Source of the DNA: Thalassospiraceae bacterium LMO-JJ14 | GTDB lineage: Bacteria > Pseudomonadota > Alphaproteobacteria > Rhodospirillales > Casp-alpha2 | DNA length: 64,000 nt | Reading direction: 5' to 3' | Assembly (NCBI GenBank): GCA_021555105.2 | Contig: CP134604.1 | Location: 2,790,001 to 2,854,000, forward strand | Shown: one piece after another, positions 1-64,000 of the stretch | How the letters are laid out: each line of letters starts with the position of its first letter | How positions within the stretch are numbered: the first letter of the stretch is position 1 | Notes under the pieces: model-generated | The model's database searches: none | Told to the model about the DNA's origin: nothing | The model's input: the letters and a program-made list of their open reading frames with translations, nothing else | Made by a program: the position numbers and the translations under genes

Positions 1-843
1 GGGCCGAAACTGGGCTTCATCGGTTTCGGTGAAGCGGGATCGAACATCGCCGCCGGGCTGCTCGAACAGGGCCTTTCCGATATCACCGCCTATGCGCTGG
101 AATGCCGTCATGTCGACGGTGTCACGGAATATCCGGATGCGGCGGGCGCCATTGCCGGACGCGATATCGTGTTTTCCGCCGTCACCGCCTCGGTCGCGCT
201 CGAGGTCGCGGAAATGTGCGTGCCGTTGCTCGCGCCCGGACAGATCTATATCGACATCAACTCGGTCTCGCCGGGCACCAAGAAAAAGATCGCCGACGTC
301 ATCAACGGCGCGGGCGGACGTTTCGTCGAATGCTCGGTCATGGGCTCGGTACCGGGACCGCGCCACACGGTGCCGATGCTGCTGTGCGGCGAAGCGGTGC
401 CGGACGTGATCACGCAGCTCATCCCGTTCGCCATGAACATGACCGACCTCGGCCCCGACTACGGCCGCGCCGCGGCGACGAAAATGTTCAGATCGGTAAT
501 GATCAAGGGGCTCGAGGCGCTGTTGCAGGAATGCGTGCTGGGCGCCGACAAGTACGGCGCCGCCGAACAGGTGCTGGAGTCCGTCGGCGAAGGCTATCCC
601 GGCATCGACTGGGTCGAGCTGGCGCACCACATGCTGGGCCGCACCGCCGTGCACGGTACGCGCCGCGCCGCCGAGATGGATCAGGTGGCGGAAACGCTCC
701 GCGAACTGGGCATCGAGCCGATGATGGCGTCATCCGCCGCGAAGCGCATCCGCTGGGCCGCCGATCACGGCCTGAAGGAGAAATTCGGCACCGAAGGCCC
801 GAAGAGCTTCCACGAGGTGCTGGCGATCATCGGCAAGGACTGA
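1..843 (+). CDS. NAD(P)-dependent oxidoreductase, 6-phosphogluconate/hydroxyisobutyrate dehydrogenase class (5' partial)
   Basis: The gene is already open at base 1 and 280 residues are visible. The first visible residues hold a Rossmann dinucleotide loop (GFGEAG, visible residues 8-13), so only a few residues are missing at the start. The second half is helical and resembles the DUF1932-type C-terminal domain found on a branch of 6-phosphogluconate dehydrogenase-like proteins. Members of this class oxidise a beta- or 3-hydroxyacid, but the substrate of this one cannot be read from the sequence. It faces a convergent isocitrate/isopropylmalate-type dehydrogenase across a short hairpin repeat. 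Catabolic neighbours downstream make a hydroxyacid substrate plausible; that is inference. Confidence 0.8.
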   Translation, partial: GPKLGFIGFGEAGSNIAAGLLEQGLSDITAYALECRHVDGVTEYPDAAGAIAGRDIVFSAVTASVALEVAEMCVPLLAPGQIYIDINSVSPGTKKKIADVINGAGGRFVECSVMGSVPGPRHTVPMLLCGEAVPDVITQLIPFAMNMTDLGPDYGRAAATKMFRSVMIKGLEALLQECVLGADKYGAAEQVLESVGEGYPGIDWVELAHHMLGRTAVHGTRRAAEMDQVAETLRELGIEPMMASSAAKRIRWAADHGLKEKFGTEGPKSFHEVLAIIGKD

Positions 844-844
844 G

Positions 845-915
845 AGTCTCCTCTCCCTCCCACTCACTTCGTTCGCGGGCCCCTCCCTCTCCCAAGGGAG
901 AGGGACAGGGAAAGG
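845..915. repeat. Folded intergenic repeat, family A (copy 1)
   Basis: A CT-rich block with a perfect 9-bp inverted repeat (CCCTCTCCC at 885-893 and its complement at 896-904). It lies between two convergent stop codons, so it may end transcription from both sides. Related blocks occur at 5531-5632 and 61944-61996. Confidence 0.7.
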
Positions 916-921
916 GGTTGC

Positions 922-1983
922 TTACTCCCCGACCTTCGCCGCCACCGCATCGCCGAACGACGACGTCGAACCCTTACCGCCGAGGTCCGGTGTGTGCGCC
1001 GTTTCGTCGGCAAGGGTTGCTTCGACCGCGCCCTGAAACGCCGCCGCCGCTTCGATCAGATTGTTGGCATTGGTGCGGCTGCCCATCCAGTCCATGAGCA
1101 TGGCAACCGAGACCATCAGTGCCGACGGGTTGGCCTTGCCCTGCCCGGCGATATCGGGCGCCGAGCCGTGTGCGGCCTGCGCGATCGCCACGTTGTCACC
1201 GGCATTGATCGAGCCGCCGAGGCCGAGACCGCCGCAAAGTTCCGCGCATTCGTCGGACAGGATATCGCCGTACATGTTGGTCGTCACCAGCACGTCGAAG
1301 TCGGCCGGGCGGCGGATCAGGTGCGCCGTCGCGGCGTCGATGATCAGTTCCTCGACCTCGATATCGGGCCAGGCTTCGGCTTCGGCCATGACCTCGTGCA
1401 GGAACAGCCCGTCCGTCACCTTGAGCACGTTTGCCTTGTGCACCACCGTCACCTTCTTGCGGCGCCGCGCCGCCATCTCAAACGCCTGCTTGGCGATGCG
1501 ACGCGATCCCTGCCGGGTGATCTTGCGGACCGAAAGCGCCACGTCTTCGGTCGGCATGAACTCGCCGCTCCCTAAGAACATGTTGCGGTCGGCATAAAAG
1601 CCTTCGGTGTTTTCACGCACCACGACCATGTCCATGTGCGCCGCCATCGACGGCACGCCTTGATACGTTTTCGACGGACGGATGTTGGCGTACAGATCGA
1701 GCTCCTTGCGCATGGTCCCGGACGGATTGACGCCGCCCTGGTCGCGCGGCGGATAGGCATAGCTGTCAACGGGGCCGAGGATCGTGCCGTCGGCTTCCTT
1801 GCATTCCTCGACCACGTCGTCGGGCAGCGTGGAGCCGCGCGTCGCCAGCGACGCCAGGCCGATTTCGCGGGTCTGCAGGTCGAAGCCGAGGCCGTATTTA
1901 TCGTCGAGCGCGCGCACAACCTTCAGCGTCGCATCCATAATTTCCGGACCGATGCCGTCGCCCGGCAGAACCATGATCTTCAT
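922..1983 (-). CDS. Isocitrate/isopropylmalate dehydrogenase family protein (beta-decarboxylating)
   Basis: This 353-residue protein belongs to the family that oxidises and decarboxylates 2-hydroxy acids such as 3-isopropylmalate, isocitrate and tartrate, using NAD and Mg or Mn. Visible hallmarks are PGDGIGPEI (residues 7-15), the substrate arginines around 92, 102 and 123, RENTEGFY (123-130), the catalytic lysine in HKANVLK (K183) and the metal aspartates in MYGDILSD (D240, D244). The length is normal. No leu or citrate-cycle gene is adjacent, so a tartrate- or homoisocitrate-like substrate is as likely as isopropylmalate. A folded repeat separates it from the rhodanese gene upstream on the same strand. 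Confidence 0.85.
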   Translation of the reverse strand: MKIMVLPGDGIGPEIMDATLKVVRALDDKYGLGFDLQTREIGLASLATRGSTLPDDVVEECKEADGTILGPVDSYAYPPRDQGGVNPSGTMRKELDLYANIRPSKTYQGVPSMAAHMDMVVVRENTEGFYADRNMFLGSGEFMPTEDVALSVRKITRQGSRRIAKQAFEMAARRRKKVTVVHKANVLKVTDGLFLHEVMAEAEAWPDIEVEELIIDAATAHLIRRPADFDVLVTTNMYGDILSDECAELCGGLGLGGSINAGDNVAIAQAAHGSAPDIAGQGKANPSALMVSVAMLMDWMGSRTNANNLIEAAAAFQGAVEATLADETAHTPDLGGKGSTSSFGDAVAAKVGE

Positions 1984-2013
1984 GCTGTTTCTTTCCTTCG
2001 TATGACTATCCTA

Positions 2014-2089
2014 TTGTCACCCTGAACTCGATTCAGGGTCCATGACCTCATGGATCCCAAATCAAGTTTGGGATGATGTTGGTGACGGT
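2014..2089. repeat. Folded intergenic repeat, family B (copy 1)
   Basis: Two hairpins in tandem: CCCTGA/TTCAGGG around 2020-2038 and TCCCAAA/TTTGGGA around 2055-2072, closed by outer GTCACC/GGTGAC arms. A near-identical element sits at 50283-50368. This looks like a dispersed REP-type element. Confidence 0.7.
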
Positions 2090-2106
2090 GCCCACGTAAG
2101 AGCTTG

Positions 2107-3708
2107 TTACGCGAACACCTTGAAGTCGGTCGTGCCGTCGCGCTCGATCTGGGCGACGAGGTTCACTTCCCAGCTCAGGTACTGCTTCATCGCCCCTTCC
2201 TGCGCATCGTCCATGTCGTAGGGCCGATACCAGACGTCGACACTTTCATCGAGATTGTTCTCGAATCCGTCCGTCAGCGGCAGGCCGGCAGCCTTCCAGG
2301 CGTCCGTCCCGCCTTGCAGCACCAACACCTCCCGTTCGATGCCGGCGGCGATCAGGTCGGCGGCGGCGAAGGCGGCGATGATTCCGTCCTTCGACGTCAA
2401 CGCAATCGGCCGGTCGTTCGAGAGCGGAGCCAGATTTTCCGGCATGTTGGCGCGGATCGCAAAGTGCGAACCCGGAATGTGATTGTTCCGGTGCGCCAGT
2501 GAATTGCCGAGATCGACGACATGCGTCTGGATCATGCGCGCGGCGAGCGCCACAGCATCGATCACCGGCACATCCGGCACATCCGGCATCGCCGGGACGT
2601 GCGCCCCGCTTTCCGACATATCCAGCGCGCCGGGTTCCAGCACGCAGGCGTCCCAGCCGATCTGCACCAGCCACGACGCGGTCATGGTGGCGCGCACTGC
2701 GTTGTCATCGACGCAGACGATCCGCGCTCCCAACGTGCCGACGTAGCGGTCCGTTGCCTGCACCAGTTGCCCGCCCGGCGCCGGGCGCGACCCCGGCACA
2801 TGCGCGGCTGTAAATTCTTCCGGATCGCGGACATCGAGAACATAAGTCGTCCGGCCCGCATCGTTCTGCCATTCCGCCAACGTCACCGCGTCGATTATCT
2901 TGACGCCGAAGCGTTCACGCACGTGGTCGGCGCACGCCTGCGCACGCGCCAAGCCATCCGGCGTAAGTTCGCCGTACTTGCGCGTATTGCCGTATTCCAG
3001 ATCGAAACCCGCCAGATGCCAGCCCATGGTGCCGTTTTCCAGCGCCACGACCTTGTTCGGAATCCCGGCGTTCCTGAGCGACTGGCAGCCGATGATCGAG
3101 CGGGTCCGCCCGGCGCAATTGACGACGACAGTGGTTTCCGGGTCCGGCGCGATATCGTGCACGCGAAGCGCAAGTTCCGCGCCCGGCACGTCGACGCCCA
3201 GCGGAATGTTCATGGCGTGGTATTCGCTCATCGGGCGGGAATCGAGCACCACCATGTCGGTGCCATCGTCCATCATGCGCTTCAGTTCGGTGGCCGGAAT
3301 GCGCGGTGTGTCATAGGTGTGCTCGACAAACTCGCCGAACGCCTTGGACGGGACGTTAACACCGGAAAACACTTCGAACCCCGCCGCTTCCCAGCCTTTG
3401 ACACCGTCGATCAGATACGAAAGATCGCTGTAGCCCATGAGCGTCATTTTCGCCGCTGCGCGCGAGACGATGCCGTCGTCCGATGCATCATAGCCGCACA
3501 GCACGACCGGGGTACTCAGACGCGGCACACGGTCGAGAATTTCGATCTCCAGCGTTGTTAGCGGCACTGAATTGGCCCACAACAGATGAGCATCGCCGAA
3601 CGTGCCGCCGGGGCGGACATCGATCACGGCAACTTCGGTTTCATCGCGGTTCAGAATAAGTGTACGGACCTGTTCGGCAGTCAGCGCCTTGGCGTTCGTG
3701 GCAGTCAT
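2107..3708 (-). CDS. Multidomain rhodanese-like sulfurtransferase (four rhodanese modules)
   Basis: The 533 residues read as four successive rhodanese modules, at roughly 10-110, 125-235, 255-370 and 390-500. Rhodaneses carry a sulfane sulfur on a loop cysteine. Candidate cysteines are CGYDAS in module 1, CAGRTRS (best match to the CxxGxR consensus) in module 2 and CVDDNAVRA in module 3. Module 4 has TSKDG at the same place and has lost the cysteine. No signal peptide is seen, so it is probably cytoplasmic. I chose the ATG at 3708 because GGAGGA lies 12 nt upstream; an in-frame ATG at 3810 would add 34 residues without a clear SD. The sulfur acceptor is unknown. Confidence 0.85.
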   Translation of the reverse strand: MTATNAKALTAEQVRTLILNRDETEVAVIDVRPGGTFGDAHLLWANSVPLTTLEIEILDRVPRLSTPVVLCGYDASDDGIVSRAAAKMTLMGYSDLSYLIDGVKGWEAAGFEVFSGVNVPSKAFGEFVEHTYDTPRIPATELKRMMDDGTDMVVLDSRPMSEYHAMNIPLGVDVPGAELALRVHDIAPDPETTVVVNCAGRTRSIIGCQSLRNAGIPNKVVALENGTMGWHLAGFDLEYGNTRKYGELTPDGLARAQACADHVRERFGVKIIDAVTLAEWQNDAGRTTYVLDVRDPEEFTAAHVPGSRPAPGGQLVQATDRYVGTLGARIVCVDDNAVRATMTASWLVQIGWDACVLEPGALDMSESGAHVPAMPDVPDVPVIDAVALAARMIQTHVVDLGNSLAHRNNHIPGSHFAIRANMPENLAPLSNDRPIALTSKDGIIAAFAAADLIAAGIEREVLVLQGGTDAWKAAGLPLTDGFENNLDESVDVWYRPYDMDDAQEGAMKQYLSWEVNLVAQIERDGTTDFKVFA

Positions 3709-3857
3709 TTTCAGTGGGTTCCTCCAGATATAGCCACGGATGGTCGCCAGTGCCCACGCCGCTGTCAACTCCCGGTCCTCTTGTGTCTCGGTTTTAGTTG
3801 CATATATCATTATTAACTAGAACTTGCTTTTTTACATAGTTAGAGGACAATTGAGCC

Positions 3858-4661
3858 ATGAAACGCATGTTTATGTTGCTTTCTGCATTTACGGCGTTGT
3901 TCGCGGTTTCGACGTCGCCCGTTCAGGCCGCACCGCAAATCCTCGCCGTAATGGCATCACTTGGCCCGCAGCAGATGGACTGCAGCGGCGCTATATGTAC
4001 GACGTCTCTCAGCAGCTACTGCCTGCAGCGTGAACGCGGCGTACCGTCGACCGGCCAGGCCTACCTGCCGGCGGCCGACGATCAATTCAGCCTTGTCGTC
4101 GTCGCCGAAGACGGTACCGAGAAATCAGTTCCCGCGACGGAGCATGTCACATTCCGCACTGTCCGCGGCTATTCGTCGGTTAACGCCGTGATCGGCAAGG
4201 ACGCGCTGGCCAAACTGGGCGGTGTATCGGCGAAGTTCGTCGCCGCTAGCCGCGCGGTACTGGTGCCCGCCCCCGAAGCGGGCGACCCGAACCCGATTAC
4301 CGAGCAGGAAATGGCCTTTGCTTCGCAGTCACTGCGCCAGCACGGCAGCGAAGTCGTCGATGCCCAGCCCGATGCCGAGGCGGCTTCGGTGATCAACCGC
4401 ATGGCCGCGACAATCGTCCCGCGCCAGGCCGTGAATCCGGAAAGCCTTGAGCAACTGTGGCGCGATGTCATCAAGGGCCTGGGTCCGGCGCATCCGGCGA
4501 ATTCCGAAGGTATCCGCCGCGCCCGTGACATTTACGACTGGTGCCAGACGCGTTCGTCATATCATTCCATGGGCGGCATCAAGAGTTGCCTGGAATTCAG
4601 GCATGACGGCGAGATCATGAAGTTGAATACCGACTATTGGGAGAGCCAGCCCGGCTATTAA
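3858..4661 (+). CDS. Exported protein of unknown function, tandem paralogue 1
   Basis: A 267-residue protein with a classical signal peptide (hydrophobic 4-20, cleavage probably after VQA around residue 24). I do not recognise the family. Its neighbour at 4719-5519 is a clear paralogue. Shared marks are AAPQILA at the mature start, two cysteines (C..G.IC), LS.YCLQRER, an S.G.AY.PA segment, VPA..H..F, a DPNP turn near the middle and a C-terminal segment with further cysteines ending in NxDYWxxQPG. The even cysteine content suggests disulfides in the periplasm. AGAGGAC precedes the ATG. It is divergent from the rhodanese gene. Confidence 0.8.
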   Translation: MKRMFMLLSAFTALFAVSTSPVQAAPQILAVMASLGPQQMDCSGAICTTSLSSYCLQRERGVPSTGQAYLPAADDQFSLVVVAEDGTEKSVPATEHVTFRTVRGYSSVNAVIGKDALAKLGGVSAKFVAASRAVLVPAPEAGDPNPITEQEMAFASQSLRQHGSEVVDAQPDAEAASVINRMAATIVPRQAVNPESLEQLWRDVIKGLGPAHPANSEGIRRARDIYDWCQTRSSYHSMGGIKSCLEFRHDGEIMKLNTDYWESQPGY

Positions 4662-4718
4662 GACAGACGCACGTCCGGTGCTGGCCTCATCCGTTAACAT
4701 TGGAGGAGGTCACACGCT

Positions 4719-5519
4719 ATGAGACGACAATTTCTGTTTGCCGCCGCCGTGGCAGTTGGTTTCTCGTTCATTTCCCACAAGGCCGGCGCCGCGCCGCAGA
4801 TTCTTGCGGCCCTGCCGCTCGAAAGCGGTATTGATCTAACCTGCACAGAGGGCATCTGCGTCGCCGAACTGTCGACGTATTGCCTGCAACGCGAACGCCC
4901 CTCGCCGTCGATGGGGACGGCCTATGTGCCGGCACGGCCAGAACATTTCACGCTGGTTCTCGCCGATGACAAGGGCGTAGAAGTGCGTGTCCCTGCCGGA
5001 GATCACATGACCTTCATGGAACACCGCGGGTTCATGTCCGTTGCCGCGTCCATCGAACTGGGCCGCATGAAAGCGCTCGGCGCCAGCACGGCGAAGCTCG
5101 TCGTCTGGCAGCAGGCATCGCTGATCCCGGTCCCGGAAGCCAACGACCCCAATCCGCTGACGGCGGATGAAATCGCTTTCGTTACCGATTCGCTCCGCGC
5201 GCATGGCGAAGGATATGTCGACCGCACCCCGAAGGCGGCGACGGCGCAACTGCTGGCCAAGCTGAATGCGGCCCTGCCTGCCGACGGCCCGATTACGGCC
5301 AAGAACTTTGACGGCATGTGGCAGAGCGCGATTGGCGACGAACTGCCGCTGAACGCCGCGCACCCGGGCCTGAACGGCGCCCGTGATGCGTTCAATGACT
5401 GCATCGACGGCAAAAGCACATACCGGCTGAGCGGCCTCAAACGCTGTATCGACTATCAGCATGACGACCTGCTGCGGAACCTGAATATCGACTACTGGCA
5501 GAACCAGCCGGGTAGCTGA
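4719..5519 (+). CDS. Exported protein of unknown function, tandem paralogue 2
   Basis: A 266-residue paralogue of the gene 57 bp upstream, with its own signal peptide (MRRQ start, hydrophobic core, probable cleavage after AGA near residue 24) and a strong GGAGGAGG ribosome site. The pair match almost end to end in length. The conserved positions are the cysteines, the YCLQRER block and the C-terminal NxDYWxxQPG motif, while the central part has diverged. This is an old local duplication that both copies have survived. The two are probably co-transcribed. No enzyme motif is visible; a periplasmic structural or binding role is only a guess. Confidence 0.8.
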   Translation: MRRQFLFAAAVAVGFSFISHKAGAAPQILAALPLESGIDLTCTEGICVAELSTYCLQRERPSPSMGTAYVPARPEHFTLVLADDKGVEVRVPAGDHMTFMEHRGFMSVAASIELGRMKALGASTAKLVVWQQASLIPVPEANDPNPLTADEIAFVTDSLRAHGEGYVDRTPKAATAQLLAKLNAALPADGPITAKNFDGMWQSAIGDELPLNAAHPGLNGARDAFNDCIDGKSTYRLSGLKRCIDYQHDDLLRNLNIDYWQNQPGS

Positions 5520-5530
5520 TCCGCCTCATC

Positions 5531-5632
5531 TCCCTCACCTGTCCCTCCCCCATATTGTGGGAGAGGGACCCTGAAAAAAACTGCGACCCCATCCCTCTCC
5601 CCCTTTCAGGGGGAGAGGTTAGGTGAGGGGGT
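5531..5632. repeat. Folded intergenic repeat, family A (copy 2, long form)
   Basis: A nested element with hairpin 1 at 5541-5569 (GTCCCTC/GAGGGAC arms), hairpin 2 at 5594-5618 (CCTCTCCCCC and its perfect complement) and outer CCTCACCT/AGGTGAGG arms that close the whole block. It lies between an exported-protein gene and the next operon on the same strand and could act as a terminator. Confidence 0.7.
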
Positions 5633-5722
5633 GTTCATAGCGTCTGGCACCCCGCCATCCGGTCCGCTAAACTGACCGCAAGGCCAATCAAGCCGAAGCA
5701 ATACTGGGAGGATCTGGGTGCA

Positions 5723-6541
5723 ATGATCGCATCACCGAACGATACCGTGCGGCTCGATATCTCGGGCGGCATCGCCACCATCACCATCAATCGCCCCGAC
5801 AGCCTGAACGCCATCAACGACGATGTGGTGACGGCGCTGATCGACATCACCGGCGCTTTGCGCAAAGCCAAGGATGTCCGCTGTGTGGTCCTGACAGGGG
5901 CCGGCGATCACTTCATGGCCGGCGGTGACGTCAAACGCTTCAAAAGCAAGTTCGAGGAATTTACCGACAACGACGACGAAGCCCGCGCCTGGTTTACGTC
6001 TATTCTCAGCCGCATCCACATCATCGTCGATAACATGTACAACCTGCCGATGCCGGTCATCTGTGCGGTCAAGGGGGCCGTCGCCGGTGCGGGCTTCAGC
6101 CTGATGCTCGGCTGCGATCTGGTGATCGCCCAGGAAGGCGGCGTCTTCACCCTCGCCTACTGTCACCTCGGCACCAGCCCGGACGGCGGCTCGACATGGC
6201 ATCTGCCACGCACGCTGGGCATGAAGCGGGCCATGGAAATCGCGCTGCTGGGCGACCGCTTCGGCCCTGAGAAGGCACTGGAATGGGGCCTGATCAACCG
6301 TGTCGTGGCGGAAGCGGACTTCGAGGCCGAGGTCGGCAAGCTGGCAGGGCGCCTCGCCGCCGGACCGACGTATGCCTATGCGAAAACCAAGCGGCTTTTG
6401 CTGGAAAGTTCCGACAACGACATGGATACGCAATTGGGTTTTGAGACCGAAAGCTTCGTGTCGTGCGCCATGAGCCAGGATTTTCGCAAGGGCGTCACCG
6501 CCTTCGTCGACAAGCAAAAGCCTGACTTCACCGGCGAATAA
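5723..6541 (+). CDS. Crotonase-fold enzyme, PaaG-type isomerase rather than hydratase
   Basis: A 272-residue crotonase-superfamily protein acting on acyl-CoA thioesters. The CoA oxyanion-hole segments are present (MAGGDVKRF and GAVAGAGFSL). The two glutamates needed by true enoyl-CoA hydratases are absent: the first site is serine in GFSLMLGCD and the second falls in TLAYCHLG. What remains is an aspartate in the SPDGGSTW loop, the arrangement seen in PaaG-like ring-opening or double-bond isomerases. GGGAGG precedes the ATG. It is the first gene of an operon with ligJ, a ligK-like gene and two SDR genes, so it probably rearranges a CoA-bound catabolic intermediate. Confidence 0.85.
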   Translation: MIASPNDTVRLDISGGIATITINRPDSLNAINDDVVTALIDITGALRKAKDVRCVVLTGAGDHFMAGGDVKRFKSKFEEFTDNDDEARAWFTSILSRIHIIVDNMYNLPMPVICAVKGAVAGAGFSLMLGCDLVIAQEGGVFTLAYCHLGTSPDGGSTWHLPRTLGMKRAMEIALLGDRFGPEKALEWGLINRVVAEADFEAEVGKLAGRLAAGPTYAYAKTKRLLLESSDNDMDTQLGFETESFVSCAMSQDFRKGVTAFVDKQKPDFTGE

Positions 6542-6553
6542 AGGGAGATATTC

Positions 6554-7558
6554 ATGATTATCGATTGCCACGGACACTTTACGACTCTGCCGCCGCAACA
6601 TCAGAAATGGCGGGACGCGCAGCTCGCTGGCGATCCTGCGCTCGACCCCGACGGCCCGAAAGTCAGCGACGATGAAATCCGCGAGGCGATTGAGGGAAAT
6701 CAGTTGCGCCTGCAAAAGGAACGCGGCACCGATCTCACTATATTTTCGCCCCGCGCCGGCAGCATGGGCCACCACCTGGGTGACGAAAGAATCAGTATCG
6801 CGTGGAGCCGAATCTGCAATGATCAAATCCGCCGCGTCTGCGACCTGTTCCCGGAAAACTTCGCGCCGGTCTGCCAACTGCCGCAATCGCCGGGCGTCTC
6901 GCCCACGAACGCCGTTCCCGAGTTGAAACGGTGCGTCGAGGAAATGGGCTTCATCGGCTGCAACCTGAATCCGGATCCCAGCGGTGGTATGTGGACCGAT
7001 CCGCCGCTGACAGACCCATGGTGGTTCGGCATGTACGAAGCGCTCTGCGAGCTTGACGTGCCGGCGATGATCCACGTCAGCAGCTCGTGCAATCCGAACT
7101 TCCATTTCACCGGCGCACACTACATCAACGCCGATACGAGCGCGTTTATGCAGATACTGGAATCGGACCTGTTCGAACGCTTTCCGGCGCTGAAGATCAT
7201 CATCCCCCACGGCGGCGGCGCCGTCCCGTATCACTGGGGCCGCTACCGCGGACTGGCCATCGATATGGACAAACCGGAACCGGCGCAGTTAATGGAAAAC
7301 AACCTCTATTTCGATACCTGCGTCTACCATCAGCCGGGCATCAACCTGCTGACGGGGGTCGTACCGGTCGACAATGTGCTGTTCGCCTCCGAGATGGTCG
7401 GCGCCGTGCGCAGCATCGACCCCGATACCGGCCAGTATTTTGACGACACACGGCGCTACATCGAAGCAAGCCCGATGCTGTCGGACGACGACCGCGAGAA
7501 AATTTTCCACAAAAACGCACGCCGCGTCTTTAAGCGGCTCAAAGTCCCCGGCGAATAA
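6554..7558 (+). CDS. ligJ: 4-oxalomesaconate hydratase (amidohydrolase superfamily)
   Basis: A 334-residue metal-dependent amidohydrolase that closely resembles LigJ of Sphingobium, as I remember its sequence. LigJ adds water to 4-oxalomesaconate to give 4-carboxy-4-hydroxy-2-oxoadipate in protocatechuate 4,5-cleavage and gallate catabolism. Shared blocks are DCHGHF (metal H6 and H8), the SDDEIRE-to-QLRL segment, FIGCNLNPDP, IHVSSSCNP, IPHGGGAVPYHWGR, FDTCVYHQPGINLL and ASEMVGAVR. It starts 12 bp after the preceding gene, with an AGGGAG ribosome site. The next gene encodes the matching aldolase type, which supports the call. No ring-cleaving dioxygenase is in view, so the upstream substrate is unknown. 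Confidence 0.88.
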   Translation: MIIDCHGHFTTLPPQHQKWRDAQLAGDPALDPDGPKVSDDEIREAIEGNQLRLQKERGTDLTIFSPRAGSMGHHLGDERISIAWSRICNDQIRRVCDLFPENFAPVCQLPQSPGVSPTNAVPELKRCVEEMGFIGCNLNPDPSGGMWTDPPLTDPWWFGMYEALCELDVPAMIHVSSSCNPNFHFTGAHYINADTSAFMQILESDLFERFPALKIIIPHGGGAVPYHWGRYRGLAIDMDKPEPAQLMENNLYFDTCVYHQPGINLLTGVVPVDNVLFASEMVGAVRSIDPDTGQYFDDTRRYIEASPMLSDDDREKIFHKNARRVFKRLKVPGE

Positions 7559-7583
7559 GCTGCGGCAATATGGGAGCACAAGC

Positions 7584-8261
7584 ATGACTTTAGGATTTCG
7601 CATCAAACGCAACTGGGAGCGGGTCTCCGCCGGTCTGACCGAACAGTTCAAACCGCTGCCCGTCGCCAACGTCAGCGATTCCATGGGACGGATGGATGCG
7701 GGCGGTCCGGCATTGCGTCCCTACCACCGTGACGGCGTGATGGCGGGCCCCGCCTTCACCGTACGCACCCGGCCGGGTGACAACCTTTTGCTGCACAAGG
7801 CCCTGGACGCCGCCGCACCGGGCGACATCATCGTCTGCGATTCCGGCGGCGATCCGACCAACTCGATGATCGGCGAGATGATGGTCACGCACGCAATGGT
7901 GCGCGGTGTCGCCGGCTTCGTCATCAACGGTTCGGTCCGCGATCGCGACGAGCTGTTGGAAATCAACCTGCCGATCTACGCGCTCGGCGCCACGCATCGC
8001 GGTCCGTACAAGGACGGTCCCGGCGAGATCGGCTTTCCGATTTCCTTATCCGGGATGGTCATCAATCCGGGGGATCTGATCCTCGGCGACGGCGACGGTG
8101 TTCTCTGCGTGCCCCGCGAACACGCGCAGAGCGTGCTGGAAGCGGCAAAGGCAAAACAGAAGGCGGAAGTCGCACAGCTCAAGCAGATCAAGGAAGGAAC
8201 GGTCGACCGCAGTTGGGTCGACGAGGCTCTTGCCGCCAAAGGCTGCGAATATGTCGATTGA
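7584..8261 (+). CDS. ligK: RraA-fold aldolase, likely 4-carboxy-4-hydroxy-2-oxoadipate aldolase
   Basis: A 225-residue RraA/HMG-aldolase-fold protein. LigK-type members split 4-carboxy-4-hydroxy-2-oxoadipate, the LigJ product, into pyruvate and oxaloacetate with a divalent metal. Visible are GEMM followed 20 residues later by the RD pair in NGSVRDRDEL, then NPGDLILGDGDGVLCVP and a helical C-terminal tail with a K/A-rich coiled stretch. The start at 7584 has GGGAG upstream; the reading frame extends further 5' but only over ligJ. Placement directly after ligJ makes the aldolase role likely; the fold also includes RNase E inhibitors and oxaloacetate decarboxylases. Confidence 0.8.
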   Translation: MTLGFRIKRNWERVSAGLTEQFKPLPVANVSDSMGRMDAGGPALRPYHRDGVMAGPAFTVRTRPGDNLLLHKALDAAAPGDIIVCDSGGDPTNSMIGEMMVTHAMVRGVAGFVINGSVRDRDELLEINLPIYALGATHRGPYKDGPGEIGFPISLSGMVINPGDLILGDGDGVLCVPREHAQSVLEAAKAKQKAEVAQLKQIKEGTVDRSWVDEALAAKGCEYVD

Positions 8262-8323
8262 ACGGCACCACCACCTTCGTTGATAAACAAAACCCGACTT
8301 TAGGCGCAAGGGAGAGTATTCGA

Positions 8324-9079
8324 ATGAGCGACAAACCGCTTAACGGCAAAACCGCACTGGTCACGGGATCGGCGCGCAATATCGGCCGCGCCATCGCGCA
8401 CAGGCTGGCGCACGCCGGCGCAAACATCGTCGTCAACGCTGTCTCCGATACCAACGCCGCCGAAACGGTCGCCCAGGAAATAAGAGACATCGGTCAAAAG
8501 GCAATTGTCTGCATGGCTGACGTCACGGACAAAGCCGCCGTGGACGCCATGGCCGCACGCGCCAAGGACGAATTGGGCGGCGTCGATATCCTGGTGCTCA
8601 ATGCCTCGTCACGTGCGCAGGTCCCGTTTCTGGAGATTACCCAGGAACAGTGGCGGCGCGTGATCGATATCTCTCTCGACGGGGCGTTTCATGGTTCGCA
8701 AGCCTGCATCCCGCATATGCTGGAGAAAGGCTGGGGGCGGATCGTGACATTGGGCGGCGTTGCGTGGCACATGGGCACCAGTTCACGGGTTCACAGCCTG
8801 GTCTCGAAATCCGGGCTTGCCGGCTTCACCCGCGGCCTCGCCGTCGAGTTCGGCGAGCACGGCATCACCGTCAACTGCGTCTCGCCCGGGTTCATCGACA
8901 CCGAGCGGCCGGCATCTGCGGGCGCGCTTCCGCCGATCAAAGTCAATGCCCCGATCGCACGCAAGGGCACCACCGACGAGGTCGCGAGCATGGTGCACTA
9001 CCTGTGCCTGCCGGAGAGCGCGTACGTGACCGGTCAGATCATGCACGTCAACGGCGGTATGTATATGGGCGGCAGTTGA
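8324..9079 (+). CDS. Short-chain dehydrogenase/reductase with an altered active site (1)
   Basis: A 251-residue SDR. The cofactor loop is TGSARNIG (residues 13-20), then LVLNAS in place of the usual NNAG, and an intact C-terminal YVTGQIMHVNGGMYMGG. The normal YxxxK catalytic pair is not intact: the aligned stretch is RVHSLVSKSGL, keeping the lysine but with serine where tyrosine should be. The next SDR and, as far as it is visible, the one at the window end show the same family look. AGGGAGAG precedes the ATG at 8324. Its stop overlaps the next start, so the two SDRs are translationally coupled. It may be a reductase with an unusual mechanism or a non-catalytic partner. Confidence 0.82.
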   Translation: MSDKPLNGKTALVTGSARNIGRAIAHRLAHAGANIVVNAVSDTNAAETVAQEIRDIGQKAIVCMADVTDKAAVDAMAARAKDELGGVDILVLNASSRAQVPFLEITQEQWRRVIDISLDGAFHGSQACIPHMLEKGWGRIVTLGGVAWHMGTSSRVHSLVSKSGLAGFTRGLAVEFGEHGITVNCVSPGFIDTERPASAGALPPIKVNAPIARKGTTDEVASMVHYLCLPESAYVTGQIMHVNGGMYMGGS

Positions 9080-9834
9080 TGGGGGAGAAGCCGCTTTCCG
9101 GTCAGGTCGCCGTCGTCACGGGCTCAGCCAAGAACATCGGCCGCGAGACGGCACTGATGCTGGCCGCCGACGGGGCATCGCTCGTCATCAACGGCAAGAC
9201 GGACGAAGCGGCGGCAATGGCCACGGTAGCGGAAATCGAGACCGAGGGCGGGCGCGCCATCCATCACATGGCCGACATCGCCGATCCGGCGCAGGCGGAA
9301 GGATTGATTTCCGCCGCCGTCGACGCCTTCGGCCGGCTCGATATCCTGGTGCTCAATGCGGGTATCCGCCGTCAGCATTCACTTATCGACATCCCGCTTT
9401 CCGAATGGCGCGAGGTCATGACCATGGACCTTGAAGCGCCGTTCGTGCTGGCCAAGGCAGCCATTCCGCACATGCTGGAAAACGGCCACGGGCGGATCGT
9501 TGCGCTGGGCGGGAGCAGCGCGCATACCGCACCGCCGGGCCGCGCCCACGTGGGCGCTGCGAAGATGGGGCTGTTGTCGCTGACCCGGTCCATCGCCAGC
9601 GAATTCGGTGCGCGCGGCATCACCGCCAATATGGTGGCGCCCGGCCATATCGATACGGTGCGCGGCACGTCCGCCGGCAAGCGCTCGACGTCGGGCGCCG
9701 GACGGCCGATCGAGCGTTTGGGAACGACCGGCGAAATCGCCGCCATGATCCGCCATCTGTGCCGCCCGGAAGGCGCGTATATCACCGCGCAATGCCTGCA
9801 CGTCGACGGCGGCATTTACATGGGCGGTGCTTAG
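9079..9834 (+). CDS. Short-chain dehydrogenase/reductase with an altered active site (2)
   Basis: A 251-residue paralogue of the preceding SDR, starting at the ATG inside TGATG so that stop and start share a base. The nucleotide loop is TGSAKNIG and the third strand ends LVLNAG. The C-terminus is YITAQCLHVDGGIYMGG, near-identical in pattern to its partner. Where YxxxK belongs, the sequence is RAHVGAAKMGL, so lysine is kept and tyrosine is valine. Two coupled, equal-length SDRs suggest a heteromer or two steps of the same route. Their substrate is probably a hydroxy- or oxo-acid near the LigJ/LigK step, but this is inference. Confidence 0.82.
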   Translation: MGEKPLSGQVAVVTGSAKNIGRETALMLAADGASLVINGKTDEAAAMATVAEIETEGGRAIHHMADIADPAQAEGLISAAVDAFGRLDILVLNAGIRRQHSLIDIPLSEWREVMTMDLEAPFVLAKAAIPHMLENGHGRIVALGGSSAHTAPPGRAHVGAAKMGLLSLTRSIASEFGARGITANMVAPGHIDTVRGTSAGKRSTSGAGRPIERLGTTGEIAAMIRHLCRPEGAYITAQCLHVDGGIYMGGA

Positions 9835-9882
9835 GCCCTCTCCTTCGTGACGGCCTGACGGCCATAGCTATGGTGAAACGCC

Positions 9883-10116
9883 TTAGCTCCCCGGGCCGAG
9901 CAGCAGCCTGAGGGCCTCCTGCACAGCCGGCTCGTTGCCGGTTTTCAGGTCGTCGTCCGTCTCGTGCTTGTCGCCGAAGCACGCATCGCCCTGGCCGAAG
10001 CCGCGGTCGATGGGCGTGGCATTCTGTGGTGCAGGCTTTTCATCCGCACGCGCCGCGCACGGCTGGGCGCACAGCGCAAACAAAAGCAAAACCGTTACGA
10101 CGGTGGACCGTCCCAT
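9883..10116 (-). CDS. Small exported protein of unknown function
   Basis: A 77-residue protein with a signal peptide (RS near the start, core VVTVLLLFALCA, cleavage likely after ARA near residue 24). The mature part is short, acidic and polar, with one cysteine. The ATG overlaps the last 22 bases of the M81 peptidase gene and has a good GAGGAAG ribosome site 6 nt upstream, which is the main reason to believe it is real. It is the last gene of the leftward ABC/peptidase series. No family recognised. Confidence 0.6.
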   Translation of the reverse strand: MGRSTVVTVLLLFALCAQPCAARADEKPAPQNATPIDRGFGQGDACFGDKHETDDDLKTGNEPAVQEALRLLLGPGS

Positions 10117-11618
10117 GTCGCTTCCTCATCGAGTGGATACACCGGACGCACCAGATCGGCCCAGTTGAAATTCTTCAACACCGGCGACGTCAATCCCGGG
10201 CAATCGATCTCGAGCACGTTTTCGGGCGGGAAATACTCGTCGAACCCGGCCCGAAAGTGACCGCGCGACTTGACGACGACGGTCCGCAGATCAGCGATAT
10301 CGAGACCGAACTGTTCGATCATCGTCGGGTCCGCGCATTGCTTGCGGTTCGACGCCACGCCGATCAGCACGCCGCCGCATTTCAGCAGCGCGCAGGGGCC
10401 AAGCTCGATGGCGCGCCCCTTGAGCAGCCCGCGGCGGCCGGTGAACGAACCGTCGGTCAGTTTCTCGACCGTGACGTCGAGGCTGAGCGGCGCGTCGAAT
10501 TCAGTACGCGGGTCGGCATTGAAGGTGACGTTCAGATGCGCCCCCTCGCCCGCTTCGTGCGCCTGGGCGGCGACGGCCGGGTCGATCATCAGGCCGATGA
10601 ACGCACCGTCGACGCCGGCCTCGGTAAAGGCATGGGCGATAAAGGTCGTATTGCCGCTGCCGCCGCCGCCCGGATTGTCGGCGACGTCGGCCATGATGCA
10701 GGCGGCCAGCGACGGGTCGCGGCCGAGCGCTGCTGCAAGTTCGCTGGCGCGGCCGAGCGGCGTCAGTTCCTTGCGGAAGCGTTCCCGCGACGCCCAGGCG
10801 CGTTCGGCAATGTCTTCGGCCAGGTGCCTGGCCGGCGCCGGATCGTTTCTCGACGTGACGAGGACCGACATACCGCACTTCGGACTGTCGGAATAAATGA
10901 ACCCGGCCGTCACCGAGACATTGAGAATATCGCCGCCGGCCTTCGTCTGGCCATAGTCGATCAGGTCCGCATAAGGCCCTTCGGCGGTCAGCAGCGTCAC
11001 CGTCGGCGCCGCGATCGGCACCTTGATGAAGTGCTGGTGCGGCGTCATGCCGCCCCACATTTCGACCATGATGTGCGCGGCCTCGGCGGCACGTTCGCGC
11101 TGATCGACATGCGGGTTTGTCAGGTAGGCCACCAGGACGTCGGTCAGCGTCGCCATCGGCTCGGACACATTGGCATGCAGATCGAGCGTCGCGATCAGCG
11201 GCACTTCGTGGCCGACGACGTCGCGGACCATCTCGTAGACACGGGCGTCGGGGTCGTATTCTTCCGTCGCGCGCATGGCACCGTGGCTGACCACATAAAC
11301 CCCGTCCAGTTTTCCGGCCGCGCGCAGATAGCCTTCCATCAGCTTCAGCGTCGCCCAGAAGAATTCCTGATCGATGGAGCCGCCCGGCTCGGCATCGGCG
11401 ACGACGATGGGAACAAGTTCCCAGTCCTGCCCGAGCGCGTTCATTTCCGAAACGAAACCGACCACTTCGGAAGGCAGACGCGGCGCCGCGCTGGCGAGCT
11501 CCCTGGTGATCTCGTCACCCTGCATATAACAGCGCTTGCGGTAATCGGCTTCCGTCGTGACCGGCGAGAAGCGGTTGCTTTCCAACATGAAACCCAGAAC
11601 AGCGACGCGTTTTGTCAT
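10095..11618 (-). CDS. M81 family metallopeptidase (microcystinase C/MlrC-like)
   Basis: A 507-residue protein of the M81 family, whose known member MlrC is a zinc peptidase that cleaves linear microcystin products. Family marks are the N-terminal FMLESNRFSP, a DLHAN metal motif around residue 165, SHGAMRA, DVADNPGGGGSGN around 318-330 and the C-terminal SRGHFRAGFDEYF. There is no signal peptide. It follows a peptide-type ABC importer on the same strand, a common pairing that suggests it opens an imported cyclic or modified peptide-like compound in the cytoplasm. A hairpin with a T-tract separates it from the permease gene, so expression may be partly independent. Confidence 0.87.
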   Translation of the reverse strand: MTKRVAVLGFMLESNRFSPVTTEADYRKRCYMQGDEITRELASAAPRLPSEVVGFVSEMNALGQDWELVPIVVADAEPGGSIDQEFFWATLKLMEGYLRAAGKLDGVYVVSHGAMRATEEYDPDARVYEMVRDVVGHEVPLIATLDLHANVSEPMATLTDVLVAYLTNPHVDQRERAAEAAHIMVEMWGGMTPHQHFIKVPIAAPTVTLLTAEGPYADLIDYGQTKAGGDILNVSVTAGFIYSDSPKCGMSVLVTSRNDPAPARHLAEDIAERAWASRERFRKELTPLGRASELAAALGRDPSLAACIMADVADNPGGGGSGNTTFIAHAFTEAGVDGAFIGLMIDPAVAAQAHEAGEGAHLNVTFNADPRTEFDAPLSLDVTVEKLTDGSFTGRRGLLKGRAIELGPCALLKCGGVLIGVASNRKQCADPTMIEQFGLDIADLRTVVVKSRGHFRAGFDEYFPPENVLEIDCPGLTSPVLKNFNWADLVRPVYPLDEEATWDGPPS

Positions 11619-11640
11619 TTCCTACCTCGAGTTATCTGAC

Positions 11641-11677
11641 AAGAAAAAGGGGCACCCTGACAATCAAGGCACCCCTT
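11641..11677 (-). terminator. Intrinsic terminator after the second permease gene
   Basis: Read on the minus strand, a 10-bp stem with two G-U pairs (AAGGGGTGCC against GGTGCCCCTT) is followed by TTTTTCTT. It lies 20 bp after the permease stop and just before the M81 peptidase start, so it may attenuate the downstream gene. Confidence 0.7.
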
Positions 11678-11697
11678 ATTTAACAGTGTTGTCCGGA

Positions 11698-12600
11698 TCA
11701 GCGCGAGCGCAGTCTCGGATCCAGGGTATCGCGAACCGCGTCCCCGAACAGGTTGAACCCGAACACGGCGAGTGAAATCGCCACCCCGGGCCAGATCGCG
11801 ACCCAAGGTGCGCTCTCGGCGTATTCCTCGGCCCCGCCCTGAAGCATCAGCCCCCAGGCCGGTGTCGGCTCCTGCACGCCCATGCCGAGGTACGACAGCG
11901 AGGCTTCGAGCAGGATCGCCTGACCGACGAAGGCGGTGAACAGGATCAGGAAAGGCGCCATGACGTTCGGCGCCATGTGACGCAGGATGATACGCGCATG
12001 GCCGAAACCGAGCGCACGCGCCGCATCGACATAAGGTATTTCACGGATCGCCAGTGCGTTGGACCGCACCACCCGCGCGCACTGCGGCACGAACGGAATG
12101 GTAATGGCGATGATCACGTTTTCGGTCCCGGTCCCCAGCGTGGCAACAACGGCCAGCGCCAGAATGATCAGCGGGAACGCCATGAACACGTCCATGACGC
12201 GCTGGAAGACCAGATCGAAGATGCCGCCGAAGTACGCCGAAGCGACACCGAGCACGAGGCCCAGCACGGCACCGATGGTGGCCGCCGTGAAGCCGACGAA
12301 CAGGGCCGTACGCGCACCATAGATAATCCGGGTGAAGATATCGCGGCCGAACTGATCGGTGCCGAGAATGTATTCGGCATTCGGCGCGGTCAGCATAGCT
12401 GTGAAGTCGTTGTATTCCGGATGGTACGGCGTCAGCCACGGCGCGAAGATCGAGGCGAAAATCATCAGGACCACGACCGCCAGACCGGCAACGCCAATCG
12501 GCTGCTTGCGGGCCATTTTCAAGGCCGCTTGGAAAAACGGTGTTTTATCACCGAGTTCCTCAACCTGTGCTTCAACAGCTGATTCAGTAATGGTTGTCAT
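11698..12600 (-). CDS. ABC transporter permease, DppC/OppC type
   Basis: A 300-residue inner-membrane permease. After a charged N-terminus comes a first membrane span (about 35-58), the OppC N-terminal domain, LGTDQFGRDIFTR and about five further spans. The coupling-helix motif EIPYVDAARALGFGHARII, where the ATPases dock, is near residue 200. A typical LFGDAVRDTLDPRLR C-terminus ends the protein. It pairs with the DppB-type permease 12 bp upstream. Together they form the membrane channel for the importer encoded at 11698-17406. The substrate is a short peptide or a similar compound; the exact one is not visible. Confidence 0.92.
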   Translation of the reverse strand: MTTITESAVEAQVEELGDKTPFFQAALKMARKQPIGVAGLAVVVLMIFASIFAPWLTPYHPEYNDFTAMLTAPNAEYILGTDQFGRDIFTRIIYGARTALFVGFTAATIGAVLGLVLGVASAYFGGIFDLVFQRVMDVFMAFPLIILALAVVATLGTGTENVIIAITIPFVPQCARVVRSNALAIREIPYVDAARALGFGHARIILRHMAPNVMAPFLILFTAFVGQAILLEASLSYLGMGVQEPTPAWGLMLQGGAEEYAESAPWVAIWPGVAISLAVFGFNLFGDAVRDTLDPRLRSR

Positions 12601-12612
12601 ATTCTTTTACCT

Positions 12613-13584
12613 TTAGCTGTAGCGGATACGCGGGTCGAGCCAGGCGTAAGCCAGGTCGATCACCAGGTTTGTGATCACGAAGATCAGCACGACGAGCATC
12701 ACCAGATACTGTGTCATCGCGTAATCCTGGTTGGTCACACTCTCCACGAATAACATGCCCAGACCGTTCAGGTTGAAGACCTGCTCGGTGACGACCAGCC
12801 CGCCCATGAGGAACGCGAATTCGATACCGATGATGGTCACAACCGGCAGCATCGAGTTTTTCAGCGCGTGGCGGTTGATGACAATTTTTTCGACCAGCCC
12901 CTTGGCACGCGCGGTACGGATATAATCCTCTCGCAGCACTTCGAGCAGCGCCGAGCGCGTCATACGGGTGGCAACGGCAGAATAGCGGTAACCGGTTGCC
13001 ACGGCGGGCCAGATCAACTGGGAAATATTGTGCACAGGATCTTCCCAGATCGGTTTGTACTGGATCGGTGGCATCCACGGGATACCCGTCATCTCCTGGG
13101 TTACAATCAGCAAGCCCAGAATGATCATGATCCCGAGCCAGAACGAAGGAATGGCGATGCCGGCGATCGAGAAAGCACGAACGAAGTAGTCGAGCCAGGT
13201 ATCCTGCTTGATGGCCGAAATCGCACCGAGCGGAATGGCAATAATGACCGCAACGAACGTCGCCATGATCGCAATCTGCAACGACAGCTGGAAACGCAGG
13301 CCGATTTCTTCAAGGACAGGTTTACCCGTCCACATGGACACACCGTAGTCGAACGTGAAGAAGCCATACATGAAATCGGCAAACTGAATCATCAACGGAC
13401 GGTCAATGCCGAGATTCTTACGGCAGATGTCAATTTGTTCCTGATCGACGTACAGACCTGTACCGGCGAATCGCAGTTCGCAGACGTCCCCCGGGACGAG
13501 CCGCAGCAGGAAGAACACGAGTATCCCGGCCCCGATCAATGTCGGGATCATCAGGAGAACGCGCTTGAGAATATACTTAGACAT
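12613..13584 (-). CDS. ABC transporter permease, DppB/OppB type
   Basis: A 323-residue permease. The first span near residues 10-30 (VLLMIPTLIGAGILVFFLLRLVPGD) is the DppB N-terminal signature, followed by a periplasmic loop with cysteines and five more spans. The ATPase-docking segment EDYIRTARAKGL lies around 214-225. The C-terminus is a classical AWLDPRIRY. It forms a heterodimer with the DppC-type protein. The gap to the binding-protein gene upstream contains a strong GC hairpin, which could set a lower permease level than binding-protein level. Confidence 0.92.
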   Translation of the reverse strand: MSKYILKRVLLMIPTLIGAGILVFFLLRLVPGDVCELRFAGTGLYVDQEQIDICRKNLGIDRPLMIQFADFMYGFFTFDYGVSMWTGKPVLEEIGLRFQLSLQIAIMATFVAVIIAIPLGAISAIKQDTWLDYFVRAFSIAGIAIPSFWLGIMIILGLLIVTQEMTGIPWMPPIQYKPIWEDPVHNISQLIWPAVATGYRYSAVATRMTRSALLEVLREDYIRTARAKGLVEKIVINRHALKNSMLPVVTIIGIEFAFLMGGLVVTEQVFNLNGLGMLFVESVTNQDYAMTQYLVMLVVLIFVITNLVIDLAYAWLDPRIRYS

Positions 13585-13642
13585 GAATGCCCAACCGTCT
13601 TTCCTAGGATTAAATTCTTATTTTTGATTTATTGATCGGTTT

Positions 13643-13670
13643 CCCGCCCGCCGCTTACGCGGCGGGCGGG
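13643..13670 (-). terminator. Strong hairpin between binding-protein and permease genes
   Basis: A perfect 12-bp stem (CCCGCCCGCCGC and its complement) with a TTAC loop, 22 bp after the binding-protein stop. No T-run follows on the minus strand, so it is more likely an RNA-stabilising or attenuating hairpin than a full terminator. Such a structure would favour the binding protein over the permeases. Confidence 0.6.
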
Positions 13671-13692
13671 ATCCGACAATTCGCTTACGCGA

Positions 13693-15303
13693 TTACTTGT
13701 CCAGCCAGATATGATCCAGATGCTGAGCCAAGTAGTGCGACGGTGCGATCTTCCAACCCTTCACATAGGAACGGTACGGATTGATCTTGTACCACCACAG
13801 CGTGATGATACCGCTTGCTTCGTCGCTGAGTGCGCGGGTTTCATAGTCGCGAACCAGCTTACGAAGTGTCTTCGCATCACCCTCTTTTTCGATCTTTGCG
13901 TAGATCGCTTCCAGCTCCGGATCTTCGAAGTTGGCATAGTTGTTACCGGCGGAACCAAGGAACTTGGTCATATCGGCAACAGGGTTGATGACCGACTGGC
14001 AGTTAAAGTCGGCAGACACGTCGAAGTCTTTTTTCTTACGAAGTGTGTCGTAGAACGGGCCGGACGGCTGAACCCGCTGTGCGGCTTCGACCCCGATTTT
14101 CCGCCACTGGTCAACGAGCCACGTACCAACAACTTTGTACGGCTGGTCAACACCACGGTTCGAGAAATCGACCTTCAGATTGGAATGACCGGCATCCGCC
14201 AAGAGTTTCTTGGCTTCAGCACGCGAAGCTTCGATGTCCTCGCCGTAGCCTTTCAGCTTGACCAGTTCTTCTTTCGTCGCGCCCAGCGGGTGGTTCGGGA
14301 ACATGACACCACCAACCGTTTTCACGATGGCGATCTGCGACAGGTATTTGGACCCGCCCCAGCGATCGATACCGAGCGTCAGTGCCTGACGAACACGTTT
14401 ATCGTCAAACGGCTTGTGCTCCTGGTTCGGGGTTGCGAGCAGAACACAGTTCCAGTCGCTTTCCTGAACGGTGATCTTGTCACCAAGCGCTTTTACAAGG
14501 TCGTCACGAGCCTTCGGCGGGAAGCCGCGGAACTCAATGGAAGCGCGGTCGCCACGGATAGCCTGAAGGCGGACAGCCATCTTAGGTGCTGCAATTGCCT
14601 TGAAGCCATCAAGGTACGGACGGCCCGCGAAGTGGTAGTTCTCGTTCCTAACCCCTTCGACGAACGCACCCGGCTGGTGCTGCACGAACTTGAACGGACC
14701 CGTGCCGTTGACGTGCGACTTGTGCCATTCCATGCCATGCGCATCGAGGTCCTTCTTCGAATAAACGAAGTTGAACGGCGTTGCGAGAGCCGGAATGAAC
14801 ACGGCCGTCGGGAACCTCAGTTTGAAGACGATCGTGTGATCGTCAGGCGTGGTGATGGATTCAACCGCACGGAAGAACGCCTTACGTGCGGACGGAACAC
14901 CTTCCGGCGGGAAGATGATCTTGTCCATCGTCGCCTTGGCGTCAGCCGAGGTGAACGGCGTACCATCATGGAACGTCACGCCCTTGCGAAGTTTGAAGGT
15001 GTACTTCGTACCGCCTTCGGTGGGTTCGGGAACCGCACCTTCGCAAAGATCGCATTCGAAGTCCGTCGGATCGGACGGGTTATTCGGATTCACGCGAATG
15101 ATCAGGCTGTAGAAAGGCCGGATCGGGTGAATCATGCCGAAAGTCGTCTCCTGGTGACCGTCATATGACGGAATTTTGGAGCCGACCACGAAGTTCAGAA
15201 TACCACCCGACTTGGGCGTCTGAGCCTTCGCTGCACCCGCACCTGCAGCAAGGCCGAGGCCTACCGCAGCAGCGAGAGCGAGTCTCCCAGTTTGTTTGAG
15301 CAT
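13693..15303 (-). CDS. ABC transporter periplasmic substrate-binding protein, family 5
   Basis: A 536-residue extracytoplasmic solute-binding protein. I chose the ATG at 15303: it has AAGGAGA 7 nt upstream and begins a clean signal peptide (MLKQTGRLALAAAVGLGLAA, cleavage near AKA at about 25). The longer frame would put 17 polar residues in front. Family 5 traits include the GGILNFVVGSKIPSYDGH strand, the KLRKGVTFHDGTPFTSADAKAT block around 110 and the C-terminal WYKINPYRSYVKGWKIAPSHY. It captures the solute for the adjacent permeases. The ligand is not deducible; the M81 peptidase neighbour suggests a peptide-like one. Confidence 0.92.
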   Translation of the reverse strand: MLKQTGRLALAAAVGLGLAAGAGAAKAQTPKSGGILNFVVGSKIPSYDGHQETTFGMIHPIRPFYSLIIRVNPNNPSDPTDFECDLCEGAVPEPTEGGTKYTFKLRKGVTFHDGTPFTSADAKATMDKIIFPPEGVPSARKAFFRAVESITTPDDHTIVFKLRFPTAVFIPALATPFNFVYSKKDLDAHGMEWHKSHVNGTGPFKFVQHQPGAFVEGVRNENYHFAGRPYLDGFKAIAAPKMAVRLQAIRGDRASIEFRGFPPKARDDLVKALGDKITVQESDWNCVLLATPNQEHKPFDDKRVRQALTLGIDRWGGSKYLSQIAIVKTVGGVMFPNHPLGATKEELVKLKGYGEDIEASRAEAKKLLADAGHSNLKVDFSNRGVDQPYKVVGTWLVDQWRKIGVEAAQRVQPSGPFYDTLRKKKDFDVSADFNCQSVINPVADMTKFLGSAGNNYANFEDPELEAIYAKIEKEGDAKTLRKLVRDYETRALSDEASGIITLWWYKINPYRSYVKGWKIAPSHYLAQHLDHIWLDK

Positions 15304-15379
15304 TGAATGTCTCCTTCCCTGAAATGAAGAATTGACGGGATTACCCCTCGTCATGTGTCACGCCATGCCCGCGGCGCGC

Positions 15380-16411
15380 TCACACCTCTGAACAGGCCAC
15401 CCAGTGGCCTGGTTTCACCTCCCGCAATTGCGGGATATCCTTTTTGCAGCCATCGACCGCATCCGGGCACCGGGGATGGAATACGCATCCCGGCGGCGGG
15501 TTGATCGGGCTGGGGATTTCACCCTTGATGATCTCGTGCGCGCGTTTCTTCTCGATATCGGGATCGGGAATCGGCACCGCGTTCAGCAGGAGTCTTGTAT
15601 ACGGATGCAGCGGATTCTCGAACAACTCATCGCCATCCGCCAGTTCGACAAGGTTGCCGAGATACATCACGGCGACGCGGTGGCAGATGTGGCGAACGAC
15701 ACTGAGATCGTGCGAAATAAACAGGTATGTCAGATCGAATTCGTCGCGCAGATCTTCGAGCAGGTTGATGACCTGAGCCTGGATCGACACGTCGAGCGCC
15801 GAAACCGCTTCATCGCAAATAATGAATTCCGGGTTCATCGCGAGCGCGCGGGCAATCCCGACACGCTGACGCTGACCGCCCGACATTTCGTGCGGATAAC
15901 GATCGGCGAACGCCGACGCCAGACCGCAGACGTTCAACAGGTAAAGAACCCGTTTCCGGCGCTCCGCATCATCGCTGATGATATTGTGAACCTTCATCGG
16001 CTCGGAGATGATTTCACCGACCTTCATGCGTGGGTTCAGCGAACTGTAGGGGTCCTGGAAGATCACCTGAATCTTCTTGCGGACGTCGATCATCTGCTTG
16101 GAGTCATACTTGGTGATGTCGTCACCATAGAAAATGATCTCGCCGGCCGTCGGCTTTTCCAGTTGCAGGATGCAACGGCCGGTCGTCGTCTTGCCACAAC
16201 CCGATTCGCCGACAACACCCAGCGTTTCACCGCGGAAAATCTGGAAGCTGACGTCATTCACCGCCTTCACGTGGGCGACCACTTTCGGAATAAACACACC
16301 TTCGGTTACCGGGAAGAACATCTTCAGGTTACGAACGTCAACGAGAACGTCGTCGAACCCGTCAGAACTGCCCGTGCGGGTGCCCTGCCTCGCGCTCACA
16401 ACTTCGCTCAT
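15380..16411 (-). CDS. ABC transporter ATP-binding protein, DppF/OppF type
   Basis: A 343-residue ATPase. Walker A is GESGCGKTT, the ABC signature is MSGGQRQRVGIARAL, and Walker B runs on to the ICDEAVSALD switch region. The C-terminal oligopeptide-transporter extension carries GCVFHPRCPDAVDGC, a cysteine motif typical of this subfamily that can bind an iron-sulfur cluster in some relatives. Its start overlaps the stop of the DppD-type gene by 4 nt, so the two ATPases are made together and form the heterodimer that drives the importer. Confidence 0.92.
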   Translation of the reverse strand: MSEVVSARQGTRTGSSDGFDDVLVDVRNLKMFFPVTEGVFIPKVVAHVKAVNDVSFQIFRGETLGVVGESGCGKTTTGRCILQLEKPTAGEIIFYGDDITKYDSKQMIDVRKKIQVIFQDPYSSLNPRMKVGEIISEPMKVHNIISDDAERRKRVLYLLNVCGLASAFADRYPHEMSGGQRQRVGIARALAMNPEFIICDEAVSALDVSIQAQVINLLEDLRDEFDLTYLFISHDLSVVRHICHRVAVMYLGNLVELADGDELFENPLHPYTRLLLNAVPIPDPDIEKKRAHEIIKGEIPSPINPPPGCVFHPRCPDAVDGCKKDIPQLREVKPGHWVACSEV

Positions 16412-17406
16412 CCCACAACTTCCTTCACTTCTTTAGCCAGATTTTCTTTTTCAAAGCAGGCTGAGGTATGACCGGGCTCGATCTCTTCGAGAACCGGGAA
16501 ACTTTCCGCACAATGGTCCTGCGCAAAACGGCAACGCGGCCGGAACGAGCAGCCCGCGTCGAGCTTCGTCAGGTCGGGCGGCTGCCCGTCGACCGGGTCC
16601 AGCTTGTCGGTCCGCTGACGGTCCATGCGCGGCACCGATTTCAGCAGCGCCAGGGTATAGGGATGGCGCGGACGGTGATAAATGTCGCTGGCAATGCCGG
16701 ATTCGATGATCCGCCCGGCGTACATGACGTTGACCCGGTCGGCATAGCGCGCGACCACACCCAGGTTGTGGGTGATGATGATCATCGCCACGCCGAGTTC
16801 GCGCGTCAGGTTCTTCATCAATTCGAGAATCTGCGCCTGGATCGTCACGTCGAGCGCGGTCGTCGGCTCGTCGGCGATGATCAGTTTCGGGTCGCAGGCA
16901 AGCGCCATGGCGATCACCACACGCTGCCGCATGCCGCCAGACAAATGGTGCGGATACTGGGCCAGACGGCGGTCCGGTTCCGAAATCCCGACCATGCCGA
17001 GCAGCTTGACCGCCTTGGCCATGGCTTCTTCCTCGGACATGTTGAGGTGCGCGATCATCGGCTCCGTCAACTGCATGCCGATCGTCAGAACGGGGTTCAG
17101 CGACGTCATCGGTTCCTGGAAGATCATGCCGATGTCGCGGCCGCGGATGTTGCGCATTTCATCTTCTGAAAGCGCCAACAGATCCTGTCCATCGAACATG
17201 ATCGAGCCGCCGACAATCTTGCCGGGCGGCCAAGGAATAAGTCGCATGATGGTCATCGCCGTCACTGACTTGCCCGAACCGGACTCGCCCACCACGGCAA
17301 CGGTTTCACCTTCTTCGACAGTGTACGAAACACCATCGACAGCTTTCACAGTCCCAGCCGACGTAAAGAACTGGGTCTGGAGATCATTGATTTCCAGAAG
17401 GGCCAC
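16408..17406 (-). CDS. ABC transporter ATP-binding protein, DppD/OppD type
   Basis: A 332-residue ATPase and first gene of the leftward importer operon. Walker A is GESGSGKS (residues 40-47), the signature is LSGGMRQRVVIAMAL and Walker B/switch is LIIADEPTTALD. The C-terminal CSFRPRCRFAQDHC motif matches the oligopeptide subfamily. The start is GTG at 17406 with AGGGAGG 4-5 nt before it. The gene order here (ATPases, binding protein, permeases) differs from the common binding-protein-first order. The promoter must lie in the AT-rich 17407-17721 gap. Confidence 0.92.
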   Translation of the reverse strand: MALLEINDLQTQFFTSAGTVKAVDGVSYTVEEGETVAVVGESGSGKSVTAMTIMRLIPWPPGKIVGGSIMFDGQDLLALSEDEMRNIRGRDIGMIFQEPMTSLNPVLTIGMQLTEPMIAHLNMSEEEAMAKAVKLLGMVGISEPDRRLAQYPHHLSGGMRQRVVIAMALACDPKLIIADEPTTALDVTIQAQILELMKNLTRELGVAMIIITHNLGVVARYADRVNVMYAGRIIESGIASDIYHRPRHPYTLALLKSVPRMDRQRTDKLDPVDGQPPDLTKLDAGCSFRPRCRFAQDHCAESFPVLEEIEPGHTSACFEKENLAKEVKEVVG

Positions 17407-17721
17407 GTTTCCTCCCTAGTATTAGCCATAGATTTATTATTATTACATTCAAACCTAGTGTCGCGCACGATAGGTGTCAATTCATAACGCAATCCCATTT
17501 TTTTAGATTAATTATCCCATAATTTAATTTTTGTGAATAATGGGAAATGCGTGATATTCACATGAGTGATCATACAATCATATTCAATGAAAATTCGCAA
17601 AACGGCGGAAAAATTAGGCTTTAAGTGCATCAACCGCCTTGCCGGAGGCGAAAGTGCTTTGCATAGTGTCGCCTCACTTACAGATGAAATCTCATTTTGC
17701 CACACCGGGGAGAATACATTC
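17407..17721. other. Divergent intergenic region between the ABC operon and the decarboxylase-like gene
   Basis: About 315 bp without a convincing gene. It is much more AT-rich than its surroundings, especially 17425-17600, and must hold promoters for both directions. A weak inverted repeat (CCCAT at about 17515 and ATGGG at about 17540) is the only symmetry I see. The decarboxylase frame runs open back to 17566, but that part has no SD and no family match. Confidence 0.5.
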
Positions 17722-18126
17722 ATGGCATCGGAACAATTCGAGCGCGGACTGAAGTGCCGCAAGGAAGTTTTAGGCGAAGCGTATGTCGAGGCATCGTTGA
17801 GCAAGGCCGACGACTTCAATCGCGACTTTCAGGAGATGGTTACGGAGTATTGCTGGGGCGGCACCTGGGGCCGCGGCGTACTTTCCAAGCGCGACCGCTC
17901 TATTCTCAACCTCGGTATGCTGGCCGGCCTCGGCAAAAGCCATGAGTTCAAACTGCATTACCGCGGCGCCATCACCAACGGCCTTTCGCATGAAGACCTG
18001 CGCGAAATCCTGATCCAGATCGCCGTCTACTGCGGCATCCCGGCCGGCATCGAAGCCTACCGCCTGGCACGCGAAGTCAACGCCGAGCTCGGCATCGATG
18101 TCTCCAACATGGACGGAGGGAAATAA
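17722..18126 (+). CDS. Carboxymuconolactone decarboxylase family protein
   Basis: A 134-residue protein, the usual size for the gamma-carboxymuconolactone decarboxylase family, all helical. Family features are the FQEMVTEYCWGGTWGR segment, SKRDRSILNLGMLAGLG, the histidine in KLHYRGAITNGLS and the closing EILIQIAVYCGIPAGIEAYRLA. No CxxC is present, so it is not an AhpD-type peroxidase. PcaC removes CO2 from 4-carboxymuconolactone; many relatives have other substrates. The ATG at 17722 follows GGGGAGA. The gene is 2 bp upstream of a hydroxyacid dehydrogenase, so the two form one unit. Confidence 0.82.
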   Translation: MASEQFERGLKCRKEVLGEAYVEASLSKADDFNRDFQEMVTEYCWGGTWGRGVLSKRDRSILNLGMLAGLGKSHEFKLHYRGAITNGLSHEDLREILIQIAVYCGIPAGIEAYRLAREVNAELGIDVSNMDGGK

Positions 18127-18128
18127 CA

Positions 18129-19001
18129 ATGTCCACGCCTTCAGTATTCGGTTTTGTCGGCCTCGGCCAGATGGGCGGCCCGATGGCCACCAACATCACC
18201 CAGAAATGCGGCAAGGATGTCTATGTCTATGACAAGGCCGGCACCGCCGAGCGCGCGCCTGAAGGCGCCAAGCTCGCGAACTCGCTGGGCGATGTGCTGA
18301 GCACCGCTGATACGGTGTTCATGTCGGTTCCGGACGGGCCGGTCTCGATCGCCCTGGCGAAGGAAATCGCCGCCGCCGAAGACCGCCGTACCAGCGTCGT
18401 CGTCGATCTCTCGACGATCGGTCCGGAAGCCGCGCGCGAAGCCGCCGCGATCCTGAACGACGCCGGTGTCACCTATATCGATGCCCCTGTTTCGGGCGGC
18501 CAGGCCGGCGCCGTTGCCGGCACCATCACGATCATGTGGGGCGGACCGAAGGTGGTGCTCGACGCGCACATGGACGTTATGGATACGTTCACCGGCAACG
18601 TCGTGCATTGCGGCGAGAATCCCGGGCAGGGCCAGGCGGTGAAAATCCTCAACAACTTCCTCTCGGCGACGGCGTTTGCGTCGACCTGCGAGGCCGTCCT
18701 TTACGGCATGTCCGAAGGCGTCGAGATGAAGACCATCCTGGATGCGGTCAACGTCTCGACCGGACGCAACACGGCCAGCATGGACAAATTCCCGAAACGG
18801 ATTCTGACCGAAACCTACGACTGCGGTTTCGCCACCAAGCTGCAGTCCAAGGACATGAACCTGTTCCTCAAGAACGCCAAGGCCGCCGGTACGCCGCTGA
18901 CGGTCGCGGCCGTCGTCGCCGCCATCTGGAACGGTTGCGATGCCGCCAAGCCGGACAGCGACATCTCGCGGATCTACGATTACATCCGCGAAAAAGGCTG
19001 A
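18129..19001 (+). CDS. NAD(P)-dependent beta-hydroxyacid dehydrogenase (3-hydroxyisobutyrate dehydrogenase family)
   Basis: A 290-residue protein with the complete family pattern: GFVGLGQMGGPMA at the cofactor site (residues 8-20), the substrate loop DAPVSGGQAGAVAGT around 119-133, and the catalytic lysine in GQAVKILNN (about K172). The C-terminal helical domain has normal length. It oxidises or reduces a beta-hydroxyacid such as 3-hydroxyisobutyrate or tartronate semialdehyde. It follows the decarboxylase-like gene by 2 bp and ends before a folded repeat, facing an FMN hydroxyacid oxidase. The setting suggests a small hydroxyacid pathway, not amino-acid breakdown in particular. Confidence 0.88.
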   Translation: MSTPSVFGFVGLGQMGGPMATNITQKCGKDVYVYDKAGTAERAPEGAKLANSLGDVLSTADTVFMSVPDGPVSIALAKEIAAAEDRRTSVVVDLSTIGPEAAREAAAILNDAGVTYIDAPVSGGQAGAVAGTITIMWGGPKVVLDAHMDVMDTFTGNVVHCGENPGQGQAVKILNNFLSATAFASTCEAVLYGMSEGVEMKTILDAVNVSTGRNTASMDKFPKRILTETYDCGFATKLQSKDMNLFLKNAKAAGTPLTVAAVVAAIWNGCDAAKPDSDISRIYDYIREKG

Positions 19002-19011
19002 CGCGCTTACC

Positions 19012-19112
19012 GCCCTTCGAGACGGCCCCATCTTATTGATGGGGCCTCCTCAGGGTGAGGCAAACAAAATCCCTCGTCCTGAGGAGCAAGCAAAGCGCGT
19101 GTCTCGAAGGAC
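19012..19112. repeat. Folded intergenic repeat, family C
   Basis: An element with outer arms CCTTCGAGAC (19014-19023) and its complement (about 19100-19109), an internal GGCCCCAT/ATGGGGCC hairpin (19024-19046) and CCTCCTCAGG/CCTGAGGAG arms. It separates convergent genes. Only one copy is in the window. Confidence 0.65.
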
Positions 19113-19135
19113 GAAGGACTTTTTTTCAGACCCTA

Positions 19136-20245
19136 TCAGTACCCCAGTTCAAGCAACGGAAACGCCGACAAGGCGTGCGGTGCATTCACCGTGTCCGGCT
19201 CCTCGAACACATGCGCAGGCGTCAGCTCGTCGTAACCGAGAACACCCAGATTGCCGAGACACACCTGCACTTCTTCTTCGAGCAGGTTCAACATGTGCAC
19301 CACGCCCTCACGGCCCGCCGCAGCAAAGGCCAGCCCCTGCAGACGGCCGATGCCGACCGCATCCGCCCCCAGCGCCATGGCCTTGACCACGTCGGCGCCG
19401 CGCATGACGCCGCCATCGAGGATAATCTTCGCCTTGTTGTCGACGGCGGCGACGACTTCCGGCAGCACCGCAGCACCGCCCCGCCCGTGATCTAGCTGGC
19501 GGCCGCCGTGGTTCGACACATATATAACGTCGCAGCCTTCCCTGACCGCGATCTCGGCGTCCTCGGCGGTAGCGATCCCTTTCAGGATCAGCGGGATATC
19601 GTATTTGTCGCGAACACGCTTGAAGTCATCCCAGTTGAACGAGCGCTGGTATTCCTCACCGACCGCCTGGGTCTGGCGCGACACCGACAGAAAGCCCTTG
19701 GCCTTGTCGCGCTCGCGCCGCCCGTAGTAGTCCAGATCGATGGTAAAGCAGAACCCCATGTAGCCCTTGTCGATGGCGCGGTCGATGTGATCGTCGACCC
19801 ATGCCGCGTCGCCGCGTACATAAAGCTGATAAATCCTGGCCGCATCGGGGGCCGCATCGGCAACGGCCTCCAGCCCCGGCTTACAGACCGAGCTCAGCAT
19901 GTGCACGCAGCCGAACTCGCCGGCCGCCTTCGACACCCCCGCCCCGCCGGTTTCGCTGAACTGCTGCAGCGACCCGATCGGCGCCAGGATCACCGGCAGA
20001 CGCAGATCGCGGCCGAGGAAATTCGCGTGCGAACTCAGCGCGGTGACGTCGCGCATCACGCGCGGGCGAAAGGCGAGCCGGTCCAGCGCCATGCGGTTGC
20101 GCTTCTGCGTGGTTTCCGTTTCGGCGCCGCCGATCAGGTAATCCCAGGCCCCGTCGTCGAGGTTCTCGCGCGCTGCCGGGACGAATTTGTGCAGCACCGG
20201 AAACCGGCTTTCGACATCGCTCATCGCATTCTCAGCATCGGACAT
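19136..20245 (-). CDS. FMN-dependent alpha-hydroxyacid oxidase/dehydrogenase
   Basis: A 369-residue TIM-barrel flavoprotein of the glycolate oxidase / L-lactate dehydrogenase family, which turns 2-hydroxyacids into 2-oxoacids. Seen are the N-terminal DYLIGGAETE block, PVILAPIGSLQQFSE, the FMN lysine in LILKGIA and the catalytic histidine-arginine pair in VSNHGGRQLDHGR. The phosphate-binding end is KIILDGGVMRGADVVKAMALGADAVGIGR. The canonical tyrosine near the N-terminus is represented by DYLIGGAE, with glycine where many members have alanine. The RraA-fold gene 26 bp upstream is probably co-transcribed. Confidence 0.88.
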   Translation of the reverse strand: MSDAENAMSDVESRFPVLHKFVPAARENLDDGAWDYLIGGAETETTQKRNRMALDRLAFRPRVMRDVTALSSHANFLGRDLRLPVILAPIGSLQQFSETGGAGVSKAAGEFGCVHMLSSVCKPGLEAVADAAPDAARIYQLYVRGDAAWVDDHIDRAIDKGYMGFCFTIDLDYYGRRERDKAKGFLSVSRQTQAVGEEYQRSFNWDDFKRVRDKYDIPLILKGIATAEDAEIAVREGCDVIYVSNHGGRQLDHGRGGAAVLPEVVAAVDNKAKIILDGGVMRGADVVKAMALGADAVGIGRLQGLAFAAAGREGVVHMLNLLEEEVQVCLGNLGVLGYDELTPAHVFEEPDTVNAPHALSAFPLLELGY

Positions 20246-20271
20246 AGTCTTTACTCACTCCCAAACGTTTC

Positions 20272-20760
20272 TCAGTGGATCGGTTTCTTGCAGACGATCA
20301 CGCAATCCAGATCGGCATAGATATAATCACCCGGCTTGATCACCGCGCCGCCGAACTTCAATTCGACGTCGGCCAGACCGATGCCGTCGGTGCGCGGACG
20401 CATTGCCGTGCTCTTGAGCGCCTTGGTGCCGAAATCCAGTTCGGCGAATTCGTGGGTATCGCGCACCGCGCCGTTGAAGATCAAACCTTCCCAGCCCTGA
20501 TTGCAGGCTTCAAGCGCGATATTGCCGCCGCACAGCGCGCGCCGCATCGAGCCGCGCCCGTCGACCACCAGCACCTTGCCCTTTCCGCCGCGACGCAGGA
20601 TATCCATGATGCCCTTGTTGTCCTCGTACGTCGAAAACGTCACCGCCTCGCCGTGAAAGCACGGGCGTTTGGCGAAGTCGTAAAACATCAACTCGACAAT
20701 TTGCGCATCGGGATCGTCGTCGCAGATGTCGGCGCATCTGACGATATCTTGGTCGGTCAT
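20272..20760 (-). CDS. RraA family protein
   Basis: A 162-residue protein of RraA type, with the short single-domain length of E. coli RraA. It has the N-terminal ADICDDDPDA segment, GKVLVVDGRGSMRRALCGGN and NGAVRDTHEF. RraA of E. coli inhibits RNase E, while other members are HMG/CHA aldolases or oxaloacetate decarboxylases. The aspartate 21 residues before the catalytic arginine in RraA (GDM) is glycine here (GGN), so metal catalysis may be lost. I placed the start at ATG 20760; a TTG at 20805 would add 15 residues. It is probably in one unit with the FMN oxidase. Confidence 0.78.
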   Translation of the reverse strand: MTDQDIVRCADICDDDPDAQIVELMFYDFAKRPCFHGEAVTFSTYEDNKGIMDILRRGGKGKVLVVDGRGSMRRALCGGNIALEACNQGWEGLIFNGAVRDTHEFAELDFGTKALKSTAMRPRTDGIGLADVELKFGGAVIKPGDYIYADLDCVIVCKKPIH

Positions 20761-20894
20761 TATCTTGGTGTCCCCGGGATAGATTTGTAAATTTTTTGCA
20801 GACAAACTCTACGAAGTCTTGGGCCGACGGTCCATCGTCATTACATTGCCGTTATACAGATTTCGAGATTTCAAAATTCCAGAGGAGATTTCAC

Positions 20895-21188
20895 GTGAGT
20901 AAATTCGCCATCTTCGTTACCGTCAAAGTCAAGGACGGCATGGTCGACGACTTCCTGGCCCATGCGCTGGCCAATGCGACCGCCGCCGTCAGGGACGAGC
21001 CGAACTGCCATATGTTCCGTGTCATGCGCAATCAGGCCGACCCGCAGACGGTGCATTTCTATGAAGTCTATACCGAGGCCGGCAGCCTCGATTACCACCG
21101 CGAAACGCCGCACTACAAAGCCTACGACAGCGCCGTCGCCGACATGATCGCGGAAAAATCCATCGTCAAGGTCGACCTTCTGCACTAA
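20895..21188 (+). CDS. ABM-domain (antibiotic biosynthesis monooxygenase-like) small protein
   Basis: A 97-residue single-domain ferredoxin-like protein of the ABM family. It opens FAIFVTVKVKDGMVDDF, has the NCHMFRVMRNQADPQTVHFYEVY strand pair and ends TPHYKAYD then the C-terminal strand. Members include quinol monooxygenases and AI-2 lyase LsrG, which act without cofactors. The GTG start at 20895 has a strong GAGGAG 7 nt upstream, giving the exact family length. It is divergent from the RraA gene; the 134-bp gap holds both promoters. It stands alone. Substrate unknown. Confidence 0.8.
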   Translation: MSKFAIFVTVKVKDGMVDDFLAHALANATAAVRDEPNCHMFRVMRNQADPQTVHFYEVYTEAGSLDYHRETPHYKAYDSAVADMIAEKSIVKVDLLH

Positions 21189-21386
21189 GCCGCCACACAA
21201 GCGGCGCCTCGCCATACATCTACCCGGTTTTTTGCCTGTCATCCCGGACACGGGTTGGCATGACATTACATGACGCGTGGGCTTCTGACCCTGGCGGCAG
21301 AAACCGCGCCGGGAAATGTCGGGTTGACCCAATATTTTCCCTTGAGTAGATTTTTAGACATCTTTCCCCGTTCAAGGTGTCTTGTG

Positions 21387-22223
21387 ATGCATTGCGAGCC
21401 CGCCAAATTCATTTTAAGAAGTTTTTCGACCATCCTGCTTTGTGCGGTTCTGGCGGGTTGTGTAACGACGTCGCCCAGAACCGGTTTTGTCACCGCGACA
21501 CCCTTGGCACAGCCAACGGCGGGCAGGCACGAAGGTGAAATGCCGCCCATCGCTGTAAAGAACCCGGCCTCTGCAGTGGTTATCGTCTACTCTCACGGCA
21601 CCCGCCGTCCGCAATATAAAGAGGACTGTTCACGCTGGGGAAACTCGGTTCCGGATTCAGTCCTGTCACTGGAACAAAATGACGGCTTCCATGTCTTCTT
21701 TCTTTGCTCCAATGCAACAGACAACGGAATCCGGGGATCCTATATCTACAGCCGCGCCCGCGAGATCGACGGCATCCTGGACCAATTGATCGCGGCGGGG
21801 GTTCAGCCGCGAAATATCTTCCTGGCCGGACATTCGGCTGGTGCCTGGTCGTCGTTGATGGCGGCACGCAATAGCGAGCGGAAGTACAATGCGGCCATCC
21901 TTTTTGCACCGGCTTGTTGCGGCCCCAGGTACGAGGAAACGATTTATCCCGAATGGCGCGGTATGGTGCGGCCGACTCAGGTGCGCGAGATTTCATCGGC
22001 GCAGCGGCTGAATGCACTTGTTTACGGATACCCGGATGACGATTTCAATCGGCCGCAGGAACTCAGGTTCCTGACCGAAGCCTATCCCGAAACGGTGACG
22101 CTCATGGATTATTCCTGCGGGAGCGGGCACATGACGCATCTTCGCGATTGCCGCGCCGGTGAAACAGCAGATCAGATCCTAAGCTTCATACGTGCGCGCA
22201 CGGCGGCGTACAGGGGGTCATAA
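21387..22223 (+). CDS. Lipoprotein alpha/beta hydrolase
   Basis: A 278-residue protein with a lipoprotein signal: basic start, hydrophobic core and lipobox VLAGC with the lipidated cysteine at residue 25. The mature part is an alpha/beta hydrolase: strand VVIVYSHGTRRPQ, the nucleophile elbow GHSAG (S150), a later aspartate in GYPDDDF and a histidine in SGHMTHL. The domain contains several cysteines that could form disulfides, fitting a periplasmic site. I chose the ATG at 21387 because it starts directly before the signal. It is convergent with a second lipoprotein hydrolase of a different sequence type. Substrate unknown. Confidence 0.75.
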   Translation: MHCEPAKFILRSFSTILLCAVLAGCVTTSPRTGFVTATPLAQPTAGRHEGEMPPIAVKNPASAVVIVYSHGTRRPQYKEDCSRWGNSVPDSVLSLEQNDGFHVFFLCSNATDNGIRGSYIYSRAREIDGILDQLIAAGVQPRNIFLAGHSAGAWSSLMAARNSERKYNAAILFAPACCGPRYEETIYPEWRGMVRPTQVREISSAQRLNALVYGYPDDDFNRPQELRFLTEAYPETVTLMDYSCGSGHMTHLRDCRAGETADQILSFIRARTAAYRGS

Positions 22224-22288
22224 GGCAGGGGATCGTGAGGCGAATCGCCCTACCTCCAACCCGAGGGGCCTGACAAATCCCTTACTTG

Positions 22289-23113
22289 TCAGAAGACTTC
22301 CCGTGCGGCCGACAAAACGATTTCGCGTGCTTGCACAGTTAATCTGGGGTTTGGGTGAATAGTAACGGTTTGATTCCCGAACGATACCGTCCCTCCCTTG
22401 TTATCGTCGAACGCATGGGTGCCGCCGGGCATCACATGAATACGGAAGTCCTTGCCATTGCGTTTGGCGTCCTCTGCCAGCCCGACACACTGCCTCGACG
22501 GCGAGAGATCATCGCTGTCACCGACGATCAACAGAACCGGGGCATCGGTCGTTCCTTTGTTCACACCCAGAATGCAGTTTCCATACAAGTTGACGTTCAG
22601 GGCGGGTTTTTGCCCGCCGAATTCCGAGGCGGAAAATTGCAAGGTCGACATGACGATGGAGCCGCCGCGCGAAAACCCCATGGTCGCGACTTTCGACGCG
22701 TCGACGCGGGGATGGGTTGAGATGAACCTGACCGCACCGATCAGGTCATGGGGGTTTTTCGGGCCGCCGGGACCGCCCCGCGACATGCCCCGCGTGGCAT
22801 AGTAATCTACCTGAAACGATGCGATCCCATTGTCGTTGAAGAACTTGGCCCAGGTGCTGTCCCTGTAACCCTGGCCCTGGCTGCCGTGCATGATGACCAC
22901 CACCGGCACCTTCCCCGTCGCGTTTTCCGGAAAATCCAGCGTGCCGATCAGGTCGATGTTCTGGCCGTTCCAATAGCTTTTCGGCGAGGCGAAGCGGATC
23001 GTCCCGGCATCCGTTGCCGTCAGATTGACTTTCTTCTCGGCAACGCATGCGCTGAGAATGGATAGGACCGAGAACAGGACAAAAAGTTTCATCGTCGATT
23101 TGATCATATCCAT
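22289..23113 (-). CDS. Lipoprotein dienelactone-hydrolase-like alpha/beta hydrolase
   Basis: A 274-residue lipoprotein: signal with lipobox ILSAC (cysteine at 23), then an alpha/beta hydrolase of dienelactone-hydrolase build. Visible are VVVIMHGSQGQGYRDSTWA, the nucleophile elbow GFSRGG (S148), the acid region LLIVGDSDDLSPS and the histidine in PGGTHAFDD. GAGGGG precedes the start. DLH-type lipoproteins are usually esterases or peptidases of broad range. It is the convergent neighbour of the other lipoprotein hydrolase, from which it differs too much to be a recent copy. Confidence 0.82.
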   Translation of the reverse strand: MDMIKSTMKLFVLFSVLSILSACVAEKKVNLTATDAGTIRFASPKSYWNGQNIDLIGTLDFPENATGKVPVVVIMHGSQGQGYRDSTWAKFFNDNGIASFQVDYYATRGMSRGGPGGPKNPHDLIGAVRFISTHPRVDASKVATMGFSRGGSIVMSTLQFSASEFGGQKPALNVNLYGNCILGVNKGTTDAPVLLIVGDSDDLSPSRQCVGLAEDAKRNGKDFRIHVMPGGTHAFDDNKGGTVSFGNQTVTIHPNPRLTVQAREIVLSAAREVF

Positions 23114-23255
23114 ATCCGCCCCTCATTGTGATCGAATCAAACCAAGCGACCACAGGGCCGTTGATGTAGATACACAAATATTGTTCAAAACCCCGGGGAA
23201 GATGTCCACACGAAAAGAATATTCGAATAATCATTCGGATTCATCGAACGTGGCG

Positions 23256-24545
23256 CTATTTGTTCTCACGGAAATTCCGCCACATCACCATGGCGCCCGC
23301 GAACATCACGGCGCCGATGACGACCCAGGCGAGGCCGTAGTTCATTTCGCTGTGATCGAGGATCAGACCAAATATCGGCGGCCCGGCCGCGCCGCCGATG
23401 GACCACGCGACGGCGTTGTAGCCGATGCCGGAACCGATCAGCTCGGAAGGTACCGTCTCGGCGGTCATCGACAGCACCAGCGCCGCATAGGATGCCATCG
23501 CCAGGCCCATGACGGCGGCCAACGCCATCAGCCCCCAGTACGGCCAGCCGGGATTGACGAACAGCGTCACGGCGCAAACGCCAAGGCACGACGAGACGAT
23601 CGCCACCGTGATGCCCTTGCGCCGCCCGCCCAGAAAAACATCCGAGATATAGGGGAAGCCGACCCTGCCGATGGCGCTCGTGCCTTGTGCAAACGCGACG
23701 CCGAGCGCGGCGATGGGCTGGCTGGCCTGTGCCGCATCTTTCAGGAACAACGCCATGTAGGTAAACAGGCTCGATTGGCCGGTATTGAACAATATCGCCG
23801 AGACACAAATGACGTTCATGTTGCGGTTGGTGATGACCGTCTTGAGATCGGCAATGATCTGCCGCATGCCGCCTGTCCCCGCATGCGGCTTGCGCGTCAG
23901 CGGCAGCCACGCAAGCGCCGCGACAAAGGTCATGCCGACCGCGATCCACAGCACGCTACGCCAGTCCATGAAGGCCGCCATCACGCCGCCACCGGCACCG
24001 AGCAAGCCGCCGAGCGGCACGCCGAGTTGCTTCATGCCCATCGCCGTTCCGGTCCACGCCGGCGGGAACCAGCGCATGACGCCCTTGGCGGTCGCCGGAT
24101 TGACGAACGAATAACCGAGACCGATCAGGAACGATGCCGCCAGCGCCGGCAGGAACGTGTCGGCCAGGGCGAACAGCACTGTCCCCGCCGACATGGTCAT
24201 CATCGAACCGAACAGCGTCCAGCCGACACCGAGGCGGTCGGTGACGGCGCCGCTGGGTAACGCGGATAAAAGCTGCGCGCCGAACACACAGGACATGAAA
24301 AGCCCGAATTGCGCCGCGGAAATGCCGAGGTCCTCGCGGATCACCGGCCCCATGGCCATGATCGACAGATAGCATGACGTGCCGACCGTATGCGCGAGAC
24401 CGAGCAGGAAGATGCGAGCGCGCCAGGGATTAAACCCGGCCGGCGGGCCGGAGGGATTAAACCCGGCCGGCGGGCCGGAGGGATTGAAGCCTTGCGGCAA
24501 CGGGTTCGGCACGGGCGCGGGTTGGCCGTCGGCGCTGTCACTCAC
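23256..24545 (-). CDS. MFS transporter (2 of 2) with repeat-bearing N-terminus
   Basis: A 429-residue major facilitator carrier with 12 predicted spans. Loop marks are GAVTDRLGVGWTL between spans 2 and 3 and a GIGYNAVAWSIGGAAGPP stretch in the C-half. The start is GTG at 24545, overlapping the stop of the preceding MFS gene (GTGA), so translation is coupled. The frame runs open much further upstream only as a shadow of that gene. Before the first span lie two perfect copies of GFNPSGPPA plus a partial third, encoded by a 27-bp tandem repeat. It ends a five-gene acyl-CoA operon and probably imports a carboxylate used by it. Confidence 0.85.
   Translation of the reverse strand: MSDSADGQPAPVPNPLPQGFNPSGPPAGFNPSGPPAGFNPWRARIFLLGLAHTVGTSCYLSIMAMGPVIREDLGISAAQFGLFMSCVFGAQLLSALPSGAVTDRLGVGWTLFGSMMTMSAGTVLFALADTFLPALAASFLIGLGYSFVNPATAKGVMRWFPPAWTGTAMGMKQLGVPLGGLLGAGGGVMAAFMDWRSVLWIAVGMTFVAALAWLPLTRKPHAGTGGMRQIIADLKTVITNRNMNVICVSAILFNTGQSSLFTYMALFLKDAAQASQPIAALGVAFAQGTSAIGRVGFPYISDVFLGGRRKGITVAIVSSCLGVCAVTLFVNPGWPYWGLMALAAVMGLAMASYAALVLSMTAETVPSELIGSGIGYNAVAWSIGGAAGPPIFGLILDHSEMNYGLAWVVIGAVMFAGAMVMWRNFRENK
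24427..24480. repeat. 27-bp perfect tandem repeat inside an MFS gene
   Basis: Two identical 27-bp units back to back, followed by a partial third. Each unit is in frame and encodes GFNPSGPPA on the minus strand. The GC-rich core GGCCGGCGGGCC is itself palindromic. Length change here would keep the frame. Confidence 0.85.
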
Positions 24546-25750
24546 TGGGTGCGTTCCTTGAAGACGAACACCAAAAGCACCAGCCCGACGCAGACGATCC
24601 CCGCCGTCACCAGCCATGCGGCATCGAAGCCGCCCCAGTTGTCGACGACCCAGCCGAACATAACCGGTCCCAGCATACCGCCGATATGCACGCCGACCAT
24701 GTTGACGCCCATCGCCGAGCCGGCCAGGCGCGGCTCGACCGCTTCGACGACGATGGCCTGCGCCACCGGCGCGAAGGATGCGATGGTGATGCCGAGCGCA
24801 ACGGCAAGCCCGAGGCCCATGTAAAGGCCCGGCCCCGGCCCGACGAACGCCATCGCCGCCAGGAACACCGCCGACGCGCCGCAGATCCATGCCACCAGTT
24901 GCCCGCGCTTGCCGACGAAATATTTGTCCGACACCACGCCCCAGCCGATCCGCGCCGCCGCACTGGCCGTCTGCGCCAGCCCGATGGACAGACCGGCGAC
25001 TTCCTGCGACGCCTTGGCGACGGAGGTCAGAAACAGCGTCAGGAATCCGAAGAAGTTGGTCTGTCCGACATTCAACAGGCCGTTGAGGATCGCATAGACG
25101 TTGAAGTTCCAGTCCTTCAGCACGTCGCCCATGTTGGCGACGATGCTGCGGCGCTGATCGATCGGCAGCGGCACGTGATATCGCACCAGCACCAGACAAT
25201 AAATGCCGTTAAGCACCATCGCTGCGGCAACGCCCCACATGATCAACTGCCAGTTCACATACGCCGCCAGCGCGCCGTTGCCCGCCGCGATCACGCCGCC
25301 GATCGGCACGCCGACCTGTTTCAGGCCCATCGCCGTGCCGCGCCGTTCGCGCGGGAACCAGTCGAGCACGCCGCGCGCCGTCGACGGGTTGGTCATGCAA
25401 TACCCGAAGCCCATCAGGAACATCGCGCCGAGGCACTGCACATAGCCGTCGGCAATCGCCAGCGTCACGGCGGCAATCGCCATCAGGCAATGCGCGAACA
25501 CCAGCGTCCGCCCGACGCCGAAACGGTCGGTGATCGCGCCCGCCGGCATCGAGCCTGTCGCCTGCGCCGCGTAATAGGTGGAGACGAACGCGCCGAACTC
25601 GGCGGCGCTGAGATCGAGATCAGCAGAGATCACCGGCGCCATGGCCATGACCGAAACCACATTCATGGTCCCGACCACATGCGAGAAGATCAGTGCCGGC
25701 AGTCGGCCGAACCAGGGATTTCCGCCACCGTGCAAGGAGGTGTCGCTCAA
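24542..25750 (-). CDS. MFS transporter (1 of 2)
   Basis: A 402-residue major facilitator carrier, 12 spans, with GAITDRFGVGRTL in the 2-3 loop and RERRGTAMGLKQVGVPIGG in the middle; the second MFS protein has the matching TGTAMGMKQLGVPLGG, so the two are paralogues. It seems to start with TTG at 25750, sharing bases with the TGA of the phosphatase-like gene. No better start fits ahead of the first span. Two adjacent related carriers suggest either a split substrate range or uptake and export of related acids. Confidence 0.85.
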   Translation of the reverse strand: MSDTSLHGGGNPWFGRLPALIFSHVVGTMNVVSVMAMAPVISADLDLSAAEFGAFVSTYYAAQATGSMPAGAITDRFGVGRTLVFAHCLMAIAAVTLAIADGYVQCLGAMFLMGFGYCMTNPSTARGVLDWFPRERRGTAMGLKQVGVPIGGVIAAGNGALAAYVNWQLIMWGVAAAMVLNGIYCLVLVRYHVPLPIDQRRSIVANMGDVLKDWNFNVYAILNGLLNVGQTNFFGFLTLFLTSVAKASQEVAGLSIGLAQTASAAARIGWGVVSDKYFVGKRGQLVAWICGASAVFLAAMAFVGPGPGLYMGLGLAVALGITIASFAPVAQAIVVEAVEPRLAGSAMGVNMVGVHIGGMLGPVMFGWVVDNWGGFDAAWLVTAGIVCVGLVLLVFVFKERTQ

Positions 25751-26997
25751 GACTGCAACGCCCGCCCGTCCATGTCATCGGCTTCAAGACCCAGATGCCG
25801 CATCGCCGTCGGCGCGATATCGATGGCCGAGGTTTTCGCGTCGATCGCATTCCCGGCGGCGAACCCTGCCCCGGCGCAGATCAGGAACGGACTTTGCTCG
25901 TATTTGCCGAGCCCGCCGTGCTGGCCACAGCCGACATTGTTGGAGATTTTCAGATCGCCCTGAAACGCCGTGCCGCAACCGGGCAGACCGCCCGCACCCG
26001 GTGCTTCCGTCGCGGCGCCGACAACGACGATATCGATCCCGTCATCGGGGTCGAGTCCGAGCGCCGCCATCTCATCGCCGGCATAAACGGCGCCGATGCG
26101 GTCGTCCGCGCGCAGATGATCGACGAGGGCATCCCGGCGGTCCTTGGCATCTTCGGAAAGATAGATCGTTGCGCTCATGCCCTGCGGCGCAATGGCGACA
26201 TCGCCGGAGCCGGGCGCGTCCTTGAGGCCGGCCGCGATCAGGACGTCCTCCAGATCGACGATTTCCGAAATCGTCTCGTGCCCGTGATCGGACGCGACCA
26301 TGAACAGCACGTCGCCACGGTCGATTTCGGCGCGGATATTATCGAACACCCGTCCGGCCTGCGCATCGGCGGCGCGCACCACGTCGATATGCGCCGGCGA
26401 GCCGAGCGCCACGCCATGCTGCGTGTGATCCGGTTCGCACATCCACATCAAGGACAGCGCCGGTTTGCGATCATGCAGCACCTCGTCGATGAAGCGTTGC
26501 GTCAGTGCCGCATCCCCCGCCGCATCGTGACTTGTGCCGTGCGGCTCAAGGGTGACCCTGCCCGGCCCGAAACCGACATCGCGATGGATCATGTGACCAA
26601 AGCCGTCCGGGTCGAGAAACATCCCGGCCCCCGGCGAGGCATTGGCATAGATCACGGCGCCGCCTGCGTCCTTCACGCGCTCAGACATGGTCGGCACCTT
26701 GAGCGTGCGGCCCTTGGCGTCGAACATCAGGTCGCGGAAGGCCGGCGGGCCGACGGAATAGACTTTCAGCCCGTCGCCATGGTCGAGCGCGACGGCATTG
26801 CCCTGCAGCCCGTTGCGCGCGGGAAGGCACCCGGTGGCAATCGCCGCCGCCGTGGTCCGCGTCGTCGACGGGAAGACACCCGAATGCGCCGTGCAGTGCA
26901 CGCCCGCTTCGGCGATGCGCATCAGGTTCGGCGTGTATTCAGATCCGACCATGTCGGCTCGAAGCCCGTCGCAAATGACAATAACGACCCGTTTCAT
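25747..26997 (-). CDS. Alkaline phosphatase superfamily phosphodiesterase/phosphonate hydrolase-like enzyme
   Basis: A 416-residue cytoplasmic enzyme of the two-metal alkaline phosphatase superfamily, closest in look to nucleotide pyrophosphatase and phosphonoacetate hydrolase. Metal and catalytic features: CDGLRAD (D10), the nucleophile threonine within FPSTTRTT (around 45), WMCEPDHTQHG, ASDHGHE and the late histidine in GQHGGLGKYEQSP. There is no signal peptide. AGAGGAC precedes the ATG. It lies between an acyl-CoA ligase and two carriers with almost no spacing, so its substrate is probably an intermediate of that route, perhaps a phosphonate or phosphoester. The exact reaction is open. Confidence 0.8.
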   Translation of the reverse strand: MKRVVIVICDGLRADMVGSEYTPNLMRIAEAGVHCTAHSGVFPSTTRTTAAAIATGCLPARNGLQGNAVALDHGDGLKVYSVGPPAFRDLMFDAKGRTLKVPTMSERVKDAGGAVIYANASPGAGMFLDPDGFGHMIHRDVGFGPGRVTLEPHGTSHDAAGDAALTQRFIDEVLHDRKPALSLMWMCEPDHTQHGVALGSPAHIDVVRAADAQAGRVFDNIRAEIDRGDVLFMVASDHGHETISEIVDLEDVLIAAGLKDAPGSGDVAIAPQGMSATIYLSEDAKDRRDALVDHLRADDRIGAVYAGDEMAALGLDPDDGIDIVVVGAATEAPGAGGLPGCGTAFQGDLKISNNVGCGQHGGLGKYEQSPFLICAGAGFAAGNAIDAKTSAIDIAPTAMRHLGLEADDMDGRALQS

Positions 26998-27006
26998 TTT
27001 CGTCCT

Positions 27007-29061
27007 CTATTTCCCCTCGATCACCAGTCCGTCGACGGCGCAGACACCCGCACCTTCGGCACCGACAATCATCGGATTGATTTCCGCATCCAACGGCGGT
27101 TCGGCCAACGTGGCAAGCGAAGAGATTTTGACGATGGCGCCGGCCAATGCCGCCAGATCGCCTTTCGGCAGACTACGGTAGCCACGCATCGGCGCCAGCC
27201 CCTTGACCTCGGCGATCATGTCGCGGGCGGTGGCAAGGCTGACCGGCGCGGCGCGGATGGCGCTGTCGGCATAGACCTCGGCCAAAATGCCGCCCGGCGA
27301 CAGCACGACGACGGGGCCGACCTGCGGGTCGAGGCGGAAACCGACCAGCACTTCGCCGACGCCGGACACCATTTCCTCGACCAGAAAGCGGTCCAGCTTC
27401 AGGCCCGGTTTATGAGCCGCCACGTTGGCCCGGATATCGGCAATGGCCTCGGCCAGTTCGTCCGCGGAGGCGATGCCGAGCTTCACCGCCCCGGCTTCGG
27501 TCTTGTGCGGCAGGTCCGCCGACAATGCCTTGACCGCCAGCGGATAGGTCAATCCGTGCGCTTCGTTTCCATCGGCGATGACCGCGTGCGGCGCGACCGG
27601 AATACCGAGCGACGCGAATACAGCGAGAGACTCGGCTTCATCCTTCGAGACGGGTGAGCGCGCCCCGTCCGCCGTCTTGGCAACGGCACCTTCGCTCGGC
27701 ACCTGCCACTGGAAGAACGCGCGCATGGCATCGGCGCAGGCCTCAGGCGTGCGGAACGCGGCAATCCCCGCGTCCGCCAGCAATCGAAGCGACGCATCGG
27801 CCTGCGGCACCATGAAGGCCGAGACGGGTTTCGACGCCTTGGCCCCGACCTCGACGATCGGCGACACCGCCAGTTCCGGATGGAACTGCGCCGACGAACC
27901 GACCACGCAGACCACCGCGTCGCAGGCATCGCTTTCCAGCAACGCCGTCAACGCCGCGCCGTAAACACCGTCGCGGGTGCCGGCCATGGTCAGATCGATC
28001 AGCGGCCCGCGCCCGATTGTCAGATCGAAATCCTTGAGCCGTTCATGCACCGCGTCGGGTGCCGGTATGACGTCGAGACCGACCGCGCCCAAGCGGTCGA
28101 CAACCGTCGATGCGCCGCCGCCGGTCGTCGTCATCACGCCGACCCGTTTGCCACGGGGCGGCTTTTGGCCCCGCAGCAACGGCGGCATCTCGAACAGCGT
28201 TTCCAGCGTCTCGACACGAACGATCCCGTGCGCACGGAAAAATGCATCGACGGCCTTGTCCTCGCCCGCCAGCGCGCCGGAATGCGACAGTGCCACAGCC
28301 TGTCCCGCCTGCGAGCGGCCAAGCTTGTAGACGATCACCGGTTTCCCGGCATCGAAAGCGCGCCGGGCGGCACGCGCCAGCGTCGGCGCATCGCGCAGCG
28401 CTTCCAGAAACAGCAGGATGGCATCGGTTTCGGGATCGTCGACCAACACATCGACCAGTTCGCCGACACCGATATCGGCTTCGTTGCCAACCGACAGCAT
28501 GCGCGAAAAACCGATCCCCCGCGCCGCGCCGCGCGACAGCAAGGTGCCGAGAATGGTGCCCGACTGCGAGACAAGTCCCATGCGTCCGATGGGTACGTCG
28601 CCCATTTCCAGCACCGCGTTGACCGACAGCGTCAGATGGCTGGCCGGACAGATCACGCCCATACTGTTGGGGCCGAGCACACGCACCCCCGCTTCGGCGG
28701 CGACGCGCAGCAACTCGTCCTGCTTCGCCTGACCGGCGGGACCGGTTTCGGCAAAGCCGTCGGAATAGATCGTCGCCACCTTGACGCCGATCTCGCCGCA
28801 CTGGCGCACCGCATCGATGACGTGACCGGCAGGGACCATGATGAACGCCTGATCGCATGGGCCGTCGATGTCGCCGACACTTTTATAGGCGCTCAGACCC
28901 TGCACCTCGTCACGGCCCGGGTTGACCGGATAGATCGCCCCCGTGAAGCCGTGCGCGCCCAGATAACGCTGCGGGCGGCCGGTGTTTTTCTTTGGATCCG
29001 CCGACGCGCCGACAAGGGCCACGCCGCGCGGCGTCAACAAAGCTTCGACAAGGCCGCTCAT
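27007..29061 (-). CDS. Acyl-CoA synthetase, ADP-forming (fused CoA-binding and ATP-grasp subunits)
   Basis: A 684-residue fusion of both subunits of ADP-forming acetate-CoA ligase. The N-terminal CoA-binding domain has VALVGASADPKKNTGRP, followed by succinyl-CoA-ligase-like domains with the phosphohistidine segment ALSHSGALAGED near residue 265. An ATP-grasp domain forms the C-terminal third (LTYPLAVKALSADLPHKTEAGAVKLGI; end motif DAEINPMIV). It interconverts an acyl-CoA with its acid while making or using ATP. Its ATG overlaps the stop of the acyl-CoA dehydrogenase gene by 4 nt, so it presumably acts on the acid that the dehydrogenase oxidises as CoA ester. Confidence 0.9.
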   Translation of the reverse strand: MSGLVEALLTPRGVALVGASADPKKNTGRPQRYLGAHGFTGAIYPVNPGRDEVQGLSAYKSVGDIDGPCDQAFIMVPAGHVIDAVRQCGEIGVKVATIYSDGFAETGPAGQAKQDELLRVAAEAGVRVLGPNSMGVICPASHLTLSVNAVLEMGDVPIGRMGLVSQSGTILGTLLSRGAARGIGFSRMLSVGNEADIGVGELVDVLVDDPETDAILLFLEALRDAPTLARAARRAFDAGKPVIVYKLGRSQAGQAVALSHSGALAGEDKAVDAFFRAHGIVRVETLETLFEMPPLLRGQKPPRGKRVGVMTTTGGGASTVVDRLGAVGLDVIPAPDAVHERLKDFDLTIGRGPLIDLTMAGTRDGVYGAALTALLESDACDAVVCVVGSSAQFHPELAVSPIVEVGAKASKPVSAFMVPQADASLRLLADAGIAAFRTPEACADAMRAFFQWQVPSEGAVAKTADGARSPVSKDEAESLAVFASLGIPVAPHAVIADGNEAHGLTYPLAVKALSADLPHKTEAGAVKLGIASADELAEAIADIRANVAAHKPGLKLDRFLVEEMVSGVGEVLVGFRLDPQVGPVVVLSPGGILAEVYADSAIRAAPVSLATARDMIAEVKGLAPMRGYRSLPKGDLAALAGAIVKISSLATLAEPPLDAEINPMIVGAEGAGVCAVDGLVIEGK

Positions 29062-30230
29062 GACGCTTGCTTGTCGGTCTTCGGCGGGCGCTGCGAAAAG
29101 CGGCGTTCGAAGATGCCTTCGGCGATGCGGTTCATCATCACCTCCGACGAGCCGCCGGCGATCATCCAGCCGCGCGTGCGGCGGAAACAGTATTCGATCA
29201 GGCAGTCCTGCGAATATCCGGCTGCCCCCATGATCTGCATTGCTTCGCTCGAAACCTCATGACCGGCCCGGTTACAGGCCAGCTTGGCAAGCGCCGTATC
29301 GTCCGCGGACGGAAAGCCCTGATCGGCCTTTGTCGCGGCGCGCATTAACAGCAACTGCGCCGATTCAAGCTTCAGTTTCATCTCTGCGAATTTCCACTGC
29401 AGCCCCTGAAACTCGCACAGTGGACGCCCGAACTGGTGCCGTTCCATGGCGTGTTTGCGGGCCATCTCATAGGCAAAACGGCCCAGCGCCACGGCACGTG
29501 ACGAATTGCCCAGCCGCTCGACGTTGAATCCGGCGATCTGGCGTTTGAAGCCGCCTTCGCGCAGCAGGATGTTCTCCGGCGGAATGTAGGCATTCTCGAA
29601 ATAGATCTGACACCATTCCTCGCCGCCCAGATACATCACCGGCTGGCCGCGTGTGACGCCTTCGGTGTCGGGTTCGACCAGCACCGATCCGATCCCGTTA
29701 ACACCGGGGCCATAGCGGCAATAGACCAAAAACAGATCGGCTTCCGGGCTGTGCGTCGAAAAGACCTTGGTGCCGTTCAGATGCACACCGTCATCGCCGG
29801 CTGGCGTCGCCGTGGTCTTGAGATCGGTCAGGGCCGAGCCGGCTTCGGGTTCCGACATGGCCACGGAGATGACCTTTTCACCGGCCAGGATCGGTCTCAG
29901 ATAACGCGCTTTCTGGTCATCCGTGCCATACTCGGCGAGCACGCGCACGGCACCGAAATTGCCGGCCTGTACGACGTCAGCGCTTCTTGGGCAGTGCTTG
30001 GCAATGGTCTGGATGGCGATCACCGCATCGGTCAGCGAGCCGCCCTGGCCGCCGTCCTCTTCACGCATGGTGATACCGAGCAGCCCCTGTTCGGACATCA
30101 TCTTCGCGACATCCTTGGGGAAGCCCCTGGCATGCGCGCGCGCCAGTGCATCGGCGGCAAGGTGGCGCTCAGCAAAGCCGTCAACGGCGTCCATGAACAT
30201 CCGTTGTTCTTCTGATAGTTCAAAATCCAT
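29058..30230 (-). CDS. Acyl-CoA dehydrogenase
   Basis: A 390-residue FAD flavoprotein of normal length. It starts MDFELSEEQRMFMDAV, has the FAD/substrate segment VAMSEPEAGSALTDLKTTA, and ends with the EAMQIMGAAGYSQDCLIEYCFRRTRGWMIAGGSSEV block in which MNRIA follows. The start at 30230 has a near-ideal GGAGGAAATA in front; a longer frame adds 41 residues of no family character. It introduces a double bond next to the thioester and passes electrons to ETF. First gene of the leftward operon 23256-30230 and divergent from hemA. Confidence 0.9.
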   Translation of the reverse strand: MDFELSEEQRMFMDAVDGFAERHLAADALARAHARGFPKDVAKMMSEQGLLGITMREEDGGQGGSLTDAVIAIQTIAKHCPRSADVVQAGNFGAVRVLAEYGTDDQKARYLRPILAGEKVISVAMSEPEAGSALTDLKTTATPAGDDGVHLNGTKVFSTHSPEADLFLVYCRYGPGVNGIGSVLVEPDTEGVTRGQPVMYLGGEEWCQIYFENAYIPPENILLREGGFKRQIAGFNVERLGNSSRAVALGRFAYEMARKHAMERHQFGRPLCEFQGLQWKFAEMKLKLESAQLLLMRAATKADQGFPSADDTALAKLACNRAGHEVSSEAMQIMGAAGYSQDCLIEYCFRRTRGWMIAGGSSEVMMNRIAEGIFERRFSQRPPKTDKQAS

Positions 30231-30339
30231 TATTTCCTCCGTGTGGGACGATGAGATTACATCCGTCCCCACGAAATTCAACGCACCGTATGAAGGTTTC
30301 ACGTACTTGTCGCGGTTACACACGACGACTAAAGTGCCT

Positions 30340-30352
30340 TTGACATATGTCA
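30340..30352. promoter_or_regulatory. Perfect 12-bp palindrome in the acyl-CoA dehydrogenase/hemA divergent promoter region
   Basis: TGACATATGTCA at 30341-30352 is perfectly symmetrical, and its left half with the preceding T reads TTGACA, a consensus -35 box, pointing toward hemA. No good -10 box follows at 16-18 bp. It may be an operator for one or both genes. Confidence 0.45.
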
Positions 30353-30422
30353 TGGCATTTTGGCCTTTGATGGCCGATATTCCGTTGCAAATATTACACG
30401 AAAAAGGCTGGAGATATTACTG

Positions 30423-31634
30423 ATGGACTACGAGCAGCGTTTCCGTGCCGTCGTCGACGATGTTCGCAAAGATGGACGCTACCGGGTTTTCGCCGACCTG
30501 AAGCGCGAAGCCGGAAACTTTCCGCACGCCGTCAATTACCGTGACGGGACGGAACATCCGGTCGTCATCTGGTGCTCCAACGATTACCTTGGCATGGGGC
30601 AGAACCCGGCCGCCATCGATGCCGCCGGCACGGCCGCCAGAACCTATGGCGTAGGCTCGGGCGGGACTCGGAATATCTCCGGTACCACGCATCTACTGGT
30701 CGAGTTGGAAAACGAACTGGCCGGCCTGCACAACAAGGAAGCGGCCCTGCTGTTCACGTCCGGGTTCGTATCAAACGACGCGACCATATCCGGGGTCGCT
30801 AAAATGCTGCCGGGCTGCATCATTTTTTCGGATGCCATGAATCACGCCTCGATGATCGACGGTGTCCGCCATTCGGGTGCGGAAAAGCGGGTTTTCCGGC
30901 ATAACGATCTGGCGCATCTGGAAGAACTTCTGGCCGCAGCCCCGATGGGCGCGCCGAAGCTGATCGTCTTCGAAAGCGTGTATTCCATGGATGGCGACGT
31001 TTCGCCGATCGGCAAGATTTGCGATCTCGCCGAAACTTATGGGGCGATGACATATCTCGACGAGGTGCACGCGGTCGGTCTTTACGGCGAAACCGGCGGC
31101 GGCATTTCGGAGCGCGACGGCGTTGCTGAGCGCGTCGATATCATCGAAGGCACCCTGGCCAAGGCGTTCGGCACCATGGGCGGTTATGTGACCGGCTCGG
31201 CGACTTTGATCGATGCGATCCGGCTCACCGCCAGCGGTTTCATCTTCACCACCACCATCGCGCCGCCGGTCGCCGCCGCGGCCCTGACCAACGTCCGCCA
31301 TGTACGCGCCCACAACGACCTCAGGGTCCGTCATCAGGAACGCGCCGCCAATCTGAAGCAACGCCTCATCAAGGCCGGGCTGCCGGTCATGCCGTCGGAC
31401 ACGCATATCGTGCCGCTGTTCGTCGGTGACCCGGTGCTGTGCAAGGAAGCGACCGACATCCTGCTTGAGGATCACGGCATCTACATTCAACCGATCAACT
31501 ACCCGACGGTCCCCAAGGGGACGGAGCGGCTGCGCATCACACCGACACCGCTGCACAACGATCAGTTGATGGACCAGTTGGTCACGGCTCTCGGTGCTGT
31601 ATGGAAGCGCCTGCGGCTGGAAATCGCCGCCTGA
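30423..31634 (+). CDS. hemA: 5-aminolevulinate synthase
   Basis: A 403-residue PLP enzyme that joins glycine and succinyl-CoA to make 5-aminolevulinate, the first committed step of heme synthesis in Alphaproteobacteria. It follows the known alphaproteobacterial proteins closely: [81 protein letters not shown], the PLP lysine in [13 protein letters not shown] (K247) and [26 protein letters not shown] 30423 follows GGAGAT. An enoyl-CoA hydratase follows after 26 bp. The setting is catabolic and not a heme cluster, so this could be an extra copy. Confidence 0.93.
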
Positions 31635-31660
31635 CCGAGACTATGACTTTGGAGACCGCC

Positions 31661-32467
31661 GTGACGCAGGTTGAAAGTATTCATTTCGAGACTCTCGATA
31701 TTTTCCGTTCCGCCGATCACGTGCTGGTCGTGACCCTGAACCGTCCCGAGGTGCGCAACGCCTTCAACACGCAAATGGGCGCAGAGCTTCTGGCGCTTTG
31801 GAGTGCGCTTTACGTCGACCCCGGTCAGTGCCGCGCCATCGTCCTGACCGGCGGCGGCGACAAGGCGTTCTGTGCCGGCGCCGACCTCAAGGAACGTAAC
31901 GGCATGAGCGACGACGCCTGGCGCCAGCAGCATGCCCTGTTCGAACAAATGATCCGCGCCATGATGGATTGCCCGGTCCCGATCATCGGGGCCATCAACG
32001 GCGCGGCCTATGCCGGCGGGCTCGAAGTCGCACTGAATGCCGACTTCCTTTATGCAGTGCCGCACGCGCGCTTTGCCTTCACCGAAGTCACCATCGGCAT
32101 CATGCCCGGTGCCTCCGGGACACAGCACCTGCCCCGCGCCATCGGCGTACGCCGCGCCAAGGAAGTGATCCTGACGGGCAGGCCGTTCGGCGCCGAGCAG
32201 GCGCTGGAGTGGGGGCTGGTCAACCGGCTCTGCGAACCGCAAAAACTCATGGACGAAGCTCTGGAAACCGCCGCCGCGATCGCCGCCAACGCGCCGATCG
32301 CGATCCGCCAGGCCAACAAGGCGATGCAGGCCTCGCAATCGACGGACCTGAAGACCGGTTATGACGTCGAAATCGCGTGCTATCAGAAGGTCATCGATAC
32401 CGAGGACCGGCTGGAAGGCGTTCTCGCCTTCAACGAAAAACGCAAACCCGCCTTCAAGGGGAAATAA
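31661..32467 (+). CDS. Enoyl-CoA hydratase
   Basis: A 268-residue crotonase. Unlike the one at 5723, both hydratase glutamates are kept: GGLEVALNAD and FTEVTIGIMPG. The oxyanion-hole segment CAGADLKER and a C-terminal KPAFKGK tail are also normal. It should hydrate a 2-enoyl-CoA. I placed the start at GTG 31661, which has TTGGAG 6 nt upstream; an ATG at 31643 in the same frame has no SD and would add six residues. It lies between hemA and an ABM gene. It could supply the hydratase step for the divergent acyl-CoA dehydrogenase operon. Confidence 0.9.
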   Translation: MTQVESIHFETLDIFRSADHVLVVTLNRPEVRNAFNTQMGAELLALWSALYVDPGQCRAIVLTGGGDKAFCAGADLKERNGMSDDAWRQQHALFEQMIRAMMDCPVPIIGAINGAAYAGGLEVALNADFLYAVPHARFAFTEVTIGIMPGASGTQHLPRAIGVRRAKEVILTGRPFGAEQALEWGLVNRLCEPQKLMDEALETAAAIAANAPIAIRQANKAMQASQSTDLKTGYDVEIACYQKVIDTEDRLEGVLAFNEKRKPAFKGK

Positions 32468-32469
32468 CG

Positions 32470-32790
32470 ATGCTCGCCGTCATCTTCGAAGTTTGGCCCG
32501 CCAAAGGTCACGCAGACGATTATTTCGGCCTCGCCATGTCCCTCAAATCCGAGCTTGAAAAGGCCGACGGTTTTATCTCCGTCGAGCGCTTCGAAAGCGT
32601 CACCGCGCCCGGCAAGTTTCTGTCGCTATCGTTCTGGCGCGACGAGGATGCGGTCAAAGCCTGGTATACGCACGCAGGCCACGGCAATGCCCAGCAGCAG
32701 GGCCGCGACGGCATCTTCCGCGATTACCGCATTCGCGTGGCGAGCGTGATCCGCGATTACGACATGGCTGCAGGCCGCCCTGAAGTTTAA
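32470..32790 (+). CDS. ABM-domain (antibiotic biosynthesis monooxygenase-like) protein
   Basis: A 106-residue ABM-family protein, 2 bp after the hydratase gene and in its operon. It starts LAVIFEVWPAKGHADDYFGLA, then GFISVERFESVTAPGKFLSLSFWRDEDAVKAWY and ends IFRDYRIRVASVIRDYDM. These small ferredoxin-like proteins form dimers; some oxidise or cleave quinols or heme. No catalytic histidine pattern is definite. A role as heme-degrading monooxygenase next to hemA is tempting, but the sequence does not show it. Confidence 0.8.
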   Translation: MLAVIFEVWPAKGHADDYFGLAMSLKSELEKADGFISVERFESVTAPGKFLSLSFWRDEDAVKAWYTHAGHGNAQQQGRDGIFRDYRIRVASVIRDYDMAAGRPEV

Positions 32791-32812
32791 CCCCTTAGCG
32801 CTTTATCCGCCG

Positions 32813-33262
32813 TCACATGTCAAGATTATAGCGGTCGTCGAACAGATACGTCTGGGTTTTGGCGAGCAGGCTCCGCGACTCCCGGTTAACGACGGCATAC
32901 AGATCGCGGATCGAGACGATGCCGAGCGGCTTTCCGTCCCCGCCGACAACCGGCAGATGCCGGAAATTGCGCAGCTCCATCAATTCCAGCGCGGCAAACG
33001 CGGAATCGTCCGGTGACAGGGTCTCGACGTCCCGGGTCATGATGTCGCCGGCCGTGGTCTTTTCCGCATCGACTCCTTCGACGGCAAAGCGGCGGGTGAA
33101 ATCGCGCTCCGTGACGATACCGATCAGCTTCCCCGCCTCATCGAGCACAAGGATCGACGAAACCTGACGCTGTACCATGGCTTTTGCCACATGGCGGGCA
33201 TTGTCTTCGGGCCGGGCGACGAGAAGATTCTGATCGTGAATGACATCGGGCATTATTTTCAT
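32813..33262 (-). CDS. CBS-domain pair protein
   Basis: A 149-residue protein formed by two CBS motifs: the first around residues 20-75 (ILVLDEAGKLIGIVTERDFTR), the second around 82-138 (HLPVVGGDGKPLGIVSIRDLY). CBS pairs bind adenine nucleotides and act as sensors of energy state. The start overlaps the kinase stop by 4 nt, so it is made with the hybrid histidine kinase. It may tune that kinase; this is inference. Confidence 0.88.
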   Translation of the reverse strand: MKIMPDVIHDQNLLVARPEDNARHVAKAMVQRQVSSILVLDEAGKLIGIVTERDFTRRFAVEGVDAEKTTAGDIMTRDVETLSPDDSAFAALELMELRNFRHLPVVGGDGKPLGIVSIRDLYAVVNRESRSLLAKTQTYLFDDRYNLDM

Positions 33263-35409
33263 TTATCGGCCCTTTTATGATGCTCGATACCCTCGGCGAC
33301 GCTTTCGAGATTCTTGAGAAAATCGGCGACACTGATGATTTCCGCCGGATCGTCCGTCGGGATTTCCGGCGTCTCGTCCTCCGTCGGCAGGGCATAGCCG
33401 CTGCGCGCGACCTCCGCCTCGCTCAACGGCACATGGATTTCCTCGTGAAGAACCTTGTTGATCGTTTCGACCAGGGCCGAGCGGTCAATCGGTTTGGTCA
33501 CGCAATCATCCATGCCGGCCGCGAGATAGCCGCGGATGTGTTCTTCCATGGCGTCGGCGGTCAGGGCAATGATCGGTATCTTCGCCAAATGGTCATGGCG
33601 CGCACGGATCACCCGGGTGGCGTCCGGTCCGCTCATTTCCGGCATACGGATATCCATCAAGATCAAATCATACGCCGCCTTGTCGACCTGATGGACGGCC
33701 TGCTCGCCATCCTCGACGACCGTCGAGTGATGACCGAACTTGTCCAGCGTCGCAACGATGATGCGTTGATTGAGTTTATTATCTTCGGCGACCAGAATAC
33801 GCAGCGGCCTGGTCGTCTTGAAATGCTCGGCGACAAAGTGGCGCGACACTTTGCTCACATCGCTCTTCGCCTTGTGGAACGGAAGCGTAAAACAGAACGA
33901 ACTGCCGACCCCCTCCTCGCTCTCGACCCAGATTTTGCCGCCCATCAGTTCTACCAGACGCTTGGAGATCGCCAGCCCGAGGCCGGTGCCTTCATAGTGC
34001 CGGGAAATCGATGCGTCGGCCTGGGAAAAATCGGAAAACAGTTTCTTGCAGTTTTCCTGCGATATGCCGATTCCGGTATCGATAACGCGGAACTCGACAG
34101 TCTGCGCCGGCGCGTCGCCGAACAGACGGGCCTTGATCGTTACACTGCCGGCATGAGTGAACTTCACCGCATTGCCGACGAGATTGATAAGGATCTGCCG
34201 GAACCGCATCGGGTCGCCATGCATGCCGACGGCCATGCCATCGCCGAAGTCGAAATTCAGTTCCAGTTTCTTGAAACGCGCCCGCTCGCGGACAAGGTCG
34301 AGAATCTCCTCGACCGTGGATTTCAGATTGAAATCGAGAAACTCGATATTGAGACGCCCGGCATCGAGCTTCGACAAATCCAGAATGTCGTTGATGATCG
34401 TCAGCAGCGATTGCGTCGCGCCCTTGATCTTGATGACTTTTTCCCGGTCTTCCGGGGCCAGATTGCTGTCCAGAAGCATATCGGCAAAGCCCATGACGCC
34501 GGTCATCGGCGTTCTGATTTCATGGCTCATGGATGCCAGAAATTCCGATTTGGACCGCTCCGACGCCTCGGCACGGTCCTTTTCGATGGCATATCTCTCG
34601 GCTAACTCCGCCATTTTAGCGGTGCTCTCCTCAAGGTCCTGACGTGACATTTCCAGTTGATCGACGTTACGGTGCAGCCTCGCTTCGCTCTCGCGCAACT
34701 TGCGCTGTGCAGCTTCCTCGTCCGTAACATCGCGGCCCGTGCCGCGATAACCGCAAAACACACCTTCCTTATCGAAGATCGGTTTCCCACTGATGGAAAC
34801 GTACTCTTCAACACCTTTTCTGCCTTTGATGCTGTAGCGGAAATCATGAAACGCCCGGTGCTCATGGATATCCTGTAGGTGCCTGCGCCAACTTTCGTCG
34901 TTACCGATGCCGATAATGCCTACCGCTTCCTCGCGGGTCTTATACAGGAAATCTTCTTTTTTCAGTCCGGTCACCTGCTCGAAACGCTCGGAAAAATACG
35001 AGAAGCGCAGATCACTGTCCATTTCCCAGAACCAGTCCGCCGAGACGTCGGCCATGTCACGCAGGCGCTGTTCGCTCTCCTCAAGCGCCCGGGTGCGTTC
35101 CTGGACGAGCTCGCTGACGCGGCGTTCGTAATTCATCAAAGACAGGACATAGCCGAAGACCATGGAGGTCAAAATCAGACCGATGGCAAATGCCAGCGCC
35201 GCCGTGATATACGGCGCATTAACAGGGTCGGTGAAATGACTTTGCAATGTTTCGGGGTGGTCGTGCGATACGGCATTCATGGCAATGGCGGACAGAACGG
35301 TACTGATGGCGAGACCGGTCAAACCGATGCCCCATAGGATAAAACCATGGCGGCCGGTCTTTACATGCAACGTGTCGTCCGCCGCGCCCTCAATTTTCTT
35401 ATCTACCAT
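33259..35409 (-). CDS. Membrane-bound hybrid sensor histidine kinase with PAS and receiver domains
   Basis: A 716-residue kinase with two membrane spans (about 23-46 and 67-91), a short periplasmic loop, a coiled coil and a PAS domain (about 115-235). The HisKA domain carries FLASMSHEIRTP (H296); HATPase follows with NLVGNAVKFTHAG, DTGIGIS and GTGLGLAISKRLVELMGGKIW. The receiver domain has the phosphate-accepting D586 in LILMDIRMPEMSG. A 70-residue tail after the receiver has no recognised domain and no HPt is adjacent, so the final partner must lie elsewhere. PAS suggests a cytoplasmic redox or small-ligand input. Coupled to the CBS gene. Confidence 0.9.
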   Translation of the reverse strand: MVDKKIEGAADDTLHVKTGRHGFILWGIGLTGLAISTVLSAIAMNAVSHDHPETLQSHFTDPVNAPYITAALAFAIGLILTSMVFGYVLSLMNYERRVSELVQERTRALEESEQRLRDMADVSADWFWEMDSDLRFSYFSERFEQVTGLKKEDFLYKTREEAVGIIGIGNDESWRRHLQDIHEHRAFHDFRYSIKGRKGVEEYVSISGKPIFDKEGVFCGYRGTGRDVTDEEAAQRKLRESEARLHRNVDQLEMSRQDLEESTAKMAELAERYAIEKDRAEASERSKSEFLASMSHEIRTPMTGVMGFADMLLDSNLAPEDREKVIKIKGATQSLLTIINDILDLSKLDAGRLNIEFLDFNLKSTVEEILDLVRERARFKKLELNFDFGDGMAVGMHGDPMRFRQILINLVGNAVKFTHAGSVTIKARLFGDAPAQTVEFRVIDTGIGISQENCKKLFSDFSQADASISRHYEGTGLGLAISKRLVELMGGKIWVESEEGVGSSFCFTLPFHKAKSDVSKVSRHFVAEHFKTTRPLRILVAEDNKLNQRIIVATLDKFGHHSTVVEDGEQAVHQVDKAAYDLILMDIRMPEMSGPDATRVIRARHDHLAKIPIIALTADAMEEHIRGYLAAGMDDCVTKPIDRSALVETINKVLHEEIHVPLSEAEVARSGYALPTEDETPEIPTDDPAEIISVADFLKNLESVAEGIEHHKRADK

Positions 35410-35548
35410 CGCCGAAATTCCTAAGCTTCTCGCGGTTATCTGATCTGGTGCCGTGGATAATGAAAAATAACCACATATTCTTTATAGCTTTTAAATCATC
35501 CCGGCGCCATTTCAGGTTTGCAACGAAATGTAGCTCAAGCCCCCCGCA

Positions 35549-36667
35549 TCAAGCGCCTTGAAAACGGCCGACATCGAAAGCGTCGATCGGCAAATTGCTC
35601 CGGCCATCGACGATCAGCTCGGCCATGATCCGCCCGACCACAGGCCCCAGTTGAAAACCGTGCGCCGAAAACCCGAAGGCGTGAAAGGCATTGTCGGCTG
35701 CCGTGCTCGGTCCGATCACCGGTAACTGGTCGGGTGTCACCCCTTCAAGCCCGGCCCAGCATCTGGCGACACGAACGTTGCGGATCAGCGGGAAGGCATC
35801 CGTCACGGTCTGCGCGGATATCGCCATCTTCACGGGATCGGGCTCGGCCACGCCCTTGTCACGGTCGGCATAACCCAGATGCGCGCCGCCGATCAGCAGC
35901 GTGCCCGTTGACGTCTGCTTGAACGACAGCTTGCGGGACGCCAGGCCGCATACAGGTTTCAGGAACGGTTTCACCCGCTCGCTCACCATCATCGTCAGCG
36001 CATGCGCCTGCAACGGCACCGCATCGCCCATCATCGCGGCGATCACATCGCCCCAGGCGCCGGCGCAATTGAGAATATGCGTACTGTCGAGCGCCCCCTT
36101 ATCGGTTTCGATCCGCCAACGGCCATCGTGGCGGCTCATGCCCGTCACCTTTTCGCCAAGCCGGAACGACACGCCCAGGGATTTTGCCTTGTTGTAAAAC
36201 GCTTTCGTCGTGCGCATCGGGTCGGCGGCGCCGTCGCCCTCGCACCACAACCCGCCCGTGGCGCGCGGGTGCACGTCTGGCACGAGTTGTTTCAGCTTTT
36301 CGCGGCCGATGGTCTTTTCATGATCGTAGCCGAGTTCGCGAACCTGCCGGGCGCGGTCTTCGAGCTTGGCCATATCGGCATCTGATTCGGCGATCTTCAG
36401 CTGGCCGCAGACATGGAAATCACAATCGTCATCGACGAGGGACGAAATGTCGTTCCAGATTTCCAGCGATGCCTCGGCCAGTGGAATTTCCGCCGGGTTC
36501 CGTCCCAGTCGGCGCACCCCACCGGCATTCACCCCGGATGCAAACCGGCCCGGATGATACGGCTCGATAACCACTACGGATTGGCCGCGCATCGCCAGGT
36601 GCAGCGCGGCGGAGCAGCCGTGCAGACCGCCGCCGATGACGGCGACATCGGCGGGCCGGTTACTCAC
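35549..36667 (-). CDS. FAD-dependent oxidoreductase, D-amino acid oxidase (DAO) family
   Basis: A 372-residue flavoprotein. The FAD-binding fold opens with DVAVIGGGLHGCSAALHLA (residues 8-26), and a later GLEGVTPDQLPVIGPS-type segment is characteristic of DAO/sarcosine oxidase relatives. It oxidises an amine or hydroxyacid. The start is GTG at 36667, overlapping the stop of otnC (GTGA). As last gene of a tetronate operon it may oxidise a hydroxyacid to the oxo-tetronate that OtnK uses, but that is inference; in known systems an NAD-linked dehydrogenase does so. Confidence 0.85.
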   Translation of the reverse strand: MSNRPADVAVIGGGLHGCSAALHLAMRGQSVVVIEPYHPGRFASGVNAGGVRRLGRNPAEIPLAEASLEIWNDISSLVDDDCDFHVCGQLKIAESDADMAKLEDRARQVRELGYDHEKTIGREKLKQLVPDVHPRATGGLWCEGDGAADPMRTTKAFYNKAKSLGVSFRLGEKVTGMSRHDGRWRIETDKGALDSTHILNCAGAWGDVIAAMMGDAVPLQAHALTMMVSERVKPFLKPVCGLASRKLSFKQTSTGTLLIGGAHLGYADRDKGVAEPDPVKMAISAQTVTDAFPLIRNVRVARCWAGLEGVTPDQLPVIGPSTAADNAFHAFGFSAHGFQLGPVVGRIMAELIVDGRSNLPIDAFDVGRFQGA

Positions 36668-37296
36668 GACGGAAATTTATCCCTGAGCGCCGCAACCTGT
36701 TCGTCCGTCAGATAGCGGGTTCTGGCATCTTTAAGAATCAGGAACAGCTTTGCCGTTTCTTCCAGTTCTTCGGTCGCGTAAACGGCATCGGCAAGGGATT
36801 TGCCGGCTACCACCGGGCCGTGGTTGGCGAGCAGCACGGCATGATGATCGGAGGCCATTTCCCGGACCGCGCGTGCCAGATCCAGGTCGCCCGGCGGAAA
36901 ATACGGGACCAGCGGCAAAGTCCCGATCTTCATCACGTAATACGCCGTGATCGGCGGCAGCACATTTTTCGGGTCGACATCGGCCAGGCAGCTAACGGCA
37001 ACGGAATGCGTCGAATGCAGGTGCACGACGGCGCCCGCGGACGCACGCTCCTCGTACATCGCGGTATGCAGGAATGTTTCCTTGGTCGGCTTGTCGCCCG
37101 AGACGTGCACGCCGTTCAGATCGAGCTTGGCAATGCGCGCCGGGTCGATATCGCCCATCGACACGCCGGTCGGCGTCATCAGCCAGCCGTCGTCCAGCCT
37201 GACGCTGATGTTGCCGGAACTGCCGAACGTCAGGCCGCGCTCAAAGATCGACTTTGCGAAGCGGGCGATATCGTCACGGGCTTTCGTTTCATTCAT
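36664..37296 (-). CDS. otnC: 3-oxo-tetronate 4-phosphate decarboxylase (class II aldolase family)
   Basis: A 210-residue class II aldolase/adducin-fold protein. The phosphate and zinc sites are visible: GSSGNISVRLDDGWLMTPTG, the HLHSTH metal histidines and a third histidine in LLANHGPVVAGK. OtnC decarboxylates 3-oxo-tetronate 4-phosphate to dihydroxyacetone phosphate. The ATG at 37296 overlaps the otnK stop by 4 nt, and this pairing with otnK is the chief argument for OtnC over other class II aldolases such as fuculose-phosphate aldolase. Confidence 0.85.
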   Translation of the reverse strand: MNETKARDDIARFAKSIFERGLTFGSSGNISVRLDDGWLMTPTGVSMGDIDPARIAKLDLNGVHVSGDKPTKETFLHTAMYEERASAGAVVHLHSTHSVAVSCLADVDPKNVLPPITAYYVMKIGTLPLVPYFPPGDLDLARAVREMASDHHAVLLANHGPVVAGKSLADAVYATEELEETAKLFLILKDARTRYLTDEQVAALRDKFPS

Positions 37297-38552
37297 GGCA
37301 GCATGCCCAGCGATTTCTCGAAAAAGTCCTCGGCGCCGAAATTCCCGGATTTGAGCGCCAGCGCCAGCGGCGTGCCGCCGATGGCTTCCGTCCACGGCAC
37401 GCCGGGATCGATTTCCGGGCCGATACGCAGCGCATGTACGTCCAGCGCCTTGACGACGGCACCCGACGTTTCACCGCCGGCGACAACCAGCCGGTTCACA
37501 CCCATCCCCAGAAGACCGCTAGCGATGAGGCCCATGGTATCCTCGACCATCGCGCCGGCGCGGTCGCGGCCGAATTCCTGCTGAATGGCCGCCACAACAT
37601 CCGGATCGGCCGAGGAATAGATCAGCACCGGAGTGCTGTCCGGCTGCGACCCGGCCCAGTTCAGGACCTCCCCCGCCACATCCTTGCCGTCGGCGATGGC
37701 ACGCGGATCGACGTTGAAGCTCGGCCATGCTTTTCGGGTATGCGCGATCTGTGCGCGCGTCATTTTCGAACAACTGCCGGCGATGACCGCGGCACGTCCC
37801 TTGATACCCGGCAGCGCGGGCGTGTAGCGCGCGACCATGAACCCCTGGCGGCGGAAATTTTCCGGCAAACCGAGGGCGATGCCGGAACCGCCGGTGATCA
37901 GGCCAAGACCCGCGGCGGCGTCGCCGATTGCAATCAGGTCCTGATCGGACGTCGCGTCGACGATGGCATGGCGGATACCGTCCATGCGCAATTCGTCGAA
38001 CCGGGCGCGGATGGCCGCCGCGCCCCGATGCACCGTCGCGTAATCGACAAGGCCGACCTTGTTCGGCGTCTGTCGTTGCAGAACACGAACCAGATTGGCG
38101 TCCGTCATCGGGTTCAGCGGATGATTTTCCATCCCCGACTCGTTCAGCAGAACGTCGCCGACGAAAAGGTATCCCTTGTAAATGGACCGGCCGGCTTCGG
38201 GGAATGCCGGGCAGGCGATGGTGAAGTCCGTCTTCAGGGCGTCCGCCAGCGCATCGGCGACCGGGCCGATGTTGCCTTCGTCGGTGGAATCAAAGGTCGA
38301 ACAGTACTTGAACAGAATCTGCTTTGCGCCCTTCGCACGCAGCCACGCCAGCGCCGCCAGCGATTCCGCCACTGCCTCGGCCGCCGGATTGGTCCGCGAT
38401 TTGAGCGCGATGACAATGGCGTCGGTTTCGCCGACATCCATCGCCGGCCCCGGCACACCGATGCTCTGCACCGTATTCATGCCGCCCTTGACCAACGTAT
38501 TGGCGAGATCGGTGGCGCCGGTAAAATCGTCGGCGATGCAGCCCAGAAGCAT
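37293..38552 (-). CDS. otnK: 3-oxo-tetronate kinase (four-carbon acid sugar kinase family)
   Basis: A 419-residue kinase of the DUF1537 acid-sugar kinase family. Marks: GCIADDFTGATDLANTLVKGGM at the N-terminus, KYCSTFDSTDEGNIGPV, CPAFPEAGRSIYKGYLFV and the C-terminal ATP-binding VVAGGETSGAVVKAL. OtnK phosphorylates a 3- (or 2-)oxo-tetronate at C4, giving the OtnC substrate, so erythronate- or threonate-type sugar acids can enter as dihydroxyacetone phosphate. The MarR gene upstream on the same strand is a likely regulator of the operon. Confidence 0.9.
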   Translation of the reverse strand: MLLGCIADDFTGATDLANTLVKGGMNTVQSIGVPGPAMDVGETDAIVIALKSRTNPAAEAVAESLAALAWLRAKGAKQILFKYCSTFDSTDEGNIGPVADALADALKTDFTIACPAFPEAGRSIYKGYLFVGDVLLNESGMENHPLNPMTDANLVRVLQRQTPNKVGLVDYATVHRGAAAIRARFDELRMDGIRHAIVDATSDQDLIAIGDAAAGLGLITGGSGIALGLPENFRRQGFMVARYTPALPGIKGRAAVIAGSCSKMTRAQIAHTRKAWPSFNVDPRAIADGKDVAGEVLNWAGSQPDSTPVLIYSSADPDVVAAIQQEFGRDRAGAMVEDTMGLIASGLLGMGVNRLVVAGGETSGAVVKALDVHALRIGPEIDPGVPWTEAIGGTPLALALKSGNFGAEDFFEKSLGMLP

Positions 38553-38588
38553 GTTTATTGTCCCTGAATAAAACCGCGGCGGCGGTTC

Positions 38589-39041
38589 TTATTCTCCGTA
38601 TCTGATGTATTCATCCCAGGTCCGCTCAAGCTTGCGCAGCACCTTCGCCGCGTCTCCGACCCGATCGCCGTCGCCGATGATGTCCTGAAACTTGCCGCCG
38701 TTTTTCTTTTCCATGGCCCGGATGCCTTCGACGACCTTGTGTCCCTTGTCGGTCAGCTTGACCGTGATCGAGCGCTTGTCGTGCTGCGCACGCTCCTGTT
38801 CCAGGTATCCGTAGTCCGTCAGTTTCTTGATGTTGTAGGAAACATTGGAGCCTTGATAGTAGCCCCGCTCGATCAGGTCCCGGATGATGATTTCACCATC
38901 GCCGATATTGGTCAGCATCAACGCCTGCACGCCATTGATGTCGCGCACACCGATATTCTTCAACTCGATTCTGAGCACGTCGAGAAACCGACGGTGCAGC
39001 CGTTCGATCAACAATGTCAGCTCGATATAATCCTGTGACAC
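38589..39041 (-). CDS. MarR family transcriptional regulator
   Basis: A 150-residue winged-helix regulator. The DNA-binding part reads IIIRDLIERGYYQGSNVSYNIKKLTDYGYL, and the wing has the usual D.RS pattern in AQHDKRSITVKLTDKG. A helical C-terminus forms the dimer. I placed the start at GTG 39041 (length normal for MarR); an ATG at 39098 would add a basic stretch without family match. It lies 36 bp upstream of otnK on the same strand, and so probably regulates the Otn operon in response to a sugar acid. Confidence 0.87.
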   Translation of the reverse strand: MSQDYIELTLLIERLHRRFLDVLRIELKNIGVRDINGVQALMLTNIGDGEIIIRDLIERGYYQGSNVSYNIKKLTDYGYLEQERAQHDKRSITVKLTDKGHKVVEGIRAMEKKNGGKFQDIIGDGDRVGDAAKVLRKLERTWDEYIRYGE

Positions 39042-39092
39042 GTGCGCCCTTTCCCCCTGTTCGCGATCCCTGTAGCCTATGGCCCAATGGGC

Positions 39093-39851
39093 ATGCAACG
39101 AACGTTTTTATTCTGGTTATCCCCGATCATAACGGCCATTTCCGATACGTCGAGGGCCGCAATGATCGTTACCCTCGGTTTGGCTGTTTCCGGGCTTGGC
39201 GCCTGCAACGGCCAGGTGCCGACATCCTCGGAAATCAAGAAGGACAATCTCGAGAACCGCGCAGCACAGCTCGTGCGAGTCGCCGACACGACCCGCGCCG
39301 GCGGCGATATGGCGAACGCCATGCAGCTTTACAGCCGTGCCGCCGAAATGCGCACCGACTGGGCCGTGCCGCTGATGCGTCTTGGTGAAACGGCGCTGCA
39401 GGCGGGGTTGTATGCGCAGGCGCTCGGTGCCTTCGAACGCGCTCTCGCCCTGGCCCCCGACGACGGGGCCGCGATCAACGGCGCCGGGATCGCGCTCGAT
39501 CTGACCGGCCGCCATGCGGAAGCACAGGAACGTTATATCTCGGGACTGGAAAAGGCACCGGACAACCTGGCGCTGAAGAACAACCTCGGCCTGTCGCTGG
39601 CGCTCAGCGGCGATTTCGACGAGGCGATCTCTCTGCTCGACGGCGCCGCCGGCAATCCCGCAGCCGCAACCCGCACGCGCCATAACCTGGCGCTGGTGTA
39701 CGGGCTTGCCGGTGACGTGGAAAACGCGCGGCGCGTCGGGTTGATGGACCTGAGCGAGGCCGAGGTGGCAAACAATCTCGCCTTCTATACCCGGCTTCGC
39801 GCCATGGCACCGGACGCACGCAGCAAGGCCGTGTTCGGCGCGTTGCGCTGA
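39093..39851 (+). CDS. tadD: TPR protein of the Tad pilus system
   Basis: A 252-residue TadD-like protein with at least three tetratricopeptide repeats between about 60 and 200 (for example QLYSRAAEMRTDWAVPLMRLG and ALGAFERALALAPDDGAAI). The N-terminus has a hydrophobic segment ending LGAC, a lipobox, so it is probably an outer-membrane pilotin-type lipoprotein. Several ATG codons are in frame (39042, 39087, 39093, 39162); 39093 keeps arginines ahead of the hydrophobic part, while 39162 has the better SD (GAGGG). It stands on the strand opposite to the main pilus operon, ending head-on with tadC. Confidence 0.85.
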   Translation: MQRTFLFWLSPIITAISDTSRAAMIVTLGLAVSGLGACNGQVPTSSEIKKDNLENRAAQLVRVADTTRAGGDMANAMQLYSRAAEMRTDWAVPLMRLGETALQAGLYAQALGAFERALALAPDDGAAINGAGIALDLTGRHAEAQERYISGLEKAPDNLALKNNLGLSLALSGDFDEAISLLDGAAGNPAAATRTRHNLALVYGLAGDVENARRVGLMDLSEAEVANNLAFYTRLRAMAPDARSKAVFGALR

Positions 39852-39859
39852 GCGGACGG

Positions 39860-40846
39860 TCATTTCCCCATATTGATCAGATTGTCGAGCGTCGACAGCA
39901 CCGCCGGCCCCAGCAGCACCACGAACAGCGACGGCAGGATGAACAGGATCAGCGGCACCGTCAGCGTCGCCGGCAGCTTGGCCGCTTTTTCTTCGGCCTT
40001 CATCATGCGCTCGTTTCTGAACTCGGCCGACAGCACGCGCAGCGACTGCGCCAGCGGCGTGCCGTATTTCTCGGTCTGGCTCAGGGTATTGACGACCCCG
40101 CGGATCGACGCCAGATCGGTCCGCTTGTTGAGGTTCTCGAGCGCCTTGCGGCGGTCCGGCAGGTAGCTCAGTTCGATCGCCGTCATCTGGAATTCGTCGG
40201 CGATTTCCGCCGCCCCCCGGGCGGTCTCGTCGGCGACCCGTTTCAGCGCTGCATCCAGCGACAACCCGGCTTCGGCGCAGATGACCAACAGATCGAGCGC
40301 ATCCGGCAGCCCCTTGGTCAGCGCCAGCTTTCGCTTGGCCTGCTGGTTGCGGATCAGCATATCCGGCAGATACGCACCGGCCACCGTGAGCGCGAGCGCG
40401 ATCAGCGCCTTGAGATTGAAATCCAGATCGATAACCGGCAGCACGAACAGCACGATCACGCTCAGAATACCCAGGCAGAACGGCAGCACGGTTTTCGCAA
40501 ACAGATACAGCACGACGTGATCGCGCGAACGCCAGCCGGCCCGGGCCAGGGACAGTTGCACCCGGTCCGCATGCTTGGAGCGCAGCAGGTTCAGGCGCTC
40601 GACGATGCGGCGCACCCAGCCGCCCGACTCCAGCATCGCCCGGGCGCGGTTTTTTTTCGGCACCGCAAGCCCCGCCTGCAGGGCGCGGCGGTGTTTCATC
40701 AGGGATTTTGCCCGTGGCGCCATCGGATCACGCACCAGAAACGACGACCCGACCGCATACAGCACCAGCAACACTGCGGCGCCCGACAGCAGGGCTGCCT
40801 GCATTTCCGGCGCCAGGCCGGGGAACAGGTTCATCAGCCAGTTCAT
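39860..40846 (-). CDS. tadC: Tad pilus inner-membrane platform protein TadC
   Basis: A 328-residue type II secretion GspF-fold protein. A first span near residue 20, two spans around 118-160, the cytoplasmic GspF domain (ALDLLVICAEAGLSLDAALKRVADE), and a final span near 290-315. It forms the inner-membrane base of the pilus with TadB and moves with the ATPase CpaF. Last gene of the leftward operon. Confidence 0.92.
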   Translation of the reverse strand: MNWLMNLFPGLAPEMQAALLSGAAVLLVLYAVGSSFLVRDPMAPRAKSLMKHRRALQAGLAVPKKNRARAMLESGGWVRRIVERLNLLRSKHADRVQLSLARAGWRSRDHVVLYLFAKTVLPFCLGILSVIVLFVLPVIDLDFNLKALIALALTVAGAYLPDMLIRNQQAKRKLALTKGLPDALDLLVICAEAGLSLDAALKRVADETARGAAEIADEFQMTAIELSYLPDRRKALENLNKRTDLASIRGVVNTLSQTEKYGTPLAQSLRVLSAEFRNERMMKAEEKAAKLPATLTVPLILFILPSLFVVLLGPAVLSTLDNLINMGK

Positions 40847-40856
40847 AGGATGCCTC

Positions 40857-41858
40857 TCATATCTCGAACCTGATCATCCTGCGCATCACCAGAATGCCCG
40901 AGCCCATCAGGCCGAGCGCCACGCCCAGCATGATGCGCCCGCGCATGTCCTCGAACAGGACCTGCTCGTAGTTCGGACTCATGAACCAGATGATGGCGAA
41001 CATCACAAACGGCAATGAACCCAGGATCATGGCGCTGGCCTTGGCTTCCGAGGACATGGCCTTGATCTTCAGGCGCATCTGCTTTCTGGAACGCAGGATT
41101 TCCGAAAGATTGGACAGCGTTTCCGCCAGATTGCCGCCGGTTTCCTTCTGCACCGACAGGCTGATGACGAAGAACTTGAACTCCGCCGTATCGAGCCGGC
41201 GGGCGGTATCCCAGAGCGCGTCCTCCAGGGACTGGCCGAGCCTGACGGCATCGGAAATGCGGCGGAACTCCGGCCCCACCGGGTCGCTCATCTCGCGTCC
41301 GGCGGCGGTGATGGTTTCCGTGACCGGCAGCCCCGAGCGCAGGCCGCGTACCATCAGATCGATAGCGTCCGGAAACAGCGCCGTGAACCTGTTCAAACGC
41401 CGCGCCACCAGCCAGCCGACGATGAGGTGCGGCAGACCGATACCGGCGACGATCCCCGCCGCCGCAAGGGCGAACCACGGCAGTTGCATCGTCATGCGGC
41501 ACAGCATTGCAACGGCAATGCCGATCCCCAGCGAGATCAGGAAATAACGGCCAAGCGACATTCGATACCCGGTGCGCTGCAATCTGAGGCGCAGTTCCTG
41601 CGGCCTGGGCAGCAAGCGTTTCGCCAATCCTTCCAGAAACGGCGACGAGGTCTGTGTCTTGCGTTTGAGCTGGCGGATCTGCCGTTCCTCGCTGCTCAGC
41701 GGCCGCGCGCGTTCGCCGATCCGCTCGACACGCGCGCTCAGCCGCCGTTGCCGACCGATGACCGTCAATGCCAGCCAGCCGACGATCATCATCACCGCCA
41801 GCGTGCCGGCGAAGATGACGACGAGATCGGTCAGCCCACCGGTCATCCCCCAGATCAT
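40857..41858 (-). CDS. tadB: Tad pilus inner-membrane platform protein TadB
   Basis: A 333-residue GspF-fold protein with an N-terminal span (residues 10-35), two spans around 108-150, the T2SF domain (FPDAIDLMVRGLRSGLPVTETITAAGREM) and a final span with RGRIMLGVALGLMGSGILVMRR. Partner of TadC. The start overlaps the cpaF stop by 4 nt. Order cpaF-tadB-tadC is the standard one. Confidence 0.92.
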   Translation of the reverse strand: MIWGMTGGLTDLVVIFAGTLAVMMIVGWLALTVIGRQRRLSARVERIGERARPLSSEERQIRQLKRKTQTSSPFLEGLAKRLLPRPQELRLRLQRTGYRMSLGRYFLISLGIGIAVAMLCRMTMQLPWFALAAAGIVAGIGLPHLIVGWLVARRLNRFTALFPDAIDLMVRGLRSGLPVTETITAAGREMSDPVGPEFRRISDAVRLGQSLEDALWDTARRLDTAEFKFFVISLSVQKETGGNLAETLSNLSEILRSRKQMRLKIKAMSSEAKASAMILGSLPFVMFAIIWFMSPNYEQVLFEDMRGRIMLGVALGLMGSGILVMRRMIRFEI

Positions 41859-43495
41859 CCCATCGCCTCCATCAGCGCCTTGTCGAGGCCGAAATATTTT
41901 GCACGGTCCATGAACGCGGGACGCAGGCCGGTCGACTTGAAGCTGCCGAAAAGATTGCCGTCCTTGTCTTCGCCTTCGAATTCGAACGTGAACAGGTCCT
42001 GTGTGGTGACGACCTCGCCCTCCATGCCGACGACTTCGGTGACATGCGTGATGCGGCGCTTGCCGTCGCGCATCCGCGAAATCTGCACGATCAGGTCGAC
42101 GGCACCGGCAATCTGCGCACGCACCGCTTCGTTCGGCAGTTTGACCCCGGCCATGGCGACCATGTTCTCGAGCCGGGTCAGCGCTTCGCGCGGCCGGTTG
42201 GCGTGAATGGTGCCGAGCGACCCGTCGTGACCGGTATTCATCGCCTGCAGCATGTCGAGGGCCTCACCGGCGCGAATTTCGCCGAGGATGATGCGGTCGG
42301 GCCGCATCCTGAGCGCGTTTTTGACCAGTTCGCGCTGCGTGATCTCGCCGTCGCCTTCCAGGTTCGGCGGGCGCGTCTCGAGCCGCACCACATGCGGCTG
42401 CTGCAGTTGCAGTTCCGCCGCGTCCTCGATGGTGACGATCCGCTCGCCGGCATCGATCATCCGCGACAACGCATTCAGCAATGTCGTCTTGCCGGATCCG
42501 GTGCCGCCCGAAACCAGAATGTTGAGCCTGGAGCGCGACGCGATCTTGAGGACCGTGGCCATTTCGGGCGAGACGTTTTCCTGCCGCTGCATGACGTCCA
42601 GCGTGATTTTCTTTTTCGAGAACTTACGGATCGAGATCGACGGCCCGTCAATGGCCAGCGGCGGGATGATGATGTTGACGCGAGACCCGTCGGGCAGGCG
42701 CGCATCGCAGAGCGGCGAGGATTCATCGACCCGGCGTCCGACCCCCGACACGATCCTCGATGCAATCTGCATGACATGCCGGTTGTCGCGGAACGTGACG
42801 CCGGACAACGTCAGCTTGCCGTTCTTCTCGACGAACACCTGTTCGGGTCCGTTGACCATGATATCCGTCACCGCCTCGTCGGCGAGCAGCACCTCGAGCG
42901 GCCCGAAACCCAGCATATCGTTCAGCAGCATGGTAACGATTTCGCGCTGCTCCATCAGGTTGAGCTGAATTTTGTGATCGGTGAGGATTTCCGCGACCAC
43001 GTCGCCGACTTCCTGCGCCAGTTGCTGGCGCGGCATATCGCCGGCTTCGGTAACGTCGATCCGGTCCATGAGGATCGGCTGCACCAGCGCCTTGGTCCGT
43101 TCGATCAGATTTTCCGGCGCCTCTTTCTTTTCGGCGACCCGCTTGTCGAGCAGGGTGTTGACGACCTCCGTCACGACATCGCGCCTTTCGCGTGCAGACA
43201 ATCCGCCCGGCACCAGATCGCCGCTGATCGCGATTTCCATTGCCTTTGCCAGCTCGGCGCGCGGAATTGCCGCCGGGTCGTCATCGCCCAAAATCTCGTC
43301 GGCGCGTTCCAGCGTTTCACGTGCAACTTCGGCGATGATTTCCGGGCGGTACTGTTCATCCGCCCCCAACATCGCCGCGTGCATGAGCGCCGCACTGTTT
43401 TCATCGGCGGCCAGTTCACCGAGCGGCCGCACCGACGGGCGCTTCCTGTGCGCATTTATGGAAATGATATCCGTGCCTTGTCTTTTACCGAACAT
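41855..43495 (-). CDS. cpaF: Tad pilus assembly ATPase CpaF/TadA
   Basis: A 546-residue secretion ATPase. Walker A GGTGSGKT is at 330-337; further motifs are the Asp box near VTIEDAAELQLQQPHVVRLETR and the His box in MNTGHDGSLGTIHAN. The N-terminal 130 residues carry extra helical, acidic sequence. The chosen ATG at 43495 has GGGAGG 5 nt upstream. It powers pilus extension (and in Tad systems also retraction). Its start lies inside the last codons of cpaE. Confidence 0.94.
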   Translation of the reverse strand: MFGKRQGTDIISINAHRKRPSVRPLGELAADENSAALMHAAMLGADEQYRPEIIAEVARETLERADEILGDDDPAAIPRAELAKAMEIAISGDLVPGGLSARERRDVVTEVVNTLLDKRVAEKKEAPENLIERTKALVQPILMDRIDVTEAGDMPRQQLAQEVGDVVAEILTDHKIQLNLMEQREIVTMLLNDMLGFGPLEVLLADEAVTDIMVNGPEQVFVEKNGKLTLSGVTFRDNRHVMQIASRIVSGVGRRVDESSPLCDARLPDGSRVNIIIPPLAIDGPSISIRKFSKKKITLDVMQRQENVSPEMATVLKIASRSRLNILVSGGTGSGKTTLLNALSRMIDAGERIVTIEDAAELQLQQPHVVRLETRPPNLEGDGEITQRELVKNALRMRPDRIILGEIRAGEALDMLQAMNTGHDGSLGTIHANRPREALTRLENMVAMAGVKLPNEAVRAQIAGAVDLIVQISRMRDGKRRITHVTEVVGMEGEVVTTQDLFTFEFEGEDKDGNLFGSFKSTGLRPAFMDRAKYFGLDKALMEAMG

Positions 43496-44756
43496 CCCGG
43501 CCTCCCGTGGCTTGCGCAGCCGTCTTCGGTGCGCGTCTGAATTTTGCGAACAAGCCACCCCCCGATTTACGTTCGGCACCCGTCATCAGTTCCGCAACCC
43601 CGACCAGCGCGCGGCCCAGCTTCGAGCGTCCCGCCGACTGCAAGATACATTTGCCGTCGGCCTCGCTCCGCATCGCGGATTTCGGATCGAAGGGAATACG
43701 CGCGCTCACCTTCAGCCCCGATCCTTCCTCGAAGGTTTTCACCGACAGTTCTTCGCGTGGCGCCATACCTTGGCGGCCGAGCACGACCGATACCTGCGCC
43801 GCCGGACTGACCGCACCGATCAAGCTCGCCAGACGGACGCTGTCGCGCATGGCGGCGAGGCTCGGTTCGGCAACGAGCACGATCCGCGAAAACGCTTCCA
43901 GCATACCGGGATGGGCGACGGCGGTAGCGCGCGGCATGTCGACGATCACCAGGTCGCAGGCATCGCGCACGAAATCGAGCAATTCCCCGAACGCCTGCGC
44001 ATCGGCGAGGTCGCCTTTCGCCGGATCGGTTTCCGACGCCATCACGCGGAACCGCTCGCCGAGCGATACCAACGCCCGCTTGACGAACAACTCGTCCATA
44101 CGGCCCGGCTCGCGCATGGCCTCGGCCAGCCCGCCGCCCGGATCGACATCGAGCATCAAGGCCTGCGTACCGAACGTCAGATCCATATCGATCAGCGTGA
44201 CGTTCTTCTGCTGCTGCTCGGCGGCGAACCATGCCGCGTTGGCGGCGACGGTGCTGGCGCCGACACCGCCCCTGACGCCAATGACGCATACCGCATCCGT
44301 CTGCACCACGTCCGGTGCCATCTGCACCACTGCTTCCGCCACCTGAGGCGGGCGGGCGCGATGCAGGCACGCGGAAAATTCATGATAGGTGAAAGGCTTC
44401 GCCAGATAGTCCGTGACCCCTGCCGCCAGCACTTCGCGATAGACATGCAGGTCGTTGACCGCGCCCAATAGGATCACCTGCGCCCCGGCGTCGCACACCT
44501 CCGCCAAGCGGGCCACCTCTGTCATGATATCGCCGGACGCACCAAGATCGACGACGAGGGTCGACGGGGTCGGCATCGCCGCCAGGGACTCGATCGCCTC
44601 ATCGAGCGTCGCCTCGATCACGCTTTCTGCGGGCAGGCCTTCGGCCTCGACACCCCGGCCAAGGGTCTCAGCCGTTTGCCGGTCGGCGGCGAAGGCCAGA
44701 AAGGCATGGCTCATCCCGGCATCATCCGGCGTTTCTTCTTTCCTGAGCGCGATCAT
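43485..44756 (-). CDS. cpaE: Pilus assembly protein CpaE/TadZ (receiver-like plus ParA-type ATPase)
   Basis: A 423-residue protein with a receiver-like N-terminal half (about 15-135) that ends in AAGVTDYLAKPFTYHEF, and a MinD/ParA-like half beginning IGVRGGVGASTVAANAAW. The nucleotide loop has GVGAST, usual for CpaE and different from the GKT of true ParA. CpaE positions the pilus machine, often at a cell pole. Start overlaps the cpaD stop by 4 nt. Confidence 0.92.
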   Translation of the reverse strand: MIALRKEETPDDAGMSHAFLAFAADRQTAETLGRGVEAEGLPAESVIEATLDEAIESLAAMPTPSTLVVDLGASGDIMTEVARLAEVCDAGAQVILLGAVNDLHVYREVLAAGVTDYLAKPFTYHEFSACLHRARPPQVAEAVVQMAPDVVQTDAVCVIGVRGGVGASTVAANAAWFAAEQQQKNVTLIDMDLTFGTQALMLDVDPGGGLAEAMREPGRMDELFVKRALVSLGERFRVMASETDPAKGDLADAQAFGELLDFVRDACDLVIVDMPRATAVAHPGMLEAFSRIVLVAEPSLAAMRDSVRLASLIGAVSPAAQVSVVLGRQGMAPREELSVKTFEEGSGLKVSARIPFDPKSAMRSEADGKCILQSAGRSKLGRALVGVAELMTGAERKSGGGLFAKFRRAPKTAAQATGGRDVR

Positions 44757-45487
44757 TGTCCACCTCCGTTGCTGCCGCCGCCCGAGCTTCCCTTAACGCC
44801 ATGGCTTTCGGCGGTGTTGGTGTCGTCGACGTCGAGCTTGCGGGTTGTGCCGGTGCGGTAACGCTGAATACCGAGAACCATGGCCTCGCCGTCGGCCAGG
44901 GTTTCGCCGCGGCCTTCCAGGATGTCGCGCGGCTCGGCGACCATGCGCCCGAGGTTGCTGGCCGTGGCGCAGCCCCAGTTCGAATGCGGGCGATTGTCGA
45001 ACGTCCGTCCGGCGCGTGACGTGTAGTCCGGGCATCCCGGCAGCATCACCAGATACCGGCGGACCGTCAGGTTGACCTCGTCGTCGGCAATCCCGGCGAT
45101 GTTCGAACGCACCCGGACGCGGGCCGGATCGATCCCGGCTTCGCCGACAACCCGGGCGATATTCTGACGGCGTTGCGTGGCCAGTGCCGAGGTATCGACG
45201 AACAGGCCGAAATCGACGAAGACCTCATCGGTCCGGGCAAGCTGGCGGCGCTGCAGGAAGGCGACGGCGGCGCGATGTTCGGCGTCGGTCATTGCCGCCC
45301 CGCCGCGGTCGAACTGCAACGCGAACGAGGTTTCGCTGGGAATGACCTGCACGTTCTTTTCGGCACGCGGCTGCATCTCGACCTGCATGTTCAGCGGGTC
45401 GTACCAGGGCCGGTCGGCATAGGTCTGGCAGCCGGAAAGAGCGGCGATTGAAAACAGCATCGCAGAGCTGAGTATTAAGGTTCTCAT
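44753..45487 (-). CDS. cpaD: Pilus assembly lipoprotein CpaD
   Basis: A 244-residue outer-membrane lipoprotein: signal with lipobox AALSGC (cysteine about 20). It has the CpaD-type RGGAAMTDAEHRAAVAFLQRR segment and the C-terminal PDYTSRAGRTFDNRPHSNWGCATASNLG. The last 30 residues are polar and glycine-rich. It helps the secretin CpaC. Coupled by 4-nt overlaps at both ends. Confidence 0.9.
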   Translation of the reverse strand: MRTLILSSAMLFSIAALSGCQTYADRPWYDPLNMQVEMQPRAEKNVQVIPSETSFALQFDRGGAAMTDAEHRAAVAFLQRRQLARTDEVFVDFGLFVDTSALATQRRQNIARVVGEAGIDPARVRVRSNIAGIADDEVNLTVRRYLVMLPGCPDYTSRAGRTFDNRPHSNWGCATASNLGRMVAEPRDILEGRGETLADGEAMVLGIQRYRTGTTRKLDVDDTNTAESHGVKGSSGGGSNGGGQ

Positions 45488-46905
45488 TGGCTGGCTCCTT
45501 TGGCTTCAGCAGGCTGCTCCAGCAAGAAACCAACGGGACCGATCAGGCTGTCGCCGTTGCGATCGATGGTGACAGGCTGACCGGCGGCGGGTTTCTGGCG
45601 GTGCGTGCCGCCGTTGGCGATGCGTTCGGCATCGTGCGGGTATTCAAGCCCGTCGGTCGGCTGGGCCAGCCGCTGGCGCGAAACCGGGCGCACCACATAC
45701 GGCGTGACGATGATGACCAGTTCGCTTTCCTCGCGCTGGAAGCGGTCGGACTTGAACAGGCTGCCCAGCACCGGCACGTCGCCCAAACCCGGAAACTTGG
45801 AGATATCGTGCGTGACGTTGTTCTGGATCAGGCCGGCAATGGCGAACGACTGACCGGAGCCCAGTTCGACCGTGGTATCGGCGCGCCGTGTCGTCAACGA
45901 CGGGATCTGGAAGTTGTTCAGCGTCACCGCATTGGTGGTCGAAAGCTGGCTGACTTCCGGGCGCACATGCAAATTGACGCGGTCGCGGCCCATCAGGGTC
46001 GGCGTGAAGCTGAGCGATACCCCGAACTTTTTGAATTCGATGGTCACGCGGCCGTCGGAATCCGGCACCAGGATCGGAAATTCGCCACCGGCCAGGAAGC
46101 TCGCCGACTCACCCGACAACGCTGTCAGGTTCGGCTCGGCGAGGACGGAAATCAGTCCCTCTTCCTCGAGTGCGTCGATCACCGCGTTCAGGTCGAAACC
46201 GCCGAAGCTCAGCCCGGATACGGAAAGCGTATGTTGCGTCACCGAGGCATTGAACGGATTGGCCGTCGCGACACCGAATGCGATCCCCGCCGCCGAGCCG
46301 GCAATCGACCAGTTGAACCCGAGCTGCTTGTCGACATCGCGCGAAACCTCGGCGATGCGGACGCGCAGATTGATCTGCGTCGGGGCATCGATGCCGATGC
46401 GCATCATCACCTTTTTCGGGTCGCCGACGGCACCGGCGGCAACGCGGCGAATGTTTTCGGCGGTCGACGCGCTGTCGACGATCCCGTCCAGCACCACCGA
46501 ATCGCCGACGCTGCTGACCGTAATATCGGTTTCGGGGTGAAGCTGGCGGATGGATTCATGAATCCGGCCGACATTATGACTGACGTGAAGATCGACGCTG
46601 GCCAGCACATGTTCGGCACGGTCGACGGCGAACAGCGTGGTTTCCCCCGGGCCCTTGCCCAGCACATAAACCAGGGTCGGGCTTTTGATCTGCACGTCAG
46701 CGATTTCAGGATCGGCGACGAACACCGTCTGTGCCGGCGCGCGCAGCTTGAGGAGACGTCCCTTGTGCACTTCCAGGGACATTTCCTGATGCCCGCGCGA
46801 GACCACTTCGAGCGGCTTGCCCCAGGCATCGCCGACGGCAATCATCGTGATCGCCAGTATGGCGAGGATCGCAAGTATCTGCAGGATGTCCCAATTACGC
46901 AGCAT
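45484..46905 (-). CDS. cpaC: Tad pilus outer-membrane secretin CpaC/RcpA
   Basis: A 473-residue secretin. After a long hydrophobic signal (LQILAILAILAITMIAVGDA) come the pilus N-domain (about 40-110, LRAPAQTVFVADPEIADVQ), a BON-like segment and the secretin domain (about 230-410, from VIDALEEEGLISVLAEPNLTALSGESASFLAGGEFPI to VPVLGSLFKSDRFQREESELVIIVTPYVV). It makes the gated pore through which the pilus leaves the cell. Confidence 0.94.
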   Translation of the reverse strand: MLRNWDILQILAILAILAITMIAVGDAWGKPLEVVSRGHQEMSLEVHKGRLLKLRAPAQTVFVADPEIADVQIKSPTLVYVLGKGPGETTLFAVDRAEHVLASVDLHVSHNVGRIHESIRQLHPETDITVSSVGDSVVLDGIVDSASTAENIRRVAAGAVGDPKKVMMRIGIDAPTQINLRVRIAEVSRDVDKQLGFNWSIAGSAAGIAFGVATANPFNASVTQHTLSVSGLSFGGFDLNAVIDALEEEGLISVLAEPNLTALSGESASFLAGGEFPILVPDSDGRVTIEFKKFGVSLSFTPTLMGRDRVNLHVRPEVSQLSTTNAVTLNNFQIPSLTTRRADTTVELGSGQSFAIAGLIQNNVTHDISKFPGLGDVPVLGSLFKSDRFQREESELVIIVTPYVVRPVSRQRLAQPTDGLEYPHDAERIANGGTHRQKPAAGQPVTIDRNGDSLIGPVGFLLEQPAEAKGASQ

Positions 46906-46916
46906 GTCCCGGCTCC

Positions 46917-47861
46917 TTAAAAACTCTGGACCTGGGCATCACTGCCCCTGAGTACGTTGACTTCTCGGCTGTTACCACCGCCCGGAAACAGGCGCGGATC
47001 GCCCCACATGTTGTAAACGTCGGCATCGAGGGTGTAGCTGCGGCCTTCGTTGCGGACCATTTTCGGATCGAACGGCTTTGCCCCACCGAGCAGACGTTCC
47101 TTGTGCACGGTTTCGCTTTCTGCCTGGCTCAGGCTGTTAAGGCTCAGTGTCAGGCGGCCCATTTCAAGCGCGATGGTGACGCGCTCGGCTTCCTTCGGCG
47201 TCACCTCGATGGTGGCCGTCTTGGCGACGGCGGCGCTGCCGTCTTCCTTGTCGACGTGCTGGTCGATGGCCAGCACGCGCACGCGGCGCAGCACGGTCTG
47301 CGAGAAATAGCGCTGCTGCTTGGCTTCCTTGCGCTCGTCGCGGACCTTCATAGTCATCAGGATATCGACCCAGTCACCTGGGAAGATGAAACCGGCGATG
47401 CCCGTGGTCGCGTCGACCGGCAGCGAGACGGCGCGGAACCCCGGTTCCAGCACGGCGGCGAGGAACCCCCGCTCGCCCGGATGCACGACCCGGACCTTGG
47501 TGACCGGCTCGCCGGCACGAAGCTGAACGCGGACCACCGCGCCCTGCAGTTCATTGATCGGGTCCTTGGCATCATTGTCACGGTCTTCGGCTTTTGGGCG
47601 CACGATATGCGTCTTGTGCACGCCGTCTTCGGGCCACGGCTGCCATTCCAGGTTTTCCGGCTTCAGGAAGGTGCCGGGTTGCAGATCCATTCTTGCGACC
47701 AGCACCTCGGCAGCGGCGGTCTTGACCACCTGAATTTCGGTTTTCCGCTCGGTGGCGAGACGGGTGCGCTCGCTTTCCATCCATGACTTCACATAGATCG
47801 CGGTCCCCGATGCGAACACCAGTGCGACGAAGAGAAGCAGAATATTGCGAAGCGAGAACAT
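46917..47861 (-). CDS. cpaB: Pilus assembly protein CpaB/RcpC
   Basis: A 314-residue protein with an N-terminal membrane anchor (residues 3-25), an SAF domain (about 50-120, VLVARMDLQPGTFLKPENLEW) and an RcpC domain (VSLPVDATTGIAGFIFPGDWVDILMTM and a later threonine-rich strand). It lies in the periplasm beside the secretin; the SAF fold suggests carbohydrate contact. Confidence 0.92.
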   Translation of the reverse strand: MFSLRNILLLFVALVFASGTAIYVKSWMESERTRLATERKTEIQVVKTAAAEVLVARMDLQPGTFLKPENLEWQPWPEDGVHKTHIVRPKAEDRDNDAKDPINELQGAVVRVQLRAGEPVTKVRVVHPGERGFLAAVLEPGFRAVSLPVDATTGIAGFIFPGDWVDILMTMKVRDERKEAKQQRYFSQTVLRRVRVLAIDQHVDKEDGSAAVAKTATIEVTPKEAERVTIALEMGRLTLSLNSLSQAESETVHKERLLGGAKPFDPKMVRNEGRSYTLDADVYNMWGDPRLFPGGGNSREVNVLRGSDAQVQSF

Positions 47862-47874
47862 GTCGGATCTCCTG

Positions 47875-48381
47875 TTACGCCAGTTGTAAAAGCGTCACGA
47901 GCCCGCCGGCGCTGATGGCGACGCCGTACGGGAGTTTGATCATCAGGGAATTTTGCTCTTCCCTGAGACCGTTCCTGAGGCCGGCGTGATCGAAGCCGAG
48001 CGCCGGCGCGATATGGAAGTGCGTGATATAAAGAAGCGACAACAGACCGCCCGATACCGCCATGGTGACGGCAAAATCGGCAATCAGCGCCGGACCGGCC
48101 CACAACGCCGCCGCGGCAATCAGTTTGACGTCACCGCCGCCCAGGCGGTTGAGGGCATAAAACGCAAAACCGACGGCAAACGCCGTGCCCCCGACAAGCA
48201 GCGAAGCCGTCAGGTTGATATCGAGCGGCGACAACCAGACGTGCACAGGATAAAGCGCCAGCAGCGCAAGCGTGCAGCCGTGCGGGATTGTGTAGCTGCG
48301 GACATCGCTGACGACGGCAACGATATACGGCGCCACGGCCATCAGCAGTATCAGTGTATGAAGTGAAAACTGGTCGGTCAT
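47875..48381 (-). CDS. cpaA: Prepilin peptidase CpaA/TadV
   Basis: A 168-residue membrane aspartyl peptidase with about five spans. The catalytic aspartates are in VVSDVRSYTIP (first) and LGGGDVKLIAA (second, GxGD type). It cuts the leader of the Flp pilin and of the TadE-like minor pilins. The ATG at 48381 has GGAGGA closely upstream. A terminator stands between it and the pilin gene, so it is expressed at a lower level than pilin. Confidence 0.92.
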   Translation of the reverse strand: MTDQFSLHTLILLMAVAPYIVAVVSDVRSYTIPHGCTLALLALYPVHVWLSPLDINLTASLLVGGTAFAVGFAFYALNRLGGGDVKLIAAAALWAGPALIADFAVTMAVSGGLLSLLYITHFHIAPALGFDHAGLRNGLREEQNSLMIKLPYGVAISAGGLVTLLQLA

Positions 48382-48597
48382 CGGTCCTCCCACCCCTTCC
48401 GTTCTTGAGGACTTCGCCCTTCCGCTTCTCTCGAGCCTATCGGGTCATGTTCACCCTTGTTGTTTGTCTTGTTACCTGCTTGAGCGTTTTCGCTTTCCGG
48501 AGCCCCCGGCGTGCCCGACCCGCGAAGATCGGCCGAGGTGGTGTCGTCCAGAACGGAGGCAAACCGTCCACGGACCCGGCAAAGCCGGAGGATCCGG

Positions 48598-48632
48598 AAA
48601 ACGGCCGGCCCGGTTTCATGCCGGACCGGCCG
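48598..48632 (-). terminator. Terminator/attenuator after the pilin gene
   Basis: A 12-bp GC-rich stem (48602-48613 with 48621-48632, one G-U pair), 7-nt loop, followed on the minus strand by TTTT. It begins 13 bp after the flp stop. Such an attenuator lets pilin mRNA exceed that of the assembly genes. Confidence 0.7.
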
Positions 48633-48644
48633 CTCATGTATGGA

Positions 48645-48827
48645 TCAGGGTCCGGCAACCGCGCCGCTGAGGATCGTCGCGACACTGTTGAACATGGTGT
48701 CGAGCGAGGCGCCCATGGCCTGCAGGGCCAGAATCGCGGCAACGGAAACGAGCGCAGCAATAAGACCGTACTCGATTGCGGTGGCGCCGCTTTCGTCTTG
48801 GAAGAATTTCTTGAGGGTGGCTTTCAT
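48645..48827 (-). CDS. flp: Flp/Fap type IVb major pilin
   Basis: A 60-residue pilin. A short basic leader (MKATLKKFFQDESG) ends at the cleavage glycine, followed by ATAIEYGLIAALVSVAAILALQ, the hydrophobic Flp motif with the essential E-Y pair. The tail is small and polar. AGGAGG lies 5 nt before the ATG. It is the fibre subunit of the Tad pilus used for attachment and biofilm. Confidence 0.94.
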   Translation of the reverse strand: MKATLKKFFQDESGATAIEYGLIAALVSVAAILALQAMGASLDTMFNSVATILSGAVAGP

Positions 48828-48904
48828 AATGGCCTCCTGTTCTTATCGTCCGGTCGTCCCACACCGTGTGATGACGACACCGGCGCACCAAAGTGCATGA
48901 GCCA

Positions 48905-48920
48905 TTAATAGATTTTTTAC
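48905..48920. promoter_or_regulatory. CtrA-like box upstream of flp
   Basis: TTAA, seven bases, then TTTAC: eight of nine fixed positions match the CtrA consensus TTAA-N7-TTAAC. It is about 78 bp upstream of the pilin start. CtrA controls pilin genes in Caulobacter, so cell-cycle control is possible here. Confidence 0.4.
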
Positions 48921-48936
48921 TTTTAGGGTCAAAATT

Positions 48937-48952
48937 TATATTCGCGAATATA
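48937..48952. promoter_or_regulatory. Perfect 16-bp palindrome in the flp/tadE promoter region
   Basis: TATATTCGCGAATATA is fully symmetrical. It sits in a 130-bp AT-rich island between divergent pilin genes, in a place where an operator would be expected. Confidence 0.5.
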
Positions 48953-48989
48953 TTCGTTTTACTTTAGTGTTATTTTTTAAATACATTTT

Positions 48990-49003
48990 GATAAAATTTT
49001 ATC
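48990..49003. promoter_or_regulatory. Perfect 14-bp palindrome, motif shared with the tadG upstream region
   Basis: GATAAAATTTTATC is symmetrical and ends 93 bp before the first TadE-like start. A 13 of 14 match stands about 99 bp upstream of tadG (51957-51970). Confidence 0.5.
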
Positions 49004-49096
49004 TAATTTATCGATACTATAAATGCATTCGTTTGTTTAGAAATAGCCCCCTGACTTCAGTATCATGTCATCCGGTGAAATAGCCGGAGACCCGTC

Positions 49097-49687
49097 ATGC
49101 TGCGCGCATGCACAAAGACTTTCAGACGCTTTGCAAGGAACCGGGACGGGACGACCCTGATGGAGTTCGCCTTCGGCGCACCGATTCTTATCACGGTCAT
49201 GCTGGCATCCATGGAGTTCGGCACGATCATGCTGACAAACACATTGATGGAAAGCTCGCTCAGGGAAGCGGCCCGCTTCGGCATCACCGGCCAGCAGCCG
49301 GACGGCGTGACGCGCCTTGAACGCATCATCGAGATCATCGACGAACGCACGCTCGGGCTGATCGATATGACCCAGGCCCAGGTCGATGTGCTTGTCTATC
49401 CGAGTTTCTCCGACGTCGGCCGCGGCGAGGATTACGTCGACGGCAACGCCAACGGCACATACGACCCAGGTGAAACCTTCACCGACGAAAATGCAAACGG
49501 CCAGTGGGATGCCGACATCGGCGCCGCCGGCAGCGGCCAGTCCGGCGACATCGTCGTCTATCGGCTCAAGTACGACTGGCACACGATGACCCCGTTCGCG
49601 CAACACTTCATCGGCAACGGCGGCGTGCTCGGCCTGACCGCCAGCATCGTCGTGCGCAACGAACCCTGGGACGGGCTGAACAACTGA
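49097..49687 (+). CDS. tadE: TadE-like minor pilin with calcium-loop-like insert
   Basis: A 196-residue TadE-type pseudopilin. A basic leader (to about residue 18) is followed by GTTLMEFAFGAPILITVMLASMEFG, the TadE hydrophobic helix with its glutamate. Residues 105-145 hold an insert with two DxNxNGxxD loops (D115-D123 and D130-D138), like calcium-binding turns in EF-hand or thrombospondin type 3 repeats. Processed by CpaA, it should sit in the pilus tip or base. It overlaps the next TadE-like gene by one base and is divergent from flp. Confidence 0.88.
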   Translation: MLRACTKTFRRFARNRDGTTLMEFAFGAPILITVMLASMEFGTIMLTNTLMESSLREAARFGITGQQPDGVTRLERIIEIIDERTLGLIDMTQAQVDVLVYPSFSDVGRGEDYVDGNANGTYDPGETFTDENANGQWDADIGAAGSGQSGDIVVYRLKYDWHTMTPFAQHFIGNGGVLGLTASIVVRNEPWDGLNN

Positions 49688-50262
49688 TGATGACCAGACT
49701 CCGAAATTGCCTGAGCAGGTTCCGCAGCGACAAGCGCGGCATTTCCGCCCTCGAAATTGCCATCGCGGTCCCGGTTGCGCTGGCACTAACGCTGAACGGG
49801 ATCGAAATGACGCGCTATGTGCTTTTACACCAGAAAACCGAGCGCGCGACGATGACCGTCGCCGATCTGGTGTCGCAGGGCGAGGTGCTGACAGCGGGCG
49901 ATCTCGACAATATCTTTCAGGCCGGCGCGCTGATCACCGAGCCGTTCGATTTCGGCGCCAACGCGGCGATGATCGTCTCCAGCGTCGTCGGCCAGGCGGC
50001 CGGGCCGATCGTCGAATGGCAGCGTGTCTATGGCGCCGACCCGCAGGCAAGCGGCCTCGGCGGCCAGGGCGGCCCCGCTTCCCTGCCGGCCGGCTTCGTC
50101 GTCGCCGAAAGCGAAAGCGTGATCATGGCCGAGATCCAGTACCGTTATACGCCGATGTTCCCGGACAATCCGATCCTCGGCGGCGCCATCGCGAACAACA
50201 CGGTTTATAACTACGCCATCTTCCGGCCGCGCTATACCGTCAAGGTCCGGCTGGGGTCTTAA
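49687..50262 (+). CDS. Second TadE/TadF-like minor pilin
   Basis: A 191-residue protein with a basic leader (MMTRLRNCLSRFRSDKRG) and the pseudopilin helix ISALEIAIAVPVALALTLNGIEM with its glutamate five residues after the processing glycine. The rest is a beta-rich globular domain. Start shares a base with the stop of the previous gene (TGATG), so both minor pilins are coupled, probably as partners. Confidence 0.85.
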   Translation: MMTRLRNCLSRFRSDKRGISALEIAIAVPVALALTLNGIEMTRYVLLHQKTERATMTVADLVSQGEVLTAGDLDNIFQAGALITEPFDFGANAAMIVSSVVGQAAGPIVEWQRVYGADPQASGLGGQGGPASLPAGFVVAESESVIMAEIQYRYTPMFPDNPILGGAIANNTVYNYAIFRPRYTVKVRLGS

Positions 50263-50282
50263 TCATCGCATTCACACAGCAA

Positions 50283-50368
50283 TCGTCGCCCTGAAATTGA
50301 TTCAGGGCCCATGCTCTTTTTTGATTAACTTATGGATCCCAAATCAAGTTTGGGATGACGGCGGCGGC
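50283..50368. repeat. Folded intergenic repeat, family B (copy 2)
   Basis: Near-copy of the element at 2014-2089: CCCTGA/TTCAGGG hairpin, AT-rich spacer, then TCCCAAA/TTTGGGA hairpin. It separates the convergent minor-pilin and tadG genes and may end both transcripts. Confidence 0.7.
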
Positions 50369-50390
50369 ATGACGCCGTCACGCCGCAGCG

Positions 50391-51857
50391 TCACTTAGAC
50401 AGCCTGAGTTGTGACAGGTCGTTGGCGATTTCGCGGAACACGGCGCGCAGCGCGGCATCGTCGGGCGCGTAGTGATAGAACGGCGACGCGGGACCGCTGG
50501 CGACGTCCTTGAGCAGGGCCTGCAACTCGGTGCCGTTGTTGGCGAACTGGATGACATACAGCACCACGCCCGAGCTTTTGATATTTGTCGCGAGCAGACG
50601 CAGCCGGTCATTCATGCCGTTGGCCCCGGCACCGCTGCCGAGACCGAACACGGCCTTGTAGCCGTCGCCGTTACCGCCGTAGTTCTCGCCGTCGGTCAGC
50701 AAAACGATGGCGCGCTGCAGTTCGTAATCGGGGTCGGCCACGGCTTCGGTGAACGGCGCGTCCGGCATCAGCACCCGCCATGCCCAGGCCAGCCCGGCGG
50801 GAATGTTGGTGTTGCCGCCGGGGTTCGTCAGCGCGTCGATAGCATTGGTGATGGTCAGCTTCTGGTTTTGCAAAGGCGTAATGCCATGCGACAGGCAGCG
50901 GGTGCATTCCCCGCCGTTCGTCGACATGCTGCAGGTACCGCCCGAGACCGGCTCGCCCTCGATGCCGACCGGCTCCCACGCCGGCCAGTCGGCGCCGTCC
51001 AATAGCTGCGGACCCATGAAGATATCGGCATCGTCATCATCGGCGGCATTGTCGAGATAGCGGTTAAAGACGCAGCCGCGCCAATTGGCGGGCGGTGCAG
51101 ACAACAACGGCACCGGTGAATTGTTGACCTGAAAGACATCGCTTTGCCCGGTGGCTGTCAGCGGATTGACGAACCCGGCGACGGGAACGGTACTGGTCAA
51201 CGATGAATCGTAGGCGCTGCCTTCGAGCATGACGTTGACCTTGGCGTTCCACGGCACGAGGCCGATGTTCAACAGGTCATTGCTGCCGTTGTCGCCGTAC
51301 AGGATGTCGACCAGGTCCTTGGCCGCCTGACGGGCTGCGGAAATACGTGTGCCGGCACCGCTCGATGACGACATCGAACCGGACATATCCATGGCGATCA
51401 CCACGTCGAGCGCCTGCATCTGCCGGGTGATTTCGGTTTCCGCCGTCACCGTCAGTGTATCGAAGCCGAGGACTTTCATCAGCGTCGTCGGGATCTGCGC
51501 TTCCGCCGTCAGCGTCAGCCGCTCGGCCAGTTCATCGTCGACGATATGCGGACCGGAGATGGTTGAATTCATATATCCGGGCGGGAAGTTGGCGTTGAAG
51601 AACATCACGATCTCGGCATCGCGGGTCGGCGAAAAGAAATGCCGCCCGCCAGCCAGTCCTGCCGCATCGAGCGCCGAAGACATGCGCGACTTCACAAGGT
51701 AGGCCCGTGCCGTGTCGGTCCCCATGCCGACGAACGCGACCATCGGCACGGTGGCGAGCGCGAACAATACGATCGCCGCCCCGGTGTCCTGACGCGCAAA
51801 GTCCCTGAACTTTCGCCTGAGTGCCGCAAGCCATGTTTTCATCGGCCATGTTTTCAT
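50391..51857 (-). CDS. tadG: TadG-like von Willebrand A protein of the Tad pilus
   Basis: A 488-residue protein with a TadE/TadG-type N-terminal helix (DTGAAIVLFALATVPMVAFVGMGTD, about 24-48) and a large vWA domain. The MIDAS metal motif is DMSGSMS (D147), with later threonine and aspartate sites (IVLLTDGENYGG). A cysteine-rich loop (CSMSTNGGECTRC) lies in the middle. It is thought to act at the pilus tip or outer surface as adhesin. The first 15 bp of the gene are duplicated, giving two in-frame starts (51857, 51842). Confidence 0.88.
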   Translation of the reverse strand: MKTWPMKTWLAALRRKFRDFARQDTGAAIVLFALATVPMVAFVGMGTDTARAYLVKSRMSSALDAAGLAGGRHFFSPTRDAEIVMFFNANFPPGYMNSTISGPHIVDDELAERLTLTAEAQIPTTLMKVLGFDTLTVTAETEITRQMQALDVVIAMDMSGSMSSSSGAGTRISAARQAAKDLVDILYGDNGSNDLLNIGLVPWNAKVNVMLEGSAYDSSLTSTVPVAGFVNPLTATGQSDVFQVNNSPVPLLSAPPANWRGCVFNRYLDNAADDDDADIFMGPQLLDGADWPAWEPVGIEGEPVSGGTCSMSTNGGECTRCLSHGITPLQNQKLTITNAIDALTNPGGNTNIPAGLAWAWRVLMPDAPFTEAVADPDYELQRAIVLLTDGENYGGNGDGYKAVFGLGSGAGANGMNDRLRLLATNIKSSGVVLYVIQFANNGTELQALLKDVASGPASPFYHYAPDDAALRAVFREIANDLSQLRLSK

Positions 51858-51860
51858 CGG
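51831..51860. repeat. 15-bp perfect tandem duplication at the tadG start
   Basis: Two identical 15-bp units (51831-51845 and 51846-51860), each carrying an ATG in the tadG frame on the minus strand. The result is MKTWPMKTWL. Probably a slip-strand event; the frame is kept. Confidence 0.85.
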
Positions 51861-51956
51861 AGTGCATCCAGCTTTCCAAAAGAGGATGCATAAACGTGGC
51901 GTGAAAGGCCCTGTCCGGGCAAATCTATTATTTATCTAAGTCTTTGATATAAAATA

Positions 51957-51970
51957 GATAAAATTTTACC
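51957..51970. promoter_or_regulatory. Copy of the pilin-region palindrome upstream of tadG
   Basis: GATAAAATTTTACC, 13 of 14 bases as at 48990-49003, in a second AT-rich patch (51925-51980). The distance to the start codon is nearly the same in both places. Likely a shared operator for pilin-type genes. Confidence 0.45.
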
Positions 51971-51991
51971 GAATGAAACGTCGGTGTGCGG

Positions 51992-52492
51992 TCAGGTGCC
52001 GCTTCCCTGCGGTTCGGGCGGGGTGGAGGGGAACATCGCCGGCGGCGTTGCGGCGGCCGGCGCCCGGTCTGCGTCTTCGCCGTCTTCGTCGCCACCGTCT
52101 ACAGCAGCGGCTTCGGCGGGGGTGTCATCTTCTTCGCCCAGCGGTTCGAGATCGTTGCGCGTCCACCAGTACCAGAACCCCTGCGAGCGCAGCCATTTTT
52201 CCAGGCGGTCGAGGTTCGACCATTCACGGCCCGCCCCCCGCGCGGAATAAATCCGTGCGAGTTGCCCGTTCACATACACAAGCACGCCCCACGTTTGCGG
52301 ATTTTTGCTCTGGTCGCCGAATCCGCCACCGGCCTGCTCGCGCCACACCCGATAGACCACGGCATATTCGCCGAGCGAACCGACAGCGCGCAGGTAGGGC
52401 AAATCCGCCTGCGTGACCGTCATCGTCACGCCGAGCGCAATATCCTGCTGGGCGGCATCTGGTGCGTAGAGGGGACCGACATCTTGTGACAT
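51992..52492 (-). CDS. Protein of unknown function with acidic, proline-rich tail
   Basis: A 166-residue protein I do not recognise. Residues 1-110 look folded and rich in aromatics (YAVVYRVWREQ, TWGVLVYVNGQLARIYSARG, LRSQGFWYWWTRNDLEPL). The last 55 residues are acidic and then Ala/Pro-rich, without predicted order. There is no signal peptide. Start is uncertain: ATG 52492 or ATG 52516 (8 residues longer), neither with a good SD. It lies upstream of tadG on the same strand across an AT-rich gap, but nothing links it to pili. Confidence 0.6.
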   Translation of the reverse strand: MSQDVGPLYAPDAAQQDIALGVTMTVTQADLPYLRAVGSLGEYAVVYRVWREQAGGGFGDQSKNPQTWGVLVYVNGQLARIYSARGAGREWSNLDRLEKWLRSQGFWYWWTRNDLEPLGEEDDTPAEAAAVDGGDEDGEDADRAPAAATPPAMFPSTPPEPQGSGT

Positions 52493-52520
52493 GGTGATAG
52501 CTACATCTTGCTTCATGATG

Positions 52521-52549
52521 TTGACAGGATCGAACTTTTATCGTACACC
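52521..52549 (+). promoter_or_regulatory. Possible sigma-70 promoter for the VOC gene
   Basis: TTGACA (52521-52526), 17 bp, then TACACC (52544-52549). The -35 is perfect and the spacing ideal, but the -10 matches the consensus at only three positions. Confidence 0.3.
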
Positions 52550-52611
52550 ATGGTACATGTTGTGGGCCGATTCGACCAGCTTTTATTGTCCCATCCCACA
52601 GCAACGACTTT

Positions 52612-52661
52612 CCAGGGCGTGATGCCCAACACAAATCCAGGGCGTGATGCCCGACACAACA
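52612..52661. repeat. 25-bp tandem repeat in the leader of the VOC gene
   Basis: Two head-to-tail 25-bp units, almost identical, ending 20 bp before the start codon. Each contains GGGC-GTGAT-GCCC, a small hairpin. Position and symmetry suggest a regulatory site at DNA or RNA level. Confidence 0.7.
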
Positions 52662-52681
52662 TAGATTTCAGGAGCTTAATC

Positions 52682-53233
52682 ATGGCTAAAAAAGTTGCCC
52701 CGGTGCCGAAAGGCTATCGCACCATTACCCCGTATCTGGTCGTTCGCGGCGCCGATGCCGCGCTGGCCTACTACGCCGATGTGTTCGGCGCCGAAGTTCT
52801 GTCGCGCGTTTACGCCGAAGACGGTGTCACCGTTCTGCATGCCGAAATGAAGATCGGCAACTCGATGGTCATCGTTTCCGACGAAATGCCGGCGTTCGGC
52901 ATCTATTCGCCGTTCGCCTATGGCGGTTCGGGCGCGACACAGCACCTGTACCTGGCGAACGTCGACGAGATCTGGGAAAAAGCCGTCGAAGCCGGCTGCA
53001 CCGTGCTGGTGCCGCTCGCCGACACCTTCTATGGCGAACGTTTCGCCAAGGTCGTCGACCCGTTCGGTCACATCTGGTCGATGTCGAAGCGCATCCCGGC
53101 CCAGAAACCGGAAGACATCAAGGCCCAGACCCAGGCCGAGGGCTTCTCGATCTATGAGCCGGTCGGCAACCGTGAAGACCAGCCGTATCCGACGGCCGAT
53201 GCCGATGTTTCCGGCAAAACAGAAGCCGCCTGA
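52682..53233 (+). CDS. VOC (glyoxalase/PhnB-like) superfamily protein
   Basis: A 183-residue VOC protein of the PhnB-like subgroup. The fold opens TITPYLVVRGADAALAYYADVFGAEVLSR and closes FYGERFAKVVDPFGHIWSMSKR, with a 30-residue polar tail. VOC proteins bind a metal or a small ligand and include lyases, dioxygenases and resistance proteins. AGGAG lies 7 nt before the ATG. A 25-bp tandem repeat is in its leader and a clear terminator follows, so it is a single-gene unit. Function unknown. Confidence 0.82.
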   Translation: MAKKVAPVPKGYRTITPYLVVRGADAALAYYADVFGAEVLSRVYAEDGVTVLHAEMKIGNSMVIVSDEMPAFGIYSPFAYGGSGATQHLYLANVDEIWEKAVEAGCTVLVPLADTFYGERFAKVVDPFGHIWSMSKRIPAQKPEDIKAQTQAEGFSIYEPVGNREDQPYPTADADVSGKTEAA

Positions 53234-53245
53234 ATATGATCCAGG

Positions 53246-53276
53246 AAAGGGCGGCCGGCGGTCGCCCTTTTCGTTT
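53246..53276 (+). terminator. Intrinsic terminator after the VOC gene
   Basis: Stem of about 11 bp (AAAGGGCGGCC with GGTCGCCCTTT, one G-U pair) with a 3-nt loop, running straight into TTTTCGTTT. It isolates the VOC gene from gabT. Confidence 0.8.
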
Positions 53277-53316
53277 ACGATGTTTGTTCCGTTTTCTGTC
53301 TACAGGGATTTAGGAA

Positions 53317-54633
53317 ATGACCGATAACAAATCGCTCAACCAACGCCGTGAAGCCGCAACGCCGCGCGGCGTCGGTGTCGCTACGCAGGTTTATGCCGAC
53401 CGTGCCGAAAACGCCGAACTGTGGGATGTCGAAGGCAAGCGTTATGTCGACTTCGCCGGCGGCATCGCCGTTCTCAACACCGGCCACCGCAACCCCACCG
53501 TGATGGCCGAAGTTCAGAAACAGCTCGAGCGTTTCACCCACACCGCTTATCAGGTCGTTCCCTACGAGCCCTATGTCGAACTTGCCGAAAAACTCAACGA
53601 GCTGGCGCCCGGCGACACGCCGAAGAAAACCCTGTTTGTGACGACCGGCGCCGAAGCCGTCGAGAACTCGATCAAGATCGCGCGCGCCCACACCGGCCGC
53701 TCGGCGGTGATTGCATTTTCCGGCGCGTTTCACGGCCGCACCATGATGACCATGGGGCTGACCGGCAAGGTCGATCCCTACAAGCGCGGCTTCGGTCCGA
53801 TGCCGGCCGGCATTTATCACCTGCCGTTCCCGATGCCGATGCACGGCGTCAGCGCACAGGATTCCATCGATGCCCTGCACCGTCTGTTCAAGTCCGACCT
53901 GGAACCGGAACAGGTCGCGGCGATCATTCTCGAGCCGGTTCAGGGCGAAGGCGGTTTTTATATCGCGCCGAAGGAACTCGTTCAGGAACTGCGCGCCGTC
54001 TGCGACAAATACGGCATCTGCCTGATCGCCGATGAAGTCCAGACCGGGTTCGCGCGGACCGGCCGTCTGTTCGCATCCGAATACTGGGCCGCCGACTGGG
54101 GCGTGGAACCGGACATGATCACCACCGCCAAGTCGCTGGCCGGCGGCTTTCCGCTTTCCGGCGTTGTCGGCAAGGCGGACATCATGGATGCCCCCGCCCC
54201 CGGCGGTCTCGGCGGTACCTACGGCGGCAGCCCGATCGGCTGCGCGGCGGCGCTCGGTGTCCTCAAGGTCATCGAGGAAGAACAGCTTCTCGGCCGCAGC
54301 CGCATTCTCGGCGAACGCCTCATCGAACGCGTTCAGAAAATGAAGGCGCGTCCAGACACGCACCCGATCGGCGACATTCGCGGTCTCGGTGCCATGGTCG
54401 CGTTCGAGCTGGTAACGGAAAAAGGCACCAACACGCCGGACGCCGACGCCACCAAGGCACTGTGCGCCAAAGCGCTTGAACACGGCCTGATCCTGCTGTC
54501 GTGCGGCGTCTACGCCAACACGATCAGGATCCTGGTGCCGCTGACCGCATCCGACGCCATCGTCGACGAGGGCCTCGATATCATCGAGCGCTGCCTCGCC
54601 GAACTCGGCACCTCGGCGGCTGCCGCTGAATAA
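53317..54633 (+). CDS. gabT: 4-aminobutyrate--2-oxoglutarate aminotransferase
   Basis: A 438-residue class III PLP aminotransferase of GabT type. Visible: RNAENAELWDVEG-like opening (YADRAENAELWDVEG), FVTTGAEAVENSIKIAR, AFHGRTMMTMGLTGK, IADEVQTGFARTG and the PLP lysine in TTAKSLAGGFPLSGV (K272). It converts 4-aminobutyrate (or 5-aminovalerate) to the semialdehyde. In this place it fits the end of a putrescine or agmatine breakdown route: the decarboxylase, amidase and ligase genes follow on the same strand. Confidence 0.9.
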   Translation: MTDNKSLNQRREAATPRGVGVATQVYADRAENAELWDVEGKRYVDFAGGIAVLNTGHRNPTVMAEVQKQLERFTHTAYQVVPYEPYVELAEKLNELAPGDTPKKTLFVTTGAEAVENSIKIARAHTGRSAVIAFSGAFHGRTMMTMGLTGKVDPYKRGFGPMPAGIYHLPFPMPMHGVSAQDSIDALHRLFKSDLEPEQVAAIILEPVQGEGGFYIAPKELVQELRAVCDKYGICLIADEVQTGFARTGRLFASEYWAADWGVEPDMITTAKSLAGGFPLSGVVGKADIMDAPAPGGLGGTYGGSPIGCAAALGVLKVIEEEQLLGRSRILGERLIERVQKMKARPDTHPIGDIRGLGAMVAFELVTEKGTNTPDADATKALCAKALEHGLILLSCGVYANTIRILVPLTASDAIVDEGLDIIERCLAELGTSAAAAE

Positions 54634-54638
54634 GAATA

Positions 54639-54666
54639 CCCGGATTCCCCATGTGGGGATTCCGGG
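54639..54666 (+). terminator. Hairpin after gabT
   Basis: A 12-bp stem with one central mismatch (54639-54650 against 54655-54666) and ATGT loop. No T-tract follows, so it may only attenuate or protect the gabT message. Confidence 0.45.
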
Positions 54667-54741
54667 CCTAGCTTGACCTGAAGGTCGCAGCACGCGACCA
54701 TTGTGGAGTAATTTTTTGATGGCCAAAAAGGTCTTTTGTAT

Positions 54742-55698
54742 ATGACGCCCTTCGCGATTGCCGGTGTGCAGATGCACGTATCTGCCACCCATGAAAACGT
54801 CACCGCGATGTCGCACCGTATCGATCATGTGATGGTGCGCTTTCCGTGGGTACAGATGATCGTTTTCAGCGAACTGGCGCCTTACGGGCCTCTGACCGGC
54901 AATCATCCCGAGAGTCTCGAACCGGCCATCGACGTATTCCGTGAAGCGGCAATACGCCATAACGTCTGGGTGCTGCCGGGGTCCATGTTCGAGCGTTCCG
55001 AAGCCGGGCTGCATAACGTTGCCACGGTCATCAATCCGCAAGGCGAGGTTGTTGCCAAATACGCCAAGATGTTTCCGTTCCAGCCGTACGAATCCGGTGT
55101 CGAGGGCGGCACCGAGTTCTGCGTCTTCGATGTCCCGGGCGCCGGACGTTTCGGGGTTTCGATCTGCTATGACATCTGGTTCCCGGAAACCACACGGACC
55201 CTGGTCTCGATGGGTGCGGAAGTCCTTCTGCACCCGGTGCTGACCGGCACCATCGACCGCGACATCGAGCTTTCCATCGCGCGTTCCACCGCCGCGATGT
55301 TCCAGACCTATATCTTCGATATCAACGGCCTCGGCCCGGGCGGCACGGGGCGCTCATGCGTCGTCGATCCGTCCGGCACGTTCCTTTATCAGGCCGCCGG
55401 CCAGGAAGAAGTGATCCCGGTCGAAGTCGATTTCGATCTGGTCCGCCGTCAGCGCGCCGTCGGGCTGCGCGGTCTCGGCCAGACACTGAAGAGTTTCCGC
55501 GACCGCAACGCCTATTTCGGGGTCTACGACCCGGCGATCCACGACCCGAGCTATCTGTACAGCCTGGGCCCGCTCGAGATGCCGACACAAGGCACGCAGG
55601 AAGGTCTGCACGCATCGTCCCCCGCCGACATCACAGGCCACCGCGGACACAGCAATATTATGGTGCTCGACACCCACAAAAGCGCGAAAGACGCATAA
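54742..55698 (+). CDS. Carbon-nitrogen hydrolase (nitrilase superfamily amidase)
   Basis: A 318-residue nitrilase-superfamily enzyme with the Glu-Lys-Cys triad: E44 in VFSELAPYG, K109 in AKYAKMFPF and C142 in GVSICYDIWFPE. Members split C-N bonds of amides, carbamoyl amines or nitriles; N-carbamoylputrescine amidase is one. A 50-residue C-terminal extension has no known domain. Just upstream an 8-codon reading frame (54720-54746) overlaps the ATG by 4 nt and has its own GGAG, so a leader peptide may couple translation. Between gabT and an Orn/Lys/Arg decarboxylase, an amine-linked amide is the likely substrate. Confidence 0.87.
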   Translation: MTPFAIAGVQMHVSATHENVTAMSHRIDHVMVRFPWVQMIVFSELAPYGPLTGNHPESLEPAIDVFREAAIRHNVWVLPGSMFERSEAGLHNVATVINPQGEVVAKYAKMFPFQPYESGVEGGTEFCVFDVPGAGRFGVSICYDIWFPETTRTLVSMGAEVLLHPVLTGTIDRDIELSIARSTAAMFQTYIFDINGLGPGGTGRSCVVDPSGTFLYQAAGQEEVIPVEVDFDLVRRQRAVGLRGLGQTLKSFRDRNAYFGVYDPAIHDPSYLYSLGPLEMPTQGTQEGLHASSPADITGHRGHSNIMVLDTHKSAKDA

Positions 55699-55731
55699 AT
55701 AAAATGAAAAGCCACAGGGAGCTAAAAAATC

Positions 55732-58476
55732 ATGCCGGACGAAGGAGCGCAGGCTAAGGGCGTATCGCTGGGTCGATACTACAACGCAACCCAGTTACGC
55801 ATCGATACCTGGAACAAGCTGAAGAACATCACCCTGCGCCTCGTCGAGGGGCGCGAACGGGCGGATGATTACGCCAAAGCGCGCGCGTTGCTGGATGAAC
55901 TGGCGCCGTTCGAGACCTATTGGGCGTTCCCGGGCCTGCAAGATTTCCGCCAGCTTTATCATCTTGTCGAAAGCCGTGACGCGCGGACCCTGGGCCGTGC
56001 CGTATCGCGCATCGTCGGCGCCATGATGAGCGGCACGTACCGGCGCAAGCACGTCAATCTGGGACTGCACGGCGATGAGGAGCATCTCGACGACGAAGAG
56101 ATGGAGTCGCCCGAGGAACGCAACCGCCGCCGTCCCTATTTCGAGGTTCTGTTCGTCGACGACCTGAACTATGCGCAACAGCACCAGCAGCGCGAAGGCC
56201 TGACGGCCATGCGCCGCGAGGAAGACCCGTTCACCTATGAGCCGGTTTTCGTCTCGAGCTTCGAAGACGCAATCATTGCCTCGCTTTTCAATCACAACAT
56301 TCAGGCGATCGTCATCCGCTTCGGCTTTCCGTTCAAATCCATGAACGACCTGCCGGTGCTGAGCCGCTATCTGAAACTGGCGCACGTCGATGACGTCGAC
56401 TCCCTTGAGCCGCAGGACTACGGCGCCGTGCTGGCCGACGTGATTGCCCGCATCCGCCCCGAACTGGACCTTTATCTGGTCACCGACCAGAACGTCGAGG
56501 ATGTCGCCGGACGCGTCGGCGATTGCTGCCGCCGGATTTTCTATAACCAGGAGGATTTCCTGGAACTGCATCTGAACATCCTGCGCGGCGTCGATCAGCG
56601 CTATCAGTCGCCGTTCTTCACGGCGCTCAGGAACTATGCCAAGCAGCCGACCGGCGTGTTCCATGCCCTGCCGATTTCGCGCGGCAAGTCGATTTCCAAA
56701 TCGAACTGGATCCGCGACATGGGCGAGTTCTATGGCATGAACATCTTCCTTGCCGAAACGTCGGCGACATCGGGCGGGCTGGACTCGCTGCTGGAGCCGC
56801 ACGGTCCGCTCAAGAAAGCACAGGAACTGGCGTCCAGGGCCTTCGGGTCGCGCAAGACGTTCTTCGCCACCAACGGCACCTCGACCTGCAACAAGATTGT
56901 CGTCCAGGCCATCGTGCGGCCCGGCGACATCGTGCTGGTCGACCGCGACTGTCACAAGTCGCACCACTACGGGATGGTGCTGTGCGGCGCCCACGTCGTC
57001 TATCTCGACAGCTATCCGCTCAGCGAATATTCCATGTACGGCGCCGTGCCGCTGCGTGAAATCAAGAAAGAGCTGCTGGAACTCAAGGCCGCCGGCAAGC
57101 TCGACAAGGTGCGCATGCTTTTGCTCACCAACTGCACCTTCGACGGACTTGTCTATAATGTCGAACGGGTCATGGAAGAATGTCTGGCGATCAAGCCGGA
57201 CCTGGTCTTTTTATGGGATGAAGCATGGTTCGGCTTTGCCCGTTTCGGCCCGACCTATCGCCAGCGCACCGGCATGTACCAGGCCAAGCACTTGCGCGAA
57301 AAATTCAAGTCCGAGGAATACCGCGAAGAATATGCGGTCCATAAGGCCAAGCTGGACGAAGCCGGTGACGACATCGACACGCTGCTCGACATGCGCCTGA
57401 TGCCGGACCCGAATCAGGCGCGGGTCCGCGTTTATTCCACGCAATCGACGCATAAGACCCTGACCTCGCTCCGCCAAGGATCGATGATCCATGTGCACGA
57501 TCAGGATTATTCGTCGAAGGTCGAAGAACCGTTCCACGAAGCGTTCATGACGCATACCTCGACATCGCCGAACTACCAGATTCTGGCCTCGCTCGACGTC
57601 GGCCGGCGTCAGGTCGAACTGGAAGGGTTCGAACTGGTACAAAAGCAGGTCGAAATGGCCATGGTGCTGCGCCAGAAGGTCCGGACCCATCCGCTTTTGT
57701 CGAAATACTTCAAGATCCTCACCGTCGGCGACATGATCCCCGCGGCATACCGCCAGTCTGGCATCGAAAGCTATTACGAACCCGACAAGGGCTGGAACGA
57801 TATCTGGGAAGCCTGGGCGGGGGACGAATTCGCCCTCGATGCGACACGGATTACGCTGCTCGTCGGCGGCACCGGTCTTGACGGCGACACCTTCAAGAAT
57901 GACGAGTTGATGGACAAGTACGGCATCCAGATCAACAAGACGTCACGCAACACCGTACTGTTCATGACCAATATCGGCACGACCCGCTCGTCCATCGCGT
58001 ATCTGATCGAGGTTCTGGTCAAGATCGCCACGGAACAGGACGAACGCCTCGAGGACATGAACGCGCCGGAGAAAAAGGCGCACGAGAAAAAGGTCAACGC
58101 GCTGCTCAACGAACTGCCGCCGCTGCCCGATTTCTCGCGTTTCCACAATGCATTCCGGCCCGACCCCAAGGGGGATACCCGCGAAGGCGTGATGCGCGAT
58201 GCGTATTTCCTCTCCTACGACGAGGATTCCTGCGAATACCTGACGATGGAAGACGGCAGCATCGACGACGCCATGAACGCCGGCCGCGAGGTCGTCTCGG
58301 CGACGTTCATCATCCCCTACCCGCCCGGCTTCCCGATCCTCGTGCCGGGTCAGGTCGTCAGCAAGGAAATCATCGGATTTTTCCGCGCCCTCGACGTCAA
58401 GGAAATCCACGGCTACCGCCCGGACCTGGGGCTTCGCGTGTTTACCGAAGCCGCCCTCAAGGCACGCCTTAAATAA
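55732..58476 (+). CDS. Large PLP-dependent Orn/Lys/Arg decarboxylase
   Basis: A 914-residue fold-type I decarboxylase. The PLP lysine is K575 in STQSTHKTLTSLRQGS; the upstream part of the active site reads SATSGGLDSLLEPHGPLKKAQ, FFATNGTSTCNKIVVQAI, DRDCHKSHHYG and FLWDEAWFGFARF. The C-terminal domain is of the usual type (IPYPPGFPILVPGQVV). In E. coli AdiA (755 residues) the lysine is K386, so this enzyme has about 190 extra residues before the core, partly charged (HGDEEHLDDEEMESPEERNR). It should make agmatine, putrescine or cadaverine; which one is not clear. GGGAG precedes the ATG. Confidence 0.88.
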   Translation: MPDEGAQAKGVSLGRYYNATQLRIDTWNKLKNITLRLVEGRERADDYAKARALLDELAPFETYWAFPGLQDFRQLYHLVESRDARTLGRAVSRIVGAMMSGTYRRKHVNLGLHGDEEHLDDEEMESPEERNRRRPYFEVLFVDDLNYAQQHQQREGLTAMRREEDPFTYEPVFVSSFEDAIIASLFNHNIQAIVIRFGFPFKSMNDLPVLSRYLKLAHVDDVDSLEPQDYGAVLADVIARIRPELDLYLVTDQNVEDVAGRVGDCCRRIFYNQEDFLELHLNILRGVDQRYQSPFFTALRNYAKQPTGVFHALPISRGKSISKSNWIRDMGEFYGMNIFLAETSATSGGLDSLLEPHGPLKKAQELASRAFGSRKTFFATNGTSTCNKIVVQAIVRPGDIVLVDRDCHKSHHYGMVLCGAHVVYLDSYPLSEYSMYGAVPLREIKKELLELKAAGKLDKVRMLLLTNCTFDGLVYNVERVMEECLAIKPDLVFLWDEAWFGFARFGPTYRQRTGMYQAKHLREKFKSEEYREEYAVHKAKLDEAGDDIDTLLDMRLMPDPNQARVRVYSTQSTHKTLTSLRQGSMIHVHDQDYSSKVEEPFHEAFMTHTSTSPNYQILASLDVGRRQVELEGFELVQKQVEMAMVLRQKVRTHPLLSKYFKILTVGDMIPAAYRQSGIESYYEPDKGWNDIWEAWAGDEFALDATRITLLVGGTGLDGDTFKNDELMDKYGIQINKTSRNTVLFMTNIGTTRSSIAYLIEVLVKIATEQDERLEDMNAPEKKAHEKKVNALLNELPPLPDFSRFHNAFRPDPKGDTREGVMRDAYFLSYDEDSCEYLTMEDGSIDDAMNAGREVVSATFIIPYPPGFPILVPGQVVSKEIIGFFRALDVKEIHGYRPDLGLRVFTEAALKARLK

Positions 58477-58532
58477 TCAAAATCGCGGCAAAAATCGCCG
58501 CCGCTTAAAAGTTAAACAGGGAGAATAAAACA

Positions 58533-60188
58533 ATGGCCAAAGCCACGACGAAAAAAACCGCCGCGAAGAAAGCCCCGGCTAAGAAAGCAGCCGCCAAGAA
58601 AGCGCCAGCAAAGAAAGCCGCTGCAAAAAAAGCAGCCGTTAAAAAGGCGCCCGCCAAAAAGACAACCGCCAGGAAAGCCCTGGCAAAGAAAGCCACGGCA
58701 AAGAAACCGGTGGCGAAAAAAGCAGCCGTGCGCCGTCCGCGCCAGAAGAAGCTCAAGAATATTTCGGAAATCCGCCGCTTCTTCCATCGCAACGAGGATC
58801 CGATCTTCTTCATCAGCGCGACGAACTTCAACCTGCTCGGCATTGACGAGTGGTGCCGGAACTTCAAGTACATCTGCTACATCGATTGCTACGACGGGCG
58901 TCACCCGAATGTCTTTGTACCGGACGAAGCGGCGCATCCTGAATTCGAATCGATCGAAGACATCGTCGCCTACCTGCTCGAGCACAAGGAAGTGATCGAC
59001 TACGTCCGCTCCAAGGGCGGCAAGCCGAAAGCCGTGTTCCTGATGTTCGACAAGCGCGTCGAGAAAGTCTGCAAGGAACTGGGTCTGGAAATCTGGTTCC
59101 CGAAAGCAGCGCTTCGCGGCGCCATCGACGACAAGATCGAAACCGTGCGCATCGGGAACAAGGCCGGTGTGCCCTCCGTTCCCAACACGCTCGGCAAGAT
59201 CGACAGCTGGGCCGACCTGCAGAAGCTTGCCAAGCCGCTCGGCAACGATCTGGTGCTGCAATCCGCGTTCGGCGACAGCGGCCACACCACGTTCTTCATC
59301 AAGAGCGAAAAAGACTATCGCCGCTACGAGCACGACATCGTCGGTCAGGGCGAAATCAAGGTCATGAAGCGGATCGACTGCCGCGGCTCGGCGATCGAGG
59401 CCTGCGCCACGTCGAAGGGGACCATCGTCGGCCCGTTGATGACGGAACTGGTCGGCTTCAAGGAACTGACGCCGTATCGTGGCGGCTGGTGCGGTAACGA
59501 AATCTTCCCCGAAGCCTTCGATGCCAAAATCCGCAAGAAAGCCCGCGAATACACGTTCCAGTTCGGGAACCAGCTGGTCAAGGAAGGCTACCGCGGCTAT
59601 TTCGAATTGGACTTCCTGATCGATCAGAACGACGGCAACATCTATCTGGGCGAGTGCAACCCGCGTGTCACGGGCGCCAGCTCGATGACCAACCACGCCG
59701 CGTTCGCCCACGCCGATGCGCCGCTGTTCCTGTTCCACCTGCTGGAATTCTCCGGCGTGCCGTTCGACATCGACGTCAACGAATTGAACAACCGCTGGGC
59801 CGATGCCGACAATATCGACGGCTGGTGCCAGATGGTCATCAAACACACCGAGGACAACGTCGACATCATCACCGAAGCGCCGGAATCCGGTATCTGGAAA
59901 CTCGCCAAGGACGGTAGTGTCAGCTATGACCGCTTCGACTACCACCGCCGCGCGGTGGAAAGCGAAAACGAGGCGTTCTTCCTGCGTATCTCCGACAAGG
60001 GAGATTACCGTTACGAGGGCGCTGATCTCGGCATCCTGATCACCCGCGGCCGGGCGATGGACGACAAGTTCAAGCTGACCAAGCGTTCCAAGCAGTGGAT
60101 TGCCGGGATCAAGGCGAGCTACAAGGCGAAGCCGCTGCCCAAGGCACAGGCAGTGGAAATGTCGGATCCTGCGTTCAAGATTCTTTGA
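58533..60188 (+). CDS. ATP-grasp ligase with histone-H1-like Lys/Ala-rich N-terminus
   Basis: A 551-residue protein in two parts. Residues 1-74 are a run of AKKA/AKKP-type repeats, as in histone H1 tails and bacterial H1-like proteins. Residues 80-500 form an ATP-grasp enzyme: [19 protein letters not shown] (ATP lysine/phosphate region), [27 protein letters not shown] with metal ligands about E358, E374 and N376. ATP-grasp enzymes join a carboxylate to an amine through an acyl phosphate. It is 56 bp after the decarboxylase and just before a C45 hydrolase, so the product amine is a probable substrate. Automated labels would call it a biotin carboxylase, but no biotin partner is here. Confidence 0.85.
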
Positions 60189-60219
60189 CCGTTGCCCTGT
60201 TTGGGCGTAACGAGGATGC

Positions 60220-61209
60220 ATGGATTTAGTTTTCGAAACGGTAAGTGAGGCCAAGGCCGGCCCCAAGTGGCAGTCTTTGTTCGCGACTCTGTGGCCCGCT
60301 TACCAGCAATGGTTCATGTCCGATGGCATCGAGGCCCGCCAGACGTATCTGGCGGGTCATCGGGCCTTCAAGAAATACATGCCCGAAATGCTGCCGATGT
60401 ACGCGCATCTCTGCGAGCTTGCCGGCGGCGGCGATCTTGCGTCGCGGTTTCTCAGCTTTTACTGCCCGCCGGCCTATCTGTCGGGCTGCTCGCAGGCGAT
60501 CTGGCCCGGTAACGAGCCGATGCTGGTGCGCAACTACGATTACGCGCCGGCGCTCTGTGACGGGCTGATCCTGCATTCAAAATGGCACGATCGCTGGGTC
60601 ATGGGCATGTCGGACGGCCTGTTCGGGCTTGTCGACGGTATCAACGACCGCGGCCTTGCGGTGTCGCTGACCTTCGGCGGACGGACCATCGTCGGCGACG
60701 GCTTCGGCGTGCCGATCATCCTCAGATACATTCTGGAATTCTGCGACACCGCCGGGGACGCCATCGCCGCACTGCAACGCATCCCCTGCCACATGACCTA
60801 TAACGTCACCGTGGTCGACAAGCAGGGCAAGTATGCGACCGTCTATCTGGCCCCGGATCGAAAGGCCATCGTGACCGACCAGCGCGTCGCCACCAATCAC
60901 CAGGAACGCGTCGAATGGCACCGCCATGCCCGCGCCACGGCGACGGTCGAACGCGAGCGGTTTCTGTTGCAGCGCCTGACGCTGCACGACGAACCGGCCG
61001 ACCGCTTCATCGGTGCTTTCCAGAAACCGCCGTTGTATTCGACCGCCTTCGGGCGCGGTTTCGGCACCGTTTATACGGCGATATACTGGCCCAAGCGCGG
61101 CATCGCCGAATATCGCTGGCCGGGCGTGCACTGGACACAACGCCTCAAGGCCCCGCTCGAAGGGCAACGGCACATCCGCTTCCCGATGTCCGATGAAGCG
61201 CTCGCGTAG
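60220..61209 (+). CDS. C45-family (acyl-CoA:6-aminopenicillanate acyltransferase-like) N-terminal-nucleophile hydrolase
   Basis: A 329-residue Ntn-fold protein. C45 enzymes cut themselves before a cysteine that then serves as nucleophile; here the matching site is YLSGCSQAIWPGNEPMLVRNYDYAP, with Gly89-Cys90. The following MSDGLFGLVDGINDRGLAVSLTFGGR and TYNVTVVDKQGKYATVYLAP blocks are also of the family. C45 relatives either transfer acyl groups to amines or hydrolyse such amides (Drosophila Tan splits N-beta-alanyl-dopamine). It is 31 bp after the ATP-grasp gene, which suggests one makes and the other breaks the same bond type. Confidence 0.85.
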   Translation: MDLVFETVSEAKAGPKWQSLFATLWPAYQQWFMSDGIEARQTYLAGHRAFKKYMPEMLPMYAHLCELAGGGDLASRFLSFYCPPAYLSGCSQAIWPGNEPMLVRNYDYAPALCDGLILHSKWHDRWVMGMSDGLFGLVDGINDRGLAVSLTFGGRTIVGDGFGVPIILRYILEFCDTAGDAIAALQRIPCHMTYNVTVVDKQGKYATVYLAPDRKAIVTDQRVATNHQERVEWHRHARATATVERERFLLQRLTLHDEPADRFIGAFQKPPLYSTAFGRGFGTVYTAIYWPKRGIAEYRWPGVHWTQRLKAPLEGQRHIRFPMSDEALA

Positions 61210-61287
61210 TGTCATAAAACTTTGATGATTTCCCCGCTGTCCTGATTTGTTAAGGTGTGTCTTGGTTTAGCCGGACGGAAGCGATCA

Positions 61288-61941
61288 TTGAAAAAAGTCT
61301 ACAAGCGCATCTTCAAGGATTTCACGGCCAACGTCGTGCCGCTGGACTGTGGCGAGAAGTGCCGTCATCTGAACGACGGAATCCCGGTCTGCTGCGATAT
61401 CGAACAGGCCGTGCCGATCATGGACAAGCGCGAGTTCAAGCTTTTGCGCGGACGTTCCGATCTGTGGCGCAAGTACCGGCCGCCGAACAAGCATGGCGAG
61501 GAACTGGTTGAATCCCTGCATCACGATTGCGTGGCGGCGGAATGCAAGGGGGCGCAATTCTGCGAGCGCGATAACCGCTCGCTGTCATGCCGGGCCTTTC
61601 CGTTCTTTCCCTACATCACCAGGGAAGGCGATTTCATCGGCATGGCGACGTATTGGACGTTCGAGGACCGCTGCTGGGTGATCAGTAACCTGAAAAAGGT
61701 CACGCGCGAATTCATTGCCGAATTCCATGACGTGTACGAACGCCTGTTCGAGAAGAAATCCGACGAATTCGAGGTCTTCAAGGACTACTCGGCGACCATG
61801 CGGCGCGTGTTCTCACGTAAGGGCCGGCCGATCCACATCATCGACCGCGACAAGAAATTCCATGCCATTCTGCCCAAGGGCGCAGGCATGCACCGGGTCA
61901 AGAAAAGCGAACTGCCGACGTTCGAGCCCTACGCGGAATAG
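61288..61941 (+). CDS. Cysteine-cluster (YkgJ-like) protein
   Basis: A 217-residue protein with many ordered cysteines: CGEKCRHLNDGIPVCC near the N-terminus, then HHDCVAAECKGAQFCERDNRSLSCRAFPFFPYI. This is the look of the YkgJ/zinc- or iron-chelating cysteine-cluster family. The start is uncertain: TTG 61288 has GGAAG 6 nt upstream, while GTG 61255 would add 11 residues. The role is unknown; relatives have been linked to metal binding and to modification of proteins. It closes the amine cluster on this strand. Confidence 0.8.
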   Translation: MKKVYKRIFKDFTANVVPLDCGEKCRHLNDGIPVCCDIEQAVPIMDKREFKLLRGRSDLWRKYRPPNKHGEELVESLHHDCVAAECKGAQFCERDNRSLSCRAFPFFPYITREGDFIGMATYWTFEDRCWVISNLKKVTREFIAEFHDVYERLFEKKSDEFEVFKDYSATMRRVFSRKGRPIHIIDRDKKFHAILPKGAGMHRVKKSELPTFEPYAE

Positions 61942-61943
61942 GA

Positions 61944-61996
61944 TTTCCCCCTCTCCCGGCGCGCAAGCACGCCACCCTCTCCCCAGGGAGAGGGGC
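61944..61996. repeat. Folded intergenic repeat, family A (copy 3)
   Basis: CT-rich element with CCCTCTCCC (61975-61983) and its complement (61986-61994). It lies between convergent genes, as copy 1 does. Confidence 0.65.
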
Positions 61997-62001
61997 TGGC
62001 C

Positions 62002-63390
62002 CTACTTCACCTCAGCGTAGACACTCTCCAGCGCCTTCGAGACGGCGCCGACGATTTCGTCGACCTCGCCCCTGGTGATGCAGAACGGCGGCGCGAAGCC
62101 CAGCATGTCGCCGTGCGGCATGGCGCGTGCGATGACGCCGTTTTCCAGCGCCGCTGCGGACATCTTCGCACCGACCTTGAGCGCCGGATCGAAGAACGTC
62201 TTTGTGTCCTTGTCGGCAACGAACTCGATTGCCGCCAGCAGACCCTCGCCCCTGACTTCGCCGACCATCGGGTGGTCTGCGAACGCGGCGCGCAGGCTTT
62301 CCTGAAAATAGGCCCCGGTTGAACGCACGTTGGCGATCATGTCCTCGTTCTCGATCAGAGTCAGGTTGGCGAGACCGGCGGCGGCCCCGATCGGGTGCGC
62401 CGAATAGGTCCAGCCGTGGCCGATCGGTCCGATATCTTCCGATCCCCGGTCGAGAATTTCACAGACGCGTTCGCTCAGGATCGACCCTGACAGCGGCGCA
62501 TAGGCGCTGGTCAGGCCCTTGGCGATGGTGATGATGTCCGGCTTCATGCCGTAGTGTTCGGAACCGAACCACGACCCCAGACGGCCAAAGCCCGTCACCA
62601 CTTCGTCGGCGATCAGCATCACGTCGTGCTTGTCGAGCACCTTCTGGATCGCCGGCCAGTAGCCCGCGGGCGGCGGGATCAGCCCGCCGGTTCCCATGAA
62701 CGGTTCGCCGATGAAGGCCGCAACCGTATCCGGGCCTTCGGCGACGATCATCGCGTCGAGCTTGGCGGCGCAGTCGTCGACGAACGCCTGCTCGCTCATG
62801 CCGTCCGGGGCGAATTTCCAGTAATGCGGACATTGCGTGTGTAGCACCTTGTCCAGCGGCAGGTCGAATGCCTTGTGGAACAACGGCAGACCGGTGAGGC
62901 TGCCGGTCATCAGCCCGGAGCCGTGATAGCCGCGGTCGCGCGAGATGATCTTCTTTTTTTCCGGCCGGCCGAGCACGTTGTTCATGTACCAGACGAGCTT
63001 GATGTTGGTTTCGTTGGCATCCGATCCGGACAATCCGAAATAGACCCGGCTCATGTGATCAGGGGCCAGTTCGACGACTTTCGCGGCGAGGCGGATCGAG
63101 GCTTCGGTGCCGTGCCCGACATAGGCGTGATAGTACGCCAGCTTGTGCGCCTGTTCGGCGATGGCGTCGGCGACTTCGCTGCGCCCGTAACCGATATTGA
63201 CGCAATAAAGACCGGCAAACGCATCGAGGCTCTTTTTCCCGTCACGGTCGGTGATGTAGACCCCCTTGCCGCTTTCGATGACACGGGTCGGCGTGGTGCC
63301 GTTGGCGTGTCCCTTGATGTCCGAAGACGCATGCACGAAATGCGCCCGGTCCAGGGTTTCAAGTTCGTCCATGTTGCGGCGCTCGGTCAT
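62002..63390 (-). CDS. Class III aminotransferase, omega-amine/polyamine type
   Basis: A 462-residue PLP aminotransferase resembling SpuC-type putrescine/beta-alanine:pyruvate aminotransferases. Seen: GVYITDRDGKKSLDAFAGLYCVNIGYGR, YFGLSGSDANETNIKLVWYMNN, RDRGYHGSGLMTGSLTG, IADEVVTGFGRLGSWFGSEHYG and the PLP lysine in ITIAKGLTSAYAPLSG. It takes the terminal amino group from a diamine or amino acid to pyruvate. ATG 63390 follows GAGGAGG; an upstream in-frame ATG has no SD. It faces the amine cluster from the other side and may supply its transamination step. Confidence 0.87.
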   Translation of the reverse strand: MTERRNMDELETLDRAHFVHASSDIKGHANGTTPTRVIESGKGVYITDRDGKKSLDAFAGLYCVNIGYGRSEVADAIAEQAHKLAYYHAYVGHGTEASIRLAAKVVELAPDHMSRVYFGLSGSDANETNIKLVWYMNNVLGRPEKKKIISRDRGYHGSGLMTGSLTGLPLFHKAFDLPLDKVLHTQCPHYWKFAPDGMSEQAFVDDCAAKLDAMIVAEGPDTVAAFIGEPFMGTGGLIPPPAGYWPAIQKVLDKHDVMLIADEVVTGFGRLGSWFGSEHYGMKPDIITIAKGLTSAYAPLSGSILSERVCEILDRGSEDIGPIGHGWTYSAHPIGAAAGLANLTLIENEDMIANVRSTGAYFQESLRAAFADHPMVGEVRGEGLLAAIEFVADKDTKTFFDPALKVGAKMSAAALENGVIARAMPHGDMLGFAPPFCITRGEVDEIVGAVSKALESVYAEVK

Positions 63391-63544
63391 AACAGCCTCC
63401 TCGGATAATTCGTTCACGCCGCTTGATAGCGGCTATGGCGCAGGACTTACAACCCCCCTGCCGCTGTTATTTATCCCGAGGGGCATCTATGGTTTAGTGA
63501 AGCCCACGACACCCCACCTATGGCCCCTCGACGGAGAAAAAATT

Positions 63545-64000
63545 ATGGGAGACACACGCCGCACCGCCCTGATCACGGGCTCGGGACGCAATATCGGACG
63601 CGCATCCGCATTGGCACTGGCCAAGAACGGCATCAACGTGATCGTCAACGGATCAAGCAATCGGGCAAATTGCGACATCGTCGCCGACGAAGTCCGCGCC
63701 TTGGGCGTGGAGGCGCTGGTGTGCATGGCCGATGTCGGCAACCCGGCCGATCTTGAAAAGATGGTCACCGACGGCACCAAGGCCTTCGGGTGCATCGACA
63801 TTCTCGTCAACAATGCCGCCGTGCGTCCGAACAGCCCGTTTCTGGAAACCGGCGAGGACGAGTGGGAACGCATCCTGAATATCGATTTCCATGCCGCGCG
63901 CAGGCTGGCCAGATTGTGCCTGCCGGGGATGCTGGAAAACGGCTGGGGGCGGATCGTCAATTTCGCCGGCATGAACGCCATTCACGGCTATAACGGCCGC
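63545..64000 (+). CDS. Short-chain dehydrogenase/reductase (3' partial)
   Basis: The first 152 residues of an SDR that runs off the window. The cofactor loop is TGSGRNIG, followed by ILVNNAAVRP and NGWGRIVNFAG. The GRNIG spelling and the WGRIVNFAGMNAIHGYNGR stretch resemble the two odd SDRs at 8324-9834, so it belongs to the same subgroup; whether its catalytic tyrosine is also missing lies outside the window. GGAGA is 9 nt before the ATG. Confidence 0.82.
   Translation, partial: MGDTRRTALITGSGRNIGRASALALAKNGINVIVNGSSNRANCDIVADEVRALGVEALVCMADVGNPADLEKMVTDGTKAFGCIDILVNNAAVRPNSPFLETGEDEWERILNIDFHAARRLARLCLPGMLENGWGRIVNFAGMNAIHGYNGR

Follow-up and report, generated by a model that had tools for sequence, protein, structure and literature searches.

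The gamma-glutamylation (Puu) pathway of E. coli is encoded by the puuPADRCBE genes (PMC9397018). Arginine and ornithine can also be converted to GABA by way of a 2-keto acid, through AruI, a guanidinobutyraldehyde dehydrogenase and a ureohydrolase, and these steps are described for the CATCH-N network (PMC7268258). Among basic amino acid decarboxylases, residue Glu526 of LdcI is postulated to bind the distal amine of the substrate (PMC5607190), while Rv2531c of Mycobacterium tuberculosis is an orphan decarboxylase with a solved structure (PMC12910592). The insect amidase Tan, a member of PF03417, frees beta-alanine from N-beta-alanyldopamine (PMC10194958). Here, we compare with these systems a locus in which a large decarboxylase, an ATP-grasp enzyme and two amide hydrolases lie next to a GABA aminotransferase gene.

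Gene order and conservation of the four-gene unit

In the stretch of 64,000 nucleotides that was analysed (the window), gabT (53317..54633, + strand), encoding 4-aminobutyrate--2-oxoglutarate aminotransferase (TIGR00700, 592.4 bits against a cut-off of 506.65), is followed on the same strand by four genes that we number as the core. These encode a nitrilase-fold amidase (core gene 1, CN hydrolase; 54742..55698; PF00795, 2.5e-25), a 914-aa PLP decarboxylase of the large AAT-fold Orn/Lys/Arg type (core gene 2, DC; 55732..58476; PF01276, 1.9e-75), an ATP-grasp enzyme (core gene 3; 58533-60188; NF005096, 756 bits against 684) and an N-terminal-nucleophile amidase/acyltransferase of the C45 family (core gene 4; 60220..61209; NF040521, 175 bits against 85; PF03417, 4.9e-29). 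From gabT through the C45 gene, the intergenic gaps are about 108, 33, 56 and 31 bp. A scan for promoters returned one promoter-like site, against about three expected by chance, and a scan for terminators gave no pattern marking the operon ends. Facing the row on the - strand is AT3 (62005..63417), a class III aminotransferase of the PRK07482 family (NF005684, 803 bits against 687). Every gene that the first-pass annotation had listed in this arrangement is thus present, together with one absent from its listing, a Cys-rich gene placed between C45 and AT3 (61255..61941, + strand) whose product has no Pfam or NCBIfam match.

Among 102 loci selected for the presence of the ATP-grasp gene, C45 is found in 100, DC in 97-100 and the CN hydrolase in 90. 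Across 398 genomes, DC occurs in 17, including all 11 that have the ATP-grasp gene (p about 1e-17). One common gene order is kept in 83 of the 88 complete loci, in which the median gaps within CN-DC-ATPgrasp-C45 are 55, 24 and 14 bp; the remaining loci are rearranged yet still linked, and the flanking genes other than the core turn over, so the proximity of these genes does not reflect chance. The conserved unit is therefore CN-DC-ATPgrasp-C45. It occurs widely in Rhodobacterales and elsewhere in the Pseudomonadota, with at least 571 matches in one scan, and some core loci are recorded as Gammaproteobacteria and Cupriavidus. The first-pass annotation had made its proposal depend on the genes being neighbours in related genomes, and neighbours they are, well beyond Alphaproteobacteria. 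Its gene set nevertheless has to be narrowed to the core, since gabT is a frequent companion (38/102 loci) and AT3 a rare, mostly lineage-specific one (7/102). AT3 adjoins the core in the genus of the window and in two Pseudomonadota loci outside its class, and the AT3 neighbours in L057 and L058 are 59% identical. AT3, which had been placed in the pathway, is hence rejected as a core member, as is the Cys-rich gene, which is genus-restricted (5/102) and probably lies outside the core.

Because the four genes remain together in about 100 other loci, often beside arginine or GABA catabolic genes, they probably serve a single, unstudied metabolic pathway. Literature searches, with subscription journals mostly uncovered, gave no description of this gene set, in agreement with the earlier statement that no route using it was known. 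The genes could instead be linked catabolic functions that share no acyl-amine intermediate, each dealing with a separate side product, with a ligase substrate that has no connection to what the decarboxylase makes. Indeed, the ATP-grasp, C45 and CN hydrolase genes persist in some loci without DC, and DC persists on its own beside AspT antiporters, so the two halves are separable. However, tight co-occurrence, short gaps and rearranged order over many Pseudomonadota would be hard to maintain without a shared pathway, which makes this explanation improbable.

The decarboxylase and its substrate pocket

DC is the sole PF01276 protein encoded in the genome of the window. It has in common with LdcI, AdiA and the inducible ODC (OKR_DC) the AAT-fold PLP core, the SxHK lysine and the DEAW aspartate. 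The PLP-binding Lys575 (codon 57454..57456, + strand) lies in the SxHK motif, aligns with the THK motif of lysine decarboxylase and is invariant in 92/92 sequences, as is the PLP-binding Asp496. DC differs from these enzymes by about 50 extra residues inserted ahead of the PLP lysine, by a longer N-terminal region and by an Asn in place of Glu526. Alignment with LdcI, AspT-linked relatives and Rv2531c places the segment Asn735 to Arg739 (NKTSR; 57934..57948, + strand) where LdcI has Glu526 and Pro530; Asn735 and Arg739 are each invariant (92/92), and none of these 92 sequences has an acidic residue at the Glu526 position. Judging from this alignment, free lysine, ornithine or arginine is a doubtful substrate. 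The proposal that the ligase acts on the amine product of the decarboxylase consequently finds no support here, the more so as three loci have the ligase and no DC.

A homologue of solved structure is Rv2531c (PDB 9n0n, 9n0o), which DC residues 14-910 match over the full length, including the extra N-terminal region (E about 1e-264); Rv2531c keeps the Asn, whereas Arg739 is replaced by Ile. The literature on SMa0680/SMa0682 of S. meliloti was also considered; it concerns other annotated decarboxylases, and no tie to the DC family was established.

The substitution of Glu526 by Asn735 and the new invariant Arg739 suggest that DC could act on an acylated substrate. The ATP-grasp ligase would first acylate ornithine, arginine or a related compound at the distal amine, DC would shorten the product as an acyl-amino-acid decarboxylase, and C45 would free GABA. 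We regard this order of events as conceivable, if rather unlikely. At the same low level of confidence, Asn735 and Arg739 might be the signature of a specificity not seen before in the Orn/Lys/Arg decarboxylase fold, and the route as a whole, none of whose enzymes is related to PuuA or PuuD, might be a previously undescribed one. The residue pair need not imply an acylated substrate, since DC relatives with the identical pair adjoin AspT-type antiporters and are accompanied by neither ATP-grasp nor C45.

The same residues also bear on a conjugate cycle of the kind known from insect black, ebony and tan, in which DC would produce an omega-amino acid from an acidic one (GABA from Glu, or beta-alanine from Asp). 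The ATP-grasp enzyme would conjugate this product with either an amine or an amino acid, C45 would release it and GabT would clear the surplus. Compared with the decarboxylases of basic amino acids, DC has a pocket of reversed charge (Asn735 for Glu, with Arg739 in addition), the antiporters beside close DC relatives are of the aspartate/alanine type, insect Tan also belongs to PF03417 (PMC10194958) and GabT is nearby. Nevertheless, such a cycle seems quite unlikely: the arginine/ornithine genes standing in for DC in three plasmid loci (L169, L172 and L176) and the ureohydrolases found in six loci point to guanidino or ornithine chemistry, the mycobacterial relative lacks Arg739, and carboxylate binding by Arg739 is only putative.

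The ligase and the two amide hydrolases

The ligase core of the ATP-grasp protein (58749..60188, + strand) belongs to the NF005096 (PRK06524 'biotin carboxylase') family (756 bits). Its AF2 model (pLDDT 88) has the overall fold of BC, PurK and PylC, at 9-16% identity, and these three are tied at Z about 23-24, so that fold comparison does not discriminate between their functions. The motif E302-x-N304-P-R306-x-T308-G-A310 (59652..59678, + strand), aligned with pyruvate carboxylase, retains the metal-binding Glu/Asn of ATP-grasp enzymes of the BC/PurK/PylC fold, and T308, kept in 101/102 sequences, and A310 occupy the columns of the biotin carboxylase Gln and Glu in NPRIQVEH. A true biotin carboxylase subunit, as the database name has it, would account for the NF005096 cut-off being passed and for the fold of the model; with the Gln and Glu replaced, and no biotinyl carrier or carboxyltransferase recognised among the operon proteins, this assignment is scarcely credible and is rejected on the motif. 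The protein also begins with a Lys/Ala-rich, histone H1-like tail (58533..58748, + strand; PF07382, 3e-09, aa 3-73, below cut-off). Such tails, of 65-72 residues, occur only in part of the family and are not a general feature of it.

C45 shares with isopenicillin N acyltransferase and insect Tan its fold and a predicted autocatalytic Cys. Its model is nearest to isopenicillin N acyltransferase 2x1c (Z 29.7, rmsd 3.2, 302 aligned residues) at about 15% identity; this relative came from the fold search, a phmmer search of C45 against the PDB having given no match. The predicted nucleophile, Cys90 (codon 60487-60489), is invariant in 99/99 sequences. The ATP-grasp fold without the BC Gln/Glu and the modelled acyltransferase fold with its invariant Cys90 thus argue for a ligase and an amidase, in keeping with the earlier designations of the two proteins as ligase and hydrolase, both of them predictions.

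The Glu-Lys-Cys triad of the CN hydrolase is intact (codons 54871-54873, 55066-55068 and 55165-55167) and invariant in 90/90 sequences. Against NCBIfam, the protein reaches no equivalog cut-off, and the nearest models, aguB and formamidase, give about 70 bits; N-carbamoylputrescine amidase (AguB) is rejected (TIGR03381, 70 bits against 410).

Genomic context, proposed route and described pathways

PuuR-like XRE-cupin regulators stand beside 26/102 cores (133 bits against the PuuR model, whose cut-off of 211 is not reached), and SSADH-like dehydrogenases share the gene row with DC in L057 and L058; together with the frequency of gabT, these neighbours point to GABA as the end point. In the three plasmid loci without DC, the ATP-grasp, C45 and CN genes lie within an arginine/ornithine-to-GABA operon with genes for Lrp, a permease, an agmatinase-family protein, an aldehyde dehydrogenase, a D-amino acid dehydrogenase, an ornithine-racemase-like protein and PRK07524 (737 bits against 500). 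No ligase seems to be needed to complete the arginine-to-GABA route of this variant. The DC-bearing form, too, has ureohydrolase genes next to it in L095, L188 and L190; together with the plasmid operons, these suggest arginine or ornithine as the input. PuuR-like, SSADH and ureohydrolase genes do not adjoin the operon of the window and occur elsewhere in its genome or in relatives only; the genome search found five ureohydrolases, one SSADH and no keto-acid decarboxylase over the cut-off, which leaves room for the remaining steps of an arginine route there, though unlinked.

From the observed gene identities, conservation, catalytic residues, predicted folds and context, we infer as follows which substrates are used, how the steps succeed one another and in which direction flux runs. 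Tentatively, the four genes form a single unit, which channels an amino acid of the arginine family to GABA, with an acyl group put on by ATP-grasp and taken off by C45. The compound entering would be arginine or ornithine, which might already be acylated, and the ATP-grasp enzyme would join an amine-bearing intermediate to a small carboxylate as an amide. The chain would be shortened by DC in most loci and, in the plasmid variant, by a racemase, a dehydrogenase, a keto-acid decarboxylase and an aldehyde dehydrogenase. C45 would then hydrolyse the amide to give GABA, following PuuA/PuuD logic with unrelated enzymes, while the CN hydrolase may take off a further amide or a carbamoyl group, or else salvage a side product. 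GABA would finally be burned by GabT and succinate-semialdehyde dehydrogenase.

The transporters nearby are just as compatible with the import of a preformed amide. An exogenous arginine- or ornithine-containing amide would be imported and hydrolysed by C45 and the CN hydrolase, the amino acid set free would reach GABA either through DC or by way of the keto acid, and a side role, such as acyl recycling, would fall to the ATP-grasp enzyme. TAXI-TRAP transporters are present in 36/102 loci, peptide transporters lie near the core in L167 and L174, dipeptide ABC transporters stand beside C45 in L167 and on rhizobial plasmids, where an amidase and a serine hydrolase accompany them, and one operon holds two unrelated amide hydrolases. 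However, a strictly conserved ATP-dependent ligase would be left without a clear job, and the transporter type varies by lineage, with none found beside the core in the near relatives of the window, so an imported substrate cannot unite the family. We consider uptake unlikely.

A defined function for the unit would give a substrate to three families whose present names mislead or say little ('biotin carboxylase', 'C45 family peptidase' and 'carbon-nitrogen hydrolase family protein') and a testable lead for Rv2531c. Roseobacters are recyclers of organic nitrogen in the sea, and the operon is carried by marine roseobacters as well as by rhizobial symbiotic plasmids.

The unit we tentatively assign to GABA formation resembles the Puu pathway in combining an ATP-dependent ligase, an amide hydrolase and a GABA aminotransferase in an operon, with GABA as the likely end product; in 26 of the 102 loci, all of relatives, a regulator scoring below the PuuR cut-off stands beside it. 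The analogy drawn in the first-pass annotation thus gains from the regulators, GabT, SSADH-like dehydrogenases and ureohydrolases of related loci, and is unsupported in its ligase-substrate part. The enzymes themselves differ: Puu uses the glutamine-synthetase-like ligase PuuA, whereas the only ligase of the operon is the NF005096 ATP-grasp enzyme, and the PuuD-type gamma-glutamyl-GABA hydrolase has as counterparts C45 and the CN hydrolase. No PuuB-like oxidase is recognised in the window operon, and a decarboxylase and a CN hydrolase are additionally present. In the case of the CATCH-N-type 2-keto acid route, the available part of the published account makes no mention of ATP-grasp, C45 or CN hydrolase (PMC7268258). 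The three plasmid loci hold these genes within just such an operon, whereas the window operon carries DC and gabT instead.

Operon layout and conservation of the gene unit

In the window, gabT and the genes for a CN hydrolase (CN), a large Orn/Lys/Arg-type PLP decarboxylase (DC, 914 aa), an ATP-grasp protein (ATPg) and a C45 protein lie in tandem on the + strand (53317-61209), separated by gaps of about 108, 33, 56 and 31 bp. They are followed by a Cys-rich protein that matches no known family (61255-61941) and, in the opposite orientation, by the class III aminotransferase AT3 (62005-63417). The first-pass annotation had described this arrangement, i.e., gabT, amidase, decarboxylase, ATP-grasp and C45 on one strand with an aminotransferase facing them, and all of these genes are indeed present within 53317-63417. 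GabT scores above its equivalog cut-off in a profile search. The stretch is located at 2.79-2.85 Mb in a 3.9 Mb single-contig genome. Immediately upstream of gabT is a gene for a VOC/glyoxalase-family protein (52595-53233), a position that such a gene also has in 10 other loci.

Gene neighbourhoods were compared with the ATP-grasp gene as anchor. Sampled genomes, together with a search across named genomes that gave at least 571 relatives (the best 80 being kept), provided 102 loci, including the window (L042) and a few contigs reached twice, such as L033/L064, L040/L117 and L059/L094. The nearest named ATP-grasp relative among the matches listed is from a MAG, "Rhodospirillales bacterium" (93%). 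Whether these genes stay neighbours in related genomes had been set as a check, and they do: next to the ATP-grasp gene, C45 occurs in 100/102 loci, DC in 100/102 (97/102 under a stricter coverage rule) and the CN hydrolase in 90/102, missing core genes being mostly contig-end cases. The order CN-DC-ATPg-C45 is found in 83 of the 88 loci with a complete one-strand core, the median spacings being 55, 24 and 14 bp; the remaining five show CN-ATPg-C45-DC (three) or an interrupted core (two). Because these variant orders still keep the core together, its linkage outlasts rearrangement. Other companions are gabT (38 of the 102 loci), a TAXI-TRAP transporter (36), a PuuR-like XRE-cupin regulator (26), a UspA protein (24) and AT3 (7). 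Within an even sample of 398 phylum genomes, the ATP-grasp family occurs in 11 and DC in 17, and all 11 are among the 17 (hypergeometric p 1.4e-17, or 3e-16 minus the window's genome, both values being optimistic since the genomes are related). It is near certain that the CN hydrolase, DC, ATP-grasp and C45 form one functional unit.

One genome (L193) carries an ATP-grasp relative (45%) with no DC, C45 or CN hydrolase nearby. The operon is also present, at 72% identity to the window, in L125, a contig whose assembly name, Oceanobacillus sp. HTM 045, is probably wrong.

Predicted activities of the core enzymes

The C45 model (pLDDT 92.8) is clearly closest to isopenicillin N acyltransferase (2x1c, Z 29.7, rmsd 3.2, 302 aligned), followed by NAAA (Z 24.2), and Cys90 is invariant (99/99). 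PF03417 is common to insect Tan and C45 (PMC10194958), which favours conjugation of GABA or beta-alanine in the manner of the black-ebony-tan cycle, an explanation that we consider unlikely. The Glu-Lys-Cys triad of the CN hydrolase is likewise invariant (90/90); the protein has no equivalog match, AguB and formamidase each scoring close to 70 bits where the cut-offs exceed 400.

The ATP-grasp core model (pLDDT 88) is equally similar to biotin carboxylase, PurK and PylC (Z 23-24), and the metal-binding residues Glu302 and Asn304 are retained. Carboxylases use a Gln and a Glu as catalytic residues, and these positions are occupied by T308 and A310. Given these substitutions, and because no biotin carrier or carboxyltransferase was recognised among the operon proteins, the database name "biotin carboxylase" was judged wrong; the protein is more likely an amide-forming ligase than a carboxylase. 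In some lineages it bears a Lys/Ala-rich, histone H1-like tail (window 58533-58748, L034-L038 and L190), and Lys-rich starts are also seen on a GabT (L129) and on an upstream protein (L067).

In DC, the PLP lysine Lys575 and the PLP aspartate Asp496 are invariant (92/92). DC matches M. tuberculosis Rv2531c, an orphan enzyme (PMC12910592), over its whole length (PDB 9n0n, 9n0o; E ~1e-264), whereas LdcI, AdiA and ODC are matched in the core only. In LdcI, Glu526 is the postulated binder of the substrate's distal amine (PMC5607190). Every operon DC aligns Asn735 at this position and, four residues later, has an invariant Arg739 in place of the Pro of LdcI; Rv2531c keeps the Asn but not the Arg. 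Judged from the alignment, this pattern speaks against free basic amino acids being the substrate of DC. Six genomes that lack the ATP-grasp gene encode DC relatives that retain both residues. In five of these (L161-L165), all large alphaproteobacterial genomes, the gene for the DC relative (47-49% identity) is next to ORFs resembling antiporters. The two in L161 were confirmed as AspT-family (TIGR03802, 376 and 535 bits, cut-off 547), and L165 has an aspartate-4-decarboxylase-like neighbour, judged by eye only. This suggests a decarboxylation/antiport pair for some amino acid.

Possible links to GABA and to arginine or ornithine

Three lines point at GABA: gabT, the PuuR-like regulators (133 bits, cut-off 211), and an SSADH-like dehydrogenase gene (595-608 bits, cut-off 646) that, in L057 and L058, lies directly downstream of DC and is followed by an AT3 homologue. 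Two further lines point at arginine or ornithine. The first is provided by operons with ATPg, C45 and CN that lack DC, on plasmids annotated Shinella zoogloeoides and Roseateles sp. XES5 and on an unannotated Sinorhizobium sp. RAC02 plasmid. Their members include Lrp, an amino acid permease, an agmatinase-family hydrolase, an aldehyde dehydrogenase, a D-amino acid dehydrogenase, an ornithine-racemase-like protein, RidA and a 5-guanidino-2-oxopentanoate decarboxylase (737 bits, cut-off 500), a homologue of which in S. meliloti prefers the ornithine-derived keto acid (PMC7268258). The second is that L095, L188 and L190 have ureohydrolase genes next to a core that includes DC. Away from the operon, the window's genome encodes five ureohydrolases and one SSADH, with no OKR decarboxylase besides DC and no keto-acid decarboxylase over cut-off.

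The Roseateles sp. XES5 label (L172, UNVERIFIED_ORG) is doubtful, the operon being 91-97% identical to that of Shinella zoogloeoides. On Rhizobium leguminosarum, R. beringeri and Sinorhizobium meliloti plasmids (L168, L170, L171, L174, L175, L177), DC, ATP-grasp and C45, some copies of which are split or truncated, adjoin nif/fix or radical-SAM RiPP genes, together with a Glu/Leu/Phe/Val dehydrogenase, a dipeptide ABC transporter, an amidase, an RpiR regulator and a serine hydrolase. These loci resemble an island for synthesis and breakdown that is tied to symbiosis.

A candidate acylated route and its relation to Puu

The most economical interpretation in which the conserved ligase and hydrolase both have a role is that an arginine-family amino acid would be converted to GABA with an acyl group added by the ATP-grasp enzyme and later removed by C45. 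If acylation came before decarboxylation, it would be understandable that DC has lost the cation-binding Glu and gained an Arg. The full mechanism is put forward tentatively, because some DC relatives with the same residues occur without the ligase and the plasmid GABA route looks complete without it. That the operon instead serves an exogenous amide taken up by the cell is somewhat improbable, and unrelated side roles of the enzymes are less probable still.

A literature search, with most subscription journals outside its reach, found no published description of the four-gene set. In the E. coli Puu route, PuuA and PuuD add and then remove a gamma-glutamyl group (PMC9397018). The likeness to Puu drawn in the first-pass annotation fits the likely link to GABA, and the regulators in relatives' loci are PuuR-like at scores below cut-off; the acyl add-and-remove operon would be somewhat alike in working, but it is not a Puu member, because the ligase and hydrolase families both differ.

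Follow-up and report, generated by a model that had tools for sequence, protein, structure and literature searches.

Lysine repeats resembling those of histone H1 are familiar mainly from proteins that handle DNA or granules. In Pseudomonas, AlgP and PhaF carry a disordered Lys/Ala/Pro repeat (KPAA/AKKA domain) at one end of a folded protein; these repeats bind DNA, and AlgP localises to polyphosphate granules, where its tail is needed for granule spacing (PMC9239181). Actinobacterial topoisomerase I is likewise an enzyme with an H1-like lysine-repeat tail, and in Streptomyces TopA the lysine repeats raise processivity (PMC7398561). A third group of comparable composition and repeat style is formed by the chlamydial Hc2 and Bordetella-type H1-like proteins (PF07382).

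In a 64,000-nucleotide stretch of the genome of Thalassospiraceae bacterium LMO-JJ14 (contig CP134604.1; here called the window), an ATP-grasp gene, referred to below as the window gene, begins with a tail of this type (Table 1). Like the repeats of AlgP, PhaF and TopA, the tail is Lys/Ala/Pro-rich, repetitive and predicted to be disordered. However, the AlgP and PhaF repeats are C-terminal, longer (154 amino acids in AlgP) and found on granule-organising or nucleoid proteins, whereas that of the window gene is N-terminal and precedes a ligase. Actinobacterial TopA acts on DNA, so its tail aids substrate binding, whereas no nucleic-acid substrate is known for the ATP-grasp enzyme. The tail scored 37.6 bits against the HC2 histone H1-like model (PF07382), below the gathering cut-off of 40, and differs from the members of that family in being fused to an enzyme.

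Table 1. Coordinates of the ATP-grasp gene, its parts and its operon partners in the window
Feature	Position	Strand	Basis
Carbon-nitrogen hydrolase (nitrilase superfamily)	54736..55698	+	PF00795; 71/91 loci, many others cut short
PLP-dependent Orn/Lys/Arg-type decarboxylase	55732..58476	+	Pfam OKR_DC_1; 89/91 loci
Shine-Dalgarno GGGAG	58519..58523	+	9 nt 5' of the ATG, read directly
ATP-grasp gene with N-terminal Lys/Ala tail	58533-60188	+	551 aa, ATG start
AKKA-type Lys/Ala/Pro tail, residues 1-73	58533..58751	+	13 basic pairs, 5-residue period, no acidic residue
ATP-grasp core NF005096/PRK06524, residues 74-551	58752..60185	+	Profile score, invariant residues, predicted fold
C45 autoproteolytic acyltransferase/hydrolase	60220..61209	+	PF03417; 89/91 loci

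A lysine-rich tail at the start of the ATP-grasp gene

The window gene really begins with the tail, which is real and translated. Two claims of the first-pass annotation, that an H1-like Lys/Ala tail is translated ahead of an ATP-grasp enzyme and that a Shine-Dalgarno sequence lies upstream of it, were borne out, the AKKA repeats being in frame from the ATG. The AACAGGGAG context 5' of this ATG was also found in same-genus relatives, and an ATG with a Shine-Dalgarno sequence was present in the window gene and nearly all tailed relatives. As most family members start near the core, it could be argued that the start codon is wrong or that the tail is translated repeat noise, an explanation to which we give scarcely any weight. 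No start bearing a Shine-Dalgarno sequence was found near residue 73 or near residue 75, the latter being where the same annotation had supposed an alternative start might lie; only two internal GTGs, both lacking such a sequence, were identified there. A wrong start was thus rejected on the positions of the Shine-Dalgarno sequences, and an artefact of either kind is at odds with the third-position-only variation and conserved charge described below.

Residues 1 to 72 comprise 25 lysines, 4 arginines, 26 alanines and 5 prolines, with neither aspartate nor glutamate, and the net charge is +30 over the first 74 residues versus -8 for the core. The basic pairs, at residues 7, 12, 17 and so on to 67, form an unbroken series with an exact five-residue period. 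As the AKKA motif pattern gave 14 matches in the 3.9-Mb genome and the reversed pattern none, the tail is not a product of chance. In the AlphaFold model, residues 1 to 60 had a pLDDT of about 33 to 43, and the N-terminal tail is predicted to be intrinsically disordered. Lysine codons in the tail (58533-58748) are rich in AAA (16 of 25, versus 8 of 38 in the core; p = 0.001), which may reflect an effect on translation near the N-terminus. Elsewhere in the window, a perfect 27-bp tandem repeat of 2.3 copies (24425-24485) bears no relation to the tail.

Distribution of the tail and selection on its charge

Orthologues were collected from 80 relatives represented by genome contigs and supplemented from the whole genomes of further family members, and their N-termini were assigned by start codon and Shine-Dalgarno sequence. 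In an unrooted maximum-likelihood tree of 85 orthologue cores, a single fork (100/100) separated 20 sequences with a basic extension of 15 to 77 amino acids from 65 with only 3 to 8 residues ahead of the core, typically MPKK. The tail is therefore lineage-specific, confined to one branch of the tree and, because the tree is unrooted, its gain in one lineage is proposed as a simpler history than its loss. The comparison of tail length that the first-pass annotation had called for thus gave a divided answer: absence of the tail from orthologues, which it would have counted against its reading, was found in 65 of the 85, but in none of the 20 members of the window gene's clade. Within that clade, extensions were 15 to 27 residues on the Kiloniella/Kordiimonas side and 28 to 77 on the side of the window gene. 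The tail of Hwanghaeella grinnelliae is 52 amino acids long, and Leisingera and Ruegeria are without one. Length changes quickly, with sister sequences of 28 and 66 amino acids and same-genus relatives ranging from 43 to 72, so an exact length is not needed.

The same annotation had described the repeat DNA as clean, which it is not, as TRF matches were only 70 to 80%. When repeat units sharing an amino acid were compared at a lag of five codons, nucleotide differences at codon positions 1, 2 and 3 numbered 0, 0 and 16, respectively, with 0, 0 and 26 at lag 10 and 0, 0 and 21 at lag 15. This confinement of differences between like residues to third positions indicates that the repeat is maintained at the protein level. 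Of the 826 tail residues of the 20 orthologues, five were acidic, compared with 15% D/E in the cores, and none was aromatic or a cysteine.

The closest relative of the window gene (L019) has a core 96% identical and a tail of the same length. The two tails differ by 18 amino acid changes, all within A/P/V/T/L/I or within K/R, such that the 29 basic positions remain basic and none of the 18 changes crosses the line between basic and nonbasic residues. Of the possible nonsynonymous single-nucleotide changes in the tail, 48% would cross this line, and the chance of observing 0 of 18 under random single-nucleotide changes is approximately 7e-6. Nonsynonymous codons made up 18 of 72 in the tail versus 17 of 391 in the core. 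Judged from these substitutions, the tail changes faster than the core with its charge held, and it is under selection for charge while its sequence and length drift. DNA slippage without selection was rejected as the whole story on the third-position-only variation and the conserved charge. Nor was there any sign that the tail had been copied recently from elsewhere among the AKKA genes, as AKKA stretches within the genome match each other at just 70 to 80% identity.

The enzyme core and its operon

The core scored 755.9 bits against NF005096 (PRK06524), above the curated cut-off of 684, and covered 475 of the 493 model positions (10 to 484). Typical members of this family start with MPKKT followed directly by the core, to which the window gene adds its 73-residue basic tail. 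Residues E358, E374, N376 and R378, corresponding to the ATP/Mg residues (E and ExNxR), were invariant in 55 sequences. The AlphaFold model of the whole enzyme (mean pLDDT 71, pTM 0.73) has a predicted biotin-carboxylase/PurK-type ATP-grasp fold, with PurK and biotin carboxylase as best structural matches (Z about 19.6). PylC and an L-amino-acid ligase were nearly tied with these; thus, the substrate of the enzyme cannot be deduced from its fold.

The NCBIfam name of NF005096 is biotin carboxylase. In biotin carboxylase, the glutamate following ExNxR is catalytic. The full motif, ExNxRxQVE, is absent from the window gene, which reads ECNPRVTGA; here T380, G381 and A382 replace Q, V and E, and the first two of these residues were invariant in 55 orthologues. 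No biotinyl domain or carrier partner was identified in the conserved operon or among the scanned genes around the ATP-grasp gene. Biotin carboxylase function was rejected on the changed motif and the missing carrier, and for the same reasons the family name is misleading.

The neighbourhood of decarboxylase, ATP-grasp and C45 genes is common to relatives, and throughout Alphaproteobacteria, as well as in a few Gammaproteobacteria, the CN-hydrolase, decarboxylase, ATP-grasp and C45 genes stay together irrespective of the tail (the 91 loci of Table 1 include a few genomes twice). In the window, 31 bases separate the stop of the ATP-grasp gene from the C45 gene, whose product scored 175.4 bits against NF040521 (cut-off 85). 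The closest solved relative of the decarboxylase is 9n0n (also 9n0o), at 882.7 bits, which is Rv2531c of Mycobacterium tuberculosis (PMC12910592). Plausibly, the decarboxylase converts an amino acid to an amine to which the ATP-grasp ligase would couple a carboxylate, with the resulting amide processed by the C45 and nitrilase-like enzymes. No paper characterising this operon was found in the literature collection searched, and its conservation in Alphaproteobacteria could point to the function of Rv2531c. A 228-amino-acid cysteine-rich protein (61255-61941), without a Pfam or NCBIfam match, adjoins the operon at 6 loci, all of them in close relatives.

The first-pass annotation had suggested that lysines of the tail might themselves be the acceptor amines of the ligase. 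Such self-modification is chemically conceivable, as an ATP-grasp ligase here adjoins an amine-forming decarboxylase and the lysine-using PylC is among the many nearly tied structural matches. However, the 65 short orthologues retain the conserved core and operon, and tails of the same make-up occur on proteins that are not ligases. Since the make-up of the operon does not depend on the tail, it is unlikely that the ligase normally uses the tail lysines as acceptors, and we regard this suggestion as very improbable.

Docking of the enzyme on acidic partners, either the CN-hydrolase or the decarboxylase, to form a metabolon is also improbable, if less so. In tailed genomes, the CN-hydrolase carried slightly more negative charge (median -3.8 versus -2.5 per 100 amino acids; p = 7e-5) and the decarboxylase marginally so (p = 0.02), but the shifts are small and confounded by lineage, and the ATP-grasp core itself was also more acidic in tailed genomes (p = 0.01). 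Moreover, the partners lack a typical acidic extension, and the charge of C45 was unchanged. Electrostatic pairing with operon partners was rejected on the small and lineage-confounded shifts.

Other AKKA tails and the proposed role of the tail

Using pattern searches, which detect only repeats with a five-residue period, C-terminal AKKA tails were identified in the same genome on ribosomal protein L21, topoisomerase I (TopA) and 2-oxoglutarate dehydrogenase E1 (SucA). Sister genera carry such tails on L21, ribosomal protein S1, trigger factor and NAD(P) transhydrogenase alpha (PntA). Of 61 relatives, 49 have AKKA motifs, and many of these lack the ATP-grasp gene. The view of the first-pass annotation that such repeats normally belong to nucleoid proteins is too narrow for this genome, where they also occur on L21, TopA, SucA and an antiporter. 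The latter is of the Na+/H+-exchanger type (L088, G000:C1, about 859,200), and its C-terminal tail of AKK/PAQKK repeats follows a PEAAAE repeat. A free-standing 168-amino-acid H1-like protein (L002, G000:C1, about 2,318,700) scored 43.9 bits against HC2, above the Pfam cut-off of 40. AKKA stretches lie near the C-terminus of transhydrogenase alpha in L217 (1417-2748, minus strand) and L242 (1447-2700, minus strand), the latter assigned by sequence likeness only. The C-terminal AKKA/PQAKK tail of SucA (L007/L192, G000:C1:3726774-3728396, minus strand) places the same repeat on another metabolic enzyme, but at the opposite end and on an unrelated protein. It is basic and varied in length in all family members with a readable C-terminus; most other families of the order lack it or have a far weaker one. 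In the literature collection searched, no paper on nucleoid-associated 2-oxoglutarate dehydrogenase was found.

This breadth raises the possibility that the tail has no purpose specific to the enzyme and is a general trait of the whole lineage, either a solubility or crowding tag selected for its charge or a by-product of repeat expansion that is mildly beneficial in a proteome tolerating AKKA tails. Consistent with this, L21, TopA, SucA, PntA, S1 and trigger factor are also tailed in the family, most of the 49 relatives with AKKA motifs lack a full NF005096 orthologue, and tail length changes rapidly. However, none of the substitutions between the closest pair changed the charge class, and a basic extension is retained by all orthologues of the tailed clade, from which it follows that the tail is not drifting freely; we give a general feature of this kind a modest chance of being correct. 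A further, unlikely reading is that AKKA tails serve the family as a general address tag, which would bring central metabolic enzymes (SucA, NAD(P) transhydrogenase alpha and the ATP-grasp ligase) onto a polyanionic scaffold, such as the nucleoid, the ribosome or polyphosphate, shared with H1-like and ribosomal proteins.

We consider it fairly probable, by analogy with the described repeats, that the polycationic tail is a nonspecific electrostatic anchor to a cellular polyanion, one that would alter the location of the enzyme and not its chemistry; of the roles put forward in the first-pass annotation, polyanion binding is thus the best supported candidate. As its charge is kept in one lineage, it is absent from most relatives and several such tails exist, the tail is probably a sticky anchor and not a catalytic part. 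In a single lineage of Alphaproteobacteria, a predicted disordered tail of the H1/AlgP/PhaF/TopA type is attached to an ATP-grasp ligase that is ordinary in other respects, and it would hold this ligase on a polyanion, most likely DNA or RNA and possibly polyphosphate. Because most orthologues keep the operon and a conserved core without the tail, anchoring should shift where the enzyme sits and leave catalysis unchanged. From the genome and family, the presence of the motif on DNA- and RNA-handling proteins (L21, TopA, S1, ribosome-bound trigger factor and H1-like proteins) was counted in favour of the anchor, whereas tails on SucA, NAD(P) transhydrogenase alpha and the antiporter, which have no obvious nucleic-acid role, count against nucleic acid as its target; the target could therefore be another, such as acidic proteins or membrane lipids. 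We infer the binding of a polyanion, its target and its physiological use from these comparisons.

Overall, one lineage has an H1-like repeat fixed on a metabolic ligase and selected for its charge, while relatives that share the operon have no such repeat on the enzyme. Since tailed and tail-less relatives share the operon, the role of such tails on a metabolic enzyme is directly testable.
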